DNA of 64,000 nt from Brevibacillus brevis (GTDB taxonomy: Bacteria > Bacillota > Bacilli > Brevibacillales > Brevibacillaceae), in assembly GCF_031583145.1 (NCBI RefSeq), contig NZ_CP134052.1, positions 1-64,000 on the forward strand, read 5' to 3'. A program made the position numbers and the translations under genes. This document shows, piece by piece, positions 1 through 64,000 of this stretch. Each line of letters opens with the position of its first letter. The first letter of the stretch is position 1. The notes under the pieces were generated by a model, which worked only from the letters and a program-made list of their open reading frames with translations, searched no databases and was not told the DNA's origin.

Positions 1-65
1 CAAACCAAGTCGCGAAGCGACTTATAAGATTGCGGTAGCAATCTTTATATCCTGCACTTACGCAC

Positions 66-110
66 GAAAAACCCCCCAAGCAGCCTTCGGGCTGCAAGGG
101 GGGCTTTTTC
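66..110. terminator. Strong bidirectional terminator
   Basis: A-run, CCCCCC, GCAGCC, loop TTCG, GGCTGC, GGGGGG, then T-run: a near-perfect stem that would work on both strands. Just before it are two further small hairpins, AGTCG-cgaa-CGACT (about 9-23) and AGATTGC-ggta-GCAATCT (about 27-44), so this may be the 3' end of a transcript entering from outside the window. Confidence 0.8.
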
Positions 111-120
111 GAAGTCCTTG

Positions 121-1380
121 CTTCGAAGCTATACTCTTAGCTCGACATCTCAGATGAGCCTCGATCCAATCCAAAACCGCACGGCAATACACCATCAGAA
201 ACGAATTGTTCGCAATCGCAACAGTTTCAATCAGTCACTAAAGATCACGAAAAAACAGTAGCAGACAGCAAGTGAACCGCTTTGACTGGAGCAGTCCAGT
301 TCAGACATCCATCGATGGCTCTATCCGCCGTCAGAAGATCGTCACCGCTAGTGGCCAGGCAAGGGGCATATCGTTCTGATCGAATCTGCAGCCGGTTTCC
401 AGGGCCTTCCTGTGGGCAAAATGCCTCCTGCAGATCATCCCTGCTGTAGACAACCTTGAGACTCCTGGATCTTTCCGGATCCGCATCCAGTGTGCCGTAC
501 TCAGTTGTGCGACCCTCAATCTACCAGCAGCGCCCTGATCTGCCACCTGCGATGTCACTTGTCTCTTACTATCCGTGAATGAAGTGCAAACTGCTATAAA
601 GCTTTCTCTCAAGTCAAAAGCCAAAATAAGATCCTCATAAACTATGTATAAAATCCAATGAAATTCAAATCATACACCAAGGTTAGAATGATATTGCGGA
701 AAGGAAAATCCTATAATATCAAGGCTAAAAAAAGTTGATATTATATAATGTTAAATTAAAAAATATCATATCATATGAAAAATATACAAAAGAGACTGCA
801 TAAACCGACCGAAAAACTTCACTGGATGACTATTAAACCGCCCCAAACAACTGGCTCGAAAATTTAAAAACTAATGTAATACTCAGTTAAACAAAGTAAT
901 ACTTATTAATACCTTAGTATTACCTGATAACACTTATATCAGATGTAGATGACAGAAATAAGCTCGTCTTGTAACCGTTTCTCCCAACTACTACTACCCT
1001 ATTATTCCTCTCTTATGAGACACTGCAATCTCTTTATGTAGTTGATAATCACTAGAAAAAGGCCCACCTTCCAGCCGTCTCCGACAGCTTCGACGTGCAG
1101 CCGGCAGCGTAGTCTCCTTGTTTACTCCAGATCTACACCGACAGGACGGGGCAACCGGTCGACACGGGCTTCTCCTGCAACTCATCACCGGCCTGGGTGT
1201 TACCCCCTACTTTCTTCGGCTTTGCAGCCGAACGGCCAGTGGCGATCGGCGGGCAAGACGTCCACTGCAGCTCATGGCCGTCCGAGTGTGACGTGGGTAG
1301 AAAAACAAACACCCGTTCTATCCAATTAATGGAATCGGTGCTACAATAAATGATAAGTACAATATCGAAAGAGTAGGAGG
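121..1380. other. Non-coding stretch with repeat remnants
   Basis: I see no convincing gene here. About 300-545 and 1060-1310 hold degraded copies of the GC-rich dispersed repeat (element C). Between 650 and 960 the DNA is very AT-rich. It includes an inverted repeat ATAATATCAA / TTGATATTAT (713-744) and, at about 876-935, two AGTAATACTT-like motifs that recur at 5305-5385. Open frames in this stretch have no ribosome binding site and read through the repeat. Confidence 0.6.
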
Positions 1381-1386
1381 ATTTTT

Positions 1387-1683
1387 ATGGGTACTGTAAC
1401 TGCAGTTGGTTGGAAAAATAAAAAAGGCACTGGAGGTCGGTCATGTAATTGCGGTTCATGGAAGGATCATTGGATTAATAATTCAGGTAAATCTTGGCCA
1501 AGTACCTGTTCGATTGCAAATTGCAATAATAGACCAACACTTGGCGCTCATGTTATTAATTCAAATGTATCAGGAGAAAAAATTATTCCAGCATGTGATT
1601 CATGCAACAAACTAAATGGTGAGTTTACATTGAAAGGTGGAATCACTCTAGTATCCGCGAACAAACAACAAACATGTCAATAA
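1387..1683 (+). CDS. Small HNH-like, cysteine-rich protein
   Basis: 98 residues, started by ATG behind a good AGGAGG. Cysteine pairs occur at the N-terminal side (SCNCGSW), in the middle (CSIANC) and near the C-terminus (CDSCN), with GAHVIN between the last two. The C-x(n)-C, GAHV, P-x-C-x-x-C-N order resembles the zinc-binding beta-beta-alpha core of small HNH nuclease-like proteins, in which the His of the GAHV motif would be catalytic. The HW-x-N-x-S-G stretch is also typical of a small family found near mobile elements. Function is inferred from motif layout only; a purely structural zinc protein is possible. It is one of the few plus-strand genes and sits alone with its neighbour at 1733. 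Confidence 0.6.
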   Translation: MGTVTAVGWKNKKGTGGRSCNCGSWKDHWINNSGKSWPSTCSIANCNNRPTLGAHVINSNVSGEKIIPACDSCNKLNGEFTLKGGITLVSANKQQTCQ

Positions 1684-1732
1684 TTGATCAAAAAGACGTT
1701 AGATTTGTACCAAAATATAGGAGATCTTGAAG

Positions 1733-1930
1733 ATGAACAAAGTCATTCGATTCATGGAGAAGCATGAAAAACCTATTAATCTGGCAAGTAAACTGATAGC
1801 CACTGTTGGTATTGTCTGGATCTGCTTTACCCAGCAAGACAAAATCAATCCATTCTTCCTGTCAGCTCTGACACTGCCAGTTTACTTTGGAATCATATAC
1901 ATAACAGACAGGATGAGGGCGGCTAATTAG
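1733..1930 (+). CDS. Small membrane protein
   Basis: 65 residues. The second ATG (1733) is chosen because AGGAG lies about 9 bases upstream; an in-frame ATG at 1727 is too close to that site. A hydrophobic segment (LIATVGIVWICF) is followed by a second one (LSALTLPVYFGIIYI), giving two predicted membrane passes with a charged N-terminus. No family recognised. It follows the HNH-like gene on the same strand and is followed by a terminator-like stem. Confidence 0.55.
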   Translation: MNKVIRFMEKHEKPINLASKLIATVGIVWICFTQQDKINPFFLSALTLPVYFGIIYITDRMRAAN

Positions 1931-1947
1931 GCTGCTCTCTTTTTTTG
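1915..1947 (+). terminator. Terminator after the 1733 gene
   Basis: GAGGGCGGCT-aatt-AGGCTGCTCTC stem (with G-U pairs) followed by seven T. It overlaps the stop codon of the small membrane protein gene. Confidence 0.55.
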
Positions 1948-2169
1948 TTCGGGTTTAACCTTCGATCTACAGCTCCCTAGTTAAAAAAGCATTCGCCTTT
2001 TCCACGAAATAATTGCCAGGCGCTGCGAAGCTGCTCCGGAGATTTTTGTTGAAAACACGAATATTACCACCACTTCACACCCTGTTTGAAATTCAAGTGC
2101 AAGTGATAGACCTTCTTGCGATCCAGAAGAGAAAGACCAGGCTGCTGCCGCTCAGGATCGCATTCACAA

Positions 2170-2500
2170 CCCGCACGGCGGCGTCCAGGGCGCGGCCTCC
2201 TGGTTCTTCCGGATCTGCAGCCGGCGGTCGGGGCCGACCGGCGGGTAAGACGTCTCATGCTGCTCATCACCGACTGAGGCTGAAAGACGCTGCCCCCTAC
2301 TTTCTTCTGGCACTGCAAGCGGCAAGCGGCGGTCAGGATGGTCCCCCCCTATCCCCCATCACCTGCCGGGCCAGGGCGCGGCCTCCCAGGTCCTTACCGA
2401 TCCCCGGACAAACGCGCCGGAGTCACCGGCGGGCACGGCCTTCTCCTGCTGCTCACGGCCAGCGAGTGGTCTACGGGTTTCTCGAGATTCACACGCCGTT
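2170..2500. repeat. GC-rich dispersed repeat C (about two diverged copies)
   Basis: Contains the unit core GGCCTCCTGGTTCTTCCGG followed by ATCTGCAGCCGGC and further downstream GGGC-x-GCGTCTCCTGC-like sequence. The same core recurs at 33087, 46452, 51155 and 57386, with weaker matches at 300, 1060 and 22160. Reading frames across it are long only because of its GC content. Confidence 0.65.
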
Positions 2501-2602
2501 GTTGGGGAAGGACGACTCAGCAATTGACCGAGAAAGAATTAAACAAAAAGTAAAGAGACGCTTAGAAAGTGTTCTAACTTCCCAAACGTCTCTTATACAT
2601 TT

Positions 2603-3100
2603 TCAAGCCCAAGCTTCAATATCACTATCTGAAATGTCTAGCTGCACTTCGTCTCTATCCTCATGATCAGGATCTTTTACGTGTTCTTCTTCTGATACTG
2701 AGCCTTTTACCTCAAAAGAGTTATTGGTTTCCTGTGGTACGAGCTTTTCTTCTGTCGCTACCACCTTTACACTTTCCGCCTTATCTTGGGTTACCAAAGG
2801 CTGTATAATCTCCGAACTAGGTAGGCTTGTATGGGCAGGAGGTACTACAGGCTGAGATATTCGCGTCTCTACAGGCACCTGGTTCATAAGCTCTCCTAGA
2901 TTTCTTTCCGTAGGGATCAAAAGTTGTAGGTTCTGCACTCCCCCACGCCTTATGATATCCTGTTCAATTAAATATCGGATGGAATCCCCATGATTAGATT
3001 GACTGTTAATCCACTGCATAATCAGTGGGTGTTCATCTAAACGGGTTTTCATAGTGATCACGTCACCTGGAACTTTCGTTTTCTTTATTCCCCTAGACAA
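2603..3100 (-). CDS. ParR-like partition adaptor / DNA-binding protein
   Basis: 165 residues, starting at TTG behind GGGGGGTGATC. The N-terminal half (to about residue 55) is basic and has a short strand-helix-helix look (MKTRLDEHPLIMQWI, then DSIRYLIEQDI), consistent with the ribbon-helix-helix fold of ParR proteins. The remainder is low-complexity and very acidic (EEEHVKDPDHEDRDEVQLD). In type II partition systems ParR binds the centromere and caps the ParM filament. It lies 32 bp behind the actin-like gene and is its only operon partner of suitable size, which is the main support. Sequence similarity to known ParR is weak by eye. Confidence 0.6.
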   Translation of the reverse strand: MSRGIKKTKVPGDVITMKTRLDEHPLIMQWINSQSNHGDSIRYLIEQDIIRRGGVQNLQLLIPTERNLGELMNQVPVETRISQPVVPPAHTSLPSSEIIQPLVTQDKAESVKVVATEEKLVPQETNNSFEVKGSVSEEEHVKDPDHEDRDEVQLDISDSDIEAWA

Positions 3101-3132
3101 TTGATCACCCCCCTAAGTTTTTTGAATCAGAT

Positions 3133-4341
3133 TTACACTGTAGCTTGCTGCGACTTCGCTTTCAAAGCGGTGAAGATCTTACTCTTTGTAAAAATGTACA
3201 GCCCTTCCGCATTCATCGTAACGGCATATTCTTTTGGAATGTAAAACAATTGAATTTCCCGTTCTTCGCACAACGTTTTCAAATATGGTTCAAGCACCGA
3301 TCTCATCAGGATACTACCGCCACCATAAACAATAAGTACATCGATCTCATTTCTTGTTTTAGTGAGCTGATTTCGAACGTTACGTATGATTTGTTTAGCC
3401 TGGTTGTCTAGCGGCAATCTTAACGTTTTTTGAGCACGATCATGGTATTTATGTGTCGGTTGCTTTATAACATCACTAAAGAATTGACGCGGAGAATCGG
3501 GCAAATGAATGAGACGGTTAAATTCATCTAATGCCTCTTCGATTGCATGTCCAGCACCATGATTGCTGCCATGAACGAACTGGCGCAAGAACTGATTTCC
3601 AACGGTAACTGGATATTCGGTCGTTCCATCACCAATATCAATATGTAGAATGCGTTTATCTGCGAAATACTGCCCCGTAACCTTATCCAGCTTATTGGTT
3701 TCAGCAAACTCTTTAAAGATGTCGTCTTTTCTCCATTCCCCATCTAATGATTTTTGAATAGAGAAAGTCACAGGTGTTGCTTCGGGAATTGCTTTCACAT
3801 AGCTAAAGATCACTTCGACATTGACACGTTTTTTACCCAAGTGAACAGTAACTTTATGAGCCTGTCCATTAATCATAAATCGTTGTTCAAACTTAGCTGC
3901 TGACTCTTCGTTATGCTGCGTTACAGGCAAAGCAGTAGTCATATCCACTTTTACCTGAATCGATTCTGGCAATTCGTTTGTATCTTCATATACCTTTTGA
4001 ACGGCGTAGCCACTGATATTCGCTAAAGTATTAATAATCGGTAAATCGACATCGCACTTCATATCGATTCCCACTTGCATATTATCAAGAATCTCGCCAC
4101 TTTTAAGAGCGAATTGACCAACGTAATACATACCTGGTCTTGCACTTGGGGAATCCACCGTAACAATAAGCTGATCCAATAAGTTTGTCACAAGACTTTC
4201 TGGTACTATTTCTTCCGTCCAAGGCAAGCCATCAACTGGGCAATTTACGTTTGGCTGCCTGATCAATTTACCATCAATGATAATGTCTTGCTCACTGTTA
4301 CCGTTATCATTACCAACACTAAACTTCAATTTCTTTGTCAT
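3133..4341 (-). CDS. parM: ParM/Alp-type plasmid-segregating actin homologue
   Basis: 402 residues; the start at 4341 has GGGAGGTAACAAGT before it, so an in-frame codon 21 bases upstream is rejected. Actin-fold ATPase signatures are visible: a phosphate-1 loop at about residues 10-15 (GNDNGNS), phosphate-2 IDIGDGTTEYP at about 234-244, and the adenosine motif YGGGSILM at about 339-346. Family members polymerise into ATP-driven filaments that push plasmid copies apart through ParR bound to the centromere. It is the middle gene of a three-gene minus-strand operon, and the upstream iteron array would be the centromere. Which of the diverse Alp families it belongs to cannot be told by eye. Confidence 0.85.
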   Translation of the reverse strand: MTKKLKFSVGNDNGNSEQDIIIDGKLIRQPNVNCPVDGLPWTEEIVPESLVTNLLDQLIVTVDSPSARPGMYYVGQFALKSGEILDNMQVGIDMKCDVDLPIINTLANISGYAVQKVYEDTNELPESIQVKVDMTTALPVTQHNEESAAKFEQRFMINGQAHKVTVHLGKKRVNVEVIFSYVKAIPEATPVTFSIQKSLDGEWRKDDIFKEFAETNKLDKVTGQYFADKRILHIDIGDGTTEYPVTVGNQFLRQFVHGSNHGAGHAIEEALDEFNRLIHLPDSPRQFFSDVIKQPTHKYHDRAQKTLRLPLDNQAKQIIRNVRNQLTKTRNEIDVLIVYGGGSILMRSVLEPYLKTLCEEREIQLFYIPKEYAVTMNAEGLYIFTKSKIFTALKAKSQQATV

Positions 4342-4376
4342 ACTTGTTACCTCCCTATTCATATGTTTGTCTATGT

Positions 4377-5030
4377 TTAATTTTCTTTAATTCCAAATTC
4401 TTTTCGGATTCGTTCTTCTTTATGTTTTCTTATGTAGTCTCTAACGAACTTGTCCCTGTTTTCAACGTCCTCAATCTTAACCAAACCAAAAAGGCCAGTC
4501 TTTTTAACCCTTTCTGTTTCAGGCTTTTGATACCACAAAGCAAGCGCTTCATCCTCAAGTTGGTCAAGGATCCGTGATTGTGTGATGAAATCATTGATCT
4601 TTTCTTGTCGTTCTTCTTCCCTACTTTTCGGTTCAGGCAATGCCCTAATTGCTTCACTTGCTTTTTGTTCCGCAATTCGATACGCCATCTGCTCAAACTC
4701 TCTGAGAAGCACTTTTCTTAGTTCAGCAGGATCGCTAACCTCTAATTGGTTATCGGATCCGGCTGGGAAAGGCCGAACCTCAAACTCTTGGGCAACACTG
4801 TCAAAGATCGGGTCTAAATTCCACCCTTCTTCCCTCTTCTTCTTGATGAATAGTCCAATCTCCAGATCCTTCGAGTCATAGACCTTTTCGCCAGAAGATT
4901 CAACACGGTTTATATAATGGATTCGTTTTCTCTCCATTTCTTTAAACCACGAATCAACTGTGTTGTAGTGCTTGCCGATTTGTTTCGAAAACTCATTGAG
5001 TTTCCAATGCTGTTTCTCCCCTTCTACCAT
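4377..5030 (-). CDS. RacA/MerR-like HTH protein with coiled coil, first gene of par operon
   Basis: 217 residues with a strong GAGGAGGGG site. The N-terminus (HWKLNEFSKQIGKHYNTVDSW) is a MerR/RacA-type helix-turn-helix, followed by an acidic and basic coiled-coil region (about 60-217, rich in E, K and R; no membrane segment). RacA anchors the chromosome to the cell pole, and similar HTH-plus-coil proteins (for example TubY) accompany plasmid tubulin and actin partition systems as regulators or adaptors. Here it lies directly downstream of the iterons and 35 bp before parM, so it probably binds the iterons to repress the operon and/or help segregation. Role is inferred from context. Confidence 0.65.
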   Translation of the reverse strand: MVEGEKQHWKLNEFSKQIGKHYNTVDSWFKEMERKRIHYINRVESSGEKVYDSKDLEIGLFIKKKREEGWNLDPIFDSVAQEFEVRPFPAGSDNQLEVSDPAELRKVLLREFEQMAYRIAEQKASEAIRALPEPKSREEERQEKINDFITQSRILDQLEDEALALWYQKPETERVKKTGLFGLVKIEDVENRDKFVRDYIRKHKEERIRKEFGIKEN

Positions 5031-5085
5031 CGATATCCCCTCCTCTCAATAATGATACACCACGCACACAAGGGATCTACACCCC

Positions 5086-5272
5086 ACAAATGATTCACAC
5101 GAACACTTTCACACATGACTCACAGTCAACAAATGACTCACAACCAGCATTTCACTTGTGATTCACTCCAAACAAGTGATTCACCACAACTATGTCACGT
5201 GTGATTCATGTTCAATAAGTGATTCACTCCCGGCACCTCACATATGATTAACATTCTACAAGTGATTCACTT
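5086..5272. repeat. Iteron array, candidate centromere (parC)
   Basis: At least nine copies of (A/G)TGATTCAC or a one- to two-base variant (TGACTCAC, TGATTAAC, TGATTCATG) at about 5088, 5113, 5134, 5157, 5177, 5203, 5220, 5245 and 5262. Spacing is 17-26 bp and averages near 21 bp, about two helical turns, so all sites face the same side. The array sits immediately upstream of the par operon, the usual place of a ParR-bound centromere. An origin of replication is the alternative, but no rep gene is adjacent. Confidence 0.7.
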
Positions 5273-5304
5273 TTCCTCCTGTTTGCGGTGTTACTTTAGA
5301 AGAA

Positions 5305-5385
5305 AAAAGAAATACTTTGATTATATTTAGTATTACTTTTTATTAATTAAGTAATACTTAGGTGATATAAAGTAATACTTTGTGA
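5305..5385. repeat. AGTAATACTT repeat cluster
   Basis: Four copies of a near-palindrome AAGTATTACT / AGTAATACTT within about 75 bp of AT-rich DNA (AAATACTTTG, TAGTATTACTT, AAGTAATACTTAG, AAAGTAATACTTTG). Similar copies occur at 876-935, on the far side of the partition cassette. It is a probable protein-binding site cluster; the small winged-helix gene next door (5434-5706) is a candidate binder. Confidence 0.5.
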
Positions 5386-5433
5386 TCTATTTTAAAGTCA
5401 CCTTATGGTGACAGTAGGGAAGGGGGAGTGGAA

Positions 5434-5706
5434 TTAGCTCCGATATGACATTATCGCCAAACCGTTCTCATTAATCGAGACAAATATACGCCGGTTATCC
5501 TTCGGGTCTTTTTGCTGTTCGATTAATGCAGCACCATCTAAACGTGCAAGCTCAGTTGAAAACTTGCTTTGTTTAAGCTGCGAAAGGGCCATAAGATCGA
5601 GAATAGCCAAAGACTCCTTTGATTTGAGAATCTGCAGGATTTCCCATGAAGAATCCGTCATCCTTTTTGAGATAGCCAGTAAAACATCGCTTGGAAAAGG
5701 CATCAA
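5434..5706 (-). CDS. Small winged-helix (MarR-like) regulator
   Basis: 90 residues. Helical N-terminus, then a recognition-helix region (ILDLMALSQLKQSKFSTELA) and a beta-wing (LIEQQKDPKDNRRIFVSI), the order seen in the DNA-binding core of MarR/ArsR-type proteins but without the dimerisation helices of full-length MarR. The start lies behind AGAGGGGG. It is divergent from the AbrB-like gene at 5878 with an AT-rich interval between them. Targets unknown; the AGTAATACTT cluster just downstream is a reasonable guess. Confidence 0.6.
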   Translation of the reverse strand: MMPFPSDVLLAISKRMTDSSWEILQILKSKESLAILDLMALSQLKQSKFSTELARLDGAALIEQQKDPKDNRRIFVSINENGLAIMSYRS

Positions 5707-5877
5707 AACACCCCCTCTAATAAATATCTTATTATTTAATATAATATCATACTATTTTAATGGACGCAAGCTTTATACTCTGACCTCCGAATCTTGTGGA
5801 ATGATAAAACGGACAAGCGCATATGTAAGAAATGTAAGTAAGGTAAGAAACCTCTTACCTCAAAAGGAGGGCATCTA

Positions 5878-6108
5878 ATGATACAAAAGCCTTTGTATTC
5901 CCCTGTATCGTCAAAAGGCCAAACTGTAATACCCGCAGCACTCAGAAAAAAGCTCAATATTCAAAAGGGGAGTGTTCTCCATTTTGAATTGCTCTCAAAT
6001 AATACTTTCGTCGTTCGGGTTATTAGAGAAGGGGAATCCTTATCCAATATATCCCCGGTCCATAAAACAAGCAAAATTCCAGCTATCGGGCTTAAAAAAA
6101 CGTTTTAG
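5878..6108 (+). CDS. AbrB/MazE-type SpoVT-fold transcription regulator
   Basis: 76 residues behind a strong AAAGGAGGG. The N-terminal 45 residues carry the swapped-hairpin AbrB signature (SSKGQTVIPAALRKKLNI), found in AbrB, SpoVT and MazE-type antitoxins. The C-terminal 30 residues are not conserved and could bind a partner. There is no toxin gene directly downstream on the same strand; the convergent small gene at 6105-6248 overlaps its end by four bases. A stand-alone transition-state-like regulator is therefore as likely as an antitoxin. Confidence 0.75.
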   Translation: MIQKPLYSPVSSKGQTVIPAALRKKLNIQKGSVLHFELLSNNTFVVRVIREGESLSNISPVHKTSKIPAIGLKKTF

Positions 6109-6248
6109 TTTCCCTTGGGTTTTTTTGAATTGCTCTTGAGTTGCTCCATCCATTTTCTTTGTTCCTTCAATTTAGTCGCTAATAAGCGAAGTTGCTCATC
6201 GGAGAAGTCCTGTTCATTTTTAGGGAATGGAATCACTTTTCGCTGCAT
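6105..6248 (-). CDS. Small basic protein of unknown function
   Basis: 47 residues: starts MQRKVIPFPKNEQDF, then a single amphipathic helix (LRLLATKLKEQRKWMEQLK) and a Lys/Pro-rich tail. GAAAGGA precedes the start. It is convergent with the AbrB-like gene and overlaps its last four bases. No family recognised. Helical content and codon pattern look real, but length makes this tentative. Confidence 0.45.
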   Translation of the reverse strand: MQRKVIPFPKNEQDFSDEQLRLLATKLKEQRKWMEQLKSNSKKPKGN

Positions 6249-6333
6249 GGCCAAAATCCTTTCTTAGATTTATTAGTAGCAGTTTGGCCATTCTCTTCGG
6301 AACTTATACAAAATAGGAGGGAGTTGAACAATT

Positions 6334-6831
6334 ATGAAACTAAATTGGTTTGAACGAGCAATGTACAACTTTAAACGAGTCTCATTTTTGATCGACACCA
6401 AAGAGCATAGCAACCTGGAGCGCTTAACCCATGCCATTAATTACACATTAAACTCGGATGATGAAGAAGATTATGACTTGGATGATCTGAGCCGGTTGTT
6501 AATCCGGAGAGGAATAGAACAGGCATTAGATCTCGGCTTTACACCTTTTTCAAAAGCATTTTATCACTTCATGGCAAACTCCGAAGATACTCGAAAGACA
6601 AAATTTAAGCAAATACATGCAACCTTACACTCAACAGAAATCAAAGCCATAAACGACCTGGTTGCAATGATCAATGAATATCTTGAAGATGAGCAAACAA
6701 ATCATGGTCAGGCATATTACCAAATCGATCAAAATGATTTGCTCAGGTTTTTTATCCGTAAAGGGCATGAAAGCTTTCGCAACATGCCCATACCTAAAGT
6801 AGTTAAGCTGCTTCAAAAAGCCTCGTCTTAA
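6334..6831 (+). CDS. Hypothetical protein with an internally duplicated module
   Basis: 165 residues behind AGGAGG. Two halves each end in a similar helix: DLDDLSRLLIRRGIEQAL (about 47-64) and DQNDLLRFFIRKGHESF (about 130-146), and each is preceded by a strand-helix segment. This suggests a duplicated ribbon-helix-helix-like or helical DNA-binding module within one chain. No named family recognised. It is followed after a short palindromic interval by another plus-strand gene. Confidence 0.6.
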   Translation: MKLNWFERAMYNFKRVSFLIDTKEHSNLERLTHAINYTLNSDDEEDYDLDDLSRLLIRRGIEQALDLGFTPFSKAFYHFMANSEDTRKTKFKQIHATLHSTEIKAINDLVAMINEYLEDEQTNHGQAYYQIDQNDLLRFFIRKGHESFRNMPIPKVVKLLQKASS

Positions 6832-6835
6832 ACTA

Positions 6836-6864
6836 TTGGACAATGGACATTGGACACTGTCCAT
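6836..6864. promoter_or_regulatory. TGGACA direct/inverted repeats, probable operator
   Basis: Three TGGACA copies in 20 bp (6837, 6844, 6851), the last forming the palindrome TGGACA-c-TGTCCA. It lies between two co-oriented genes and just upstream of the downstream gene's ribosome binding site, so it could be a repressor site or an RNA hairpin affecting translation. Confidence 0.4.
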
Positions 6865-6895
6865 GAGTTATTCAAGCAGAGGAGTGGTGTTTTTT

Positions 6896-7444
6896 ATGAA
6901 AAGAAGAGAAGGGGAGAGGGAAAAGGAGCTGAGGAAGGTACGATCTGACAAGAAGAAGCAGTTGCGCCCCTGGCTGCCCGGGACTCTCCTTGCTGAAATG
7001 AAATCACTAAAGAAATTCTTGAATGAACCATCTTTGGCGGCTACTCTGGAGTCAGTCTTGAATAAGACACTCATCAATCGAACCTTTATCGATTATGTAA
7101 AACCTTCGATGTACCGGAGTATTTCTTTACCCATCAGTTCAGACGGTGCTTACCGTTTTACATTGATTGCAAACCAAAACATTGAGTGCATGGCTGATGA
7201 GCTTTACAAAAGGATCAAAGAGGGGATAACGAAAAGATCATCATTTTTCGTTACCAAAGATGTCGCTGAAAATTATATTCACCCTCTTACCTCGGGTCTG
7301 AATATCTCCGCTGATGGACTGGCAACCATCGCCCTCGATTATGCCGTTACGTGCCTTCTGCCCTCGATTGCTCCTGGATACAAAAACAAATATCACGGCC
7401 CATCCAGCAATGAACCAGACAGAAAAACCTCTGGGAGTGCTTAA
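6896..7444 (+). CDS. Hypothetical protein
   Basis: 182 residues from the ATG at 6896, chosen because AGAGGAG lies upstream; an earlier in-frame ATG (6836) has no such site and overlaps the operator-like repeats. The N-terminus is strongly basic (KRREGEREKELRKVRSDKKK), then comes a helical region and a beta-rich middle. No membrane segment or catalytic motif seen. The basic tail and the neighbour suggest a nucleic-acid-binding protein, but that is inference. Confidence 0.5.
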   Translation: MKRREGEREKELRKVRSDKKKQLRPWLPGTLLAEMKSLKKFLNEPSLAATLESVLNKTLINRTFIDYVKPSMYRSISLPISSDGAYRFTLIANQNIECMADELYKRIKEGITKRSSFFVTKDVAENYIHPLTSGLNISADGLATIALDYAVTCLLPSIAPGYKNKYHGPSSNEPDRKTSGSA

Positions 7445-7554
7445 CACCACGATTTGGATTCATACGGAACAGGTATGCGTGCCTCCATAACAACATGACT
7501 ACATATCCACCTACTGCAGAGCAACCGACTGGCGGCACGGGCTTCTGTTCGGTG

Positions 7555-7593
7555 AAAATATAGTTTTAGACTGGAAAATAAAGTTTTAGACTG
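7555..7593. repeat. TTTTAGACTG direct repeat, shared with 30952-30988
   Basis: Two 13-base copies, TAGTTTTAGACTG and AAGTTTTAGACTG, 20 bp apart. The same paired arrangement occurs at 30952-30988 (AAGTATTAGATTG and TAGTTTTAGACTG, 18 bp apart). Neither is in a gene. Possible remnant of a mobile element end or a protein-binding site. Confidence 0.4.
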
Positions 7594-7664
7594 ATCAGGC
7601 ACAATCGATGTTCTTGTTTAAATGGAACTATCTCTGGAAATAACTATCTGTGTCCAATCACGAA

Positions 7665-7698
7665 AAAATAAGACCAGGATCCTCCTGGTCTTTTCCGT
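7665..7698. terminator. Terminator
   Basis: AAGACCAGG-atcct-CCTGGTCTT stem; on the minus strand it is followed by ATTTTTTCG, on the plus strand by TTCC. It would end minus-strand transcription after the 7712-7915 pseudogene. Confidence 0.75.
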
Positions 7699-7711
7699 TT
7701 AAGTAGGGGGT

Positions 7712-7915
7712 TTACTCTTTCGCACTCCATTTAGCAAACAAAACGCCAAGACGAACAACAAGCAAAACTCCCCAAACAGTCGACAAAACGATAAAACAGA
7801 CTTTTGCTGTACTGCCCATACCTGCATAATCAAGACCAAACAAAATAAGGGACACGAAAGCAAGGACACCCAGGCCATGCTACAATGTGCTAATAGCCTT
7901 TACAAAACCACTCAT
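7712..7915 (-). pseudogene. Small membrane protein gene broken by an in-frame TAG
   Basis: Starts with ATG behind GGGAGG and reads MSGFVKAISTL, then TAG (7880-7882), then continues in the same frame with two hydrophobic segments (GVLAFVSLILFGLDYAG and CFIVLSTVWGVLLVV) and a charged tail ending WSAKE. Total 67 codons including the stop codon inside. The frame after the TAG is open and clearly membrane-protein-like, so this was one gene that acquired a single nonsense mutation (or, less likely, is read through). Confidence 0.7.
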
Positions 7916-7936
7916 ATGAATGCCTCCCAAATGTAT

Positions 7937-8242
7937 TTAGTTTTTGCTCATTTCGACAAGCTGCTTGATTGCATTCCAGTATGAATGAACGGCAATTTCA
8001 GCTTCCTCCTCTGATCCAAATGTAGCGATTACAGCCAGCCAAGATTTTCCCTCGTAATCAAAAAGCATATGGTTAGGAAGAGTCTGCTCCATTTCATTTT
8101 CTGATAATTCCCTATGAATGACAAAATGGCAATTATCGATATTCTGTATTATGTATTTATTTGGTTTGATATCATCGCTTACAAATATTTCACTTGGTGC
8201 TTCTAATATCCTCATTTCATTTTCTTTTAGCAAGTTGTTCAC
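7937..8242 (-). CDS. Hypothetical protein
   Basis: 101 residues, soluble, acidic (pI looks low), with no recognisable motif. It is the first of a row of small minus-strand genes. The start is uncertain: the GTG at 8242 has only a weak upstream AGAG, and an internal ATG (about residue 10) is an alternative. Confidence 0.5.
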   Translation of the reverse strand: MNNLLKENEMRILEAPSEIFVSDDIKPNKYIIQNIDNCHFVIHRELSENEMEQTLPNHMLFDYEGKSWLAVIATFGSEEEAEIAVHSYWNAIKQLVEMSKN

Positions 8243-8331
8243 CTCTACATTTAATTACTGATCTTAGGATAAGTAACCCTCTTTTTCCAAGGAATCACGT
8301 TCTTTCCTCCCCTAACTATTGAGATAAATAC

Positions 8332-8688
8332 CTAGTCCTCTTGCCAGTCGACAATTTGAACACCAACGATGTGATCACGCAGAACCCTTTCGTCATCTTC
8401 AAAATGAACCGTGTATGGCTTCCCAGATTTCTCGTGATAAAGAGTCAAGGAGATTGCTACACCCTCATCGTTATCTACAGCAGAACCGACCTTGACTTCT
8501 TTGGAGCAAAATTCCCAGTCAGCTACATGACTGATTGCACTGTTCAGGATTGACTCACCAGAGCAGTTTCCACCTATCTTGTGCTGGATTGTTGCTACAT
8601 GCTTTCCGATTCGAACATAAACTTCTGTCGTGTGGACTGTTCGCTCAGGCATTTCAAAAGCATTGTAATATTTCATGGATTCCATCAT
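8332..8688 (-). CDS. Hypothetical protein
   Basis: 118 residues, soluble, behind GAGGAAAAACG. The chain alternates beta-like stretches (TTEVYVRIGKHVATIQHKI, VAISLTLYHEKSG, PYTVHFEDDERVL) without a catalytic signature. No family recognised. Part of a run of small plasmid genes. Confidence 0.5.
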   Translation of the reverse strand: MMESMKYYNAFEMPERTVHTTEVYVRIGKHVATIQHKIGGNCSGESILNSAISHVADWEFCSKEVKVGSAVDNDEGVAISLTLYHEKSGKPYTVHFEDDERVLRDHIVGVQIVDWQED

Positions 8689-8723
8689 CGTTTTTCCTCC
8701 TCATCACATTTTGAAAATGTTAC

Positions 8724-8972
8724 TTACTTTTTGACCCTTTTAAATAGCTGTGGAACTAAAACATAACTGCCTCCTAAACCATAGATGGCCAAAGCAGTCC
8801 AATGAATCAATTCGTTTTCAATTCCAGTCAATACACGGAAGTTATTAATTTCGGAATAGTAAAATAAACTCCAAACAAATATTCCTACTAATGCAAGCCT
8901 AATTACCATCGAAATATACACTAAAGCAAACCTTAGATATTCATGTCTTTCTAAAAAAGAATTAATTTTCAC
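8724..8972 (-). CDS. Small two-pass membrane protein
   Basis: 82 residues from the GTG at 8972, which has GAGGAG seven to eight bases upstream; a longer frame exists but lacks a ribosome site. Two membrane segments: about 12-34 (FALVYISMVIRLALVGIFVW) and about 55-72. Short basic C-terminus (LFKRVKK). No family recognised. Confidence 0.55.
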   Translation of the reverse strand: MKINSFLERHEYLRFALVYISMVIRLALVGIFVWSLFYYSEINNFRVLTGIENELIHWTALAIYGLGGSYVLVPQLFKRVKK

Positions 8973-9070
8973 TATCGTTTTTCTCCTCTCTTTTGCATTT
9001 TGAGCAGTTGGCAACCACACCAATCCACCCGGCTACTCTCGATAACTACAGTGTTAAGTAACCACTCACT

Positions 9071-9193
9071 TCAAAAACGCATATACCAAAATTCATCAAT
9101 TTCTTCGGCACGATCGTCAAATTCCAGTTCCGATAAGGTATCGCTGAAATCCTCATCCGTTTCGCAGATAAGCTTACACTCCCACTTTAGCGG
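9071..9193 (-). pseudogene. 3' part of a small gene split by IS21
   Basis: Encodes the last 40 residues (begins PLKWECKLICETDEDF, ends EIDEFWYMRF) of a gene whose 5' part is at 11648-11838. Joining the two across the 5-bp target duplication AGCGG restores one uninterrupted frame of 102 residues. Confidence 0.8.
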
Positions 9194-9269
9194 TGTATTT
9201 TGCAACTCAAAAATGCAGAGTTTGGCGGCCAATTTATGCAGAACACTGCCAACATCAATACAAAAGAAT

Positions 9270-11500
<2,231 letters not shown>

Positions 11501-11647
11501 TCCTCTCACTCCCTCAGATTTTCGCCAAATCCAAGGGTAGATTTTGTAGGGGGATGTTGGCAAGTGCCTTTTTCATGGCCTCAGAATTGCGGTGGAACTC
11601 TGCAGTTTTCCGCCGCAATTCTCTGCACTTTTATCCTGCCATAAACA

Positions 11648-11838
11648 AGCGGAACATCCTCTTGGCCCTCTTCATCTCTCTTGATCATCAATTTCAAAAC
11701 ATATTCAGTGTAGGCAACTGCCTCTAAAAGAGCTTCTGTCCGATCGCTAAAGCGAATTACTTTCCAATAACACCGTGAATACCCAGGAGACGAGATAACA
11801 ACCAGCCACTTATGCTCTGGTAAGACTTTCTTGATCAT
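11648..11838 (-). pseudogene. 5' part of the small gene split by IS21
   Basis: Starts at ATG 11838 inside the ATGA overlap with the upstream gene and encodes about 63 residues (begins MIKKVLPEHKWLVVISSPG, ends DEEGQEDVPL) before the IS21 end. The remaining 40 residues are at 9071-9193. The reconstructed protein is a soluble acidic 102-mer of unknown function. Confidence 0.8.
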
Positions 11839-12047
11839 ACCGTTTTTCGGCTCATGGACAGCTTGCGATACATGGCGATCACCGGTTTGTTTTTCTCTTC
11901 CCACTCTTTATCTTGGAGCGCGGGAATCTGAAACTCCCTTTCCATCTGTGTCATCAACTCCGAGAGATGCCTGTCTTTCTGAAAATCACTTATATCTGAT
12001 GCCATAATGTTTTCATATTCCTGTTGGATCTCAGCCAACTTTGACAT
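11835..12047 (-). CDS. Small helical protein, translationally coupled to the split gene
   Basis: 70 residues from ATG 12047, behind AAGGGGATG; a longer reading to 12092 lacks a site. Predicted largely alpha-helical (KLAEIQQEYENIMASD, RHLSELMTQMEREFQI). Its stop overlaps the start of the next gene by four bases (ATGA), so the two were translated together before IS21 interrupted the partner. No family recognised. Confidence 0.55.
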   Translation of the reverse strand: MSKLAEIQQEYENIMASDISDFQKDRHLSELMTQMEREFQIPALQDKEWEEKNKPVIAMYRKLSMSRKTV

Positions 12048-12067
12048 GTGAACCGCATCCCCTTTTC

Positions 12068-12424
12068 TTAAACTTGAAACTCCGTGAAGCATTCAAAACA
12101 TTTCCAGGTAGTTTCACTGATCCGTTCGACACTATTCGGAGATTCTTTCCCTTCACACTTCGGACAAATCGGTATTTTTCGTTTCGGTTTGTCTCTAAAA
12201 TCTTTCAACTCTATTTTTTTCAACACTTCCAATTATTCAGAAGACAAAACTGTCCAATACACGTCTTCGTAGTCACCGTAGACCTGACTTTGAAAAACAG
12301 TTACATAGTCATCGCTTTTCATAACAACAGTTTTAAAGCTCCCAGACGGACTAACCCTCTCATGTACGATTTCGTAACCTTGAGTAAAAGTAAAATCAAT
12401 TTTTTCCTGCAACTTAACAAACAT
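12068..12424 (-). pseudogene. Paralogue of the 50231 zinc-ribbon gene with an in-frame TAA
   Basis: Nearly identical over about 357 bp to the intact gene at 50231-50587, with the same ribosome site AAGGAGGGG. One substitution turns a GAA codon (first residue of EELEV) into TAA at 12233-12235, so only about 63 residues are made and the C-terminal zinc ribbon (CPKC...CFEC) is lost. Downstream the frame stays open and both cysteine pairs are still encoded, showing the mutation is recent. Confidence 0.85.
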
Positions 12425-12501
12425 CAAACCCCTCCTTGTCATAATGAGCATTTTGTAGCCAGGCGATCCGCGCAGCAACTCCTACCTGGTACTCCGCACT
12501 A

Positions 12502-12810
12502 TTAAGTTAATAAAACTCTTACTCCAATTCTTAGTAAGCACTCAGCGATTGTCGCTGCAAGGGAACGACCCGTAATACAAAGATTTTCCCATGCAATCTG
12601 CCTAATGTCACTATCCGCAATTGCATCCATGACATGCGGTGGAACCGTTGCTCCATCAAAAAGTTTCATGTAGCAAAATCGTAAATCTTCGTCATCATCC
12701 TTCGACCATACCTTAAAATCTTGGTAAGAGATTTCCGAATTCTCGTCAGGTATAGCGATTAAGAGAAATACTGGTTCATAAATCAAAACAAACGTTGAAG
12801 TGAGATTCAT
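12502..12810 (-). CDS. Hypothetical protein
   Basis: 102 residues behind AAGGGGG. Mixed alpha/beta, no membrane segment beyond a hydrophobic N-terminal strand (VFLLIAIPD). No motif recognised. It lies between the broken zinc-ribbon paralogue and the primase gene. Confidence 0.5.
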   Translation of the reverse strand: MNLTSTFVLIYEPVFLLIAIPDENSEISYQDFKVWSKDDDEDLRFCYMKLFDGATVPPHVMDAIADSDIRQIAWENLCITGRSLAATIAECLLRIGVRVLLT

Positions 12811-12840
12811 GAATTAGCCCCCTTCTTAGACCATCTGACA

Positions 12841-13965
12841 TTAACCCCGCGTAATTACGCTGTTCAAATATTCATGAATTAAATCGGTCGGTATTTTAGA
12901 AAGAGTATGAAAGGTATGATATTTTTCAAACGGCAAAGCTTTCTGAATCAAATTGCGGTAGGTATCAATTGATTGGTCACGTAGCAGCTTATTTACGTCC
13001 GTATCCTCTGGCATCTGAATGATTCTGGACGGTATGTCCGCATCCTGCAGCATCAAGCCTGCTTCAATTGCACCCTCTTGGCCTGATCCGTTCTTGTCGC
13101 CAGTGTCATAGCCGATGTATGCCATTGGCACACCTTTCTTTTTTAGCCGGTGAATGTGGAAGGAACTAAACTTACTGGCTCCACCCGTACAAATTGCGTT
13201 CATTACCTTGTGCTGCTTGAGCGATAGCCAATCAAAAGGACCCTCGACAATCAAAACCGGCTCTCCTGGTACGATGTCGTCATACCCCATAAGTATCTTT
13301 TGGCCATTGAGGTAAAAGTGCTTGGTCCCCTTGTCGTAAATGGAACGACCGTAAAGATCGACTATCCGAATATCCATGTAGATTGGCACGATTACCCTTT
13401 TGAAGAAGCTATCCATTAAGTTGTCACCCACGCGGCGAATCAATTTAACTTCCTCCAGAAAGATATCATCAAATCCCAAATGATTCAGATGGTCTTTCAA
13501 TACCGTTCCACCTGGAGCGTAGCCAACCAAATGCTGTTCGGCAGTCTCTTTCGTGATACCGCGCTTTGCGATGTATTCATGGGAGAACTGACTGTAAAAC
13601 CGGACGGTTTCCTGCAGGCATTTTTGGACGCGTTGCAAATGTTGCTTTTCCTCTTTCGTGGACTGTGGCAACTCGAAATTCCCCAAGGCAGCAACGTATT
13701 TTACCGCATCAAGAAATTGACACCCTCTAGTTTCCATGACCCAATGAAACGCATTCCCCGCCCATCCGCAACTCGGAGACATGCAACGAAAAAGATTCTT
13801 CCGCGAATTGATCTTGATATGGGTCCAATCCCGACCGCACTTCGGACAACGTTCAATTCCTTTTGATTTACCGGTCCCTCTCACTCCATAACCAGTGGAG
13901 AGTACAACGTCCTCCAATGACACAGCAGCCATCAGCTCATCCAGCGTTTCCCTTGATACAAACAT
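12841..13965 (-). CDS. DnaG-like primase (CHC2 zinc finger + TOPRIM)
   Basis: 374 residues. N-terminal CHC2-type zinc site C40, C43, C61, C66 (RCPKCGRDW, then CMSPSCGW); then a linker of DnaG N-domain type (about 100-200); then a TOPRIM core with E241 in LIVEGPFDWL and the acidic pair D287/D290 in YIGYDTGDKNG. Such plasmid primases make RNA primers for lagging-strand or conjugative DNA synthesis. It lacks the C-terminal helicase-interaction domain of chromosomal DnaG, so it is shorter (374 versus about 600 residues). It is clustered with small membrane protein genes upstream. Confidence 0.85.
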   Translation of the reverse strand: MFVSRETLDELMAAVSLEDVVLSTGYGVRGTGKSKGIERCPKCGRDWTHIKINSRKNLFRCMSPSCGWAGNAFHWVMETRGCQFLDAVKYVAALGNFELPQSTKEEKQHLQRVQKCLQETVRFYSQFSHEYIAKRGITKETAEQHLVGYAPGGTVLKDHLNHLGFDDIFLEEVKLIRRVGDNLMDSFFKRVIVPIYMDIRIVDLYGRSIYDKGTKHFYLNGQKILMGYDDIVPGEPVLIVEGPFDWLSLKQHKVMNAICTGGASKFSSFHIHRLKKKGVPMAYIGYDTGDKNGSGQEGAIEAGLMLQDADIPSRIIQMPEDTDVNKLLRDQSIDTYRNLIQKALPFEKYHTFHTLSKIPTDLIHEYLNSVITRG

Positions 13966-13980
13966 CGAAAAATTCCTCCA

Positions 13981-14301
13981 TCACATGCGTTCTTGCCTTC
14001 TTTCAAAGAAACGTCCACATACCAGGACAACAGCAGCGCCAATGATCGCTACCACAAGACAAATGCCAAGGTACATTTCAGCAACCGGCACTTTATGGAT
14101 CTCATTTATTAAGTATTGTGCCGTACCATCCAAAATTTCCTTCTCCATTTTTTCGGTATGGAGGGCAATGCTACTTCCCGGATCCGCGAAACACTTTGCT
14201 GCAATATAAATGACAACGACGAAAATGGGAATCGTACCAAAATGACTCGCTACACCCGTCACAATCAAAAACAGCAGGTATTTATTACGCAACAGGAACA
14301 A
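13981..14301 (-). CDS. Two-pass membrane protein
   Basis: 106 residues. Membrane segments at about 8-34 (LLFLIVTGVASHFGTIPIFVVVIYIAA) and about 76-95 (YLGICLVVAIIGAAVVLVCG), with a basic C-terminus (RFFERRQERM). The loop between is probably extracytoplasmic. No family recognised; located 15 bp upstream of the primase gene. Confidence 0.55.
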   Translation of the reverse strand: MFLLRNKYLLFLIVTGVASHFGTIPIFVVVIYIAAKCFADPGSSIALHTEKMEKEILDGTAQYLINEIHKVPVAEMYLGICLVVAIIGAAVVLVCGRFFERRQERM

Positions 14302-14339
14302 GACACATCACCCCCAATCCTCTCAAGGCTTGTCCATCT

Positions 14340-14450
14340 TTACTTTTTAGTCATGCGATCCATCTTTTTCGAAAGTGACCGTTGATTGAGATAGACACCG
14401 CACAGAACGACACACGATATGACCAAGAGAATTACAGCAAGTCCATTCAT
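14340..14450 (-). CDS. Very small membrane protein
   Basis: 36 residues from ATG 14450 behind AAAAGGAGG: MNGLAVILLVISCVVLCGV, then QRSLSKKMDRMTKK. One membrane helix with a basic tail. Longer frames upstream run through an inverted repeat and have no ribosome site. It is the second of three tiny membrane genes in a row. Confidence 0.55.
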   Translation of the reverse strand: MNGLAVILLVISCVVLCGVYLNQRSLSKKMDRMTKK

Positions 14451-14547
14451 TCCGGACAACCTCCTTTTCTTCTCGCATATTTTCGGATATAATGAGTAGT
14501 AATAAGGGAAGGGTAGGTAAGGCGGGCAAACCCACCTACCCATTCGA

Positions 14548-14730
14548 TTAGCGGTTAGAAGGATCCGATTCGTGGTCGGGTCCTTCTTTTTTTTCGGCTT
14601 TTTCATCTTTACGATCCGCGGTCACTTTAAGCTCGATGGAAGTAAACTTAATGTGTAAGTCGATCTGCTTATAAGCAATCGCTAGTGTCAAGATGCAAAC
14701 CACTACCGCCAGGAAGGTAATGTCATCCAT
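14548..14730 (-). CDS. Small membrane-anchored protein
   Basis: 60 residues from ATG 14730, behind GGGGAGGGGGTGATGACC. One N-terminal membrane helix (DITFLAVVVCILTLAIAY), then a strand and a very charged tail (DRKDEKAEKKEGPDHE). It is the first gene after promoter P1. The stem GGGTAGGTGGG/CCTACCTACCC following it may be a transcription terminator or processing site. Function unknown. Confidence 0.55.
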   Translation of the reverse strand: MDDITFLAVVVCILTLAIAYKQIDLHIKFTSIELKVTADRKDEKAEKKEGPDHESDPSNR

Positions 14731-14756
14731 GGTCATCACCCCCTCCCCTTATTTAT

Positions 14757-14785
14757 ATAATAGCATAGACATAGATGTATTACAA
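14757..14785 (-). promoter_or_regulatory. Promoter P1 of the duplicated promoter family
   Basis: On the minus strand: TTGTAA, 17-bp spacer containing ATCTATGTCTATGC, then TATTAT with an extended-10-like TGC just before. The spacer matches those of P2 to P5 (consensus ATCTATGTTTATG). P1 lacks the GCGATAACC leader that follows the others. Confidence 0.75.
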
Positions 14786-14811
14786 TGATTTGTTGGTAAA
14801 AACCCCCTTTT

Positions 14812-15765
14812 TTATGCGGTTTTCTCTCCGAAATATGGCAGAATCATTTTCGCCAAAGCCTTTACCACAATGGGACTCACTGAATTTCCAATGTGCTTAA
14901 AGTTCGTCGTTGTTGCATTCGCAAACTGGAACGCATCCGGGATTCCCATTTGCCTTGCATACTCACGGTTTGTAAATGGACGAAGCCCCTTATAGTTGGG
15001 TTCTCCGGGACGTGCATAGATAAGGGTCGTTCCGCGATCCCGCGCATAGTGGGCAACACACGTATTTCCTATATCATGATCTGCTTTCACGCTGGGAAGA
15101 TCCCGGTACCCGCCGTCAATTCGCTTTTTCACGTAATCAGGAATATCGATCACCGGATTTTCCTCGCGAATATCCCCAATCGTCAGTTGCCGGTTAAATT
15201 CTTGGAAGTACAAGGGGGAAACTGGTGTGAATCGGCGTTTAAATCCAATCACAAAAAGCCTCTTGCGCCGCTGTGGGAGCCGAAAGTCTTTTGTATCCAA
15301 CTCCATTTCGTAGTAGTCATAAGGCGGCAGCTTGCGGAATGTTTCCATTACAATCGGGAATTTCCTCACTTCTGGACTGTTCTCCCATAGGTACACTTCC
15401 GGCTGAATGAGGGCAACATAGCGAAAAAAATGCAGGAACAAATCTTGAACCATTGCGTGATGGTAAGCCTGCTTCCAATTGCTTTCTCGCTTCTTCTTGT
15501 GGATGTTAGCAGCCAATGAATATTCAACACATGGAAATGTCCCTACCAAAACGCCCTCTCTTACATCCAGGTAGTTATCAACACTCACCTTTCGAATATC
15601 ATCAGCAATGATCCGATGCGAGTAATTGAGTTGGTGGGTCTTGACTGCTGAGGGATCTATTTCGTTTGACAAAATCACGTTGTAACAATCAGACGCCATT
15701 TCAAACCCTTGCGCCATCCCATCTACAGCCCCGGAAAACAAGGAACCAACTGGAATCTGCAACAT
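14812..15765 (-). CDS. C5-cytosine DNA methyltransferase (orphan)
   Basis: 317 residues behind AGAAAGGAAG. Motif I VGSLFSGAVDGM at about 6-17, catalytic motif IV GTFPCVEYS with C79, motif VI LWENSPEV near 126, motif VIII QRRKRLFVIG near 165, motif IX/X REYARQMG and IGNSVSP. It transfers a methyl group from AdoMet to C5 of cytosine. The usual PCQ and ENV are PCV and ENS here, a divergent but known-type core. No restriction endonuclease is adjacent, so it probably protects plasmid DNA during transfer. It is in one operon with the two small genes upstream, under P2. Confidence 0.85.
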   Translation of the reverse strand: MLQIPVGSLFSGAVDGMAQGFEMASDCYNVILSNEIDPSAVKTHQLNYSHRIIADDIRKVSVDNYLDVREGVLVGTFPCVEYSLAANIHKKKRESNWKQAYHHAMVQDLFLHFFRYVALIQPEVYLWENSPEVRKFPIVMETFRKLPPYDYYEMELDTKDFRLPQRRKRLFVIGFKRRFTPVSPLYFQEFNRQLTIGDIREENPVIDIPDYVKKRIDGGYRDLPSVKADHDIGNTCVAHYARDRGTTLIYARPGEPNYKGLRPFTNREYARQMGIPDAFQFANATTTNFKHIGNSVSPIVVKALAKMILPYFGEKTA

Positions 15766-15817
15766 TATAAAGACTTCCTTTCAAGAAATGTTTTTTTGAG
15801 TCCATTCCGGAATCGTT

Positions 15818-16090
15818 TTATTCTTCAAATCCTGCAGCCACTAAGGCGAACAAATCATCATAGGTCATACCAAAGTAACCTATCAGCATATCCCGAAGGA
15901 AAAGCTTTTCTTCAACGGCCCGATTGTGGCGGCCACACATACGGTTCCAGAGAGAAGAATTATTGACCGTTAACCCATCGGAAGCCAATTCCTCCTCCAG
16001 ACGAAACATGGCATCTTTCAGCTCAAAAATCTCATTTGACACCGTGACCAAACGTGCCAACAAGCTTGTTTTCAGTTGTTCCGTGCTCAT
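15818..16090 (-). CDS. Small helical protein
   Basis: 90 residues from ATG 16090; an earlier TTG start is in frame but GGAGGGAAGGCAGGGCGG before 16090 suits the ATG. Long helices (LARLVTVSNEIFELKDAMF, NRAVEEKLFLRDML) suggest a helical bundle or coiled coil. No family recognised. Middle gene of the P2 operon, before the methyltransferase. Confidence 0.5.
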   Translation of the reverse strand: MSTEQLKTSLLARLVTVSNEIFELKDAMFRLEEELASDGLTVNNSSLWNRMCGRHNRAVEEKLFLRDMLIGYFGMTYDDLFALVAAGFEE

Positions 16091-16164
16091 CCGCCCTGCC
16101 TTCCCTCCGTTGTTAATTTTCAACGTGCATCATATGAAAACAGAGTGAGGAGAAGAGGAAACCC

Positions 16165-16239
16165 TTAACGGATCCCCTTCTTCCAATTCTCAAGAAAATT
16201 CTCCAGACGATCCAATGTTTGCTCGATGTTTTTTGCCAT
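16165..16239 (-). CDS. 24-residue peptide, first gene of P2 operon
   Basis: ATG 16239 has a near-perfect AAAGAGGAGAGAG site and follows promoter P2 and the common leader. The peptide is a single amphipathic helix (starts MAKNIEQTLDRLENF, ends NWKKGIR). It could be a leader peptide or a real micro-protein. Position immediately behind a strong expression signal is the main support. Confidence 0.5.
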   Translation of the reverse strand: MAKNIEQTLDRLENFLENWKKGIR

Positions 16240-16266
16240 GTAACTCTCTCCTCTTTCTTGGGTTGG

Positions 16267-16315
16267 TTGGTTATCGCCGTAACTATATAATATCATAAAC
16301 ATAGATAATTTTCAA
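16267..16315 (-). promoter_or_regulatory. Promoter P2 plus GCGATAACC leader
   Basis: Minus strand: TTGAAA, 17-bp spacer with ATCTATGTTTATGA, TATTAT, then GTTACGGCGATAACCAACC at about the transcription start. The leader sequence is shared with P3, P4, P5 and with element A copies. Confidence 0.8.
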
Positions 16316-16416
16316 ATGTAAAGTCGGATTTCTCCGGATTTCTTTCGATGTTAAACGTCCTATCCCGACCATTGCGTCCCTACGATTCGTTCCGCAAAAA
16401 CAGCGATCCAGGCCGC

Positions 16417-16788
16417 CTAGTATCGAATTTCCCTGATGATCTTCGTGTCGTACACGCACAATTCAGTTTCACCCGATGGATACGTGACTGCGATAGCTTT
16501 CGTACCTTTCTGGCGTTTCCCACTGTAATCAATGTCCTTATCATCAATGATCGCCGCCAATATACAATCACCGAACACCCGCGCCCCTTCTTTGCTCGAA
16601 CTGAAATAAACACCTTTACCATACGTTCCGATTTGCGGTTTGAAGAAGGAGGAAAGGATTTGCTCACAACGTTTTGGAGTAGTGCCGTGATACCATGTGT
16701 TGAAACATTTTTGCTGCAGAGCAGATAAATCGTCTTGAACCTCTTGAATTTTTGCTCCCTTGTAAGGTTCTTTCACTACCACGATCAT
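16417..16788 (-). CDS. PARP-like mono-ADP-ribosyltransferase fused to a DUF3846 N-terminus
   Basis: 123 residues. Residues 1-26 (MIVVVKEPYKGAKIQEV..LSALQQ) match the N-terminus of the DUF3846 protein at 17288, including the ribosome site. From residue 33 the chain is a minimal ADP-ribosyltransferase: WYHGTT (H34), GKGVYFSSS (Y61) and E109-L-C-V-Y-D, i.e. the H-Y-E triad with the same local context as PARP catalytic domains (HGS/T, GKGIYF, E-x-x-V-Y-D). It should transfer ADP-ribose from NAD to a protein or nucleic acid. It could be a defence/antitoxin-less toxin or a host-modifying factor; the target is unknown. Element A1 sits directly upstream. Confidence 0.75.
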   Translation of the reverse strand: MIVVVKEPYKGAKIQEVQDDLSALQQKCFNTWYHGTTPKRCEQILSSFFKPQIGTYGKGVYFSSSKEGARVFGDCILAAIIDDKDIDYSGKRQKGTKAIAVTYPSGETELCVYDTKIIREIRY

Positions 16789-16810
16789 GCAAATCTCTCC
16801 TTTTGTGATA

Positions 16811-17016
16811 GGTTATCGCTGGGCGGCCCCGGTGGGGCATCGCCGTGGCTCAGACGGACCACGGAGCGCGCGGCTCACTGTACCCGAAGGGCGACACGCG
16901 GCGGCTGCCGCGTAGGGAGTATGGCGTAGCCATATACAGTGAGAAGCCCGTGGTACGCTGACCAAACGGCGATGAGCCTCTTTAGGGGCCGCAGGCTCCT
17001 GGCGCAGCCGGGAGCC
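16811..17016 (-). repeat. Element A1, structured leader repeat
   Basis: First of seven copies of a roughly 200-bp repeat placed directly upstream of minus-strand genes. Nested stems: CGGCCCC/GGGGCCG, CATCGCCGT/ACGGCGATG, ACCACGG/CCGTGGT, CTCACTGTA/TACAGTGAG, two small tip hairpins, then a separate hairpin GGCTCC..GGGAGCC. In A1 one tip stem is ACGCGGC-ggct-GCCGCGT instead of ACGGC-gca-GCCGT, a paired change that supports structure. Ends in GCGATAACC, the common leader. Confidence 0.85.
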
Positions 17017-17035
17017 ATCCTTGCCTTTAAAAATG

Positions 17036-17100
17036 AAAAGACACCGGCTTTGCTGGTGTCTTCCTTGCTTTTGAAAAACAGACGGGGCCTCCCCGTCTAT
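17036..17100 (-). terminator. Two tandem terminators
   Basis: On the minus strand AGACGGGG-aggc-CCCGTCT followed by GTTTTTC, and then GACACCAGC-aaa-GCCGGTGTC followed by TTTTCATTTTT. They end the transcript of the 17097 gene before element A1. Confidence 0.75.
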
Positions 17101-17276
17101 TTTTTAGCTGTTTTTTCGTAATACCCGTCTTTTTTCATGTCGTCATAATACAAGGTTTCAATCTGCTTCGACGTGAGCATATTGGATAACCTGAAAATAA
17201 TGTTTTGCAGCTCTTCCGGGCTTTTCGCTTTCGCTGTATCATTGAGCCACATATGTGGAGACAACCATTTGCGCAT
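17097..17276 (-). CDS. Small hypothetical protein
   Basis: 59 residues from ATG 17276 behind AGGAGGG. Starts MRKWLSPHMWLNDTAKAKS, then helices (EELQNIIFRLSNML, SKQIETLYYDDM) and a Lys-rich end. It follows the DUF3846 gene by 11 bp in one operon. No family recognised, but ribosome site and position make it likely real. Confidence 0.6.
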   Translation of the reverse strand: MRKWLSPHMWLNDTAKAKSPEELQNIIFRLSNMLTSKQIETLYYDDMKKDGYYEKTAKK

Positions 17277-17287
17277 CGTAATCCCTC

Positions 17288-17599
17288 CTAAACAAGTTGT
17301 ACTGCCATTCGGTTGAGGATCATGGTTGCCAACCTCACCTCAGAATCACTAAGCGAAACAAAATTCCCTGTATCATCAGCCTTTGTAATGAAAACTGTGC
17401 CAAAAAACAACTCCCCATTGACAACAATATTGGGTTCAAGATCCAAGAACAAAAATTCCTCATTGCACACAAGATCAAAACCGTTTATCAATTCCATCAC
17501 TTCAATTCGTCCATCAACGATTTGCTGCAGGGCAGATAAGCCACCTTCAATCTCCCGAATCTCTGCGGCCTTGTTGGGTTCTTTTACTACTACGATCAT
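17288..17599 (-). CDS. DUF3846 family protein
   Basis: 103 residues from ATG 17599. Starts MIVVVKEPNKAAEIREIEG, then ALQQIVDGRIEVM, LVCNEEFLFLDLEPN, GTVFITKADDTGNFVSLSD: the usual order of DUF3846, a small beta-rich family common on conjugative elements and phages of Bacillota, of unknown biochemical role. Element A2 lies upstream and provides the leader. Its N-terminal coding segment is duplicated in the ADP-ribosyltransferase gene at 16417. Confidence 0.8.
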   Translation of the reverse strand: MIVVVKEPNKAAEIREIEGGLSALQQIVDGRIEVMELINGFDLVCNEEFLFLDLEPNIVVNGELFFGTVFITKADDTGNFVSLSDSEVRLATMILNRMAVQLV

Positions 17600-17619
17600 G
17601 CGGATCTCTCCTTTGTAGT

Positions 17620-17821
17620 GGTTATCGCTGGGCGGCCCCGGTGGGCCATCGCCGTGGCTCAGACGGACCACGGAGCGCGCGGCTCACTGTACCCGGAGGG
17701 CGACACGGCGCAGCCGTAGGGAGTATGGCGCAGCCATATACAGTGAGAAGCCCGTGGTACGCTGACCAAACGGCGATGAGCCTCTTTAGGGGCCGCAGGC
17801 TCCTGGCGCAGCCAGGGAGCC
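17620..17821 (-). repeat. Element A2
   Basis: Complete copy of the nested-stem repeat, directly upstream of the DUF3846 gene. Tip hairpins ACGGC-gca-GCCGT and TATGGC-gca-GCCATA; final hairpin of the GGCTCCtgg..ccaGGGAGCC subtype. Confidence 0.85.
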
Positions 17822-17895
17822 ATCCTTATCACTAAAGAACATCCCTGAAACACTCACAAAGGCTTTTCTGGCTTCCTTGTGTCTTATCCTCATTT

Positions 17896-18029
17896 GGGTT
17901 AGGGGTGGGAGGGATAAAGAAGCGCACAGGAACCTAGAGGGCTTTGGCGGGCGCTTGCATCCGCCTAGGCCCTCTGGTTATCGGGCGATTCCCCGACCCC
18001 CGGCGGCGGCCTCCGGCTGCCGCAACGCC
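17896..18029 (-). repeat. Element B1
   Basis: First of five copies of a 135-bp folded repeat found upstream of element A. On the minus strand: CGGCAGCCGGAGGCCGCCG hairpin, CGGGG-aatcg-CCCG hairpin, an AGAGGGC..GCCCTCT stem enclosing a GGCG..CGCC hairpin, then a pyrimidine-rich tail ending CCCCTAAC. An ATG follows a few bases later in all five copies. Confidence 0.8.
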
Positions 18030-18064
18030 CAAAAGGGCCACCCTAAATCGGGTAGTCCCATCAC

Positions 18065-19618
18065 TCAAAAGCTATGGCATAGATTGCGATGACGAATGTT
18101 AAAGGACAAGATGGCATTTTTTATGACTTCCGCAATCGCAAAAGCCATTTCAACCGGGACCCCATTCGCGATTTGTTGTTGTTTCGATGCCTTTTTCCCC
18201 AGGAACACAAAGCTGTCATCCAATCCCATGAGCCGCGCCCCTTCTCGAACGGAAATAATTCGTTGCTCCTCCGGATGTAGGATCATGGATTTACGGGGAT
18301 TGACCAAGGTAATCGATGGCTTGTCCCATTCCAATCTCTTATACATGTTGCTGTGCTGGCCCTTCGGCCGCAGGCCCACGGGGATGTCCTTGACGTTCCC
18401 TCCTGGTTTTACATGCTTCATCCGTTCCAGCGTAATGTCTTTGGCATCGCTCACATCTAACTGATTCGGGACTCGATCATTCAGGCCGGCAAACGCCTCC
18501 CGAACCGTTTTGTATTGGGATAGTTTGTAATACGGTTTTGGGATGTCAATTTTCCCGATTTTGCTCCCGATAAAGATTGCTCTTTCCCTTAACTGCGCCG
18601 ATCCATAATCGGCCGCATTCATAACGTCATGTGTAATCTCAAAGTCAGATAATGCCTCCAGGATTTCTTCTTTGAATTGCCCGCCGCCTGCAGTAAGGAT
18701 CTCCGGAACGTTTTCCAAGACGAAAACCTGGGCATTTTCATTGGTTTTGACTGCATCGATAAATTCTCTAACCAATTTGTTATTGGGATTATCCAGGTAA
18801 TTCGTGTACCGGTTGGAATTGGAGAATCCTTGGCAGGGACTTCCCCCGATCATGACCGGCGCTTTGGTGATCCGGGACTTATCGAAGGTTTTTATATCAG
18901 CCTGGACAACATGTCCCCCTAAGTTGTAGCGATAAGTCTGAACCGCGTCCTCGTCGTGTTCAAGGGCAAAAACCAGGTCAAATCCTGCCTGTTGAAAGCC
19001 CACATCCATGATCCCAGCCCCACTAAAAAGGCTGGCCACTTGAAGAGGAATGGCAAGCTGATTGAGTTTCTTCTGGATGCTGTAAAGCCTACTTGGTCGG
19101 GAAACCGTCGCTTCCGGAAGAAAATCAAAGAGAGAAATTTGTTCGTAACTGACGTGATCGCCAACGGCCTCTTTTAACTGGTCCCGCGACAGGACAATGC
19201 TGGCTGTCTTCTTAATTCGGAGAAAATCCGTGATATGGGAAACGGTGGCTTTCCCACGGAACGCTTTCTTAATTCCGCTGGCCACGGAAGAAAAGAACGA
19301 TTGCTTTTCCTCCACGTACCCCTCCACCACAATTCGATCCTCGAAGATCTCCACCTGCAGGTAATCGACGCCTTTGAAAACCGACAATGCTTTTTTGTGA
19401 CGAATGTCGATGACCGGCTTTAGGTCCTCTTTTGTTCTCCGCTTGGATACAACGTTATCGTTTTGATCGTCAGACGACAGAATGATGATTTTTCGGTTTT
19501 TTGCATCGATGACGTATTTGTAATGCCGGCCTGGTTGAAAGACTGTTTCTTTCAGCTCTTTATCCTGGAGGTAAATCCCCCTGGAGGAATTTTTTCCGAC
19601 TCTTTTCTTTAGTAACAT
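18065..19618 (-). CDS. C5-cytosine DNA methyltransferase with a novel N-terminal region
   Basis: 517 residues. The methylase core starts near 192 (QVASLFSGAGIMDVGF) with catalytic GGSPCQGFS (C262), LENVPEI near 301, QLRERAIFIGS near 341, RLMGLDDSF and IANGVPVEMA near the end. The first 190 residues are not part of standard Dcm enzymes: a beta-rich part (YKYVIDAKNRKIIILSSD) and a basic middle (GIKKAFRGKATVSHITDF) that may target the enzyme or bind DNA. No cognate nuclease is nearby, so a modification-only, anti-restriction role is likely. Element A3 supplies its leader. Confidence 0.88.
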   Translation of the reverse strand: MLLKKRVGKNSSRGIYLQDKELKETVFQPGRHYKYVIDAKNRKIIILSSDDQNDNVVSKRRTKEDLKPVIDIRHKKALSVFKGVDYLQVEIFEDRIVVEGYVEEKQSFFSSVASGIKKAFRGKATVSHITDFLRIKKTASIVLSRDQLKEAVGDHVSYEQISLFDFLPEATVSRPSRLYSIQKKLNQLAIPLQVASLFSGAGIMDVGFQQAGFDLVFALEHDEDAVQTYRYNLGGHVVQADIKTFDKSRITKAPVMIGGSPCQGFSNSNRYTNYLDNPNNKLVREFIDAVKTNENAQVFVLENVPEILTAGGGQFKEEILEALSDFEITHDVMNAADYGSAQLRERAIFIGSKIGKIDIPKPYYKLSQYKTVREAFAGLNDRVPNQLDVSDAKDITLERMKHVKPGGNVKDIPVGLRPKGQHSNMYKRLEWDKPSITLVNPRKSMILHPEEQRIISVREGARLMGLDDSFVFLGKKASKQQQIANGVPVEMAFAIAEVIKNAILSFNIRHRNLCHSF

Positions 19619-19643
19619 CTCTCGTCACCTTCTCATGGTTATT

Positions 19644-19844
19644 GGTTATCGCTGGGCGGCCCCGGTGGGCCATCGCCGTGGCTCAGACGGACCACGGAGC
19701 GCGCGGCTCACTGTACCCGGAGGGCGACACGGCGTAGCCGTAGGGAGTATGGCGCAGCCATATACAGTGAGAAGCCCGTGGTACGCTGACCAAACGGCGA
19801 TGAGCCTCTTTAGGGGCCGCAGGCTCCCGGCGCAGACGGGAGGC
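19644..19844 (-). repeat. Element A3
   Basis: Complete copy upstream of the 18065 methyltransferase gene. Its last hairpin is of the GCTCCCG-gcgcaga-CGGGAG subtype; relative to A1/A2 the two sides of this stem change together. Confidence 0.85.
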
Positions 19845-19880
19845 ATCCTTGCCTTTGATTGGCGTGGCCAAAATCAAACT

Positions 19881-19973
19881 CGCCGCGCGGAAGTGGATGG
19901 CTGCGGAGCAGGGCAGCCATCCGGCGGAAGTGCGGCGCGCCCGACAAAAAAAGCTAGGGAATAACCCTAGCTG
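19881..19973 (-). terminator. Terminator of the 19967 gene plus a perfect inverted repeat
   Basis: AGCTAGGG-ttatt-CCCTAGCT then TTTTTTTG on the minus strand, overlapping the stop codon. Next to it GGATGGCTGC / GCAGCCATCC (19895-19922) is a perfect 10-bp inverted repeat flanked by GCGGAAGTG on both sides. Confidence 0.75.
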
Positions 19974-20440
19974 CTTCTGCGTTTTCGCTGTTCAAGGCCA
20001 TCTACAAAGTCTAAGCAATCCTCCAGGATCGCCCACCCTTCCTCGATCGATAGGTCTACCAGAGTTCGGCCCGCCCGTGAATTCAGTACCCTTTTCACAT
20101 TCGATTTGTTGGCCAAATACCCCCGGTTTGCCAATGCCTGTTTAATGTCGTCTTCATGCCAACGAATAACTGCAAAAAATCCATCTTCGAGTTGGGGTAC
20201 TGTACCGGCGGTTTGCAACAAACTTTTGATTTCCTCCAGTCGATTCAAAAACTCCACCGCCTGGCTCAATCGCTCCCCCGTTCCTTCTGCGTACCCTCCT
20301 TCGCCTTCGTATGGCTGCGCCCACTGAACATAATCCTCCAGCCGATCCTCGACCACGTAGGCCAGCGAGGCGATATCCGTTTTCTTTAGTAATTGGATCA
20401 GTAAAGTCATTGGATTTTTTGGGCTTTTTGTCTTTTTCAT
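19967..20440 (-). CDS. Hypothetical protein behind a structured leader
   Basis: 157 residues, behind AGGAGG. Helical, soluble; includes AVIRWHEDDIKQALANRGY and a C-terminal SIEEGWAILEDCLDFVD. It resembles uncharacterised proteins of conjugative elements, but I cannot give a family name. Its upstream region is the 180-nt folded element D with terminators before it, so its expression may be controlled by RNA structure. Confidence 0.55.
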   Translation of the reverse strand: MKKTKSPKNPMTLLIQLLKKTDIASLAYVVEDRLEDYVQWAQPYEGEGGYAEGTGERLSQAVEFLNRLEEIKSLLQTAGTVPQLEDGFFAVIRWHEDDIKQALANRGYLANKSNVKRVLNSRAGRTLVDLSIEEGWAILEDCLDFVDGLEQRKRRSS

Positions 20441-20467
20441 CGTGGATCATCCTCCTGGGTTTTCATT

Positions 20468-20646
20468 GTGCTTGCGGTGCGGACGAACCACGAAACGACT
20501 CCCTTTCAAGATTGGGCCTTTGAATCCAGGAGCAGAAGGCAGGCGGTTAAGTCTGCCTTGGCTCCCCTTCTTCGAATCCTCATCGCCCACCGAAGGCTAT
20601 CTTGAAAGAGAGCAGGAGTGAAGTGGTAGAGTCAAACCGCAAGCAC
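20468..20646 (-). ncRNA. Element D: long nested stem-loop leader
   Basis: Perfect outer stem GTGCTTGCGGT (20468-20478) / ACCGCAAGCAC (20636-20646); second stem CTTTCAAGAT / ATCTTGAAAG (20503-20512, 20599-20608); GCCTT/AAGGC; then GGAGC/GCTCC and AAGGCAG/CTGCCTT at the top. It lies 28 bases upstream of a gene start on the minus strand. Same architecture as element A but unrelated in sequence. Candidate cis-regulatory RNA. Confidence 0.6.
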
Positions 20647-20664
20647 CCCCCATGAGTTGATAGC

Positions 20665-20731
20665 GATACCGGTGGAACCGGTATCCTCCTTTTCCGTTCG
20701 ATCAAAAGGCAGTAGCAGTCATGCTACTGCC
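20665..20731 (-). terminator. Hairpin pair upstream of element D
   Basis: GGCAGTAGCA-tgac-TGCTACTGCC with TTTTGAT after it on the minus strand looks like a terminator (20704-20731). It is followed by GATACCGG-ttcca-CCGGTATC (20665-20685) near an AAAAGGAGG sequence. The whole interval to 20440 could be an attenuator. Confidence 0.5.
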
Positions 20732-20773
20732 TATCCTTTTCGACCGCGACCATCCGCGGTCGATCGCCTTGGA

Positions 20774-20809
20774 GAAAAAAATAAAAAGCTTCTGGCTTGT
20801 CCAGAAGCT
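20774..20809 (-). terminator. Terminator of the antirestriction gene
   Basis: AGCTTCTGG-acaag-CCAGAAGCT followed by TTTTATTTTTTTC on the minus strand, 55 bases after the ArdC-like gene. Confidence 0.8.
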
Positions 20810-20863
20810 ATCCTTTCAGGGGCCGGCTTCCGGGGGAGACCCCCGGAATGCCGGCGATTTGCT

Positions 20864-21703
20864 TTATTCCTCGTGGCAGTCTTCATATTTGACACCCAAA
20901 ATGTAATCCACTCCCTTTTGAGCCAAGCCGGCCGCCTGCACCACCAGTTTTTTATCGTTTTTCAACGCTCTGAGCCAACTGCCAATATACGATGCGCTGT
21001 TTTCGATAGTGGAGTTATCAATGCCGGCCTTCGCGCACAGCATGGCCGCGCCGATCTCTGCAACTAGCTCCTCTTTGGAGTAGACCTCATCTCCAAATGC
21101 GGCTACTGTCTCGATCCCCGGACGGTTCAGGCGGTTTTTATGTCCGGTAGAGTGTATCATTTCATGGAACAAGGTACTGTAATATTCCTCTTTCTTCGGG
21201 TAGTCATTGATCGGAGGAACACTGATATAGTCCTTAGCCGGCACGTAGTAAGCGCGTCCAGAACTAAAATAGATTTCCGGAGCATCCGCAAAGCCGTTTA
21301 CAATGTTTTCGGCTTCTGCAATCGGGTCATGCTCGAATGAAATTTCCCCTCGCTTGCTTTCCAGCCCTTCACATTGGGTATTGATCTCAAAAACGGAGTA
21401 GTAGCGCAAGAACGGAACCTTTTCTTTGTCGCCGGTTTCCTCGTCCTCAACTTCAAGCCATCTCCAAAATACAACGATATGGGCTTTTTCTCCCTTCTTC
21501 ACATGGCCGCCTGCCTCAGTAATTTGCTTCCATGTAGCGTACTCGCCCGCAGGCAGAAGCAGAGTATTGATTCCTCTATATGGCGTTTGTGTCTTCCAGC
21601 TTACAGCCGCATTGACAACCCACGGTCTGCGCCAAGGAATGACCCCTTGCTCCAGCATCTTCATAATTCTTTCCGTGACCATTTCATAGATTTTTTGAGA
21701 CAT
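20864..21703 (-). CDS. ArdC-like antirestriction protein / zincin metallopeptidase
   Basis: 279 residues from ATG 21703, behind GAGGAGCG. N-terminal ArdC-type ssDNA-binding region (about 1-120: VIPWRRPW, PYRGINTLLL, KKGEKAHIVVFWRW), then a metallopeptidase-like domain with HEMIH (180-184) and H188 (STGHKN) as zinc ligands, and AEIGAAMLCAKAGI downstream. ArdC proteins protect incoming ssDNA of conjugative plasmids from host nucleases. Length fits the family (about 290). The leader is element A4, so it shares control with other A-linked genes. Confidence 0.85.
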   Translation of the reverse strand: MSQKIYEMVTERIMKMLEQGVIPWRRPWVVNAAVSWKTQTPYRGINTLLLPAGEYATWKQITEAGGHVKKGEKAHIVVFWRWLEVEDEETGDKEKVPFLRYYSVFEINTQCEGLESKRGEISFEHDPIAEAENIVNGFADAPEIYFSSGRAYYVPAKDYISVPPINDYPKKEEYYSTLFHEMIHSTGHKNRLNRPGIETVAAFGDEVYSKEELVAEIGAAMLCAKAGIDNSTIENSASYIGSWLRALKNDKKLVVQAAGLAQKGVDYILGVKYEDCHEE

Positions 21704-21732
21704 TTTACATCGCTCCTCGTTGGATTCTGGTT

Positions 21733-21933
21733 GGTTATCGCTGGGCGGCCCCGGTGGGCCATCGCCGTGGCTCAGACGGACCACGAGGCGCGCGGCTCAC
21801 TGTACCCGGAGGGCGACACGGCGCAGCCGTAGGGAGTATGGCGCAGCCATATACAGTGAGAAGCCCGTGGTACGCTGACCAAACGGCGATGAGCCTCTTT
21901 AGGGGCCGCAGGCTCCTGGCGCAGCCGGGAGCC
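21733..21933 (-). repeat. Element A4
   Basis: Complete copy upstream of the ArdC-like gene; final hairpin GGCTCC..GGGAGCC. On its upstream side (minus-strand sense) lie a terminator and element B2. Confidence 0.85.
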
Positions 21934-21953
21934 TTCCTTGCCTTTCCCCAATA

Positions 21954-21985
21954 AAAAAAGCCACCAGAAAACGGCTGGTGGCCTC
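21954..21985 (-). terminator. Terminator between B2 and A4
   Basis: Minus strand: GCCACCAG-ccgttt-CTGGTGGC then TTTTTTTATT. It overlaps a short open frame that begins at the end of B2 (MKDIPRKLKRS...), an arrangement seen in attenuators. The same unit occurs between B3 and A5. Confidence 0.75.
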
Positions 21986-22023
21986 CTTCTTGATCTTTTC
22001 AGCTTCCTGGGGATGTCTTTCAT

Positions 22024-22158
22024 GCGTTAGGGGTGGGAGGGATAAAGAAGCGCACAGGAACCTAGAGGGCCTTGGCGGGCGCTTGCGGACGCCTAGGTCC
22101 TCTGGTTATCGGGCGATTCCCCGACCCCCGGCGGCGGCCTCCGGCTGCCGTAACGTCC
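22024..22158 (-). repeat. Element B2
   Basis: Complete copy; on the minus strand its end CCCCTAACGC is followed directly by ATG of the short frame beginning MKDIPRKLKRS. Confidence 0.8.
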
Positions 22159-22770
22159 AGGATGAACATTTGGGGCATGGGGCACTTTCCGCAGATCATC
22201 ACCGGCGGCAGCCAGGATGTAGCTCTCTAGTTTCTCCCGGATCTGCAAACCGGCCGGAGAAACGCTCCGATCCGGCCAAGCAAGGAGTACCAAGACCAAA
22301 CGTAAGGCACTCCCTTCGGCGTAACCGGGAGCTTAATACCAAAAGTTCATGAAAAGAAAGACGACAGCCTCAAGGAAAGTGGTATGGCTCAAAAACAGAT
22401 TGAGACGGAGGGTAAACAGATTGATGCGGAAGATAAACAGGCAAATGAAATGTAACATAGTATCAACCTTTCTTTAGTGATTTTTTAGTAAACGACCTTC
22501 TAGCCAGAAAACCAATAGTAATTTGGGGCTTCATTTGTTTTTCAGGAAAAAAGAAAAACCCTTCCCCAAGGCAAAAAAATAGAGAGAATTAAACTTGCTT
22601 CTTCTAAACGACTTGGGCCTGTTTTCTAGTCCCAGGCTCCTGGCGCCAGCCGGGAGCCATCCTTGCGTTTTTCTGCAAAATAAAAGCCACCAGCGAACGA
22701 CTGGTGGCCTCCTTTCCGGTCAAATAAAAGAAACCAGGGAGCCTCCCTGGTTTCCTCCTTCTACATCCCC
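22159..22770. other. Gene-free interval with remnants
   Basis: Holds a decayed element C (about 22160-22280), an unexplained low-complexity stretch, an element A remnant (last hairpin GGCTCCTGG..CCGGGAGCC at 22633-22658) and two terminators. A short plus-strand frame around 22383 (MAQKQIETEGKQ...) is not strong enough to call. Confidence 0.5.
22675..22757 (-). terminator. Two terminators after the 22775 gene
   Basis: Minus strand: GAAACCAGGGAGG-CTCCCTGGTTTC then TTTTATTTG, followed by GCCACCAG-tcgttcg-CTGGTGGC then TTTTATTTTG. The second is the same terminator as those near A4 and A5. Confidence 0.8.
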
Positions 22771-22774
22771 CGAA

Positions 22775-23026
22775 TTAACGGGGGCTTTTCCTTTCGTCAC
22801 GAATTTTCGACCACTCGGGAGTCAATTCTAAATCGGACCAGAAAATCTCCCGAAAATCAATGATATGACCCCAACTTTGACCACCCTCCACGATGATGAA
22901 AAAATCATCGTGGACTTCCCTCACTACTCCATTGAATGTCAACGTCTGGTCACGGGATACGCTACACATCATTTCGATACCAGGCTTCACGATTTGGCGC
23001 AACATGCCATCGTATTGAATCATCAT
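22775..23026 (-). CDS. Hypothetical small protein
   Basis: 83 residues behind AAAGGGGGAAGC. Beta-rich (MCSVSRDQTLTFNGVVREV, DDFFIIVEGG), suggesting a small barrel. No family recognised. It follows the DUF5983-like gene by 24 bp, in the same operon. Confidence 0.55.
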   Translation of the reverse strand: MMIQYDGMLRQIVKPGIEMMCSVSRDQTLTFNGVVREVHDDFFIIVEGGQSWGHIIDFREIFWSDLELTPEWSKIRDERKSPR

Positions 23027-23050
23027 GCTTCCCCCTTTGCTCGCAGCATT

Positions 23051-23335
23051 CTACCAATCAAAAACAGGCAAGGAATCATACATGTAACCGTCCCTATCCA
23101 ACATTACCCATACACAATCATGTTCCTGGGCCAAATCAAAGATCGCCTTTAGGTCATCGGGGAGTGAACGGGTTTCCTCCTCATAGTCATCTTGGGGAAC
23201 AAGCAGCAGCCAACCGTATTCCGCCTTTTCATAGGCGACAATGCCAAGTACATCTTGCTCGATGAGTCCATTTGTTTCTTCGGAAATGTGAGCCGTAGAC
23301 AGCTCCAGTACCTTTGTGATATGAAGTTCTTTCAT
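23051..23335 (-). CDS. DUF5983-like protein
   Basis: 94 residues. The order KVLELSTAHISEET, GWLLLVP, LPDDLKAIFDLAQEHDCVWVMLDRDG and LPVFDW fits DUF5983, a small family of conjugative elements and large phages with no known activity. Upstream partner in the cluster is the LPD25-like gene. Ribosome site GAGAGGGAAAATC is adequate. Confidence 0.7.
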   Translation of the reverse strand: MKELHITKVLELSTAHISEETNGLIEQDVLGIVAYEKAEYGWLLLVPQDDYEEETRSLPDDLKAIFDLAQEHDCVWVMLDRDGYMYDSLPVFDW

Positions 23336-23403
23336 GATTTTCCCTCTCCCTTTGGTTGATTGGCCGGCTCCAGCTCAGGTATCCGGAGCCGGCGGAACCG
23401 GAT

Positions 23404-23793
23404 TTATTCGCTCCCGATCTGATACGTCTGCAAAAACTCCCTGGCCGATTCCTGGTATTCGGAAATGAATTGTTCATACTGCTGTGCCGTCATATGAGAC
23501 GGTTTCTGCTCCCCTGCCAGGAAACGCAGGTAGACATTTACGTGATCCGCGAGAGGTTGTCGATCAAAACAATGCTGCCGTTGCATGTCGAATCGTCCCT
23601 TGTAGGTATTCCCGTCTTCCCATTCAATCCAAAAATCACACTTATCATAACCGCCGGTATCCGGCGCAGTCCGTGCCGCGTTATTGATTGCTGTTTCAAC
23701 GTCGTTCCAAGTAGAAAACGTTTTTTTGAAAAGGTCGATATGCCTGCCTTCTACCCGTGCAAAAGTGATCTGCTTTACCGATACTTTTTCCAT
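23404..23793 (-). CDS. LPD25-like (large polyvalent protein associated) domain protein
   Basis: 129 residues from ATG 23793 behind GGAGCTG. The motif FARVEG..STWNDVETAINNAARTAPDTGGYDKCDF..WEDGNTYKGRFD resembles the LPD25 domain that elsewhere is part of giant polyvalent proteins of phages and conjugative elements; here it is free-standing. The role is unknown but it is thought to act on incoming DNA or host defence. The leader contains GCGATAACC and a shortened hairpin derived from element A. Confidence 0.6.
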   Translation of the reverse strand: MEKVSVKQITFARVEGRHIDLFKKTFSTWNDVETAINNAARTAPDTGGYDKCDFWIEWEDGNTYKGRFDMQRQHCFDRQPLADHVNVYLRFLAGEQKPSHMTAQQYEQFISEYQESAREFLQTYQIGSE

Positions 23794-23813
23794 ATTTTTC
23801 AGCTCCTTGGAGT

Positions 23814-23846
23814 GGTTATCGCTTGGCAGCCCCGGTCGGAGCTGCC
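23814..23846 (-). promoter_or_regulatory. GCGATAACC leader with minimal hairpin
   Basis: Minus strand: GGCAGCTCCGACCGGGGCTGCC hairpin in 22 bases, then AAGCGATAACCACTCC and AAGGAG. It looks like element A with nearly all internal stems deleted, keeping the leader. Confidence 0.6.
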
Positions 23847-23888
23847 AACAGTCATTTTTCATTTTCTTACCTATCGCGTGTCTCGGGC

Positions 23889-24149
23889 CTACAAATCACT
23901 AGATAAACTCCCTTCGTAATACCAGTCTTCACTTCGCAGAGACTGGGAATAGACCCGCCCTTCCTCAATCATATCCCCGTCTCCTTTGGTGACTTTGTAG
24001 GTGTCAATGGTTGCTTGTCCGTCAAAGCTTACCATTTCGACCGTGAAATACTCGGCATGTGAATCCTCCTCGTTAAACTGGATCGATGTTATCTGGCAGC
24101 ACCATCTCTCCTCGATATAGCATTTGAGTTCATTTTTGAATTTGCTCAT
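23889..24149 (-). CDS. Hypothetical small protein
   Basis: 86 residues, behind GGGAAATG. Contains beta-strands (YFTVEMVSFDGQATIDTYKV) and an acidic C-terminus. No family recognised. Element A5, lacking the first GGTTATCGCT bases, lies 24 bp upstream. Confidence 0.5.
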   Translation of the reverse strand: MSKFKNELKCYIEERWCCQITSIQFNEEDSHAEYFTVEMVSFDGQATIDTYKVTKGDGDMIEEGRVYSQSLRSEDWYYEGSLSSDL

Positions 24150-24173
24150 TGTTCATTTCCCCTTTCAAATGTT

Positions 24174-24363
24174 GGCGGCCCCGGTGGGCCATCGCCGTGG
24201 CTCAGACGGACCACGAGGCGCGCGGCTCACTGTACCCGGAGGGCGACACGGCGCAGCCGTAGGGAGTATGGCGCAGCCATATACAGTGAGAAGCCCGTGG
24301 TACGCTGACCAAACGGCGATGAGCCTCTTTAGGGGCCGCAGGCTCCTGGCGCAGCCGGGAGCC
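24174..24363 (-). repeat. Element A5 (leader-less copy)
   Basis: All stems are present but the copy starts at GGCGGCC, so the GCGATAACC leader is missing. This is the only A copy without it. Confidence 0.85.
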
Positions 24364-24383
24364 TTCCTTTCCTTTCCCAATAA

Positions 24384-24412
24384 AAAAAGCCACCAGCAAA
24401 CGGCTGGTGGCC
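24384..24412 (-). terminator. Terminator between B3 and A5
   Basis: Minus strand: GCCACCAG-ccgttt-GCTGGTGGC then TTTTTTTATT; overlaps the short frame MKDISRKLKRS... that starts at the end of B3. Confidence 0.75.
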
Positions 24413-24452
24413 TCCTTTTTGATCTTTTCAGCTTCCTGGAGATGTCTTTCAT

Positions 24453-24587
24453 ACGTTAGGGGTGGGAGGGATAAAAAAGCGCACAGGAACCTAGAGGGCT
24501 TTGGCGGGCGCTTGCGGCCGGCTAGGCCCTCTGGTTATCGGGCGATTTCCCGACCCCCGGCGGCAGCCCCCGGCTGCCGTAACGCCC
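24453..24587 (-). repeat. Element B3
   Basis: Complete copy; the short frame beginning at its end is nearly identical to that at B2 (RKLKRS-R/K-RRPPAV). Confidence 0.8.
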
Positions 24588-24592
24588 TGGTA

Positions 24593-24784
24593 TTACTTGT
24601 ACTTCTCACTCCAGGCTTTTTTGGCATTTTGGTATTCTGGACTCAAGATGTATTGCTCTTGCAGTAAAACGCGGCGTTTCAGGTCTTTTTTTCGACGGTA
24701 CGCCTTTATTCAACGAACGAATAGATACAAAAAACATAGGGCAATTGCAAATAAACAGTAAAATTTCAATAAAGTGAGTACCAT
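24593..24784 (-). pseudogene. Small membrane protein gene broken by an in-frame TGA
   Basis: ATG 24784 has GGGGAGATC before it. The frame reads MVLTLLKFYCLFAIALCFLY then LFVR, TGA (24710-24712), then continues open with a basic cytoplasmic tail (KAYRRKKDLKRRVLLQEQY..NAKKAWSEKYK) to TAA. A Trp codon (TGG) at the stop position would restore a 63-residue one-pass membrane protein. Probably a recent nonsense mutation. Confidence 0.6.
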
Positions 24785-24836
24785 TGATCTCCCCTAAATT
24801 ACAACCTGTATGTAACCAGGCAGATAGTAATTCTCC

Positions 24837-25049
24837 TCATGTTAATCTGTCAAATAGCCGACTGAAACCCCATCCTAGCGACATTGTTAATGGCACAAAG
24901 GAAAGATACATCCAGACAGACGTTTGATATAAATGGGCCTTGTTGTTCTTATATAACTGCCAAGCTCGTTCATATTCGATAATCCAAACCAGTCCAAATA
25001 GGACGGCTGAGAGGATAAGAGAAAGAAACCATACGATATCCATGTCCAT
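24837..25049 (-). CDS. Two-pass membrane protein
   Basis: 70 residues from ATG 25049. Membrane segments at about 5-24 (VWFLSLILSAVLFGLVWII) and about 45-62 (VWMYLSFVPLTMSLGWG). No family recognised. Follows the 25071 gene by 22 bp. Confidence 0.55.
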   Translation of the reverse strand: MDMDIVWFLSLILSAVLFGLVWIIEYERAWQLYKNNKAHLYQTSVWMYLSFVPLTMSLGWGFSRLFDRLT

Positions 25050-25070
25050 CAAATCACCCTATTTTTCTTG

Positions 25071-25484
25071 TTAAGAAGCACTTGCTGCTTTGAATTGTTT
25101 CTCCATGTTTGACAAGCATTTGCCTAATACTTCGGGCATCTTTCTAAAAAAATCAATGGCTTGCTTTTTGCTTTGAAAAGTAAATACTTCTTCATCGTTA
25201 AAAAGGCTAGGTAAAATCTTAAATTGTTTGGTGTCCTCATACCCTAACTGAGACGTCACAGCATTGAAATTTGGTTTTACGAATACATTGATTTTGCTAC
25301 CGGTCATCAAGGAACCAATGAAGCCCTTAGCCCTGTACCCAACAAACAATTCCTTTTCCATCGATTGTTGAAGCATCCAACGATAAAAGTCCATGTCCAT
25401 AAATGTAATCCGGATAGAGACAGTATAAGAAGCCTTTACATCGTCATTTTGAAAATCCCTGGTGAAATCCACCATATAAGACAT
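25071..25484 (-). CDS. Hypothetical protein
   Basis: 137 residues. Beta-rich N-terminus (YTVSIRITFMDMDFYRWML), then a helical C-terminus (KKQAIDFFRKMPEVLGKCLSN). No motif or family recognised; no signal peptide. Part of a cluster of small accessory genes. Confidence 0.5.
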   Translation of the reverse strand: MSYMVDFTRDFQNDDVKASYTVSIRITFMDMDFYRWMLQQSMEKELFVGYRAKGFIGSLMTGSKINVFVKPNFNAVTSQLGYEDTKQFKILPSLFNDEEVFTFQSKKQAIDFFRKMPEVLGKCLSNMEKQFKAASAS

Positions 25485-25526
25485 CTACCAAATCCCATCC
25501 TTTCCCCAAAATGCTGATGTTAAATA

Positions 25527-25559
25527 CTGAGCATTCTGGATAGATCGGCTCTATCCAGG
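25527..25559. repeat. 33-bp repeat CTGAGCATTCTGGATA, copy 1
   Basis: Shares about 29 bp with 49547-49575 (two differences). This copy forms a hairpin CTGGATAG-atcgg-CTATCCAG. Both copies lie between two small minus-strand genes, just past the stop of one and upstream of the other. Confidence 0.55.
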
Positions 25560-25563
25560 CTAA

Positions 25564-25869
25564 CTATTGTGGTAAGTCCCCTGTTTCTGCAAATACAGTT
25601 AATATTGGCAAGAGTGCTTTTACCTGGTCTTGTGTTAAATGCATCCTCGTAGTCAAAACAACATCTTTTGGAATCTCATACGGCAGCCATCCCGTACCGC
25701 CTTCGCGTACCTTCGAAGCCATGATTTGCGGGTTTGCATCGTTTACGCCAAGCCATATAGCATTTTCAAATGCCAATGAAGATTTTTGGATGCTACACTC
25801 GGTGCCATATCTATCTTGAAATTCGATGATGTTGAAACCTCTGTTTGTAATTCCCTTTTTAAATTCCAT
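25564..25869 (-). CDS. Conserved phage/plasmid-type hypothetical protein
   Basis: 101 residues behind GGGAGG. The sequence FQDRYGTECSIQKSSLAFENAIWLG then RMHLTQDQVKALLPIL is typical of a small conserved family in phages and mobile elements of Bacillota; no activity is known. Soluble and full-length by appearance. Confidence 0.6.
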   Translation of the reverse strand: MEFKKGITNRGFNIIEFQDRYGTECSIQKSSLAFENAIWLGVNDANPQIMASKVREGGTGWLPYEIPKDVVLTTRMHLTQDQVKALLPILTVFAETGDLPQ

Positions 25870-25880
25870 GTCGTACCTCC

Positions 25881-26357
25881 CTACTTGAGTTTAATGACTT
25901 GACGAGACTTTCGAATTTGCATGAGCTGTACGAACATCCGATAGATCGTATCATCACCGATACATACCAGGTCAGACAAATCAAAGTAATGCTTCCGGCT
26001 CGAAAACATTTCAACGGCTGCCCGGACCAGCGCTCTCCATCCGCTTGATAGGCCGTAGACAGCCTCCGACTCGGTAAAACGTCCTTCTTCTTCGATCCAT
26101 TCTCCCCAATACCAGTCCAGAGGCGTATCCAAGCATTCTGAATGCCAATCAATCTTATTGTGTATCTCAGGATGAGCACATACATAACAAGCTGATGCAT
26201 ATTCAGCATTATTTTGGTAAGACTCCAGCAGAGCGATAAAGTTCTCTTTGTGTTCCTCTCCGTCGAACCAGATATTGTCCTCGTTTGGCTTGGGAACACC
26301 CATAACTTTTTTCAAATCTTCTATAGCCTTCTGAATTGCTTTTTCCTTGTCTGTCAT
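25881..26357 (-). CDS. DUF6075-like hypothetical protein
   Basis: 158 residues behind AAAGGAG. Contains EEHKENFIALLESYQNNAEY, a short Cys/His stretch (ACYVCAHPEIH) and a C-terminal SGWRALVRAAVEMFS. This order resembles DUF6075-type proteins, but the assignment is from memory of the pattern and only moderate. No enzyme motif. Confidence 0.5.
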   Translation of the reverse strand: MTDKEKAIQKAIEDLKKVMGVPKPNEDNIWFDGEEHKENFIALLESYQNNAEYASACYVCAHPEIHNKIDWHSECLDTPLDWYWGEWIEEEGRFTESEAVYGLSSGWRALVRAAVEMFSSRKHYFDLSDLVCIGDDTIYRMFVQLMQIRKSRQVIKLK

Positions 26358-26405
26358 CTTAATCGATCTCCTTTATTTATCAATTTGAGCAACGAGTAAC
26401 CGTAG

Positions 26406-26522
26406 TTATATAATCTTCGATAACTGCCAGCCAAGTAAACCTAGAAAAATCAAAAGAGCACCTATTCCAAAACCAACGATTATCAATTCATCCGATACAT
26501 CCTTTTGACCTGGAGCCAACAA
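26406..26522 (-). CDS. Very small membrane protein
   Basis: About 38 residues from a TTG start behind AGGTGGGGGG. One membrane helix (ELIIVGFGIGALLIFLGLLG) and a short basic end. Start uncertain; longer frames have no ribosome site. Confidence 0.45.
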   Translation of the reverse strand: MLAPGQKDVSDELIIVGFGIGALLIFLGLLGWQLSKII

Positions 26523-26601
26523 AAATCCCCCCACCTTTTTTCTTAAATAACACGGTTGTTCACCCTTATTGTGAGCAGGATCAGACCGGCACAATGTCTG
26601 A

Positions 26602-26760
26602 TTATCGAAAGGGCAGAGCCTTGTCAATCGCATACAGTAGAATCAAAATAACGATGACGATAATAAACGTAGTAAACGGATTCTCCCCCGCATAGGTGAT
26701 AACATCTCTAAACCAATCATCTTGCAAAGCGAAAGCCCTCCATTCGCTAAAATTATCCAT
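26602..26760 (-). CDS. Small one-pass membrane protein
   Basis: 52 residues from ATG 26760: soluble N-terminus (MDNFSEWRAFALQDDW), then a long hydrophobic helix (FTTFIIVIVILILLYAI). The ribosome site is weak, and its start coincides with the -35 of the plus-strand sRNA promoter, so transcription of the two could interfere. Confidence 0.45.
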   Translation of the reverse strand: MDNFSEWRAFALQDDWFRDVITYAGENPFTTFIIVIVILILLYAIDKALPFR

Positions 26761-26850
26761 AGACAGCGAAAAGCTTTATGATATAATGGCAATAACTGCT
26801 CCTTTTGGGAGTTGGTTATCGCTGAGATCGGGGTGGTTCCCGGTCTTTTT
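26760..26850 (+). ncRNA. Candidate trans-acting antisense sRNA (promoter, RNA, terminator)
   Basis: Plus-strand promoter TAGACA (26760-26765), 16-bp spacer, TATAAT (26782-26787) with extended TGA just before. Transcript would start near 26794 and end at GATCGGG-tggtt-CCCGGTC followed by T5ACT5 (to 26850), about 57 nt. The RNA contains ACTGCTCC-tttt-GGGAGTTGGTTATCGCTG. GTTGGTTATCGCTG is the perfect complement of the CAGCGATAACCAAC leader of many plasmid genes, and GCTCCTTT is the complement of their AAAGGAGC ribosome site. It can itself fold into a long hairpin (ATAACTG/TGGTTAT). Confidence 0.6.
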
Positions 26851-26855
26851 ACTTT

Positions 26856-27764
26856 TTACAGACTTTTTTCAGACTCCGCTACTTTTGCTTTCCCCTGCTT
26901 CCAGCCTCCCAACACATTCACAATGGTTGCGAAAGAAGGAAATGAGCTATTTTCTTTTCTCCACTCGATGTAAGCCGGTTGGGATAGCTTTTGGACCTGA
27001 ACCCCTGTATCCCTTGCCGCCTGTAGTAAGGCTTGGACACAAATTTCTTCCTTCTCCTTCTGATCCATGTTTCGAGCCATCCCTCGTTGATAAACCGGCT
27101 GTAACTCGGCTGCCTTCATCGCTTCTGTAAAGCCTCCATTGAAGAAATGCCAAATGGTTGGTACACTCGGATGCTCGTCCGGCTGGTCCTTAACCCAGGA
27201 GGCGTATTGTTCATGGGTGAAGGATGGTCCCAAATTCCTGGCTGCCTCTTGTAGAGAGGCAATTATTATTTCTTTAGTAAATAACCCTGTGTGTTTGGAA
27301 AGCTTCTCTCGGTTCCTTCTCTCCACTTCATCTTTCAGGTAAAGTCCCCTTTTAACCGAATGGATCTTCCCTTTAGAAAGCAATTCATTTAAAGTGTTCG
27401 AAGTGATGGAGAGCGCCTTTACTACTTCTGCCCTTGTCATTGTCACTTTCTGAATGATTGCTTTCTGCTGTTCAACTGTTAGCTGTTGTATCTGCTTTAA
27501 AACCTTTTTCGGTTTTGATTTCATCTCCGGGGGAATCACCCTATTTTCCCCTTTTACCTTCTCGGCAACAGATGTAAGGAAAATGCCAAATTGGAGTGAT
27601 TCCAGCTTGCCACTATATTTTGTATCAATGTGATGATTCTTAACACCGAGAAATTCCGTCAATTCTTGACGAGTCATGGTTAGAAAGTCGATGACTGCTG
27701 TTTTCTCTTCAATGGATAGTTTGTAAAATTGCTCCAATGCCAGTTCTACTTTTTCATCGGTCAT
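26856..27764 (-). CDS. DNA-binding protein with two HNH-associated repeat domains
   Basis: 302 residues from ATG 27764 (GGGAGG upstream; an 18-codon extension is rejected). The C-terminal half holds two similar modules, AARNLGPSFTHEQYASW..PSVPTIWHFFNGGFTEAMKAA and AARDTGVQVQKLSQPAYIEW..PSFATIVNVLGGW, typical of the HNH-endonuclease-associated (homing-endonuclease) repeat. The N-terminal half has two further helical repeats (MTRQELTEFLGV and MTRAEVVKALSI) that look like HTHs. No nuclease motif is seen, so it may be a pure DNA-binding regulator. It lies next to the sRNA locus. Confidence 0.65.
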   Translation of the reverse strand: MTDEKVELALEQFYKLSIEEKTAVIDFLTMTRQELTEFLGVKNHHIDTKYSGKLESLQFGIFLTSVAEKVKGENRVIPPEMKSKPKKVLKQIQQLTVEQQKAIIQKVTMTRAEVVKALSITSNTLNELLSKGKIHSVKRGLYLKDEVERRNREKLSKHTGLFTKEIIIASLQEAARNLGPSFTHEQYASWVKDQPDEHPSVPTIWHFFNGGFTEAMKAAELQPVYQRGMARNMDQKEKEEICVQALLQAARDTGVQVQKLSQPAYIEWRKENSSFPSFATIVNVLGGWKQGKAKVAESEKSL

Positions 27765-27789
27765 AGTAGCAAAGAATCCTCCCTGTGAA

Positions 27790-27816
27790 TAAAGGATGGG
27801 GCAGAAGCCCCATCCC
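27790..27816 (-). terminator. Terminator within the operon
   Basis: Minus strand: GGATGGGGCTT-ctg-CCCCATCC then TTTATTC, between the 27820 gene and the 26856 gene. It would reduce expression of the downstream DNA-binding protein. Confidence 0.7.
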
Positions 27817-27819
27817 ACC

Positions 27820-27984
27820 TTATTGAACGCGCCAATGGAAGTTATTTTTCCATTGGTTCGCTAATTCCTTCTCTCTTTTCAAACGTTCCCTTTCTAAACG
27901 TTCCTCTCTACGACATACTATCATACCAATAATGACGCTGATCCATACTCCGTTAAGTGTAATCATCCATCCTAAAAGATCCAT
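27820..27984 (-). CDS. Small membrane protein with coiled coil
   Basis: 54 residues from ATG 27984 behind AAAAAAGGAGCG. One membrane helix (WMITLNGVWISVIIGMIV), then a highly charged coil (RREERLERERLKREKELANQW). It is the first gene downstream of promoter P3 and the common leader, which strongly supports it as a real gene. Function unknown. Confidence 0.65.
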   Translation of the reverse strand: MDLLGWMITLNGVWISVIIGMIVCRREERLERERLKREKELANQWKNNFHWRVQ

Positions 27985-28016
27985 CTTGCCTCGCTCCTTT
28001 TTTAGTGGGTGTTTGG

Positions 28017-28062
28017 TTTATCGCTGTAACTATACAATAGCATAAATATAGTTATTTTTCAA
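28017..28062 (-). promoter_or_regulatory. Promoter P3 plus leader
   Basis: Minus strand: TTGAAA, 17-bp spacer with ACTATATTTATGC, TATTGT, then GTTACAGCGATAAACC (one extra A in the leader). Confidence 0.8.
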
Positions 28063-28147
28063 CGTTTTTCTCATTCTCTTACTCGGATTATACTGGCCAA
28101 GTTGTTGATAGTTAGACAAAAAAGGGAGGCGTATAGCCTTCCCTCCT

Positions 28148-29047
28148 TTATGCCGCATTTCCCGATCGTGCGACAAAAGCCCAGCAGCCACGGCTTACAG
28201 ATTCAAAATCATTGTATATCTGCAGAGTTTGGCGAACCTTTTCTTTCCAGTGTTTGTTTTTTTGGGCTTTCTTTGTCACTTCGATGACTTCGTACAATTG
28301 TTGGAGGCTTGCCGTTCCCCCCACGCTTTCCAGGGCAGCTTGCACCAAATCCCTCCAGGTCACTTTCTCCGAAAATCGAATGTCACTGACAACCTTTTGT
28401 GTGATTGCAACCGGAAACACCCATATATCTTCTTTGCGAAACACCAGCAGATGTTCATGGACAATACGAACAATATTTTTCTGATATGACGTCTTGTCCG
28501 ATACGCAATTATGCTGTTCTTTGATAAAGTGCATATCTGTTTCTCCGTACCAGTTCATGTCTTTCTGAATGGGGAAGTATCTCCCATTCTTCTTCACGTC
28601 ACCGATCAGGATAGCCATTCGGCCACCGTTTCGCAGGCTTGCATATGCCTTTCCATGGACGAAATTCAATTTCCGGATAAATTCATCATACGAGCTGCAT
28701 CGAGATAAATCGTCCGGATGGGGTTTGTCTCCCCACATAACACCTGAATACTGGATGATGTCATGATAAGGGGGATGTATGAAAATCATGTCGCTACCCT
28801 CCGGCATTTCGTCCGTTAATGCGTTCCACCCTCCCCATCTTTCGCTGAGGTCCAAGTGAACACTATCCGTATACCCTATTTCCCTGGCAACCTCGAAACC
28901 TGTACCGCCTCCAGCAAATAATTCCAGGAAGTGATTGGGCTTGTAATACTTGAGAAGGTCGAATATAACCCACCCACTACAATTTCCCCTGTAGGATGCA
29001 TTCCCCCATTTGCCACGATTTTTGTAGGATAAGATGCTAGTTAACAT
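28148..29047 (-). CDS. AdoMet-dependent DNA methylase-like protein
   Basis: 299 residues from ATG 29047, which lies inside the end of the upstream gene (11-bp overlap). FLELFAGGGTG (about 40-50) is an AdoMet-binding motif, and FIHPPYHDIIQYS (about 88-100) matches the (D/N/S)PP(Y/F) catalytic motif of amino-methyltransferases, with His in the first position. The C-terminal third (VTWRDLVQAALESVGG..LQQLYEVIEVT) looks like a DNA-binding winged-helix region. It probably methylates DNA as an anti-restriction activity; the altered first residue of the PPY motif leaves activity open. Leader motif is upstream of its operon partner. Confidence 0.7.
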   Translation of the reverse strand: MLTSILSYKNRGKWGNASYRGNCSGWVIFDLLKYYKPNHFLELFAGGGTGFEVAREIGYTDSVHLDLSERWGGWNALTDEMPEGSDMIFIHPPYHDIIQYSGVMWGDKPHPDDLSRCSSYDEFIRKLNFVHGKAYASLRNGGRMAILIGDVKKNGRYFPIQKDMNWYGETDMHFIKEQHNCVSDKTSYQKNIVRIVHEHLLVFRKEDIWVFPVAITQKVVSDIRFSEKVTWRDLVQAALESVGGTASLQQLYEVIEVTKKAQKNKHWKEKVRQTLQIYNDFESVSRGCWAFVARSGNAA

Positions 29048-29288
29048 ATGGAAAACCCTCCCGATCGGGAATCGGTTCAAACCGGCAAACAAGCCTAATC
29101 CCAAACTGATCGTTCATGACATTGATGATTTTTTCAATTTCTTCTTTCTGGGGGGCCAGGATGATATACTTGATGTCATTCCCTTCCCGACTCCACTCTA
29201 AAGAAAAAACCTGCATAATCCGAAAAATGACCGTGGCTCGAATTTTCTTTTCCTGCTCTGTGGCAGCTTCGATCAAGAGCATTTGCAT
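29037..29288 (-). CDS. Hypothetical protein coupled to the methylase
   Basis: 83 residues. Helical N-terminus (IEAATEQEKKIRATVIFRIM), then a beta-rich part. Its end overlaps the start of the methylase by 11 bp, indicating translational coupling. No family recognised. GAGGAGCGAG precedes the start, behind the GCGATAACCAACC leader. Confidence 0.5.
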   Translation of the reverse strand: MQMLLIEAATEQEKKIRATVIFRIMQVFSLEWSREGNDIKYIILAPQKEEIEKIINVMNDQFGIRLVCRFEPIPDREGFPYVN

Positions 29289-29322
29289 TTGACTCGCTCC
29301 TCTTCGGTTTTTGTGGTTGGTT

Positions 29323-29390
29323 ATCGCTTATAAAAGAATGGGCGGTTGATTATCGCGTTATTTGGAACGGGCGGCTAAGCCCGTTCCACT
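29323..29390 (-). promoter_or_regulatory. Leader with duplicated motif and hairpin
   Basis: Minus strand: GGAACGGGC-ttagcc-GCCCGTTCC hairpin, then GCGATAATCAACC and, 24 bases later, GCGATAACCAACC. The hairpin is followed by a T-run only on the plus strand, so a second small plus-strand RNA is possible here, but I see no plus-strand promoter. Confidence 0.45.
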
Positions 29391-29497
29391 CTTTTTTCTT
29401 ACAGAACGTCCAACCCATCTCAGGCAGAAAACAATGGCGACATAACGCTGATTTGGTCATAGCCCCGTCAAGTAGACAGTAAGAAAAGAAGGTTTTC

Positions 29498-30349
29498 CTA
29501 TGCGGCGATCGCTGCTCGGTATTCCACCGGGGAGAGATCGCCCAGTTTTTTCTGGAAACGTTCGTTGTTGTAGTAATCGATATAATCTGTAATCAATTTG
29601 CGCGCAGTAGCCTCACATCCTGGCTTTTCAAGGTAAAGCTTTTCGGTTTTCAGGTGGGAAAAGAACGACTCGATACATGCGTTATCAAAGCAATTTCCAC
29701 GTCTGGAATGGCTTCCAATCAGTTCTTTTTCCTCCAAAAGATTGCTGTATGATTTCGTTGTGTATTGAAATCCTTGGTCTGAATGGAGAATGGCGCCTTT
29801 TGCCTTCAATTGTTTTACCGTATCCAATACCAACTGCAAATCGTTGCGCGCAGATAGCTCCCAGGCTACGACTTCGTTATTGTACAGGTCTAACACAACC
29901 GATAAATAAACAAAATCGTGTCCGACCCGAACATAGGTAATGTCCGTTACAAATTTGTGCAAGACCACTTCTGCGGTAAATTCGCGGTTAAGAACATTAG
30001 GAAAGACTACGGATGGTTTACGACCCGCAAACGGTCGTTTCTTGCGGATCACGGAGCGAATTCCCAGCTCTCGCATGAGTCGTCGCACTTTCTTGTGATT
30101 CACATGAAACCCTTCTTTGTACAGAGCGGTACGCATACGTTTGTAGCCGAAATATGGTCTGATACGATGAATCGCTAAAAGATGTTCTTTGAGATCGCTG
30201 TCTTTTTCGATGCGAGCTTCGCGGCATCCCATAGTGGCCTTCCACTTATAGAAACCAGCCCGGGATACTTCAGCGATCTTGCACAACATGACGATTGGAT
30301 GGTTCTTGCTCATTTTTTCGATGGTTCGATACCGGGCTTGCTGATCCAA
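29498..30349 (-). CDS. IS3-family transposase, OrfB part
   Basis: 283 residues from an internal start; in vivo made as an OrfAB fusion by -1 frameshift. DDE integrase core: FVTDITYVRV (first Asp), ILHSDQGFQYTT (second Asp) and CFDNACIESFFSHLKTE (Glu), with the HTH_21 region KHHxVNHKKVRRLMRELGI upstream. Full length and apparently intact. Confidence 0.93.
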   Translation of the reverse strand: MDQQARYRTIEKMSKNHPIVMLCKIAEVSRAGFYKWKATMGCREARIEKDSDLKEHLLAIHRIRPYFGYKRMRTALYKEGFHVNHKKVRRLMRELGIRSVIRKKRPFAGRKPSVVFPNVLNREFTAEVVLHKFVTDITYVRVGHDFVYLSVVLDLYNNEVVAWELSARNDLQLVLDTVKQLKAKGAILHSDQGFQYTTKSYSNLLEEKELIGSHSRRGNCFDNACIESFFSHLKTEKLYLEKPGCEATARKLITDYIDYYNNERFQKKLGDLSPVEYRAAIAA

Positions 30350-30648
30350 CTTCCCTCCCCGTGCAGATTCGGATTGAGCTTTTTTAGGTATTCTACCTGC
30401 GCTTTCAAGTAAGCATTTTCCTCTTCCACGCTGCTAAAATGTTTCTTATTCCAACGCCCACGGTAATCCTCAAATGATTCACCATTCTGGTGCTTCCGTA
30501 CCCAACTGATAATTTGTGCATCACTTTTAATCCCGAGTTTTCCCCGTATCATCGGATAGCTCCACTGTTCTTCCAAACGCAGGCGAACGGCTTCTTTCTT
30601 GGTCACCTCGTCATAACGATTAAATGTTTGCCCTTTCTTTGGTGGCAT
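30310..30648 (-). CDS. IS3-family transposase, OrfA part
   Basis: 112 residues. HTH at about 10-60 (RYDEVTKKEAVRLRLEEQW, SDAQIISWVRKHQ) and a leucine-zipper-like end (EEENAYLKAQVEYLKKL). The sequence CTAAAAAAGCTC at 30378-30388 (A6G) is the expected frameshift site into OrfB. Confidence 0.88.
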   Translation of the reverse strand: MPPKKGQTFNRYDEVTKKEAVRLRLEEQWSYPMIRGKLGIKSDAQIISWVRKHQNGESFEDYRGRWNKKHFSSVEEENAYLKAQVEYLKKLNPNLHGEGSWISKPGIEPSKK

Positions 30649-30798
30649 GAAAAATCCCCTCCGGTCAACAGTGATGAATTCATGATAGCATGAACTCTTT
30701 TTTCACTGTCTACCTTAAGGGGATAATACCAATTTTTGAGTTAATCGTACTTCTTTTTACTGAAATGATTAGCCATAAAACATAGCTCCTTTGCTTTG

Positions 30799-30849
30799 AA
30801 TTGGTTATCGCTGTAAATATATAATAACATAAACGAAGATTATTTGCAA
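30799..30849 (-). promoter_or_regulatory. Promoter P4 plus leader (gene lost to IS3)
   Basis: Minus strand: TTGCAA, 17-bp spacer with ATCTTCGTTTATGT, TATTAT, ATTTACAGCGATAACCAATTC, AAAGGAGC, then ATG GCT AAT ... ending after 11 codons at the IS3 end. The original gene has been displaced or deleted. Confidence 0.78.
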
Positions 30850-30951
30850 TGGTTACGCCACGAATTGCGTTCAGCTTACGACTCTAAAAAGTTTTGTGCC
30901 ATCCAATGGTGTGGGGTAAAGAGGGTGGTGGCCACCTTTTGGTGTGCAGAG

Positions 30952-30988
30952 ATAATAAAGTATTAGATTGAAAAATAGTTTTAGACTG
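30952..30988. repeat. TTTTAGACTG repeat, second locus
   Basis: Pair AAGTATTAGATTG and TAGTTTTAGACTG; see 7555-7593. Confidence 0.4.
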
Positions 30989-31088
30989 CAACACCGTATA
31001 ACATAAGGCTTCCAGAACATTTAGGTCCTGTTGTTGCTGCTGAGTACGATGTTCAGTCTACAACTAACATCGCTCCTTTAGTTTGGTT

Positions 31089-31289
31089 GGTTATCACTGG
31101 GCGGCCCCGGTGGGCCATTGCCGTGGCTCAGACGGACCACGGAGCGCGCGGCTCACTGTACCCGGAGGGCGACACGGAGCAGCCATAGGGAGTATGGCGC
31201 AGCCATATACAGTGAGAAGCCCGTGGTACGCTGACCAAACGACGATGAGCCTGTTTAGGGGCCGCAGGCTCCCGGCGCAGACGGGAGGC
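31089..31289 (-). repeat. Element A6 (orphan)
   Basis: Complete copy with a C-to-T change in the leader (GTGATAACC) and a degraded tip hairpin. Downstream AAAGGAGCG ATG opens only a 5-codon frame (MLVVD), so its gene is gone. The final hairpin is of the CGGGAG subtype. Confidence 0.8.
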
Positions 31290-31715
31290 TTCCTTTCTAT
31301 TTTTTCAGCTTCCTGGTATAACTAGAGAAATTCTTGGGTATCCTGGGAATACTAGGAGGTTTTTTGTGTTTTCAAAGGCGAACGTCACGCCATGACAAAT
31401 AGCCCGACAGGTTTCCCTTGTCAGGCTATGTATAGTTAATATTAGCTTGTATTCATTTCAAATTTCACTTCCTCGGTAAGCCGATCTTTGTAGTTCGACT
31501 TCCGGACCCGTTTCATCGATCACAACCATTCCCCACCATTCCCGATCTCCACGGGCTGGGATAAAAAGCGCGGTGTGTACGATATAGGATCAGCTATGTA
31601 GTTATATGGTGGCCACCACTAACAGTATGACCATCTCAAAAGTGTTTCATACATTTCATCTTAGAGTAGCCCACAAATGCCTTTCCTGGGTTTTTACAAT
31701 GGTTTTCTATCATTT
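31290..31715. other. Decayed gene region
   Basis: No intact gene. A terminator-like stem TAGCCcGACA..TGTCAGGCTA lies at about 31402-31427. On the minus strand 31447-31590 encodes protein-like fragments in two frames (TALFIPARGDREWWGMV; RKSNYKDRLTEEVKFEM), suggesting a frameshifted pseudogene. Confidence 0.45.
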
Positions 31716-31853
31716 GCGTTAGGGGTGGGAGGGATAAAGGGGCGCACAGGAACCTAGAGGGCTTTGGCGGGCGCTTGCGGACGCCTAGGCCCTCTGGTTA
31801 TCGGGTGATTCCCCGACCCCCGGCGACGGCCTCCGGCTGCCGCCGTAACGTCC
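31716..31853 (-). repeat. Element B4
   Basis: Complete copy with small changes in the loops. The following short frame (MIENHCKNPGKAFVG) resembles the one at B1 (ARKAFVS). Confidence 0.78.
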
Positions 31854-31884
31854 GCAAAACAAAAATAGAGCGTCACACTTACTC

Positions 31885-31920
31885 GACAACAAAGCAAAAA
31901 CCAGGAGAGGATACCCCCTG
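31885..31920 (-). terminator. Terminator of the 31928 gene
   Basis: Minus strand: AAAACCAGGGGG-tatcctc-TCCTGGTTTTT, T-run included in the stem end. Confidence 0.72.
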
Positions 31921-31927
31921 GTTTTAA

Positions 31928-32227
31928 TCAAAACTTTTCGCAATCATACACGTAGGTGGAACTATCACCTGGATTATAATTTTTTCGCGCTCGCGTTACA
32001 TGTACAATTAAATCTTTGGCCGAAGAATGCACCGATCCGCAGGACTCCAAATTCTGACATCTCATAATGGGGAAATTCACAATATCAATCTGAATTCCTT
32101 GGTGCGTATCGGTAAAGTTTGTCTTCGATGGCAACATTACCCCTTCACACTCGGGGCAAATACGCACCTTGCCATATTGAGCAGCCAGATGTTTCATCTC
32201 ATTTTCGTTAATAGAAAGAATGTTCAT
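31928..32227 (-). CDS. Small zinc-ribbon-like protein
   Basis: 99 residues from ATG 32227 behind GGGGGTG. Cysteine pairs CPEC (about 24-27) and C-x5-C (CQNLESC, about 56-62) suggest one zinc site. Similar layouts occur in YgiT-type antitoxin N-termini, but no HTH follows, so that family is not claimed. Function unknown. Confidence 0.5.
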   Translation of the reverse strand: MNILSINENEMKHLAAQYGKVRICPECEGVMLPSKTNFTDTHQGIQIDIVNFPIMRCQNLESCGSVHSSAKDLIVHVTRARKNYNPGDSSTYVYDCEKF

Positions 32228-32380
32228 TTTACACCCCCGATAGGGTTCTATAGCGATGGCTTCTATAGAGAAAAGCATTCTAAAGCGTTGCCTTACCGTA
32301 ATTGTACCGGATAATCCCACGAAATCAAGAAGAAATCCAGTAACAGTATGTACATTCTATGATGCCTTCAACCTGGATCC

Positions 32381-32971
32381 CTATACTTTTTTTGTGCGTC
32401 TGAGAATCGTCACTACAAGAATCGTTTCTTTTTTACCATTTGGCAACTCATCTTCACCAAAAGTAAAAGACAACTCCCCTTCGTATCCGTCATGCTCACC
32501 AATCACCGTGTAAGAAAGTTTCTCCTTACTCCACCCATCCGGATGGAAGGTGATTTTGGCCTTCTTGACCTCAATAACATTACAAAGGGTTTGTATGATT
32601 TGATATGGCAGCTCCACGTTCGTATCCGACGACCATCCGCGTTTTGCAGCCGTATTATTAACACGATCTTTTGCGTGGTTATATACTTCGATTTGAACCA
32701 CGTCGTTCTCCATGCAGTATTCGAAGCTTTTCTGAGTAATGTCATCGATCAGGCTTTTGATTAAGTCCTTTTGTTCTTGAGACAAGGAGTGCATGATGTC
32801 GACTCCACCGTCTTCAATCACATACTCATTTTTGCCTCGCTTTTTGCCTCTCTCTTCTGCTTCTTTGATATTGTCGGCAGTTAGTTCCAGTTTGCAGTTA
32901 ACCCGAATTTTAAAAAGCAATCCGCCTTCTGGCGTGGAAAAGGATCCTTGATACAAGCTTGTTTCTGCCAT
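32381..32971 (-). CDS. Hypothetical protein
   Basis: 196 residues behind AAAAGGTAGGG. Soluble; mixed helical middle (SLSQEQKDLIKSLIDDIT) and beta-rich C-terminus (KLSYTVIGEHDGYEGELSF). No family recognised. Single gene between B4 and the transfer operon. Confidence 0.5.
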   Translation of the reverse strand: MAETSLYQGSFSTPEGGLLFKIRVNCKLELTADNIKEAEERGKKRGKNEYVIEDGGVDIMHSLSQEQKDLIKSLIDDITQKSFEYCMENDVVQIEVYNHAKDRVNNTAAKRGWSSDTNVELPYQIIQTLCNVIEVKKAKITFHPDGWSKEKLSYTVIGEHDGYEGELSFTFGEDELPNGKKETILVVTILRRTKKV

Positions 32972-33086
32972 CCGCGTTCCCTACCTTTTTTCGATATAAA
33001 TTAACGTTAGCACAAGTCCGAAAATTGTCAAACAGTGGAATAAAAATTCGAAAAACACCTTCCTAGTTGGTTTCTGAATTGCCTAG

Positions 33087-33182
33087 GCGGCCGACAGTCG
33101 GCCCCTGGTTCTTCCGGATCTGCAGCCGGCGCGCAGACATCGATCGACGGGCACGGGCGTCTCCTGCAGTTCATGGCTGGCG
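33087..33182. repeat. Element C copy
   Basis: One complete unit: CCTGGTTCTTCCGGATCTGC, then AGCCGGCGCGCAGACATCGA, then CGTCTCCTGCAGTTCATGGC. Confidence 0.7.
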
Positions 33183-33189
33183 TGTGAAA

Positions 33190-33228
33190 AAACTTAAATA
33201 GAAAAACCAGGGAATACTCCACTGGTTA
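33190..33228 (-). terminator. Terminator of the transfer operon
   Basis: Minus strand: AACCAGTGGA-gtat-TCCCTGGTT followed by TTTCTATTT, shortly after the last gene (33243). Confidence 0.7.
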
Positions 33229-33242
33229 AGAATCGGTTCTCG

Positions 33243-33791
33243 TTATTTTTCTAGTAATTCATCAGGCGTAGTAATAATAAATGTTTCTCGTTCCAATCGC
33301 TCCTCTGTGACACGTTCTTCAAGGGTTATCTCTTTTTTTACAGTAGATCCGTCATTGTACCGGATCTCCACTTTCACAAGATACTGGCTCAAGTCAATTT
33401 TCTCCAAGGATGTTATCCGCGCATCTTCCAGCGTCCCATTCCTGGACAACGCATCACCAAATAGCTTTACTTTCTTGTCGTAACCAGCTTTGTTCTTTTC
33501 TTCGTAAAAATAAGACACCATGACGTCCGGATCGAAGAAACTGGCCACATTGGCATACTCACCGGCTTTTAGATACCCGAAAAAGTTGATTATCACGTCT
33601 TTGGGCGCCAGATAATGTTCAGGGTGATACTCATGATCAGGTCGTTCACAGTTGCAATTTTGAAGATCAACCTGAAACATATCCTGTTTTTCCTCAAGCT
33701 CCATCCAGTTGCTTTTTCCTTTGACCATTAACATTACTACAATCACCAGGAGAGGGACCAATAGCAACCACAGCAGCTTCTTTTTATCCAT
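33243..33791 (-). CDS. VirB8-like / membrane-anchored transfer protein
   Basis: 182 residues behind AGGGGAGGG. N-terminal anchor (KLLWLLLVPLLVI, about 4-22), then an extracytoplasmic alpha/beta domain (DVIINFFGYLKAGEYANVASFF..) that resembles the NTF2-like fold of VirB8/TcpC proteins, which help assemble the Gram-positive mating channel. It is the last gene of the transfer operon. Fold assignment is by pattern and length only. Confidence 0.55.
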   Translation of the reverse strand: MDKKKLLWLLLVPLLVIVVMLMVKGKSNWMELEEKQDMFQVDLQNCNCERPDHEYHPEHYLAPKDVIINFFGYLKAGEYANVASFFDPDVMVSYFYEEKNKAGYDKKVKLFGDALSRNGTLEDARITSLEKIDLSQYLVKVEIRYNDGSTVKKEITLEERVTEERLERETFIITTPDELLEK

Positions 33792-33808
33792 AACCCTTCA
33801 CCCTCCCC

Positions 33809-34906
33809 TTATGGCCTCGTGGAAATAATATATGGCAATGGATCAACCAAAACACCCTTATATTTCATCTCGAAATGCAAGTGTGCGCCGGTCACACGTC
33901 CTGTCTTTCCTGCACTTCCAATTACATCCCCTTGTTCTACTTCTTGTCCTGGCTTAACAAAGATCGCGGATAGATGGCAATAGCGTGTTTGGACATCGCC
34001 ACCATGTTTTATGCGGATATTGTAGCCGCAGGCTCCGCTGGCATCCTTCACCACTTGATAAACTACGCCATCTGCTGATGCAATAACATCTTTTCCAATG
34101 TCAGCATCGCCAGGTAGATTCAAGTCCACCCCTGTATGGAAATCCTTTTTGCCGTTAATAGGGTCTACACGTTCCCCGAAGTTTGAACTGATTCCGGTTA
34201 AATCGGGGGCAGGCCAAGCAAAATCCACATCGATGTCGGGTGGCCGGCTTCCAGGTGGTTGCCCTGGTATTGTACTTCCTCCATCCCCATCCATCGGCAC
34301 AAGGCCAAACTGATATGGCAAAGCTTGTGATAGTGCTTCATAGAGCTGCACTTGATCCGAAGTGAGGTTGTGCCAAATTTCCGGATCGGTAATGGAGTAG
34401 TATAAGATATTCAGCTCGAATTTATATTTTGGACGTGTAATTTGGTGGCCATATTCTGCTAATTCTTTAATGGTCAATTTCTCTTTCTTTTCGTCAATCG
34501 GGACTCCCCAATGGTTAATTAGGTCGTCATAAAATTGGTCGAACTTGTACGTGTAAATTTGAGTGAAGTCCGTTTCTAGGTTTGTTACAACCAGCTCATA
34601 CTTCACAATTTCCTTTGCCGCTTTCCTGACATCCTCGATTGTCACATTCGTGAAGTCGTTGTAAAGCATGACGGCATGATATAGCAGAAGATCCGGCCAA
34701 TAGAGTCCGGATTCCTCTGCGACTTCCTTATACAGCTCAACTACTTCATCATCTGCACCTACTGATGAAGTAATGTTTACAACAGACGAGAAAAGCCCAA
34801 TGAATAGGAACATAATCCCGCATATTACGACGATTATCTTTCTCCAGTGATTCTTAACAAATAGGGCAGCCTGAATTCCTAGCTTCGTTGCGGTAACAGG
34901 ATCCAT
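33809..34906 (-). CDS. Membrane-anchored M23 (LytM) peptidoglycan endopeptidase
   Basis: 365 residues. N-terminal membrane helix (IIVVICGIMFLFIGLFSSVV, about 24-43), a helical linker domain (50-220), a Gly/Pro linker (GSTIPGQPPGSRPP), then the LytM domain with FHTGVDLNLP, HLSAIF and AHLHFEMKY: H-x(n)-D, H-x-H zinc ligands are all present. It cuts peptide cross-links, opening the wall for the mating channel. Typical of Gram-positive conjugation operons, usually called a VirB1-like wall hydrolase. Confidence 0.88.
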   Translation of the reverse strand: MDPVTATKLGIQAALFVKNHWRKIIVVICGIMFLFIGLFSSVVNITSSVGADDEVVELYKEVAEESGLYWPDLLLYHAVMLYNDFTNVTIEDVRKAAKEIVKYELVVTNLETDFTQIYTYKFDQFYDDLINHWGVPIDEKKEKLTIKELAEYGHQITRPKYKFELNILYYSITDPEIWHNLTSDQVQLYEALSQALPYQFGLVPMDGDGGSTIPGQPPGSRPPDIDVDFAWPAPDLTGISSNFGERVDPINGKKDFHTGVDLNLPGDADIGKDVIASADGVVYQVVKDASGACGYNIRIKHGGDVQTRYCHLSAIFVKPGQEVEQGDVIGSAGKTGRVTGAHLHFEMKYKGVLVDPLPYIISTRP

Positions 34907-34916
34907 AAGCTCTCCC

Positions 34917-37349
34917 CTATGCGCTCACTTTATCTTTTTCTTCTACTTTGGTCGGCTTTTTACCGAAACGAGACTTTTTCCCGTACATTTTTTCGTACAG
35001 ATCAGGAGCAATGATCTCAAGCTCGTATTCGCTACCCCTGGTTTGAATCTCAATGCGCTGGCTTCCAACAATTTGGATACCGCGGCCGGAACCTTTTTGC
35101 TTGGCCAAAACTTTCATTTCCTTATCGCTTAAACGGAACAATGGTTTAACCACTTGCAAGTCGGTCGGCCCCAAAGTAAAGAACGTCTTGATAAACGAGT
35201 TGTTAAGGATTGCGGTTCCCCATTTTCCTACAGACATGAAGTCATCCAGGTTTTGCGTGGCCACAACCAGATAACCGCCGTATTTCCGGATTCGTTTATT
35301 AATTCGCTGCAGCGACTTGAGAGCCAACGGATTCTCTTCGTCTGCTAGTAAGTGAGCCTCGTCAACGTAGAAGCCCTTTTTCTCCTTACGATTCTTTTTA
35401 ATCAGTTCCCACACGTCTTTCAAGAGCAGATAATACATCGGCTTTTGAACCGTTTCGGAAAGTTCATGAATATCCAATACCGTTACAAAGTCAAAATCCC
35501 AGTTCGTTGGTCCGTTAAACATCTTGCTATAGGCACCATCGATATATGGCCGCATGATCGACAGGTAACGCCGACGGCTCGCTGCCTCCATTTCCAGTTC
35601 AGGATCCTTAATTTTTTTCTGAACAACTTCTTTCCATGTCGAAAGGGTAGGGAACGACTCCGGATCCGTAGGTAACTCTTTCGTTTCAAAAGTCATTTCT
35701 TTCATTGCGTAGGCATCACGAATATCTTCTTCAAGAAGGCCCTCTTCTTCCGGTTTCAAATCCGTAATGATCCACTTAAACCATACCATCAAGTCAAGGA
35801 TCTTCATTGGGAGATATTCACCCAAGGTTACTTCTGCATCCTCTTCGGTTTCGTTCTCACTATCGATGACGGTTGATTTAATGTGAAATGGGTTCGTTAC
35901 GTGTTTGGAACGGGCAGAAAAGACGATACGTTTCCCGAAAGGAAAATGGTATTCTCGTTCCGGGTCAATGGCGATGGTGTAGTCATTAAACGGAGCCATC
36001 CGGATCATATCGCAACCCAGGTAAAACGATTTACCGGAGCCAGATTCCCCTACCGCGAATTGATTCGGGTTTTTCAGCTTTGTCTTATCGAACCGATCAT
36101 AGATAATTAAGCCCCTTGAAGTCGCATTTTCAGCGATAAAGACGCCCCGATCTTGCTGCAGCTCACTGGAGTCAAAGGGGACGATCGTAGCGATCAGACT
36201 GCTCGGCATCGGCCATTTGTAATGTTCAAGCATCTCGGCCTTATGCAGAATGGGAAGAATGCACCAAAGAGGATCTAAGTTGTAATATTTCAACTCCCAG
36301 GACACACAACGGCTACCAGCAATTGCATTTTGAATTCGCTGGACTTGAGATTTTAGGTCCTCCAGGTCAGCAGAATTCACCCCAATGACAGTTGTTACAT
36401 CCCACAATGTTTGGTTCTCCCCACCGATTTGCTCCAGAAGGTAGTCACCGTCTTCAATTTCGGAAAGGATATTCTTTTTTACGTACTCGGGTAAGGATTC
36501 CGTATTATATTTCCTTCTCAACTCAGATACAGAATTGGACAGATTTTTTTGCATATCCAATTTGTTTCGAGGGTTAAGAATAAACGCGATGTCCATATTA
36601 CAACGAACTTGCAACAGACGACTCAACCAGCGTGGTCCCTTTACTGTTTTCGGATAATCGACCAAGGTGAAAAACTTGTAGTAATGACCGTCATTCTCCA
36701 GATAAGTACCCCTGTCAATGATTTGTTTTGGCGCAATATTGGCTTCCCTTATATCATCGCTCCAAGGATGGACCGCACTTGTTTCCGGATTCAGCTTTTC
36801 GTAAAGCAGCTTTCGCATGTCATCTTGTTCCAACCTGTAGCACATCATATCCTTTGACTCCAGGTTGTCCATCACAGCCTTTAGAGAATCCGACAATTCG
36901 TCGGAGGCTTGTTGATATTTGTTTGAGCTACTTTCCAGGGTCAAGTAAAAGTTGAGAACGGTACGAGACTTATTTGCTACACTCTGCAGATGATCTTTCT
37001 GCTGTTGCAGAAGATCAATGTAGATTTCTTTTGTTTGCTTTTGGATATGTTGATCGAAATATTCAATGTTTCGATCGATATTTATTCGTTCAGTACCGAT
37101 GTTAATTTGAATTCGTCCTTGGAAACTGTTTAAGGCCGCCTGGATCGCCTCGATTACTTCATCCAAATCATCTTGGGCAAGCAGCTCCCCGTTTATTGGG
37201 GACACCCTCGTAATGATTTTCCATTTACCATCCCTGGTCTGCAGCAAATCACTAATCGGCAAAAGAAACGGTAACGCTTGCCGAGTAGTTTCCTTCTTAC
37301 TTTGCTTCGCATTTTTCGATCCGAATAGCTTGGGTAATGCTATCTTCAT
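34917..37349 (-). CDS. virB4: VirB4-type conjugation ATPase
   Basis: 810 residues from ATG 37349, behind GGAGTTGG (an 18-base longer start is possible). Walker A GESGSGKS at 434-441, Walker B KGFYVDEAHLL at about 658-668, sensor-like VVATQNLDDFMS near 695. VirB4 proteins drive pilus assembly and substrate transfer at the inner face of the membrane. The N-terminal 400 residues form the typical VirB4 interaction domain. It starts within the end of the PrgI gene, so the two are translationally coupled. Confidence 0.93.
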   Translation of the reverse strand: MKIALPKLFGSKNAKQSKKETTRQALPFLLPISDLLQTRDGKWKIITRVSPINGELLAQDDLDEVIEAIQAALNSFQGRIQINIGTERINIDRNIEYFDQHIQKQTKEIYIDLLQQQKDHLQSVANKSRTVLNFYLTLESSSNKYQQASDELSDSLKAVMDNLESKDMMCYRLEQDDMRKLLYEKLNPETSAVHPWSDDIREANIAPKQIIDRGTYLENDGHYYKFFTLVDYPKTVKGPRWLSRLLQVRCNMDIAFILNPRNKLDMQKNLSNSVSELRRKYNTESLPEYVKKNILSEIEDGDYLLEQIGGENQTLWDVTTVIGVNSADLEDLKSQVQRIQNAIAGSRCVSWELKYYNLDPLWCILPILHKAEMLEHYKWPMPSSLIATIVPFDSSELQQDRGVFIAENATSRGLIIYDRFDKTKLKNPNQFAVGESGSGKSFYLGCDMIRMAPFNDYTIAIDPEREYHFPFGKRIVFSARSKHVTNPFHIKSTVIDSENETEEDAEVTLGEYLPMKILDLMVWFKWIITDLKPEEEGLLEEDIRDAYAMKEMTFETKELPTDPESFPTLSTWKEVVQKKIKDPELEMEAASRRRYLSIMRPYIDGAYSKMFNGPTNWDFDFVTVLDIHELSETVQKPMYYLLLKDVWELIKKNRKEKKGFYVDEAHLLADEENPLALKSLQRINKRIRKYGGYLVVATQNLDDFMSVGKWGTAILNNSFIKTFFTLGPTDLQVVKPLFRLSDKEMKVLAKQKGSGRGIQIVGSQRIEIQTRGSEYELEIIAPDLYEKMYGKKSRFGKKPTKVEEKDKVSA

Positions 37350-37641
37350 CAGACCAACTCCAGTCATACCGTTTTTGAACCTTGGTATAGTATTTGATCA
37401 TATCTGCAACGTATTGGACACCGGATCTCCCGTACTTTGATTGTGAAAGCAAAGCATAAGGGATTCCGACGATAAAAATACTTGAGAAGACCGCCCATGT
37501 GAACGAGAAGAATTGGAAAGTGCCAATTGCAATCCCCAAAAGCGGCAACATGCAGAACATTTCCTTTAGCCCCAACCCGAATATCTGAAACTTCGCTTCA
37601 ACCTTCCTGGGAATCCGAATTTTCTCATGTTGTGGTGTCAC
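37297..37641 (-). CDS. PrgI/VirB3-like membrane protein
   Basis: 114 residues from GTG 37641. Two membrane helices around 26-70 (MFCMLPLLGIAIGTFQFFSF, FSSIFIVGIPYALL), the PrgI-family pattern for a VirB3-like protein of Gram-positive type IV secretion systems. Upstream of, and overlapping, virB4, its usual partner. Confidence 0.8.
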   Translation of the reverse strand: MTPQHEKIRIPRKVEAKFQIFGLGLKEMFCMLPLLGIAIGTFQFFSFTWAVFSSIFIVGIPYALLSQSKYGRSGVQYVADMIKYYTKVQKRYDWSWSDEDSITQAIRIEKCEAK

Positions 37642-37657
37642 GTTATCATCCTCACCC

Positions 37658-38683
37658 CTATGATACCTTTACCTTTGTCATCATTTTCATGGCGACCAGG
37701 CGACCACCGGATCCGGCTGCATTCACCAGCGCGTTACCCGTTCCGGAAGAGTATAAAAATTGCCGCAACACTTGAGGACCCCGGAGCATCACGAAGATGA
37801 CACCTGTTGCTTTCAGAAAACCCCAAAAGTCAGCAGCGCCAACAAAGTTGAAAAGTAGATTAATCATCAACAGATGGACGCATTGGGTAAAAACAATGGC
37901 CGTTGTTTCTCGTACCCATACCCCAATGGCTTCTCCACCACGAACTGCCGAAACAGCAACAATTGGGGAAAGGACTATACAAACAACCAGCTCCACATAC
38001 CGGATACCAGACACGACCGCTAGAATCAGACAGAAAATCGCATACACCAGGAACATTAGTATCGTTCCCTCTGGAATTGCTGCAACCGTAAAAAGCAACA
38101 ATCCTTGGAAGGCAGATATTCCTACGCCAAGATTCGAAATTGCTTCAAGGAGGTAGTTGTTCAAAGGAAGGAACAAATGTTCAACCGACCACGGAAGGAA
38201 AAAAATCAGCACAGCACCCAAAAATGTCCCTTTGGCCAGTTCAGACAAAGAACGTCCCTCTCCTGCAGCCCGTAGTCCAACTGATTGCAACGCCTCAAAT
38301 GCAACCGCCACCGCTAAAAGCCCTCCTGCCACAGCACGAGACATGTTGATGGCATCTTGAATATTTGGGTAGTTCGACAAATCAGTAGGACTAAACATTG
38401 CTGCAGTCAAACCTTTATATGCCTCCTGGGCAAGATCGGAAGCAAGATCACTAATCCAGCCCCATATCGAAAAACTCGTAATTTTTTTCCAAAAGTCAAA
38501 TTCCGCAAAAGCTACAGCAGGAAAAATTAGGATCATCCCAAGAGTTACAATGAAAAAATGCTTTTTATGACGATGGATCGGTAAAACTGTGACCAATTTC
38601 CAGAAAAGATACGATAGCGATTGAGGCATACGGGGAAGGGTTAAAAAAGAAACCCATCCCCAAAATGTCGTCGGATAATTCAT
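37658..38683 (-). CDS. VirB6/TrbL-like polytopic channel protein
   Basis: 341 residues. Signal-like first helix (FFIVTLGMILIFPAVAFA), then at least five further membrane segments (about 115-135, 152-170, 190-215, 215-235, 240-265). Matches the TrbL/VirB6-like membrane protein that sits between PrgI and the pilin gene in Gram-positive T4SS operons and forms the inner-membrane part of the translocation channel. Confidence 0.75.
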   Translation of the reverse strand: MNYPTTFWGWVSFLTLPRMPQSLSYLFWKLVTVLPIHRHKKHFFIVTLGMILIFPAVAFAEFDFWKKITSFSIWGWISDLASDLAQEAYKGLTAAMFSPTDLSNYPNIQDAINMSRAVAGGLLAVAVAFEALQSVGLRAAGEGRSLSELAKGTFLGAVLIFFLPWSVEHLFLPLNNYLLEAISNLGVGISAFQGLLLFTVAAIPEGTILMFLVYAIFCLILAVVSGIRYVELVVCIVLSPIVAVSAVRGGEAIGVWVRETTAIVFTQCVHLLMINLLFNFVGAADFWGFLKATGVIFVMLRGPQVLRQFLYSSGTGNALVNAAGSGGRLVAMKMMTKVKVS

Positions 38684-38697
38684 AGCCTATCCCACCC

Positions 38698-38934
38698 TTA
38701 TTGCATCTTTGTGTAGATGTAAGATACCAACCAAATAAGTGCGTTAACTCCACCTGTCATGTAAACAACGCCCTTAATACCTTTGGTTGCTGATACTTTT
38801 TCATCATCGCTGCCCTGCTTGTATTTCAAGCCATAGATGATGATAGCTACAATGGCCGCAGCTACAGTCAATGCCAAAAGATTGACTTTTGCTTCATTGA
38901 GAATGCTTAATACCTTGGTTATTGGTGCCCACAT
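38698..38934 (-). CDS. VirB2/TrbC-like two-pass membrane protein
   Basis: 78 residues from ATG 38934 (GGAGGGAAAATTT before it). Two hydrophobic helices (LLALTVAAAIVAIIIYGL and VVYMTGGVNALIWLVSYIY) with a short loop: pilin-like topology. First gene of the channel set. Its small size fits VirB2-like pilin subunits of Gram-positive systems. Confidence 0.65.
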   Translation of the reverse strand: MWAPITKVLSILNEAKVNLLALTVAAAIVAIIIYGLKYKQGSDDEKVSATKGIKGVVYMTGGVNALIWLVSYIYTKMQ

Positions 38935-38949
38935 AAATTTTCCCTCCAA

Positions 38950-39261
38950 CTACTTTCTTGAATGTTTTTTCTGCAGATAAAACAAGATTGTGCGTAAAAC
39001 GGCTGCTTCGGAGCACCCCCAAGATGCTGCCTGAATCCCAATAGCCGTTTTTTGCTTTCTTGTAATGCTAAAATCCGCTTTTACAAGAGGTTCTTCTAAA
39101 TCTAGCACCCCCTCACAATCCAAATAAGCGTCGATGGCGTTCCGTAAATGTTCACTCCTAGAACGTCCATCAAGGCTCAATTTGTCTAGTAATTCATGCT
39201 GAGACTTCGTGATGAACCAATTGATAATCACAAGATTGTCTCGGTTGGCTGCTCCCGACAC
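38950..39261 (-). CDS. Ribbon-helix-helix-like relaxosome/regulatory protein
   Basis: 103 residues from GTG 39261 behind AGGAGGGGG. Central helices (SRSEHLRNAIDAYLDCEG) following a possible strand; the C-terminus (AVLRTILFYLQKKHSR) is basic. Similar small proteins open transfer operons and either bind oriT or repress the operon promoter. The start lies just downstream of a TTGTCT-17-TACACT-like promoter. Role inferred. Confidence 0.5.
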   Translation of the reverse strand: MSGAANRDNLVIINWFITKSQHELLDKLSLDGRSRSEHLRNAIDAYLDCEGVLDLEEPLVKADFSITRKQKTAIGIQAASWGCSEAAVLRTILFYLQKKHSRK

Positions 39262-39460
39262 AAAACACCCCCTCCTAGTCCAAGTGTAATATCTGGAAGA
39301 TTTACAGACAAGACAATTCTCCCAGAAATAGCGAATTACGGAAAGGAGAACTAGGTGCGTACAGCCTACCTGCCACGAAAGAAAACAGAAGCAAAGCAGG
39401 ATGGTCCAATAGAACCAAAGACCTGTCCTCCCTAGAAAGACAGAAAAGAACGAAGCAAGG

Positions 39461-39487
39461 TCCACAGGGATGTGGATATGTGGATAA
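39461..39487. promoter_or_regulatory. DnaA boxes, candidate origin region
   Basis: A perfect DnaA box TTATCCACA (minus strand, 39479-39487) preceded by TGTGGATAT (39471-39479) and a third TCCACA (39461). They lie downstream of the rep gene within a 350-bp gene-free interval (39262-39609) that is otherwise purine-rich, fitting an oriV next to its initiator. Confidence 0.6.
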
Positions 39488-39609
39488 GTGCGGGATGGGA
39501 AAAAGGACGGTTTGCTACCGCAAACCACCACCCCCAATTTCAAGAAGGGGGAAATAAGGTAAATCCCACCCACCAAACCCACCAAAGATATAAATGTATG
39601 TAATTTACG

Positions 39610-41136
39610 TCATTTACCCGCTGGTGGCCCCAGGGTAAACCTTGCGGTTCCATCCCTTGCCGGTTCTAACATTCTCACGGTCCCTCGATTCAACAAGGAC
39701 ATTAGTGTATGGAGGAACACATTTGGCTCAAGAGAGGATTTTTGTTGTAGATCTCCTATGCTCACTCGTTCCGGTGTAGCCGCGATTATGTGCTTGACTT
39801 CTGTTTCTGGATCATTGGATGGCATTGGAATGACTTCCGCTGCAGCCGCCGCCTCTTGGAGATAATCCACTTCCTGGACATCAGCTCGAAGACGGATCTC
39901 TGTTCCTCCATTCCGCCCCTTTACAGTCGTAATATCGGCAATACCTTCCTCTGACATTTGCTGTAGCGTCATTTGAACGCTTTTAAAACATGCCCCAAGT
40001 TCTTGCGCCAGTCGTCTTTGAGAAGTGAAAATAGAGCCTCCCTGGGCCTCGATATGACGGATAATTTGTTGCATCAATTCCGAACGTTTGGTATAGCTTG
40101 TCTCGCCGGTATATTTGGAACGCTTCACATAGCGAAAGCGTTTGTTCGATCCCATCACCTTCAAAATGTGATTGATCCACTTTTCTTTCGCACCCTTAAT
40201 TCGACCGGAACGCACCCCTCTGATGGCCGACCGAACCGTTCTTTTCAACTCTGGAAAAGCGATAGGCCGCTCATTCTTCGGATTCCAGGTTTCTTTGAGA
40301 TAGGAAAGAATCTCTTCATCGCTCATACCGGTGGAAGAAGCCATGATAAGCGCCAGGGTATAACAAGCGTAATTCCGAATATCGTGGTCATATGGAACAC
40401 CGTTTAGCAGCTCTTTAATCGCGGGATCCTCCAGGATCCCTTTTACAACCGGTTTCCCTTTCACTTTAGGAGAAGCTGTGTAGCTAGCCATCTCGCTTTG
40501 ATCCAGGCAATTCATTGCCCATTCTTTCAGCTCATCCAACGTGTATTTCTCATCGATGAAGCGAATCGTATTTTCATCGGTCGGCATTCTCCAGTAACGC
40601 TCCGGACCTGCCGCATCTGCCATTATCCAAGCAAAGGTCTTTTTAAGCGCCTCGCTGATTAACTTGTAGGAATCTATAGCTGGTCGGAAAGCCCGGACAC
40701 GCTCAATGAGCCAATGCAAATGAAACCCGTTTGGTGACTTGATAACCAAATTGGGAAGAGGCAAGTCGTACATCTCGCAAAGGTGGGCAATGTCAGCCAG
40801 GGTTGCATCCGGATTATCAATCTCAATACTTACCGCATTCAAAAATCGAAGGGTATCTACTGTACGCTTTCCAAAGAAAGCAAAGCTATTGAAGGTAATG
40901 AATGGTGCATCGAAAGGGTCCCGGTGTACAAACCTCACCTTATTGAAATAATAATCAAGTGTTGCATATGAACGCAGGCAAACGCCACGCTGGAAAGATT
41001 CCTTGTCCGGCGCAAAGAAGATGTACCCAAAGTCTCTCTTCTCCTCTTTAGAAAGAGATTTTGTGCGATCCCAGGAGGCTTTTGCTCGAATCTGCATGGT
41101 ATTTTCATAGATGGTATGAATTGGGTCGGCTAACAT
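39610..41136 (-). CDS. Plasmid replication protein, AEP primase type with PriCT domain
   Basis: 508 residues, behind GGGAGG. Archaeo-eukaryotic primase core: motif I VSIEIDN (about 102-108, acidic pair E105/D107), motif II NGFHLHW (about 136-142), motif III region near ERYWRMP (about 178). A PriCT-1 like helical domain follows (DIRNYACYTLALIMASST..FPELKRTVRSAIRG, about 250-310), and a winged helix (TSQRRLAQELGACFKSVQMTL) lies near 380. Such proteins act as initiator-primases in plasmids. DnaA boxes follow and a probable antisense RNA gene precedes it, both supporting a replication role. Confidence 0.8.
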   Translation of the reverse strand: MLADPIHTIYENTMQIRAKASWDRTKSLSKEEKRDFGYIFFAPDKESFQRGVCLRSYATLDYYFNKVRFVHRDPFDAPFITFNSFAFFGKRTVDTLRFLNAVSIEIDNPDATLADIAHLCEMYDLPLPNLVIKSPNGFHLHWLIERVRAFRPAIDSYKLISEALKKTFAWIMADAAGPERYWRMPTDENTIRFIDEKYTLDELKEWAMNCLDQSEMASYTASPKVKGKPVVKGILEDPAIKELLNGVPYDHDIRNYACYTLALIMASSTGMSDEEILSYLKETWNPKNERPIAFPELKRTVRSAIRGVRSGRIKGAKEKWINHILKVMGSNKRFRYVKRSKYTGETSYTKRSELMQQIIRHIEAQGGSIFTSQRRLAQELGACFKSVQMTLQQMSEEGIADITTVKGRNGGTEIRLRADVQEVDYLQEAAAAAEVIPMPSNDPETEVKHIIAATPERVSIGDLQQKSSLEPNVFLHTLMSLLNRGTVRMLEPARDGTARFTLGPPAGK

Positions 41137-41290
41137 ACTTTTTTCCTCCCACTCTTATTGAGAAATCTCATTTTTCCGTTGCGTGAAGAGAGAAAACCTC
41201 GTAAACTAGGAATTAAGAATCACGACAACCGAAAAAAGACAATATGAAAGCTGGCCTCCAAGAGCCTCTTTTTAAAAAAGGTCCGGAAGC

Positions 41291-41423
41291 TTGTTATTGA
41301 ATATTTAGTTGTTAGAATTACAACAAACAAAGCTCGGTTGGCTTACATCGGTGTTGGCGCACCCGTAAGCAAAAGTGATTCATTGGCTCTTAAAACGAAC
41401 TGCTGTTGGCGCAGCAGTTTTTT
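41291..41423 (+). ncRNA. Candidate copy-control antisense RNA (ctRNA) with two UUGGCG loops
   Basis: Plus-strand promoter TTGTTA-16-TAGAAT (41291-41318), transcript about 41325-41423. First hairpin GCTTAC-atc-GGTG-TTGGCG-CACC-c-GTAAGC; second (terminator) hairpin AACTGCT-gTTGGCGc-AGCAGTT followed by T6. Both loops carry UUGGCG, whose UUGG is the YUNR U-turn motif of fast-pairing antisense RNAs; UUGGCG is known from IncF/IncI-type control loops. It lies in the rep leader on the opposite strand, so it is antisense to rep mRNA if rep is transcribed from upstream of 41423. Confidence 0.65.
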
Positions 41424-41450
41424 GTTTTCCCTAATAACTTTCCAGACATT

Positions 41451-41489
41451 AAAAATCCCCTGTAGCCGATCCTACGACGGCCACAGGGG
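41451..41489 (-). terminator. Terminator between topB and rep
   Basis: Minus strand: CCCCTGT-g-GCCG-tcgtaggat-CGGC-t-ACAGGGG then ATTTTTAA. Ends the topB operon or acts as an attenuator before rep. Confidence 0.8.
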
Positions 41490-41507
41490 AACAAACGCGT
41501 ATACGAA

Positions 41508-41530
41508 TTTTGACATGGAATATGTCAAAA
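41508..41530. promoter_or_regulatory. Palindromic operator TTTTGACAT-n5-ATGTCAAAA
   Basis: Perfect 9-bp arms around GGAAT. It contains TTGACA on both strands, so it could be a repressor-controlled promoter element for rep or for the ncRNA at 41559. Confidence 0.6.
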
Positions 41531-41558
41531 AATGACTAAACTCATTGTAGAGTTATCC

Positions 41559-41741
41559 TTGATACTTTACCCCATTTTAGAGTAAAATAAGAAGTAATAA
41601 CGCAACTGAGCGTAGTTTACGCTTGTTCACCGGGTGTCGTCGAAAGGGTCGGTGGATAGGATCGGATAAGAGTTGGTCGCTCGAATCGATCCCGTTGCGA
41701 TATTTTATTATCTGAAAGCCGCCAGATTTGGTGGCTTTTTT
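41559..41741 (+). ncRNA. Candidate structured RNA between rep and topB
   Basis: Plus-strand promoter TTGATA-18-TAAAAT (41559-41588), transcript about 41595-41741. Closing stem CGCAAC/GTTGCG (41601 and 41694), hairpin AGCGTA-gtt-TACGCT, hairpin CACCG..CGGTG, stem GGATCG/CGATCC, and a terminator AAAGCCgCCA-gatt-TGGtGGCTTTTTT. A multibranched RNA of about 147 nt with no open frame; not recognised as any known family. Confidence 0.6.
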
Positions 41742-41784
41742 GTTTATAGGGAAAATCTACTAATAGAATATCATAGAGTTGAAA

Positions 41785-44697
41785 CTAATCAAACATAAAT
41801 TTTACTTTGCGCTCCTCTTTACTGTAGAAAAGTTTGGCTTCAAATGTCCCTTTCTGTCCCGAAAAACCCTTGATTTTCTCCGTTGGACGGAGGGATAACA
41901 GCGTTTGCACTTGTTTGTTAGTTAGTGTTTTTCCAGCTAATGTTTTAAAGATTCTAAACCCACAGTCCTGCTTTGAGCAAACGACGAATGACTTCTTATC
42001 TATCACTAAAGAATCACAATGCGGGCATTTTCCGATCGACAGGTCCTGGTCAACAGGGAATCGGAACTGCAATCTTCCATCCTGGAGAGTTAAAAAGGCC
42101 CGGAAGGGACCACTTTTCCCAATGAAACCATCCAGTAAATTACTCTCTCCTTTTTCAAGGATCCGCTCAATTTCCTTGATCGGGATTTTCTTTTCTTTCA
42201 CAACCATGGGCAATGTAAAGTTGCAATCTGGATGGTTGCTGCAACCGTAGAATGTCTTTAGCGGGATGACATGGCCGGAACACTTTGGACATTGCCCTAC
42301 AGTTACATCTTCGGCCGTAGGGAATCGGAATTTGACTTTCCCGTCTGTTGGATCATAGATCACAAAGGCTTTAAAGGTGCCCTTTTCTCCTTTAAACTCC
42401 AATAGGCCCGTTGTACCCTCGTTCAATAGCTTTTGCACGTCATTAGGCGATAAAACCTTCTCTTTAATGGCCAATGGCACACTGAAATTGCAGTCAGGAT
42501 AACCGCTGCAGCCATAGAAGCGCATCCGGTGTATAACCGGCTTTTGACATTTTGGACATTTTCCCAGGCTTAATTCCTCCTGTGTAGGGGTCCGAAACTT
42601 TACCTTGTTGTCTTCAACATAAAGAAGTCCGAAAAATTCTTTGCCATCTTTACTGAATCCAGCGAGAATGTCCGTGCTATTACGTTCAAGCAGCTTTTGA
42701 ATCTGCTTGACAGGTATTTTGTTATTCAGAACAACACTTGGAACCGTGAAGGTGCAATCCGGATAAGCGGAACATCCATAGAATGTTTGCTTGTCCCCAG
42801 TTTCTTTTTTTATGACCGGCTTCCGGCAGCAGGGACAGGTACCGATTTTATTTTCATCGATCTGTGTGGTTTGCAGGACATTCTTTTGTGCATCGCTAAT
42901 CTTCCGGATCTCATCGGCCAAGTAGTGACAAAATCGGAATATGCTCGAAAGATAGTCTGCTTTGGACAGTTCACCACTCCGGATCTGTTCTAGTTGGTAC
43001 TCCATCGTGGCCGTAAACTCTGGTGAACGCAGTTCTGGAATTTGTACATTCTCAACCAGGAATCGCCCTGTAGCAGTTAAACGAATCTGCTTTCCCTTTG
43101 CCTCGATATATTTGTAGTCATATAATTTTTGAATCGCGGCCCCCTCTGTGGCCGATGTCGCAATTCGCTTCCCGCGCATGACTTCCTTTAGTGATTCATC
43201 ATCCAATTTCCGCCCTGCATTTTCCATAAACTCAAGCAACAAGTCTTCCCGATAAACTGCGGGCGGTGTTGTTTTTCCCGTGTGAAGTGTCGTATTGTCA
43301 CACTTGACGGAAACCCCTTCTTCTAAAAACGGAATGTCTATAACGGGCGTTTCATCTTCTTCATCGTTATTGGCAATAACGGACAAATACCCTGGGGAAA
43401 GCAACTTTTTTCCTTTTGTTTGGAAAGTTTCACCCTCACAGGTGATAGTAATTTCCGTCACTTCGTAAATAGCCGGTGGATAAAAATTGGCCAAAAACCG
43501 TTTCACAATCCGTTCGTATAGTATCCTTTGATCGGCAGAAAGATTGTCTACATTGGGTTTGATCTTGGGGTTAGGAATAATCGCGTAGTGATCGCTGACC
43601 AGCTCATCGTTAAATACCTTATGCTTGCTGCTGATTTCGCCTGTAATACCTGCAGCAATGTCAGAAAAAGGCGTATCACTAAATGCCTTTACAGCTTTTT
43701 GTACATCCTCCACCATCGATGCAGGCAAGTATCGGGAGTCTGTTCGCGGATACGTCACTAAAGATAATGGTGGTGAGTAAAGGGATTGTAGGACATCCAG
43801 CGTTTTAACAGCAGACCAGCCTAGTTCTTTTACGCATTCTTTCGATAAGTCAGTCAGGTTGTATAACAATGGCGGACTGGATTTCTTCTCTCTCTTTGTG
43901 CAAGCAGTTATGACACCATCCTTGTCTTTTACTTTCTCCTGGATCGCTTTTACCGGGTCTGGATCCATAATATATTCCTTTGTTCCAGAGTCCCATTTGG
44001 CTTTAATTGGACCAAATTGACCAAATAGCTCATAAAAATTTTGCGATTTGAAATTGGCTATGGCTTGCTCCCGATTGTAAATTTCAGCAAGCAGGCAAAT
44101 CATTACTCGGCCCAAGGGCAAAAGTTGTCCTAGCTTTACGCGGTATCCCCTCGTCAGGGTATCCCCCACAAGCAAGTCTGTAATTGCCCGCGCATCAGCA
44201 GAGTCACCCAACGTATCAAAATCCGTTCCAGGCTGCAGGTTGTTAAATCCAATAGTAAGTGCCTCGTCATCCGTAGCGCTGACAAAAAGACGCTTAATCG
44301 GCTTCGTTGAACCGTTCATCCAGTACAGTTCTCTAAAGATAAGTTCCCCCTCACGGCCGGCATCTGTGCAGCAGCAAATGGTACTGACATCCGAACGTTC
44401 CATTAGCTCCTGAATGAACTGAAACTGTTCTAAATGCTCCGGATTTGGCTTGCGTTTAAATTCTTCCGGAATAATGGGCAAATGTTCTAATTTCCATTCT
44501 TTATATTTTTCATCATAGTCTGCAGGCATAAACAATTCGGCCAAGTGTCCAATGCACCATACATGAATCCAACTCGATCCCTCGACATAACCGTAATAAC
44601 CCTTGGATCCTTTTACAAACTTTCCCCCTCGAAACATAGGGAGACTAACAAATTTCCTCGTCATGTCAGGTTTTTCGGATATATAAAGTGTTTTCAT
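41785..44697 (-). CDS. topB: Type IA DNA topoisomerase III (TopB) with repeated zinc tail
   Basis: 970 residues. TOPRIM start (KTLYISEKPDMTRKF), CTDAGREGELIF with the acidic metal site (about 110-121), active-site Tyr in TYPRTDSRYLP (about 320). After residue about 620 there are four zinc ribbons (CPCC..CSAYPDC, CPKC..CSGYPDC, CPKC..CSNHPDC, CPHC..CSKQDC), and each is followed by a similar beta-rich module (I-x-Q-I-Q-KLLE, GFSGQKGTFEAKLFY). TopB decatenates plasmid DNA and helps conjugative DNA processing. It is longer than chromosomal TopB (about 700) because of this tail. Confidence 0.93.
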   Translation of the reverse strand: MKTLYISEKPDMTRKFVSLPMFRGGKFVKGSKGYYGYVEGSSWIHVWCIGHLAELFMPADYDEKYKEWKLEHLPIIPEEFKRKPNPEHLEQFQFIQELMERSDVSTICCCTDAGREGELIFRELYWMNGSTKPIKRLFVSATDDEALTIGFNNLQPGTDFDTLGDSADARAITDLLVGDTLTRGYRVKLGQLLPLGRVMICLLAEIYNREQAIANFKSQNFYELFGQFGPIKAKWDSGTKEYIMDPDPVKAIQEKVKDKDGVITACTKREKKSSPPLLYNLTDLSKECVKELGWSAVKTLDVLQSLYSPPLSLVTYPRTDSRYLPASMVEDVQKAVKAFSDTPFSDIAAGITGEISSKHKVFNDELVSDHYAIIPNPKIKPNVDNLSADQRILYERIVKRFLANFYPPAIYEVTEITITCEGETFQTKGKKLLSPGYLSVIANNDEEDETPVIDIPFLEEGVSVKCDNTTLHTGKTTPPAVYREDLLLEFMENAGRKLDDESLKEVMRGKRIATSATEGAAIQKLYDYKYIEAKGKQIRLTATGRFLVENVQIPELRSPEFTATMEYQLEQIRSGELSKADYLSSIFRFCHYLADEIRKISDAQKNVLQTTQIDENKIGTCPCCRKPVIKKETGDKQTFYGCSAYPDCTFTVPSVVLNNKIPVKQIQKLLERNSTDILAGFSKDGKEFFGLLYVEDNKVKFRTPTQEELSLGKCPKCQKPVIHRMRFYGCSGYPDCNFSVPLAIKEKVLSPNDVQKLLNEGTTGLLEFKGEKGTFKAFVIYDPTDGKVKFRFPTAEDVTVGQCPKCSGHVIPLKTFYGCSNHPDCNFTLPMVVKEKKIPIKEIERILEKGESNLLDGFIGKSGPFRAFLTLQDGRLQFRFPVDQDLSIGKCPHCDSLVIDKKSFVVCSKQDCGFRIFKTLAGKTLTNKQVQTLLSLRPTEKIKGFSGQKGTFEAKLFYSKEERKVKFMFD

Positions 44698-44715
44698 TCG
44701 GTCCCCTCCTTTGAA

Positions 44716-45201
44716 TTACACCATGCTAATCAAAAAATCCCAAAAAATCTTGTGCCAATCGAAAGCAAATGTCACAAAGGCAATGGGAGCAAGCACAGAA
44801 CCAAAAGGTATCGTGTCTTTAATTGTCATCCTGCGGGTAAGTATAAGAGTGATTGCAACAAAAGTTCCTACTATACAAGACAGAAATAACGTCAAGGCCA
44901 CGCCAGTCCATCCGACAAGTAAACCGATTACAGCCATCAGCTTTACATCTCCCATACCCATTCCCTTCGGATTGAAAGCATGAGCAAGAAGTAAAAAGAC
45001 GCACCCTGCAACTGAACCGATAATATAATCCAGCATGTTCGCCCGATCCGTGATCACTTGAAAAGCCATGAACACTAGAAAAAAGGGAACAATGGCCTTG
45101 TTAGGAATTTTTCTCGTCCGGATATCCTCCCAGGCAACCCATGCGGTAAACACAAGAAACAGAAGCAAAAGCAGCACATGACTTATTGATTGCAAATACA
45201 T
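44716..45201 (-). CDS. Prepilin peptidase-like membrane protease (A24)
   Basis: 161 residues, almost entirely hydrophobic with six membrane segments. Both aspartates of the A24 family are visible: WEDIRTRKIPN (about 24-34) and GMGDVKLM (about 82-89). It lacks the N-methyltransferase domain of PilD/ComC, so it is the short TadV/FppA-like form. It could process a pilin-like transfer protein, though no class III signal is seen on the window's own pilin candidate. Located just upstream of topB. Confidence 0.8.
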   Translation of the reverse strand: MYLQSISHVLLLLLFLVFTAWVAWEDIRTRKIPNKAIVPFFLVFMAFQVITDRANMLDYIIGSVAGCVFLLLAHAFNPKGMGMGDVKLMAVIGLLVGWTGVALTLFLSCIVGTFVAITLILTRRMTIKDTIPFGSVLAPIAFVTFAFDWHKIFWDFLISMV

Positions 45202-45211
45202 TCACCCTCTC

Positions 45212-45403
45212 TTACGATTCTTCTTGGGCAACTTGCGCCTTCACACGCTGTATGCGCTCGGCAATTGCCTTTCGGATAAAATCCGATTTATCTTCATTGA
45301 CAATGGTTAGGGCCTGTTTTAACTTTTCTTCTTCCGCTTCCGTTAGGTAGCAATAGGTTTTTTTATCACGCTTTTCTTTAGGATCTTTCAAGGGTCGAGC
45401 CAC
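45212..45403 (-). CDS. Ribbon-helix-helix regulator
   Basis: 63 residues from GTG 45403. KTYCYLTEAEEEKLKQAL then DFIRKAIAERIQRV is the CopG/MobC-like strand-helix-helix pattern. It starts the operon of the A24 peptidase and TopB and may autoregulate it or bind oriT. No direct evidence for either. Confidence 0.6.
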   Translation of the reverse strand: MARPLKDPKEKRDKKTYCYLTEAEEEKLKQALTIVNEDKSDFIRKAIAERIQRVKAQVAQEES

Positions 45404-45501
45404 GTTATCTCCCCGATTCTGTTATACGTTTTTCATCAAAAAAAGAAATTGCATAGCTGCAATTCCTACTGGCCACAGTCGGAAATACTTCCGACGACAC
45501 C

Positions 45502-46155
45502 TCATCTTTCCATCCCTCGTTCCTTCCCTTTCCCTGGACGTTCCAGTCCGCGAAGCAGCTCACGATTCGGTTCCTGGTTCACAATTGATTGGAGAATGAC
45601 TGAGGCCAAATCCCTGGTATCTGTTACTGACTTAATCGAAGCCTCCAGGATGCGCGCCGGTTCGACTTTGGACCAATTTAGCTCATAACCCGCGTTATTG
45701 GCCAAACTGCGTATAAACTCCCTCTGCGCCCTTCCGTTCCCTTCACGAAATGGATGGAGAACGTTTATCTCGGCCATGTAGTGCGATAACCGGTCTGCCG
45801 TCTTTTCCACGTCCATTCCGATCAAGTGATTTTCTCGTTTCAACTGCTGAAAAAGATCACGACTCGCCAATGGGATAAAATGAGCATTGGCAAACCTGAA
45901 TGAGTCCTTTGCGATCTCTTCACTCCGGATCTCTCCTGCGAACGGGTAGACATCTTGAAAAATGTACCGGTGAATCCGGGAAAGATGATTCATGTCAAAT
46001 GCACCCTTTATAGGACGTTCAACCAATTCAGCGAGCCGCTTGGTGGTTACAAGCTTGTCAAACTCATCGAGTTTCCGCTGGTCCCTTAAATTTGCTTTAT
46101 TGATGAGTATGTCTGTACCTGGATAGCAGTATTTGGATTGCTGGTCTTTATACAT
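45502..46155 (-). CDS. Fic-domain AMP transferase toxin
   Basis: 217 residues. Canonical HPFREGNGRAQREFI (about 135-149), the active-site loop that transfers AMP from ATP to a hydroxyl of the target. Upstream flap-like region FPFAGEIRSEEIAKDSFRF fits class I Fic proteins. Its start overlaps the end of the antitoxin-like gene by eight bases. VbhT/FicT-type toxins usually AMPylate topoisomerases such as GyrB and ParE. It is intact. Confidence 0.92.
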   Translation of the reverse strand: MYKDQQSKYCYPGTDILINKANLRDQRKLDEFDKLVTTKRLAELVERPIKGAFDMNHLSRIHRYIFQDVYPFAGEIRSEEIAKDSFRFANAHFIPLASRDLFQQLKRENHLIGMDVEKTADRLSHYMAEINVLHPFREGNGRAQREFIRSLANNAGYELNWSKVEPARILEASIKSVTDTRDLASVILQSIVNQEPNRELLRGLERPGKGKERGMER

Positions 46156-46324
46156 TTTCAGCCCTCTTTAACGCTTCCTTGACAAAATCATCATGGTTCA
46201 ATTCCCCGGCCAAAGCTTTCATGATTAGTTCGTCGTCCTCTTTTGAAAAGGTGAAGCCTTCAACCCTCATTGATGCTTTAGCGTTGTTCAAAGCATCCTC
46301 CAGCCGTTTCATAACTTTTTTCAT
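46148..46324 (-). CDS. VbhA/FicA-like antitoxin
   Basis: 58 residues from ATG 46324. Helical. SMRVEGF carries the inhibitory motif (S/T)xxxE(G/N) of class I Fic antitoxins, whose Glu blocks ATP in the partner's active site. It overlaps the toxin start by eight bases. C-terminal helices (DDFVKEALKRAENV) complete the size (VbhA is about 60 residues). Confidence 0.85.
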   Translation of the reverse strand: MKKVMKRLEDALNNAKASMRVEGFTFSKEDDELIMKALAGELNHDDFVKEALKRAENV

Positions 46325-46451
46325 CTCTTCATCCCCACCTTATAGAAGTAACTACCTTACCTATATTTTACCATATTGTTTTTAGGTGGTAAATAACCTC
46401 TTTATAATTACAATTATTTTTTCGGCTCTTCCTATTGGACTTAAACAGGTG

Positions 46452-46705
46452 TGGCCAGGGCGCAGCCTCCTGGTACTTCCGGATCTGCAGCCGGCGCGCT
46501 GGCATCGATCGACGGGCACAGGCGTATCCTGCAGTTCATCTCCTGCCGGGGCCAGGGCACGGCCCCTGGTTCTTTCCGGATCCGTAGCCGGCGGGCAGAC
46601 ATCGATCGTCGGGCATGAGCGTCCCTTGCAGTTCATGGCCGGGGGGCGGCCAGGGCGCGGCCTCCTGGTTCTTCCGGATCCGCTGTCGGCGCGGGGAACC
46701 CCTGG
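46452..46705. repeat. Element C, three tandem units
   Basis: Three consecutive C units, each with GGCC..CCTGGT..CTTCCGGATC and a following GCCGGCG, the best tandem example. No gene. Confidence 0.7.
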
Positions 46706-46764
46706 CCTCTTTCGTCATCACTAAATAAAAAAGCAGCGCCTGCGCGCCACTTAATGTAAGAATA

Positions 46765-47484
46765 TTAACTCGTCAGCGATTTTGTATTCCTGCACTCTGG
46801 ATAACCTGTACAACCAAGAAATTCCCCCTTTGAGCTTCTTCGTACTACCATTTCCTTTCCACAAACCTTGCACTTTTCTTTCGCTCGTGGCACTTCTCTT
46901 CTAACTTGTTCTGCTGACGGTATTGCATCAGGATTCATCTGCAGTATCATCTCGATAAGTGCCACTCGGTCAACTAGACGAACACTGTTGGCTGCGGCAA
47001 GTTTAACGGCCGGTTCCGTATAGCCCCTATTTGACACAACCCACGCCTCATGCGCTTTATAGTGTGCGATTGCTGCTTGAGCCTCCTGGACTGCACTTAT
47101 ACCTACATTTTTACTGTGTCGTTTCGCTTGAACTACGATCCGTTTTCCTTCTTTTTGGATTACTAGATCGGCCCCGAAGTCTCCTGTGGATCTTGTAACG
47201 TCAACTTTGTACCCTTGAGATTTAAACAAGAGTCCTAGGTAGTGCTCGAATTGTCTTCCATCCATCTGGTCAATATCCGAGATACCGGACCTTTTCAGCT
47301 TTTCTACCCTTTTTCCTCTCCTATAGATTGAAAAACTGATAATGATACCGAGCACTATTCCTGCTGTAATTCCGGCCATTTTAAAAGACTGCGTGTACCA
47401 AAATACACCCCAAAAAACAAATAAGACAACCGCTCCTAACAATTCCGCAATTGGATCGCCATTTTTCCTTCGTCTTTTACCCAT
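46765..47484 (-). CDS. Mrr-like restriction endonuclease fold protein with membrane anchor and zinc ribbon
   Basis: 239 residues. Two N-terminal membrane helices (about 14-55), then a Mrr_cat-type nuclease core: QFEHYLGLLFKSQGY (Glu), GDFGADLVIQ (Asp), VVQAKRH (Q-x-K). The C-terminus has a topoisomerase-type zinc ribbon (CKVCGK..CTGYPEC). Membrane-bound Mrr-like enzymes of this kind are found on Bacillota plasmids; the target may be foreign or modified DNA. Follows the recombinase gene. Confidence 0.8.
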   Translation of the reverse strand: MGKRRRKNGDPIAELLGAVVLFVFWGVFWYTQSFKMAGITAGIVLGIIISFSIYRRGKRVEKLKRSGISDIDQMDGRQFEHYLGLLFKSQGYKVDVTRSTGDFGADLVIQKEGKRIVVQAKRHSKNVGISAVQEAQAAIAHYKAHEAWVVSNRGYTEPAVKLAAANSVRLVDRVALIEMILQMNPDAIPSAEQVRREVPRAKEKCKVCGKEMVVRRSSKGEFLGCTGYPECRNTKSLTS

Positions 47485-47520
47485 ATTCTTTCAAGGCTCC
47501 TGTCGCTTTTTTGATAGTCC

Positions 47521-48456
47521 TTATCCTTTTAACCACTTCAATTTTTCCTTAATTTGTTCGCGGCTTGGCTGCGTATACCGAGCTGTTGTTGATATGGCAG
47601 GTGTTCCTTTTCTAGTGATATGACCCAAATAAAAAGCAATCTCCTCTAACGTCCACCCTACCTCTCGGCACCGGTGAGCAAAGTCATGTCGCAAGTCGTG
47701 GTAGGTTATGTCCTTAATCAGTTCCCATTCATCATTTCTTGCTTGTTTTTTTAGACTTCGGAACCAATGATGTATTCCGTTCTCCGTCAATCGGTCGGCG
47801 CGCTGGGACACAAAAACATAGGGGCTACTTTTTCGTGCCCGTTCTTCTGAACGGATCCATTCATACAGCGGTCGGCGGACTTCATTGATCAGGTCGATGA
47901 CCCGGCGTTTCCCCCCCTTATATCCAACTTCTACCGAGCCGATTTTTGGTCCCAGGGAACAATCCTCCAGCTTCAACCAAGCTACATCACTCACACGACA
48001 GCCTGCCCAAAACCCCAAGGCAAAGATTGCCTCGTTACGCAGATCTCCTTCCCGCTCAACTAAATTTCGCAGTATGTATCGTTGATCCTCAGTAAGAACG
48101 CGTGGAGCCATTAAGGGCTGGGCGGGTACGTCGATACCATTAGCCGGATTCTTCGATAATTCCCCGCGCTCGATTAGCCAGTTTGAAAAGGAACTGATGG
48201 CATATTTGACCCTGTTTCTATGCGAAACGCTGTAATTATTACTGGCCAGCTCATCCAAATACACGGTCAGAGCCGTTTTGGTAAGACTTGAAGGCTGAAA
48301 CCTACCTTCCGATCCTGGCTTTGTGGAAATCCACTCCATGAATTGCCGCAGCGCTCGACCGTAGGCATCGGCCGTTCCCTCAGAAAACCGAGGATTTGAT
48401 GCTAAGAACCTTTCGACGTAATTCTCCTCCGGCCTTTGAAACGGTACAACCTTCAC
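47521..48456 (-). CDS. Tyrosine recombinase (XerC/D-type)
   Basis: 311 residues from GTG 48456. N-terminal SAM-like core-binding domain (about 20-105, AYGRALRQFMEW..), then the catalytic domain with FWAGCRVSDVA (Arg I), YHDLRHDFAHR (H-x-x-R-H), LEEIAFYLGH and TARYTQPSREQ (nucleophile Tyr). It may resolve plasmid dimers or integrate/excise an element. No att site was identified. Confidence 0.9.
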   Translation of the reverse strand: MKVVPFQRPEENYVERFLASNPRFSEGTADAYGRALRQFMEWISTKPGSEGRFQPSSLTKTALTVYLDELASNNYSVSHRNRVKYAISSFSNWLIERGELSKNPANGIDVPAQPLMAPRVLTEDQRYILRNLVEREGDLRNEAIFALGFWAGCRVSDVAWLKLEDCSLGPKIGSVEVGYKGGKRRVIDLINEVRRPLYEWIRSEERARKSSPYVFVSQRADRLTENGIHHWFRSLKKQARNDEWELIKDITYHDLRHDFAHRCREVGWTLEEIAFYLGHITRKGTPAISTTARYTQPSREQIKEKLKWLKG

Positions 48457-48487
48457 AATGATTCCCTCCTGGAGTGCTGCCGCCCAA

Positions 48488-48667
48488 TTATCGCAAAGGG
48501 CGCACTTCCGATTTTTTGACTAGTTTTAATTGATTTAGACTTTTCCAGTTCACCAATAACATCAATGGTTGCACTTGGATTACAACGCCATCACCGTATT
48601 CGACGTGATAAACAGGATCACCAGGCGCTATAAAATTTCCTTTTTCGTGGTCCCGATCACCATTCAT
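48488..48667 (-). CDS. Small SH3-like hypothetical protein
   Basis: 59 residues from ATG 48667, overlapping the stop codon of the upstream gene (TGATG). The stretch GDPVYHVEYGDGVVIQV then MLLVNWKSL resembles small beta-barrel (Tudor/SH3-like) proteins. Function unknown. Confidence 0.5.
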   Translation of the reverse strand: MNGDRDHEKGNFIAPGDPVYHVEYGDGVVIQVQPLMLLVNWKSLNQLKLVKKSEVRPLR

Positions 48668-48936
48668 CAAGCAAAGCCCCCACTTTCGTTAATCATCAGA
48701 GCGAAATTCTCCTTTTTGTGCGAGATCACATATGCAAGACTTCTTCCGTTTAAAGCAAACTCTTTAATATGTCCCTGAGCGTCCACATAAACTCTTTCCC
48801 AGGTTACAATTACCGATTCAATAAGGTGATAGTGAGCGAAATCGTTAAACATCATTTTGGTAAAAGCATGCATCAGTTGCTTTACTCTCCGGTCCTCAAT
48901 GCCCAAAGGGTAAGTAACTGTAAACGATCCATTCAT
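48667..48936 (-). CDS. Hypothetical protein
   Basis: 89 residues behind AGGAGGGGG. Mixed alpha/beta with FTVTYPLG at the start. No family recognised. Coupled to the next small gene. Confidence 0.5.
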   Translation of the reverse strand: MNGSFTVTYPLGIEDRRVKQLMHAFTKMMFNDFAHYHLIESVIVTWERVYVDAQGHIKEFALNGRSLAYVISHKKENFALMINESGGFA

Positions 48937-48975
48937 ACAACCCCCTCCTTTTCTCCATACACAATAAGTTAAAAA

Positions 48976-49245
48976 TCACTCACCCAATGCTCGCAAAGGT
49001 AATCCACAAATCTGAATTGCTTTCTCAATTTCCTTTTGTAACGTAGGATTATTAAGACGCCTGGACAAGTCTCCTGCTTTAAGTAACGAGCGAATTGCTG
49101 CTCGAACATAAGAAGAAACATCATTAGCTAACTGTTCACGATAAAAGCAATCAGCACACAAAGAAGTTTCAGCATCTACTTCCATTACTCGACAATGATC
49201 ACCACAAGCATTACACCTGCCAATAAACTGAGCTTCCCAACTCAT
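48976..49245 (-). CDS. Small zinc-finger-like protein
   Basis: 89 residues from ATG 49245 (GGAGGTAG upstream). Cysteines CNACGDHC (about 11-18) and CADCFYREQ (about 30-33) form a treble-clef or ribbon-like site; the rest is helical (VRAAIRSLLKAGDLSRRL). Resembles small plasmid proteins without assigned function. Confidence 0.55.
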   Translation of the reverse strand: MSWEAQFIGRCNACGDHCRVMEVDAETSLCADCFYREQLANDVSSYVRAAIRSLLKAGDLSRRLNNPTLQKEIEKAIQICGLPLRALGE

Positions 49246-49315
49246 AAACAACTACCTCCATTGAGCACTTTGTAAGGTCAATCTTCTTGTATATGTTCAT
49301 CACAGCGCCGAGAAC

Positions 49316-49522
49316 CTACAAGGTACTCAGGTTCCCCACAATATTCACACTCCGAACTTTTTTTGGCGTTATAACCCATCCCAAAGTTTTTTCACAATCA
49401 AGTTTTGCCTGCCAGAGCAAGTCGAATGAGGATTTTTCCTCTTCCTTCAAAACTGTATGATATGGCAAAATCTCAAGAAGCATATCAGTCGTCCAATTCT
49501 CCCTTTTGGAGTAGTCAATCAT
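49316..49522 (-). CDS. Hypothetical protein
   Basis: 68 residues behind AAAGGGGAGG. Soluble, helical N-terminus. No family recognised. Confidence 0.5.
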   Translation of the reverse strand: MIDYSKRENWTTDMLLEILPYHTVLKEEEKSSFDLLWQAKLDCEKTLGWVITPKKVRSVNIVGNLSTL

Positions 49523-49546
49523 ATGATCCTCCCCTTTCTTATCAAA

Positions 49547-49575
49547 CTGAGCATTCTGGATAAATCGGCTCTATT
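49547..49575. repeat. CTGAGCATTCTGGATA repeat, copy 2
   Basis: Second copy of the 25527 repeat, two differences over about 29 bp; here the hairpin is imperfect. Confidence 0.55.
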
Positions 49576-49579
49576 CGTG

Positions 49580-50197
49580 TTAAATGATCGAACGGTATTC
49601 CCGTTTTATATCTCGTTGGCTCAACTGCAACAGCAGCAAGCCCTTTTTGCTTTTACCGATCAACTGGAATCCTGCTTTTTTAAAACAAAAACCTGGATTT
49701 CTGGATGCTACCTTCTCAGCATCTACATACGTGATAATCCCATCCTTTGGCGGCAGCCCCCATTGTTTCAGTGTTGCTCTTACTGCCCACCGGATCATAT
49801 CGGAACTGAGATATCCTGACTCGTTGCGGAATATCGTGCATTCCCAGGCATCTAAGCCATCGTCACGTATTCCCGACCAAGTAACCCATAAAGCATCCGC
49901 CAGAGCTGTCCGCAATACCAAATTGTGTCCTGGACGACAAAACTGTTTGTTTCCGACTGATTGACGGGAATAATGCCGATCTGCCAATTCTCGGCAGTTT
50001 CGATCCCCCTTGTCGGTTACGAACCACATGCCATATCGCAGAAAAGTGACGTCACTATTCTGTTTTCTTCTGGCCTTCTCGACCATATTTACTATCCAAG
50101 TCGCCAAGGAAACATTTTGATTTTTCGCTTCCTTCATCCACGAATGTTTCAAATCTTCGGGAAGAGTCAACGGATACCGAGGATGTGTCGTCGCCAT
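49580..50197 (-). CDS. Phage-type GNAT-like / hypothetical protein
   Basis: 205 residues behind AAAGGGGGG. An N-terminal basic stretch (TLPEDLKHSWMKEAKNQN) looks like a small DNA-binding extension. The main body (CRELADRHYSR, PGHNLVLRT, WECTIFRNES, YVDAEKVASRNPGFCFKKAGF) is typical of a protein family widespread in phages and mobile elements that is acetyltransferase-like in fold; activity unproven. The extension makes it longer than usual. Confidence 0.6.
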   Translation of the reverse strand: MATTHPRYPLTLPEDLKHSWMKEAKNQNVSLATWIVNMVEKARRKQNSDVTFLRYGMWFVTDKGDRNCRELADRHYSRQSVGNKQFCRPGHNLVLRTALADALWVTWSGIRDDGLDAWECTIFRNESGYLSSDMIRWAVRATLKQWGLPPKDGIITYVDAEKVASRNPGFCFKKAGFQLIGKSKKGLLLLQLSQRDIKREYRSII

Positions 50198-50230
50198 CGT
50201 ATCCCCCCTTTTTACTATCTACACATTAAA

Positions 50231-50587
50231 TTAAACTTGAAACTCCGTGAAGCATTCAAAACATTTCCAGGTAGTTTCACTGATCCATTCGACACTATTC
50301 GGAGATTCTTTCCCTTCACACTTCGGACAAATCGGTTTTTTTCGTTTCGGTTTGTCTCTAAAATCTTTCAACTCTATTTTTTTCAACACTTCCAATTCTT
50401 CAGAAGACAAAACTGTCCAATACACGTCTTCGTAGTCACCGTAGACATGACTTTGAAAAACAGTTACATAGTCATCGCTTTTCATAACAACAGTTTTAAA
50501 GCTCCCAGACGGACTAACCCTCTCATGTACGATTTCGTAACCTTGAGTAAAAGCAAAATCAATTTTTTCCTGCAACTTAACAAACAT
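50231..50587 (-). CDS. Zinc-ribbon protein (intact copy)
   Basis: 118 residues from ATG 50587 behind AAGGAGGGG; an in-frame 47-codon extension is ignored because the ribosome site is at this ATG. N-terminal part is beta/alpha (FVKLQEKIDFAFTQGY), C-terminal 30 residues are a zinc ribbon (CPKCEGKES..WKCFEC). The paralogue at 12068 has lost this ribbon through a nonsense mutation. No family recognised. Confidence 0.65.
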   Translation of the reverse strand: MFVKLQEKIDFAFTQGYEIVHERVSPSGSFKTVVMKSDDYVTVFQSHVYGDYEDVYWTVLSSEELEVLKKIELKDFRDKPKRKKPICPKCEGKESPNSVEWISETTWKCFECFTEFQV

Positions 50588-50827
50588 CAAACCCCTCCTT
50601 GTCATTTTTAGATTTTCAGCGACATATTGTTTCTTTTCATCTGTTCCACGCGTAGCCATTTGACTAGAAAAAACACGTTCAAATAACTGTTTTTTGTTGA
50701 TCCGTGTGTGACAAATAACCTTTAACATTGCTCAATCCCATATATCCCCACTACCCTTCTTATCTGATTCAGTTTTAAGCATTTTCTTATCTTGAACCAA
50801 TTTCTTCCTCCTTATTCATCACAAATA

Positions 50828-50927
50828 TTCTGTTACGAGTTTTCGGCTCTCATTTTATCCTTTTCGATCTAAACTCTACCCAAATTATACCACAACTCGT
50901 AACAGAAGTAACATTCTGTTACGAGTT
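50828..50927. repeat. Three TTCTGTTACGAGTT sites
   Basis: Direct copies at 50828-50841 and 50914-50927 and an inverted copy AACTCGTAACAGAA at 50894-50907. The last two form a perfect 14-bp inverted repeat with a 6-bp loop. No gene within. Operator cluster or a small mobile remnant. Confidence 0.55.
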
Positions 50928-50935
50928 TTATCAAA

Positions 50936-51091
50936 TCAAATTTGTTCCTTTTCTTTGATCTCACGAAGAACTTGCGGAATTTCAGATAATTTTTGCTTGA
51001 TATCGTTTTTCTTGATTTCAAATCATTCCTGGTTGCGACGTACATCTTCGTCAAACATGTTTGGACAATACTCATACTTGCTTGCTCCCAT
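50936..51091 (-). pseudogene. Small gene with an in-frame TGA
   Basis: ATG 51091 with GGAGAAGG upstream. Reads MGASKYEYCPNMFDEDVRRN then QE, TGA (51023-51025), then continues open with FEIKKNDIKQKLSEIPQVL and REIKEKEQI to TGA. A Trp codon at the stop would restore a 51-residue helical protein. Nonsense mutation likely. Confidence 0.5.
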
Positions 51092-51154
51092 CGCGGATAT
51101 CCTTCTCCTCATGAATTTCTACCTCCCCTATCTACTCTACCAACAATACCCAAT

Positions 51155-51345
51155 GAGGGGTCTCCTGGTTCCTTCCGGATCTGCAGCCGGCGCACCAGGG
51201 CGATCGGCAAGCACGGGTCATCTCCTGCAGCTCGTCGCCGGCCGGGGCCAGGACGCGGCCTCCTGATTCCTTCCGGATCTACAGCCGGCGCGCCGGGCGC
51301 ATAACCGGCAGCAAGGGCGGCCCAGGTTCTTCCGGGTGAGGGGCG
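51155..51345. repeat. Element C, about two units
   Basis: Two units with CTCCTGGTTCCTTCCGG-like cores and GCCGGCG; no gene. Confidence 0.65.
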
Positions 51346-51416
51346 GCAACCTATGGCCAAGCACTTTTTTTGTCTCAACCTGTTAAAATAAGCTAATTGA
51401 AAAGGAGCGTGAAAGC

Positions 51417-51635
51417 ATGAACAAATCGTTTTATTATGTGATCAACGTCAAAGAGGCTACGTTCTTCTCCAAGAAACTTACCCGTCATTCTATCCCGCAT
51501 TCCTTTGAGACGGGTGAAGATTTTTTGGCTCTACCGGCACACGAAATCTCTGTTTTATTTCCTGACTTGCCTATCCGGCAATACGACATCGTTCATAAAA
51601 TGTTTGGGGGCACCGGCAAGCCAGTACCCCAATGA
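51417..51635 (+). CDS. Small hypothetical protein
   Basis: 72 residues on the plus strand behind AAAGGAGCG. Soluble, mixed structure (YYVINVKEATFFSKKL). No family recognised. It is the only plus-strand gene between the Fic pair and the IS3 element at 57480. Confidence 0.55.
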   Translation: MNKSFYYVINVKEATFFSKKLTRHSIPHSFETGEDFLALPAHEISVLFPDLPIRQYDIVHKMFGGTGKPVPQ

Positions 51636-51769
51636 GTTCTCATCCTTCCATTGAGGAAGAGGAATCCAATTAGACACCCAATTTCATCTCCCTTGAGATG
51701 ATGAGTCGAATTTGTTTTGTTCATCGTTAAGCAGACTGAGTAGTTTCCATGCCCATACCTCACTGTTAA

Positions 51770-51925
51770 TTAATCTCCGTAAGGAGCTTTATCATCCTGG
51801 TATACATTCAAAGCTGATTTTGTAGCCTTATAGATTTCAGAAAAAGCTGCTGCAGCTTCTTTACTTACCAACTCGGGATTTTTTAACCATGCTTTGTATT
51901 GCTCAACCACTTCTGAAAAATCCAT
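51770..51925 (-). CDS. Small helical protein
   Basis: 51 residues from ATG 51925 (GAAGGGATGATAGGA upstream; a longer start at 51961 lies in a terminator). Helical: FSEVVEQYKAWLK, EAAAAFSEIYKATKSAL. Unknown. Confidence 0.45.
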   Translation of the reverse strand: MDFSEVVEQYKAWLKNPELVSKEAAAAFSEIYKATKSALNVYQDDKAPYGD

Positions 51926-51950
51926 TCCTATCATCCCTTCTAATATTAAT

Positions 51951-51985
51951 AAAAGAGACATGTAGGGAAGCCCTACATGTCCCCC
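51951..51985 (-). terminator. Terminator of the RadC gene
   Basis: Minus strand: GACATGTAGGG-ctt-CCCTACATGTC then TCTTTTATT; overlaps the 3' end of the RadC gene. Confidence 0.75.
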
Positions 51986-52428
51986 CTTTCTTTCAGCGAA
52001 TAGTACGTGTTCTCACCTAAAATGATGTGGTCTAAAACACTTATTCCTAACAATTCCCCGGCTTGCTGTAAATTTCTCGTTACAGCAACATCTTCCCGGC
52101 TAGGCGAAACATCTCCGGATGGGTGATTGTGACAAACAATAATTGAGGCTGCCTTATGTAGCAGGGCTTCGGTGTATACTTCCCTGGGATGAACAATGGA
52201 GGAATCCAAAGAACCTACATGAACTGTTGAAACACCAACAATCCGATTCTTAGTATTAAGGAACATCACGATAAAGTTTTCTCTGTCTGTACTGCAGAAG
52301 GTTTCAAAATAGTGGCGAAATATATCAGCCACATCCCTTGGCATCTTTATTTGTTTCTCATCATAACCGTAATGAAATGATTTCACCTTTTCCAATTTCA
52401 CTTGATAAATGGAAATTCTCTTTGCCAT
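51973..52428 (-). CDS. RadC-type JAB/MPN domain protein
   Basis: 151 residues. RadC core: HVGSLDSSIVHPREVYTEAL, then IIVCHNHPSGDVSPSREDVAVT (H-x-H, D metal ligands of the JAB fold) and SVLDHIILGENTYYSL. The helix-hairpin-helix half of chromosomal RadC is missing, as in most plasmid copies. Role uncertain (DNA repair or anti-restriction). Element A7 supplies the leader. Confidence 0.9.
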   Translation of the reverse strand: MAKRISIYQVKLEKVKSFHYGYDEKQIKMPRDVADIFRHYFETFCSTDRENFIVMFLNTKNRIVGVSTVHVGSLDSSIVHPREVYTEALLHKAASIIVCHNHPSGDVSPSREDVAVTRNLQQAGELLGISVLDHIILGENTYYSLKERGDM

Positions 52429-52453
52429 TCATTATCTCTCCCTTGGCTTAGTT

Positions 52454-52654
52454 GGTTATCGCTGGGCGGCCCCGGTGGGCCATCGCCGTGGCTCAGACGG
52501 ACCACGGAGCGCGCGGCTCACTGTACCCGGAGGGCGACACGGCGCAGCCGTAGGGAGTATGGCGCAGCCATATACAGTGAGAAGCCCGTGGTACGCTGAC
52601 CAAACGGCGATGAGCCTGTTTAGGGGCCGCTGGCTCCCGGCGCAGACGGGAGGC
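52454..52654 (-). repeat. Element A7
   Basis: Complete copy upstream of the RadC gene; final hairpin CGGGAG subtype. Confidence 0.85.
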
Positions 52655-52730
52655 TTCCTTAATCACTAGACAAGATCCAGGAGAAGCCCACAAACGCTCT
52701 TCCTGACTTCATGGAGTCCTTCCCTCATTT

Positions 52731-52865
52731 GCGTTAGGGGTGGGAGGGATAAAGAAGCGCACAGGAACCTAGAGGGCTTTGTCGGGCGCTTGCGGCCGGC
52801 TAGGCCCTCTGGTTATCGGGCGATTCCCCGACCCCCGGCGGCGGCCTCCGGCTGCCGTAACGTCC
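52731..52865 (-). repeat. Element B5
   Basis: Complete copy; following short frame MREGLHEVRKSVCG, comparable to those at B1 and B4. Confidence 0.8.
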
Positions 52866-52914
52866 GGATCACCAAGCGTTCCATACTTTCACCAAAGGAG
52901 GTATGCCTTTGCAA

Positions 52915-53370
52915 TCATTTCAGTAAGTAGTATCCCTCTTCTTTTGTAATCTCTGGCGACAAAGCCATAACCCTGTTCATTGTAATGGTCCGATTAGAAA
53001 ACTCCATATCATACTTGTCTTTGAGAATTGGAAATATATCTTTCGCTTTCAGCTTCGATCCATTTTCCCGGAGAATCTGAATTACTTTCGGGACAACATC
53101 CTGCTGATAATCATATCTGGACTTGCGGTTCCTTTGATCCTCTCTATCAACGCTGCTATTATGATCCATTGATACGATTTCAGAATCAATTGTTTCCTGG
53201 CCTTTTATATCAGTTAGCATAGATTCCTCAATTTCACGAATCCTCGAAAGATATCCTTTAATCTCTTGTCCAATCTGCTTGTCCATATCTACATAGTCCC
53301 GCCGCAAAACTACCCGCCGTTCAATAGCAGCTTTTAGACTTTCTTGAAGTGCTTCCAACTCTTTCAACAT
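52915..53370 (-). CDS. Coiled-coil plus winged-helix protein
   Basis: 151 residues from ATG 53370 (AAAGGATGAAGGTT upstream). N-terminal coiled coil (about 1-50: ALQESLKAAIERRVVLRRD), a charged linker, then a small winged-helix-like C-terminus (VIQILRENGSKLKAKDIFPIL..EITKEEGYYLLK). IS21 copy 2 lies 20 bp upstream and separates it from its original promoter. Confidence 0.55.
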   Translation of the reverse strand: MLKELEALQESLKAAIERRVVLRRDYVDMDKQIGQEIKGYLSRIREIEESMLTDIKGQETIDSEIVSMDHNSSVDREDQRNRKSRYDYQQDVVPKVIQILRENGSKLKAKDIFPILKDKYDMEFSNRTITMNRVMALSPEITKEEGYYLLK

Positions 53371-53466
53371 AACCTTCATCCTTTACCAATTGTATTTTGC
53401 AACTCAAAAATGCAGAGTTTGGCGGCCAATTTATGCAGAACACTGCCAACATCAATACAAAAGAAT

Positions 53467-55697
<2,231 letters not shown>

Positions 55698-55891
55698 TCC
55701 TCTCACTCCCTCAGATTTTCGCCAAATCCAAGGGTAGATTTTGTAGGGGGATGTTGGCAAGTGCCTTTTTCATGGCCTCAGAATTGCGGTGGAACTCTGC
55801 AGTTTTCCGCCGCAATTCTCTGCACTTTTATCCTGCCATAAACAACCAATAATCATGAGTACATTTTAGCAATGCCGATAAGTAAAGGACA

Positions 55892-56125
55892 TCATGTTTT
55901 CTTTTTTTTAGTGAATTTTTTCCTGTGGAAGTCTTCGTTAAATAGCATGTCATCCATGACTAATGTTCTTATATGAGCAGCCATGTCCAAATCATTTCTT
56001 TGAAGATAATCGTCTAACGCATCCCAATTTTCTTCTGGAAGAGAAAGCGTAATCGAACGAGAAACCAATGGCTTGTCCCCCATCGGTTTCCTTCCTGCGC
56101 CTGGCCTCGCTCCCCCTCTTGGCAT
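55892..56125 (-). CDS. Ribbon-helix-helix-like DNA-binding protein
   Basis: 77 residues from ATG 56125 behind AAAGGAGGG. Starts MPRGGARPGAGRKPMG, an AT-hook-like basic/Gly-rich segment seen in small plasmid and phage repressors, then a strand-helix region (SRSITLSLPEENWDALDDY) like RHH proteins. Likely regulator; target unknown. Confidence 0.6.
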   Translation of the reverse strand: MPRGGARPGAGRKPMGDKPLVSRSITLSLPEENWDALDDYLQRNDLDMAAHIRTLVMDDMLFNEDFHRKKFTKKKKT

Positions 56126-56145
56126 GACTCCTACCCTCCTTTGGA

Positions 56146-57006
56146 TCATCTTGTTTTTCGAAGTGCTTTTAATGCTTCATCAATGGTACTTACGGGGATC
56201 ACATTCATCGGACTCAAACTCGTAATAAATTCTTTAGATAAGCTGTCATAATTCTCCTTTGGGACAAAGCAAATCACGGCCCCAAGATCCTGAGCAGCCA
56301 TCAGTTTTACTTTGACACCACCAATTCCCCCAATGGATCCATCCGACTCAATGCTGCCGGTTCCAGCAATTGTTCTACCTCGAACAAGATCCTCTTCCCC
56401 AAACTGATGTATTAGCTCTAACGTAGCCATTAAACCAGCAGACGGCCCTAAGTTATTAGCACTTGAAATAAACAAATCAGGAGTAGGGAGGGCCACGTAC
56501 CTCGTAGCAACAGTAAGCGCATGTTCGTGACTTAACTTTTTCTCGCTGGCGGCTTCTTTTAACTCCTTCTCAAATTCAGAAGTAAGTCCAGGCATCGATG
56601 TTACATTTTCTGGTTTGCCTATTTTCTTCAAAGTTTCTTGTAAGACATCCCTTTTTTCTTTAAATTCCCACCTCGGTAAATATTTCGTCTTATGAACAGA
56701 CAGTTTGTAGAAATGCTCGTCTTTGTGGTGATATTGACTTTTTAGTTCATCGCTTAATTTTGTTGGCTCAGCGTAATATGTAATTTGCCATCCGATCCCC
56801 AAGGTATCTATAAATGAAATTGCAAGAAGAAAAAAGGCAACGTAAATCAGCATCATTTTGAAAGTTTCCAGAATGATTTTCTGCCACCCTAAGAATAATT
56901 TACACCTTTTGCTTACGTACCCCATCATTAGAAAAAAACAAACCCCCGCAATTAGGGAAACAACGGGGAAGTATTTGAAAAAGAAAATCTCTGAAATCCA
57001 GTTCAT
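56146..57006 (-). CDS. Membrane-anchored Lon-like (S16) protease
   Basis: 286 residues. Two N-terminal membrane helices (about 12-30 and 48-68), an extracytoplasmic linker, then a Lon C-terminal protease fold: LGPSAGLMATLEL with catalytic S189, GRTIAGTGSIESDGSIGG and GGVKVKLMAAQ with K232, i.e. the Ser-Lys dyad. There is no AAA+ domain and no PDZ, so it resembles YlbL-type proteins in a shortened form. Substrate unknown; it could process surface or transfer proteins. Confidence 0.82.
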   Translation of the reverse strand: MNWISEIFFFKYFPVVSLIAGVCFFLMMGYVSKRCKLFLGWQKIILETFKMMLIYVAFFLLAISFIDTLGIGWQITYYAEPTKLSDELKSQYHHKDEHFYKLSVHKTKYLPRWEFKEKRDVLQETLKKIGKPENVTSMPGLTSEFEKELKEAASEKKLSHEHALTVATRYVALPTPDLFISSANNLGPSAGLMATLELIHQFGEEDLVRGRTIAGTGSIESDGSIGGIGGVKVKLMAAQDLGAVICFVPKENYDSLSKEFITSLSPMNVIPVSTIDEALKALRKTR

Positions 57007-57030
57007 TGAATGTCCTCCAACGTTTGCAAG

Positions 57031-57273
57031 CTACGGCCTTTTCAACGAAAAAACCCAATCGTATCCGTCTCCGTTATCGATGTATACAGTTCGCCTCACC
57101 ACTTTCACTGAGCATTCTTTGCCACGAACGGTATTGTACGCATTAAAAATTGGATTATAGTCCTTGTCCATTTTTTCAAATTTCACTTCACTCAGAAAGA
57201 TGCAATTTCTTTGTATCGATCCTACCAAAGACTCCATAACACTCAGAATTTCAACCGTATCAATTACACTCAT
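57031..57273 (-). CDS. Hypothetical protein behind promoter P5
   Basis: 80 residues from ATG 57273 with AAGGAGG upstream. Mixed alpha/beta, no motif. Preceded by the common GCGATAACCAACC leader and promoter P5, so probably coregulated with the other leader-bearing genes. Confidence 0.55.
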   Translation of the reverse strand: MSVIDTVEILSVMESLVGSIQRNCIFLSEVKFEKMDKDYNPIFNAYNTVRGKECSVKVVRRTVYIDNGDGYDWVFSLKRP

Positions 57274-57300
57274 GATCAAAAGCCTCCTTATTGGTTTTTG

Positions 57301-57350
57301 GTTGGTTATCGCTGTATAAATATAATAACATAAACATAGATTTACTTCAA
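57301..57350 (-). promoter_or_regulatory. Promoter P5 plus leader
   Basis: Minus strand: TTGAAG, 17-bp spacer with ATCTATGTTTATGT, TATTAT, ATTTATACAGCGATAACCAACC. Best match to the family consensus. Confidence 0.82.
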
Positions 57351-57385
57351 TATTTTTGTGACATTTGTTTTCTCTTTTCTTATAA

Positions 57386-57447
57386 CGCCGGCGGCAGCCA
57401 GGACGCGGCCTCCTGGTTCCTTCCGGATCCGCAGCCAGCGCGCAGAA
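57386..57447. repeat. Element C copy (partial)
   Basis: CGGCCTCCTGGTTCCTTCCGG core with GCAGCC, followed within 33 bp by the left end of the IS3 element. Confidence 0.6.
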
Positions 57448-57533
57448 GCAAACAGCAGCAAAAAGCACTCAGGTCAAATTGAACTGCACCCCAATTGTTG
57501 GACATATTCAACAGTTGGAGGTGCAGTTTTTCT

Positions 57534-58043
57534 ATGACTAAATTTAGTGGGGATGTTAAGTTAGCTGCGGTTCAACGATACTTAGAAGGTGTGGAGAGTT
57601 ATTCTTCGATTGCAGCGTCCATTGGTGCATCTGCCTATATGGTGAGAAACTGGGTGTTGCAGTACGAGCATCAGGGTGAAGAAGCCTTTGTAAAATCCTA
57701 TACAAGTTACTCGGCACAGTTTAAACTAGACGTACTCAATTATATGAATACTTATGGGACGTCTCCGAATGAAACAGCCGCCATTTTTCGAATCACCTCT
57801 CCTGGTTTGATTCGAAAATGGAGAATGCAATTTCAATCACAAGGAATAGACGCCCTCATTTCAAAGAAAAAGGGGCGTCCAGCCATGAAGAAGGGACACA
57901 AGAAAGGAACACCTGTTGAAGGATCAGTCGAGGCACTGCAGGAAGAATTAGAGCGTTTACGCATGGAGAATGCTTACTTAAAAAAGTTGAATGCCTTAGT
58001 TCAAAGCAAGGAAAAATTACAAAGCAAGACAAAGCGCAAGTAG
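57534..58043 (+). CDS. IS3-family transposase, OrfA part
   Basis: 169 residues from ATG 57534 (inside the IS end). Two HTHs (DVKLAAVQRYLEGVESYSSI, TSPNETAAIFRITSPGLIRKW) and a leucine zipper (LQEELERLRMENAYLKKL). Slippery TTAAAAAAGTTG at about 57976 for -1 frameshift into OrfB. IS150-like subgroup by layout. Confidence 0.88.
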   Translation: MTKFSGDVKLAAVQRYLEGVESYSSIAASIGASAYMVRNWVLQYEHQGEEAFVKSYTSYSAQFKLDVLNYMNTYGTSPNETAAIFRITSPGLIRKWRMQFQSQGIDALISKKKGRPAMKKGHKKGTPVEGSVEALQEELERLRMENAYLKKLNALVQSKEKLQSKTKRK

Positions 58044-58882
58044 TATTTGAACTAAGGACCGAATTTCCTATAAAAGCGCTACTTAAACTCGCGGGTATTC
58101 CACGAAGTACGTATTATTACTATGTAAAAACTTTCAGCCGTCCAGAGAAACATGCTGAATTAAAAACATTAATTCAGGCGATTTACCATGAACATAAAGG
58201 ACGCTACGGATACCGTCGTATTAAGGATGAACTCAAGAATCTAGGACATCAGGTAAACCATAAAAAAGTACAGCGATTGATGAAACAGTTAGGCTTAAAA
58301 AGCATGGTTCGGATGAAAAAATATCGCTCCTATAAAGGGGAAGTTGGAAAGGTGGCGCCGAATATTTTGGATCGCAACTTCCACGCAGACAAGCCAAATC
58401 AGAAGTGGGTAACGGATATTACGGAGTTTAAATTATTTGGCGAAAAGCTTTATTTATCGCCAATGTTAGATTTATTTAACGGAGAAATTGTCGCCTATAC
58501 GATTGATTCAAAACCAAGGTATTCTCTTGTTTCAACGATGCTGGACCAAGCTTTTAAACGACTAACAGATGAAGACCAGCTGCTTATTCACTCGGATCAA
58601 GGCTGGCATTACCAAATGAGCAAGTACCAACAGGCATTAAAAGAAAAGAACATTACGCAGAGTATGTCACGAAAAGGAAACTGTTATGACAATGCTGTAA
58701 TGGAGAACTTCTTTGGTATCTTAAAATCGGAATTTTTATATATGCAGGAGTTTGAAAACATTGAACATTTTAAACAAGAGTTAGCAAAATACATCGATTA
58801 CTACAACAACAAACGAATCAAGGCAAAATTAAAAGGCTTGAGTCCAGTGCAATACCGAACTCAAACCTTACTTGCTGCTTAA
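57980..58882 (+). CDS. IS3-family transposase, OrfB part
   Basis: Read by -1 frameshift from orfA (frame open from about 57980: GKITKQDKAQVVFELRTEFP). DDE core: WVTDITEFKL (first Asp), LLIHSDQGWHYQM (second Asp), NAVMENFFGILKSE (Glu). Full length, ending SPVQYRTQTLLAA. Confidence 0.9.
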   Translation, partial: KKVECLSSKQGKITKQDKAQVVFELRTEFPIKALLKLAGIPRSTYYYYVKTFSRPEKHAELKTLIQAIYHEHKGRYGYRRIKDELKNLGHQVNHKKVQRLMKQLGLKSMVRMKKYRSYKGEVGKVAPNILDRNFHADKPNQKWVTDITEFKLFGEKLYLSPMLDLFNGEIVAYTIDSKPRYSLVSTMLDQAFKRLTDEDQLLIHSDQGWHYQMSKYQQALKEKNITQSMSRKGNCYDNAVMENFFGILKSEFLYMQEFENIEHFKQELAKYIDYYNNKRIKAKLKGLSPVQYRTQTLLAA

Positions 58883-58946
58883 TTAAAATGACTGTCTAAC
58901 TTTTTGGGGTCACTTCAAATTCCTGAGTGCTTTTCTTTACTCATCT

Positions 58947-61900
58947 TTAGTGAATCCGATTTGTTTTTACCACTTCCCAAACAGGATTTAATATCCTAAT
59001 AGGAACCGTATCAGTTTCTACATGGTATTGACCGTCTGGCCCGGTGTGATTGTAAGTAAGAACAAAGGTAAAGTTATAGGTTCCATTCCGGAGCTTATCA
59101 AAGTTTTCTCGCCACATGTCACCATTCCAAGTTGTTTTATCAGAAGAGGTTAGATCTGATGTTAAATTCGTCGTACTCATGGTGACTTTCAACGTTGCTC
59201 CTTTCACTGGAGATGTACCGGTATTGGTGGAATCCGCATATAAGATAAATTTCTCTCCTCCCCAAAATACATCATAGGTACGAGGACTTTCTGGATTTCC
59301 CGTTTTCTGCGTGTTATAAGCTTTACGCAAGGCATCCCAGCGGTCAGTATGTTTGACATAACCCTTTACCCACAAATCGTATACTTCGAACTGAGTTTGC
59401 GCTCCTTCAATAGTAATGGTATAAGCATTCCCGATAGAGTCGCTATCGGACCCAGGAGTACATTTTTCTTCTACGTCCCCTTCGTCATTTTCGATCTCTT
59501 CGCATTGTTCATATGTCACTTCGAAGTCTACACGATAGTTGGCAATAATCTTGAAGCCTTCTGCCTTCACAACATACTTTTCTGCCAACAGCTCTTGTAC
59601 TCTATCACGATTTGTCGGAACGGTTGTGCCGTGGTAATAATTCGACTGAACTTGTTGATTCGTGTTAAGCGAATACGTTTGATCGATACCTGGACCATTT
59701 ACTGTCATCGGAGTTGTAGGCGGCCAATTAGTCATCGAGCTTCCCATCGCATTCCAAGAAGTCGGGTTAACAGAGACATTTACATTTTTGTACTCGTCCC
59801 CTGAATACGAAGATTCTAATTCGGCACGCTTTTCATTGATCGCATTATTTATTTGCTGATTAATTTGGTCCATAGCTTGATCGATTTTGTCTTGGTCAAT
59901 CTCTACTTCAATTCTCGCCTTCTCTTTCTCATAAACACCATCATTCGGAAGGTTTAATAGTCGATTGCCACTGTCATAGACACGAATCTTCATCTGGCCT
60001 CCAGGAATATTTCCACCAGGGCCGCCACCGCCTCCGCCTCCGCCAGGTGGTGGACTACCATTGACAAGAACTGGCCAAGAACCCGTATTGTCCTTCCAGG
60101 TAGTTTCGTTAGATGGCGAATTCTTATTCGGGTTAATGTTTGCAGTAAAATTCATCGACACATCCGGATAAACAACACTAACCTTGATAATCTTTGATTC
60201 TCCGGCCTTTAGTCCGGTGACATCAACGGTTTGAGATTTGCTCTCTTTATCAAACTTGAGCAAAACCTTAGAGCTTTGTGTGCTGTCTCCTTTGTTCATG
60301 ACTTTGACTTCAACTTCCGCTGCTGTACCAGCATTTTGCGGATCTTTCGGAGTAATCTTGAAGTAATCTGGATCGACAGCTAAGTTTTCTTTAGAACCTC
60401 CGACCGGATCGATAGTACCGTCAGGTTTTAGTTCCCACTCTGCGCAGTTATCATCCCAACGCGACTCTTCCTCGGGGTCAGGCTTAAAGGAATAACCCAA
60501 AGTGACGTTAATGCAAGCCTCCAGAATGGTTGTTTTCGATGGATAAGTAGCATTTCCCACAAAAGGTTGGTCATCCTCATAAGCCTTAATTTTAATATTA
60601 TTGGAGTTAATGGTCTTTCCATCTTTCCACCGCATAAAGAAGAGCGGTACGTGATCGAATTTTCCATCATTGCCGTAGTAGGTAGTGATTTCGATACTAT
60701 CTCCAGGCTTTGGTGCCCCATTTGAGGTACTACAAACCGTGGTATCTCGTCTTTCCTTACATACAAGAATGGAAATGACATTAGGGTCAACGTAAAGATT
60801 TTCCATCGACGGCTTATCACCTTCAACCTGAATAATGATCTCGCCCTCGCAAGGATCCGCCCCAGTATCATCGATCATTGTCTGGCTTCTCCAGGAAGCC
60901 TTGTAAATTAATGATTCAATGTTTCCATCCTTATCTTGCGGGATAGTGAAGGAAGACTCATAGACGTCCTTATTATCTGATCGTAAATGCTTATATGTCG
61001 GTGTTCCGGAAACCCCTTCGGGATTATACCACCCAACCCAAAGACTTGCTTTTTTTTCAAATTTAAAGTAAATCGTGAAATCGCCATTCAAATCATCCTT
61101 TGTAATCTTTAAAGGAATAGGCGCAGTCCTTGGGTCGATGGTTGTCCCACCGTAGGTCATTGTTACTCCATAACACCCATCGCCACCACCAGTGTTCCCT
61201 TCGGCGGTCTGAATATTAAAGACTGTCTCACAGAAGGTTGGGTCATCAGGAACAAATGAGATAACAATGGTGTCTCCTGGAGAGTATTTCGAATATCCCC
61301 CAGGAATTTTTGCAGTATACGGAGATTTTGCCGCAACGGTTCCGATTAAGGTTCGGGTCCCACCACGTATCTCATAATACTTTCCGGCTACAGGGGCGGA
61401 AAAGACAATATTCGTGTTGAGTGTTCCATTCTCGTTCGTGATCTGGCGGAAATCGACAGGCCCAATGTCTTCTACAAGATCAGAAGCAGAACCCGCCGAA
61501 GTAGTATTCGGTGGCGCACCGTAATACTTAAAAGTGTCCGGCCATTTTACCGTACAATTTTTCACTTCAAGGGTAACTTCCCACTCACAATCAAGATCTT
61601 CGTTCATACCGCCCTCAAACTGGATCTTGATTTTGTATGTACCCGCTTTATTCAAGACTAGACCGTCGGGACCTACATCCAAGGTCTGCCTTGAACTGTT
61701 CCCAAAGATCTTAGTGTAGGAGGATTGCCCAGGATATTGGACAAGCCACACTTCGCTGCCAGCATAGATTGAACCATCGTCGGGGTCTTTTTCAAAAAGG
61801 GTAAAATTTCCCCCAGTGGTATTATCGGAATGATAATAGATGTCAGCTCCAAGATAGCTGGTGAGAACTGCCCCATTATATACAGTTCTTGCTCGATTGT

Positions 61901-63230
61901 AATTGGTCGAATCTTTAACAACCGGACACTCTTTCTCATCGCCATTTCCTTTGATTTGGAACTTATGTGTCCAACAATTGTCCCCATCGTCGCTTTCAAA
62001 AGTAATGGTGAAGGTTTCGAGAGGTGAACCAACAACGTCCCACATACCCTGTTTTCTGTCCCCATTAGAAGGGGTCGGCAGCTCAAATCCATCGACGTAA
62101 AAAGTCCCCTCTTCATAGAAGGTGAAGAACACACGATCACCGTCTTTGACCATGAGTGTGCTCCCGTTGCTTGGACGATCATCGTAAGTATAGTTACCGT
62201 TTTCACCATTGATGTAAATATCCATAACATTTTTGTAACTACTTACGTCACAAGTTGGACCAGGATCAGGTCCCGGATCTGTCCCACCGCCAGTCGGGGT
62301 CCCAACGGTGAACTTAGCCGAATATGCTACTCCTGTACCACTAACAGAAGGTGCGTTTTGAGTGTTGCGATCATGGGTGTCTGTCAGAAGAATCCTGGCT
62401 TCGTAGTTCCCAGCTTTGGTAGGAGTCCACGTTTGCTCCGGGAAAGTTACCGTTTGTCCACTACCATCTCCCGTACCACTTATCGGGTATTCTTTGATCA
62501 GCGATGTATATGTTTTTTCCGTTACGCCCGTATCGAGATTGTAAATGTAGAAATTAAGCACTTTGATTCCACGATTGTAAATACTGTAATCGGTCCCGTA
62601 GGAGTTAATAATTTTTACTGTCTGCCCCACATCATACTGAGATTTGTCGGTATCGATTCCTCCAACCGGCCGTTTTGTGGTTACAAAGTTAGTTACACCG
62701 ACATATGAACCTTTTTCCGTTCCCGTGGTGGGTCTGAAATAAAACGCTCCACCCTTCCCTCCGGACATTTCTGCAACTTTTGCCAAAAGATATCCAGTGT
62801 AGGGTTCACCCCCTCCCTCGGATATATCACCGCCATACAGACCATTAGCATAAGTCATGAAGTCAGGATTACCGTTAAAGAGCCTTGCCCAAGCTTTCGC
62901 CTCATCGATATTTACTATCGGATATCCGTTGTCTGCTATAAGGGTTGCCCTAGAATAGTTAGCAACTTTCCCTGTTCCCGATGTTGCACCACTGTAATTT
63001 ACATCAGCGAAAGTTAGATACATTCGCTCTGAAAAAAAACCAAATCCGTCAACTTTGTTGTCACTACTATCTTGTACCTTTTTATCATCATCCAGCCATC
63101 CTACCTTTCTACCACCAACTTCTGGATTTGTTGTGGAAGCATCCGATTGGTCAGGAAAAAGGAGTGCACCGTTTAATGCTATTACGAGAGCAAGAAGTAT
63201 CTTCCAAAGTCTGTCTATAAATAGTTTCAT
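58947..63230 (-). CDS. Large secreted multi-domain surface protein
   Basis: 1427 residues. Signal peptide MKLFIDRLWKILLALVIALN..SDAS (cleavage near 32). Repeated beta-rich, immunoglobulin-like or CARDB-like modules, each around 90-130 residues (for example TWTPTKAGNYEARILLTDTH, VKVMNKGDSTQSSKVLLKFDKES), several cysteine-bearing ones in pairs (CDVSSYK, CWTHKF, CPVVKDS). A Gly/Pro linker (PPPGGGGGGGGPGG, about 1045) is followed by a helical coil (ARIEVEIDQDKIDQAMDQIN) and more beta modules. Probably a wall- or S-layer-associated adhesin or mating-surface protein; no enzyme motif. Encoded next to an SLH protein, 15 bp apart, so probably the same operon. Confidence 0.7.
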   Translation of the reverse strand: MKLFIDRLWKILLALVIALNGALLFPDQSDASTTNPEVGGRKVGWLDDDKKVQDSSDNKVDGFGFFSERMYLTFADVNYSGATSGTGKVANYSRATLIADNGYPIVNIDEAKAWARLFNGNPDFMTYANGLYGGDISEGGGEPYTGYLLAKVAEMSGGKGGAFYFRPTTGTEKGSYVGVTNFVTTKRPVGGIDTDKSQYDVGQTVKIINSYGTDYSIYNRGIKVLNFYIYNLDTGVTEKTYTSLIKEYPISGTGDGSGQTVTFPEQTWTPTKAGNYEARILLTDTHDRNTQNAPSVSGTGVAYSAKFTVGTPTGGGTDPGPDPGPTCDVSSYKNVMDIYINGENGNYTYDDRPSNGSTLMVKDGDRVFFTFYEEGTFYVDGFELPTPSNGDRKQGMWDVVGSPLETFTITFESDDGDNCWTHKFQIKGNGDEKECPVVKDSTNYNRARTVYNGAVLTSYLGADIYYHSDNTTGGNFTLFEKDPDDGSIYAGSEVWLVQYPGQSSYTKIFGNSSRQTLDVGPDGLVLNKAGTYKIKIQFEGGMNEDLDCEWEVTLEVKNCTVKWPDTFKYYGAPPNTTSAGSASDLVEDIGPVDFRQITNENGTLNTNIVFSAPVAGKYYEIRGGTRTLIGTVAAKSPYTAKIPGGYSKYSPGDTIVISFVPDDPTFCETVFNIQTAEGNTGGGDGCYGVTMTYGGTTIDPRTAPIPLKITKDDLNGDFTIYFKFEKKASLWVGWYNPEGVSGTPTYKHLRSDNKDVYESSFTIPQDKDGNIESLIYKASWRSQTMIDDTGADPCEGEIIIQVEGDKPSMENLYVDPNVISILVCKERRDTTVCSTSNGAPKPGDSIEITTYYGNDGKFDHVPLFFMRWKDGKTINSNNIKIKAYEDDQPFVGNATYPSKTTILEACINVTLGYSFKPDPEEESRWDDNCAEWELKPDGTIDPVGGSKENLAVDPDYFKITPKDPQNAGTAAEVEVKVMNKGDSTQSSKVLLKFDKESKSQTVDVTGLKAGESKIIKVSVVYPDVSMNFTANINPNKNSPSNETTWKDNTGSWPVLVNGSPPPGGGGGGGGPGGNIPGGQMKIRVYDSGNRLLNLPNDGVYEKEKARIEVEIDQDKIDQAMDQINQQINNAINEKRAELESSYSGDEYKNVNVSVNPTSWNAMGSSMTNWPPTTPMTVNGPGIDQTYSLNTNQQVQSNYYHGTTVPTNRDRVQELLAEKYVVKAEGFKIIANYRVDFEVTYEQCEEIENDEGDVEEKCTPGSDSDSIGNAYTITIEGAQTQFEVYDLWVKGYVKHTDRWDALRKAYNTQKTGNPESPRTYDVFWGGEKFILYADSTNTGTSPVKGATLKVTMSTTNLTSDLTSSDKTTWNGDMWRENFDKLRNGTYNFTFVLTYNHTGPDGQYHVETDTVPIRILNPVWEVVKTNRIH

Positions 63231-63245
63231 TGATTTTCCCCCAAA

Positions 63246-64000
63246 TTAACGGGTATTTTTACGTGTCAAGTCTGTTCCGCTGCTATATTCGTAACTGGCT
63301 AAAGCTTTAGATTGTCCAGAGTTCTTTACTGTAAATTGCATGAATTTGACCTGACTTGCGTTTACCATAAAATCATCACCGGAGTAAAAGGAAGCAGCGT
63401 TGTCATTTTTGAAGACGATAAACATCCTTATGTCCTTGCCGCTGGCAGTTGGGACTTTTCCCTTCAAGTATCCTCCAGAGATTTTTAGGGAATTGTGAAG
63501 CTGCTGAGCAATAATTTCAGCATTTTTAGTGTCCAAGACATCTTTATGCAGGAGGGAGAGGGCAATGGCTTCCTCACCACGAGTGACACTCCCAAGACCA
63601 TCATAAGCTGTTGTTGAAACACCATTAGCGAATTTTCCGGCCTTTTTGGGAAGAAATCCACTATTTACGGCGACATCAGAATAAACTGGACGCTTTTTTT
63701 GGTAAGATTTAAACATACTCTTCCAAGAATTATTCATTAGCAAAGCAGCTTCTTCCCGGTTCAATACTTTGCTGGGATTGATAACCACACTATCCAGAAT
63801 CCCGTCCTTTTTCGCCCGCTCATAGTAAACCTTCGCCCAATGATTCGCAGGGAGTCCAGAAACTGGAATACCTGTGGTCAATCCTTTAGCGTTGGCCAGT
63901 CCAACAACCAAATCCGCCTGCGTAATGGCTTGATCTGGCCTGAAATTGCCGTCAGGATACGTCCACATAAGACGGTTTTTTACCACGTACTCGATATGGG
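63246..64000 (-). CDS. SLH-domain surface protein (partial; 5' end outside window)
   Basis: At least 250 residues; the frame is open to the window edge, so the true start is upstream. SLH motifs: YPDGNFRPDQAITQADLVVGLANA, then ANHWAKVYYERAKKDGILD and INPSKVLNREEAALLMNN. These bind secondary wall polymer and anchor the protein, and perhaps its large neighbour, to the cell wall. C-terminal part is beta-rich and unassigned. Confidence 0.82.
   Translation of the reverse strand, partial: HIEYVVKNRLMWTYPDGNFRPDQAITQADLVVGLANAKGLTTGIPVSGLPANHWAKVYYERAKKDGILDSVVINPSKVLNREEAALLMNNSWKSMFKSYQKKRPVYSDVAVNSGFLPKKAGKFANGVSTTAYDGLGSVTRGEEAIALSLLHKDVLDTKNAEIIAQQLHNSLKISGGYLKGKVPTASGKDIRMFIVFKNDNAASFYSGDDFMVNASQVKFMQFTVKNSGQSKALASYEYSSGTDLTRKNTR

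Follow-up and report, generated by a model that had tools for sequence, protein, structure and literature searches.

How establishment genes of a plasmid come to be expressed fast and yet transiently in Gram-positive recipients is an open question. The closest known architecture to the one described here is EGeRS1 of the plasmid pLS20. In the accessible text of its description, the EGeRS1 elements are GC-rich and rich in inverted repeats and reside immediately before the Shine-Dalgarno sequences of ardC and other establishment operons, with no evident sigma-A promoter, and in the element EGeRS1-B a constitutive promoter is absent and read-through is blocked, by a mechanism that its authors state to be unknown (PMC8708921).

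The window analysed here, which is the whole stretch of DNA under study, comprises bases 1-64,000 of a contig of 78,992 bases, one of three in a Brevibacillus genome of 6.23 Mb. This contig is a plasmid with a GC content of 0.45. Its conjugation proteins include a VirB4-type ATPase, TrbL and a coupling protein that is VirD4-like and belongs to the CD1115 family; a further, relaxase-like protein is matched by the Relaxase, MobP3, RlxS and MobP1 models, in all cases below their cut-offs. An insertion sequence of the IS21 type is present twice (9194-11563 and 53391-55760); the copies are identical over a 300-nt reference, and the one copy tested matches IstB. Judged from its sequence, a locus on the plus strand stands about an even chance of encoding a trans antisense small RNA that represses around eleven minus-strand genes in the leading (establishment) region. 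Were this true, a common leader read by one antisense RNA in trans would offer a compact and directly testable answer to the question raised above, and the plasmid would use this RNA to switch off its leader genes, which include anti-restriction types, once settled in a new cell.

The plus-strand locus and its predicted RNA

On its plus strand, the locus is probably a small-RNA gene, at which the two signals of a base-pairing sRNA, a promoter of its own and a rho-independent terminator, are both predicted (Table 1). The promoter, with a −35 hexamer TAGACA at 26760-26765, a −10 hexamer TATAAT at 26782-26787 and a TG one base 5' of the latter, scores 11 out of 12 and ranks first among the 25 promoter-like sites in the 18-kb stretch between 14 and 32 kb, a number of sites that shows no excess over shuffled sequence (22.0 ± 4.0). 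No other TG-extended site on the plasmid, whichever the strand, scores 11/12 or more, and the combination of a promoter of that grade with a strong terminator within 90 nt is encountered once on the plasmid and in none of 200 first-order Markov random plasmids, a control that was generated without the regional excess of terminators. Within the same 14-32 kb, 50 terminator-like sites stand against 21.2 ± 4.2 expected, many of them on the plus strand, which weakens the terminator as evidence for an sRNA gene. The first-pass annotation of this DNA had proposed the promoter, a terminator with a T-run and a transcript of about 57 nt, and all three are borne out, the last by agreement with the predicted span of the RNA.

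The predicted RNA folds into a stem whose 5' side contains GCUCCUUUU and whose 3' side contains the anti-leader, followed by the terminator, and it matches model R1, which was itself built from this RNA and a homologue in the genome G018. Both strands of the locus fold better than shuffled sequence, with the lower z-score on the minus strand (−5.7 versus −3.9 on the plus strand). A search against Rfam provided no match at gathering score within the window, and a loose threshold yielded only sub-gathering matches. Readings of the locus as a tracrRNA or anti-repeat and as an attC site were considered and dropped. For a type I toxin-antitoxin system, in which an antisense RNA would lie over the translation start of a small hydrophobic peptide, a candidate peptide is encoded by a membrane-like open reading frame of 52 residues downstream of the locus on the minus strand (26602-26760), whose start is located 37 nt beyond the Shine-Dalgarno sequence.

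Table 1. Positions of features on the plasmid; the strand is that of the listed feature.
Feature	Position	Strand	Basis
Predicted sRNA promoter TAGACA-16-TATAAT, TG-extended −10	26760..26787	+	promoter scan, 14-32 kb and whole plasmid
Predicted small RNA, about 57-60 nt	26794..26852	+	fold; 5' end inferred from −10
GCTCCTTT, complementary to AAAGGAGC Shine-Dalgarno sites	26798..26805	+	motif search
Anti-leader GTTGGTTATCGCTG	26811..26824	+	leader search
Predicted intrinsic terminator, stem and T tract	26824..26855	+	terminator scan; hairpin 26824-26847 and TTTACTTTTT
Candidate oriT nic site TATCCTGC behind 8-bp inverted repeat	48..55	+	consensus (C/T)ATCCTG(C/T) from PMC3772185
Leader, one mismatch, class A, 24-aa ORF at 16239	16266..16279	-	leader search, ORFs
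Class A promoter, 7 nt between −10 and leader	16287..16315	-	promoter scan
Leader, class B, gene 16417-16788	16808..16821	-	leader search, Pfam
Leader, class B, DUF3846 gene 17288-17599	17617..17630	-	leader search, Pfam
Leader, class B, C5 DNA methylase 18065-19618	19641..19654	-	leader search, Pfam
Leader (exact), class B, ArdC-like gene 20864-21703	21730..21743	-	leader search, Pfam
Leader, 129-aa gene 23404-23793	23811..23824	-	leader search
Leader with inserted A, class A, 54-aa ORF 27820-27984	28013..28026	-	leader search, ORFs
Class A promoter	28034..28062	-	promoter scan
Two leader-like copies (29316, 29345), 83-aa gene 29037-29288	29316..29358	-	leader search
Leader, class A, 11-aa ORF 30741-30776	30800..30813	-	leader search, ORFs
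Class A promoter	30821..30849	-	promoter scan
Leader, class B, only a five-codon ORF behind (by eye)	31086..31099	-	leader search
Leader (exact), class B, RadC gene 51973-52428	52451..52464	-	leader search, Pfam
Leader (exact), class A, 80-aa gene 57031-57273	57301..57314	-	leader search, ORFs
TG-extended class A promoter TTGAAG-17-TATTAT, leader 7 nt downstream	57322..57350	-	promoter scoring
Block 1 copy 1, GC-rich, structured	16811..17022	-	similarity search
Block 1 copy 2, query copy, own leader included	17612..17868	-	similarity search
Block 1 copy 3	19640..19850	-	similarity search
Block 1 copy 4	21732..21939	-	similarity search
Block 1 copy 5 (also cited as copy 24155), abuts gene 23889-24149, without leader	24174..24369	-	similarity search
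Block 1 copy 6	31088..31295	-	similarity search
Block 1 copy 7	52453..52702	-	similarity search

A leader shared by minus-strand genes

The leader CAGCGATAACCAAC, searched with up to three mismatches, yields 17 matches versus 4.25 expected, a number reached in none of 100 shuffles. Fifteen of the 17 are on the minus strand, which is unsurprising on a plasmid that, as assigned by eye, holds most of its genes there. Three matches with three mismatches each (13219 and 55833 on the plus strand, 38914 on the minus strand) were left out as being at chance level, and those at 23811, 28013 and 29345 were retained despite the same number of mismatches, each being followed by a Shine-Dalgarno sequence or a further leader. 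The resulting set contains 14 copies, all on the minus strand and including that at the sRNA locus, of which 11 precede genes. Each of these 11 genes has a Shine-Dalgarno core, separated by 3-14 nt from the leader in front of it and by 8-10 nt from the start codon behind it. The sequence GCGATAACCAAC occurs six times in the 6.23-Mb genome, in all cases on this plasmid and on the same strand, and in its own mRNA the leader is predicted to be half to almost wholly unpaired (0.48-0.96, 12 copies folded).

Exact complementarity at 11 genes, as claimed in the first-pass annotation, is found for the 14-mer at three of them (starting at 21703, 52428 and 57273), whereas the others deviate by one to three mismatches, with the copy at 28013 relying on an inserted A. 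Similarly, the claim that the RNA also complements the ribosome sites behind the leaders stands for two of the 11 genes (27984 and 30776, the latter being the actual position of an ATG previously placed at 30766), where AAAGGAGC is exact. This sequence is also present at 31072, at the sRNA locus and at 59197 on the minus strand, and the remaining leader genes contain AGGAG, GGGAG or AAGGT as core. The leaders at 31086 and 29345 and the seven GC-rich elements of the window are additions to the earlier inventory.

The leader is found in three unrelated upstream contexts, as would be expected if it were recognized by a trans-acting reader. In the four copies of class A, it is preceded by a promoter with TTGAAA, TTGCAA or TTGAAG as −35, a spacer of 17 nt and a TG-extended −10 (TATTAT or TATTGT), which in all four cases ends 7 nt before the leader, thus defining the leader as predicted 5' end of the mRNA. 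In the six copies of class B, an element of about 200 nt with a GC content of 62-69% immediately precedes the leader, and no sigma-A-like promoter is found in the 60 nt preceding any of these six leaders. The hairpin before the leader at 23811 resembles only the last 33 nt of this element (88% identity) and is regarded as its remnant. The third context is provided by the leaders at 29316 and 29345, which reside behind another hairpin.

Among the products of the leader genes, the proteins of 80, 83 and 129 residues did not match any Pfam family. The neighbouring genes 16417-16788 and 17288-17599 have a common start region; the latter matches DUF3846, and the former extends into a sub-threshold match to ART-PolyVal (ADP-ribosyltransferase). 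Further downstream of the 11-residue ORF at 30741-30776, a transposase-type gene is encoded. A further anti-leader on the plus strand, at 29316-29388, is followed by a good terminator (29363-29388) and has no recognizable promoter.

The elements preceding class B leaders belong to a repeat family, termed block 1, of which an eighth copy is found beyond the window at plasmid position 65230-65394. Its copies are 92-98% identical to the query copy over the aligned parts, with a GC content of 0.62-0.69 compared to 0.45 for the plasmid, and six of them fold with −114 to −131 kcal/mol per 300 nt. Since copy 5 precedes a gene without leader, element and leader are separable. A different intergenic repeat, block 2, is located at 17873-17981, 22020-22109, 24449-24538, 31715-31801 and 52721-52816; it has ends like GCGTTAC...CTAACGC with GATAACCAGAGGGCC in its interior, and it is also present in the Brevibacillus genomes G006, G016 and G018, where the inspected copies follow T runs. 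A second GC-rich repeat family with the core CCTGGTTCTTCCGGATCTGCAGCCGGCG occurs at 2177, 33082, 46447, 46544, 46642, 51143, 51241 and 57390, partly in tandem with a period of 97-98 nt.

Homologues in relatives and competing interpretations

Model R1 has led to a third homologue in the genome G011 (E 4.8e-9). Among 398 genomes sampled from the class, the model matches in 3, all of them Brevibacillus. The three homologues have TGnTA(T/C)AAT, GCTC(C/T)TTTT and the terminator hairpin in common, although with a poor T tract in G011 and with −35 regions in G018 and G011 that agree with the consensus in at best three of six positions. In their alignment, 93% of cells pair compared to 35-59% in slid controls, but only one pair changes on both sides, and with 337 of 500 shuffles reaching the observed values, these three sequences give no covariation support for the RNA. 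The proposal of a plus-strand small RNA is thus favoured by promoter, terminator, two homologues that keep the stems and the −10, and a minus strand on which no conserved ORF was seen, whereas covariation does not contribute to it.

Searches for relatives of the leader did not reveal another plasmid that carries it. The combined pattern of leader and Shine-Dalgarno sequence matches in 23 of 39 genomes of the family, with nine sites on this plasmid and zero to four in each of the others, compared to zero to two per strand for a reversed control; the matches inspected in three genomes (G017, G004 and G011) were judged to be coincidental. No other plasmid with leaders was found among near and distant plasmids, distant phages, viral contigs and genome contigs; in the genome contigs, leader or elements retrieved four stretches, one from Brevibacillus panacihumi (G016) and three that proved unrelated on inspection. 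The repeated leader is also absent from the six plasmids with the nearest ArdC (of 3083 matching records), one of which was covered as a whole and five in stretches. When pLS20 and these six plasmids were scanned with model R2, the best matches, of 24.8 bits (E 2.8e-4) on pLS20 and of 19.7 bits (E 0.011) on a plasmid of B. borstelensis, proved to be plain terminators, and in 38 genomes the same model gave three strong matches and eleven of 21-25 bits, the latter being taken for terminator-like chance hits.

The homologues bear on an alternative that we consider unlikely, in which the locus is a Brevibacillus sRNA of chromosomal descent whose CU-rich loop targets Shine-Dalgarno sequences or something else, the match to the leader being minor or unimportant. 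In both G018 and G011, the homologue adjoins what we read as chromosome-type genes, in a genome where no leader family was found. For G018, its own version of the leader gave 28 sites versus 10 for the control, of which two are followed by a Shine-Dalgarno-like stretch and an ORF of at least 30 codons, which is taken to be chance, and the plasmid version gave none; for G011, the respective numbers are 12 sites versus 14 and a single site that is not leader-like. The presence of the RNA in these genomes without a leader family suggests that its older role was a different one. Their relationship extends over a 178-column alignment, which includes a palindrome upstream of the RNA, yet the match of the plasmid copy to the leader of the plasmid is exact and keeps the register of the Shine-Dalgarno sequence, and within its genome GCGATAACCAAC is confined to this plasmid. 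The upstream region shared by G011 (L070 1411-1500) and G018 (contig C58) covers about 75-90 bp before the −10 and starts at the palindrome TTCCCAAGCGCTTGGGAA, which we take to be cre-like.

The first-pass annotation had itself offered a second view, namely a relic leader of a lost minus-strand gene with fortuitous signals on the plus strand. In the version considered here, to which we assign a still lower probability, the minus strand of the locus is the leader and Shine-Dalgarno sequence of a gene that is lost or weakly translated, such as the 52-residue ORF. The lower folding z-score on the minus strand agrees with this view, but the copy at the locus has no sense promoter (a score of 5 compared to 10.5-11.5 at the four class A copies), and the ORF, apart from its distance to the Shine-Dalgarno sequence, finds no relative by tblastn among 72,556 plasmids, with a cut-off as loose as E 10. 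In G018, the same leader-like segment has structured blocks in front of it, arranged as in class B, and an old leader would be compatible with this as well, whereas no minus-strand ORF was seen to be conserved between G018 and G011, with alignment gaps that are not multiples of three, and the −10 on the plus strand is kept in three genomes. Finally, terminator-like sites are abundant on this strand, which speaks for the relic, and the combination of promoter and terminator was found in none of the 200 random plasmids, which speaks against it. The least probable reading is that the leader is recognized by a protein or the ribosome, whether to enhance translation, as a DNA operator at +1 or, behind the GC-rich elements, as a processing site, and that its antisense copy is no regulator. 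The position of the leader at the +1 predicted for class A promoters would suit an operator, and GCGATAACCA is also contained in some block 2 repeats away from gene starts, but no palindrome was seen in the leader, and this reading does not explain why the antisense copy has a promoter and a terminator of its own.

Proposed action and relation to known systems

For the trans antisense RNA, complementarity to the leaders is a circular argument that proves nothing, since the sRNA locus itself is a leader copy read backwards. Independent support comes from the three contexts of the leader, from the homologues in genomes where no leader family was found and from the fact that this is the only one of 14 copies with an antisense promoter (with a score of 12.5 compared to 8.5 or less at the other 13). 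It also speaks for this reading that the homologue in G018 has a block 2-like segment at a distance of about 5 bp and a copy of block 1/2 at about 290 bp, the repeat families that precede leader genes on the plasmid. As a scan of the plasmid for duplexes with the full-length sRNA is confounded by the GC-rich elements, the 31-nt 5' domain alone was used. With this domain, predicted duplexes at the 11 leader genes have a mean energy of −35.7 kcal/mol (−30.0 to −39.5), a value that is circular for the leader part, compared to −18.7 for 80 other ORFs bearing a Shine-Dalgarno sequence, whose best duplex (−31.8) surpasses that of one leader gene (−30.0).

The direction of transfer is suggested by a motif. 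Among 13 (C/T)ATCCTG(C/T) sites on the plasmid, only that at +48 has an adjacent inverted repeat with 8-bp arms, and, across contig ends that were joined on the assumption of a circular plasmid, it is followed after about 150 bp by an RHH-like gene and then by the relaxase-like gene; motif, inverted repeat and location upstream of a relaxase-like gene are as expected of a MOBP-type oriT. The cut by MOBP relaxases follows the G of the nic motif. According to the accessible text on these enzymes, they remain on the 5' end of the strand cut at this motif (PMC3772185), and the plus strand would thus enter first, in the direction of rising coordinates. In this case the transferred strand would serve as template for the leader genes but not for the sRNA.

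In the proposed mechanism, the first 31 nt of the RNA would pair with leader and Shine-Dalgarno sequence and block ribosome binding. In cells that already have the plasmid, this RNA would be present and the leader genes kept low, whereas in a fresh recipient it would be absent, and ArdC, the methylase, DUF3846 and others could be made at once. Synthesis of the complementary strand would then render the sRNA gene transcribable and the burst would be shut off, in what might be described as an RNA-based zygotic induction. Silencing after establishment, as envisaged in the first-pass annotation, fits the geometry, with the leader at the 5' end of class A mRNAs, the Shine-Dalgarno sequence covered and the sRNA lacking a template on the putatively transferred strand, although the circular complementarity cannot add to it. 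More tentatively, and in our view possible rather than likely, strand geometry alone might set burst and silence without any protein repressor, with anti-defence genes templated by the incoming strand and the repressor made only after second-strand synthesis. Class B genes would then be expressed through structured elements that may act on single-stranded DNA or RNA.

The setting resembles EGeRS1, as block 1 is GC-rich and structured and located directly before the Shine-Dalgarno sequences of ardC and other genes, and pLS20 also has a common leader before the Shine-Dalgarno sequence of five genes. However, the identity of more than 60% that defines EGeRS1 is not found, with a blastn comparison between both plasmids returning coding DNA of ardC and short matches, none of them linking EGeRS1 to the elements, and block 1 is thus not a member of EGeRS1 despite the similar setting. 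As far as the accessible text on pLS20 extends, its transferred strand is the non-template strand, in contrast to the template strand inferred here, and it describes no trans antisense gene (PMC8708921). By eye, EGeRS1-B of pLS20 (L124 45760-46420) contains a T-rich segment about 300 nt upstream of the Shine-Dalgarno sequence that is complementary to its own leader and Shine-Dalgarno sequence, which possibly reflects sequestration in cis, a cis counterpart of the sRNA. In EGeRS2/Reg of p576, as portrayed in the same accessible text, a repressor that is absent in the recipient permits a transient burst followed by shut-off, as predicted here, but it is a ribbon-helix-helix protein acting on DNA operators rather than an RNA (PMC8708921).

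A likeness to leading-region anti-defence islands and Frpo single-strand promoters, within what the accessible text on them covers, concerns the presence of anti-restriction and methylase genes on one strand, here templated by the inferred T-strand (PMC11541004). A difference is that class B leaders lack a sigma-A-like site in the preceding 60 nt. Plasmid sRNA genes are known from pXO1 (XrrA and XrrB, which act in trans) and pNDM-HK, although the accessible parts of these reports do not describe them as controlling establishment genes (PMC7843513, PMC5880898). Among the matches listed in a literature search, with preprints and most subscription papers outside its range, none describes a plasmid-encoded sRNA that governs a group of establishment genes. 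FinP and RepX are two-stem RNAs that act on mRNA leaders. Like the RNA predicted here, both are short structured antisense RNAs encoded on plasmids, but as described in the accessible text, FinP and traJ form a pair, whereas in the present case about eleven mRNAs could be targets of the one RNA (PMC8136791).
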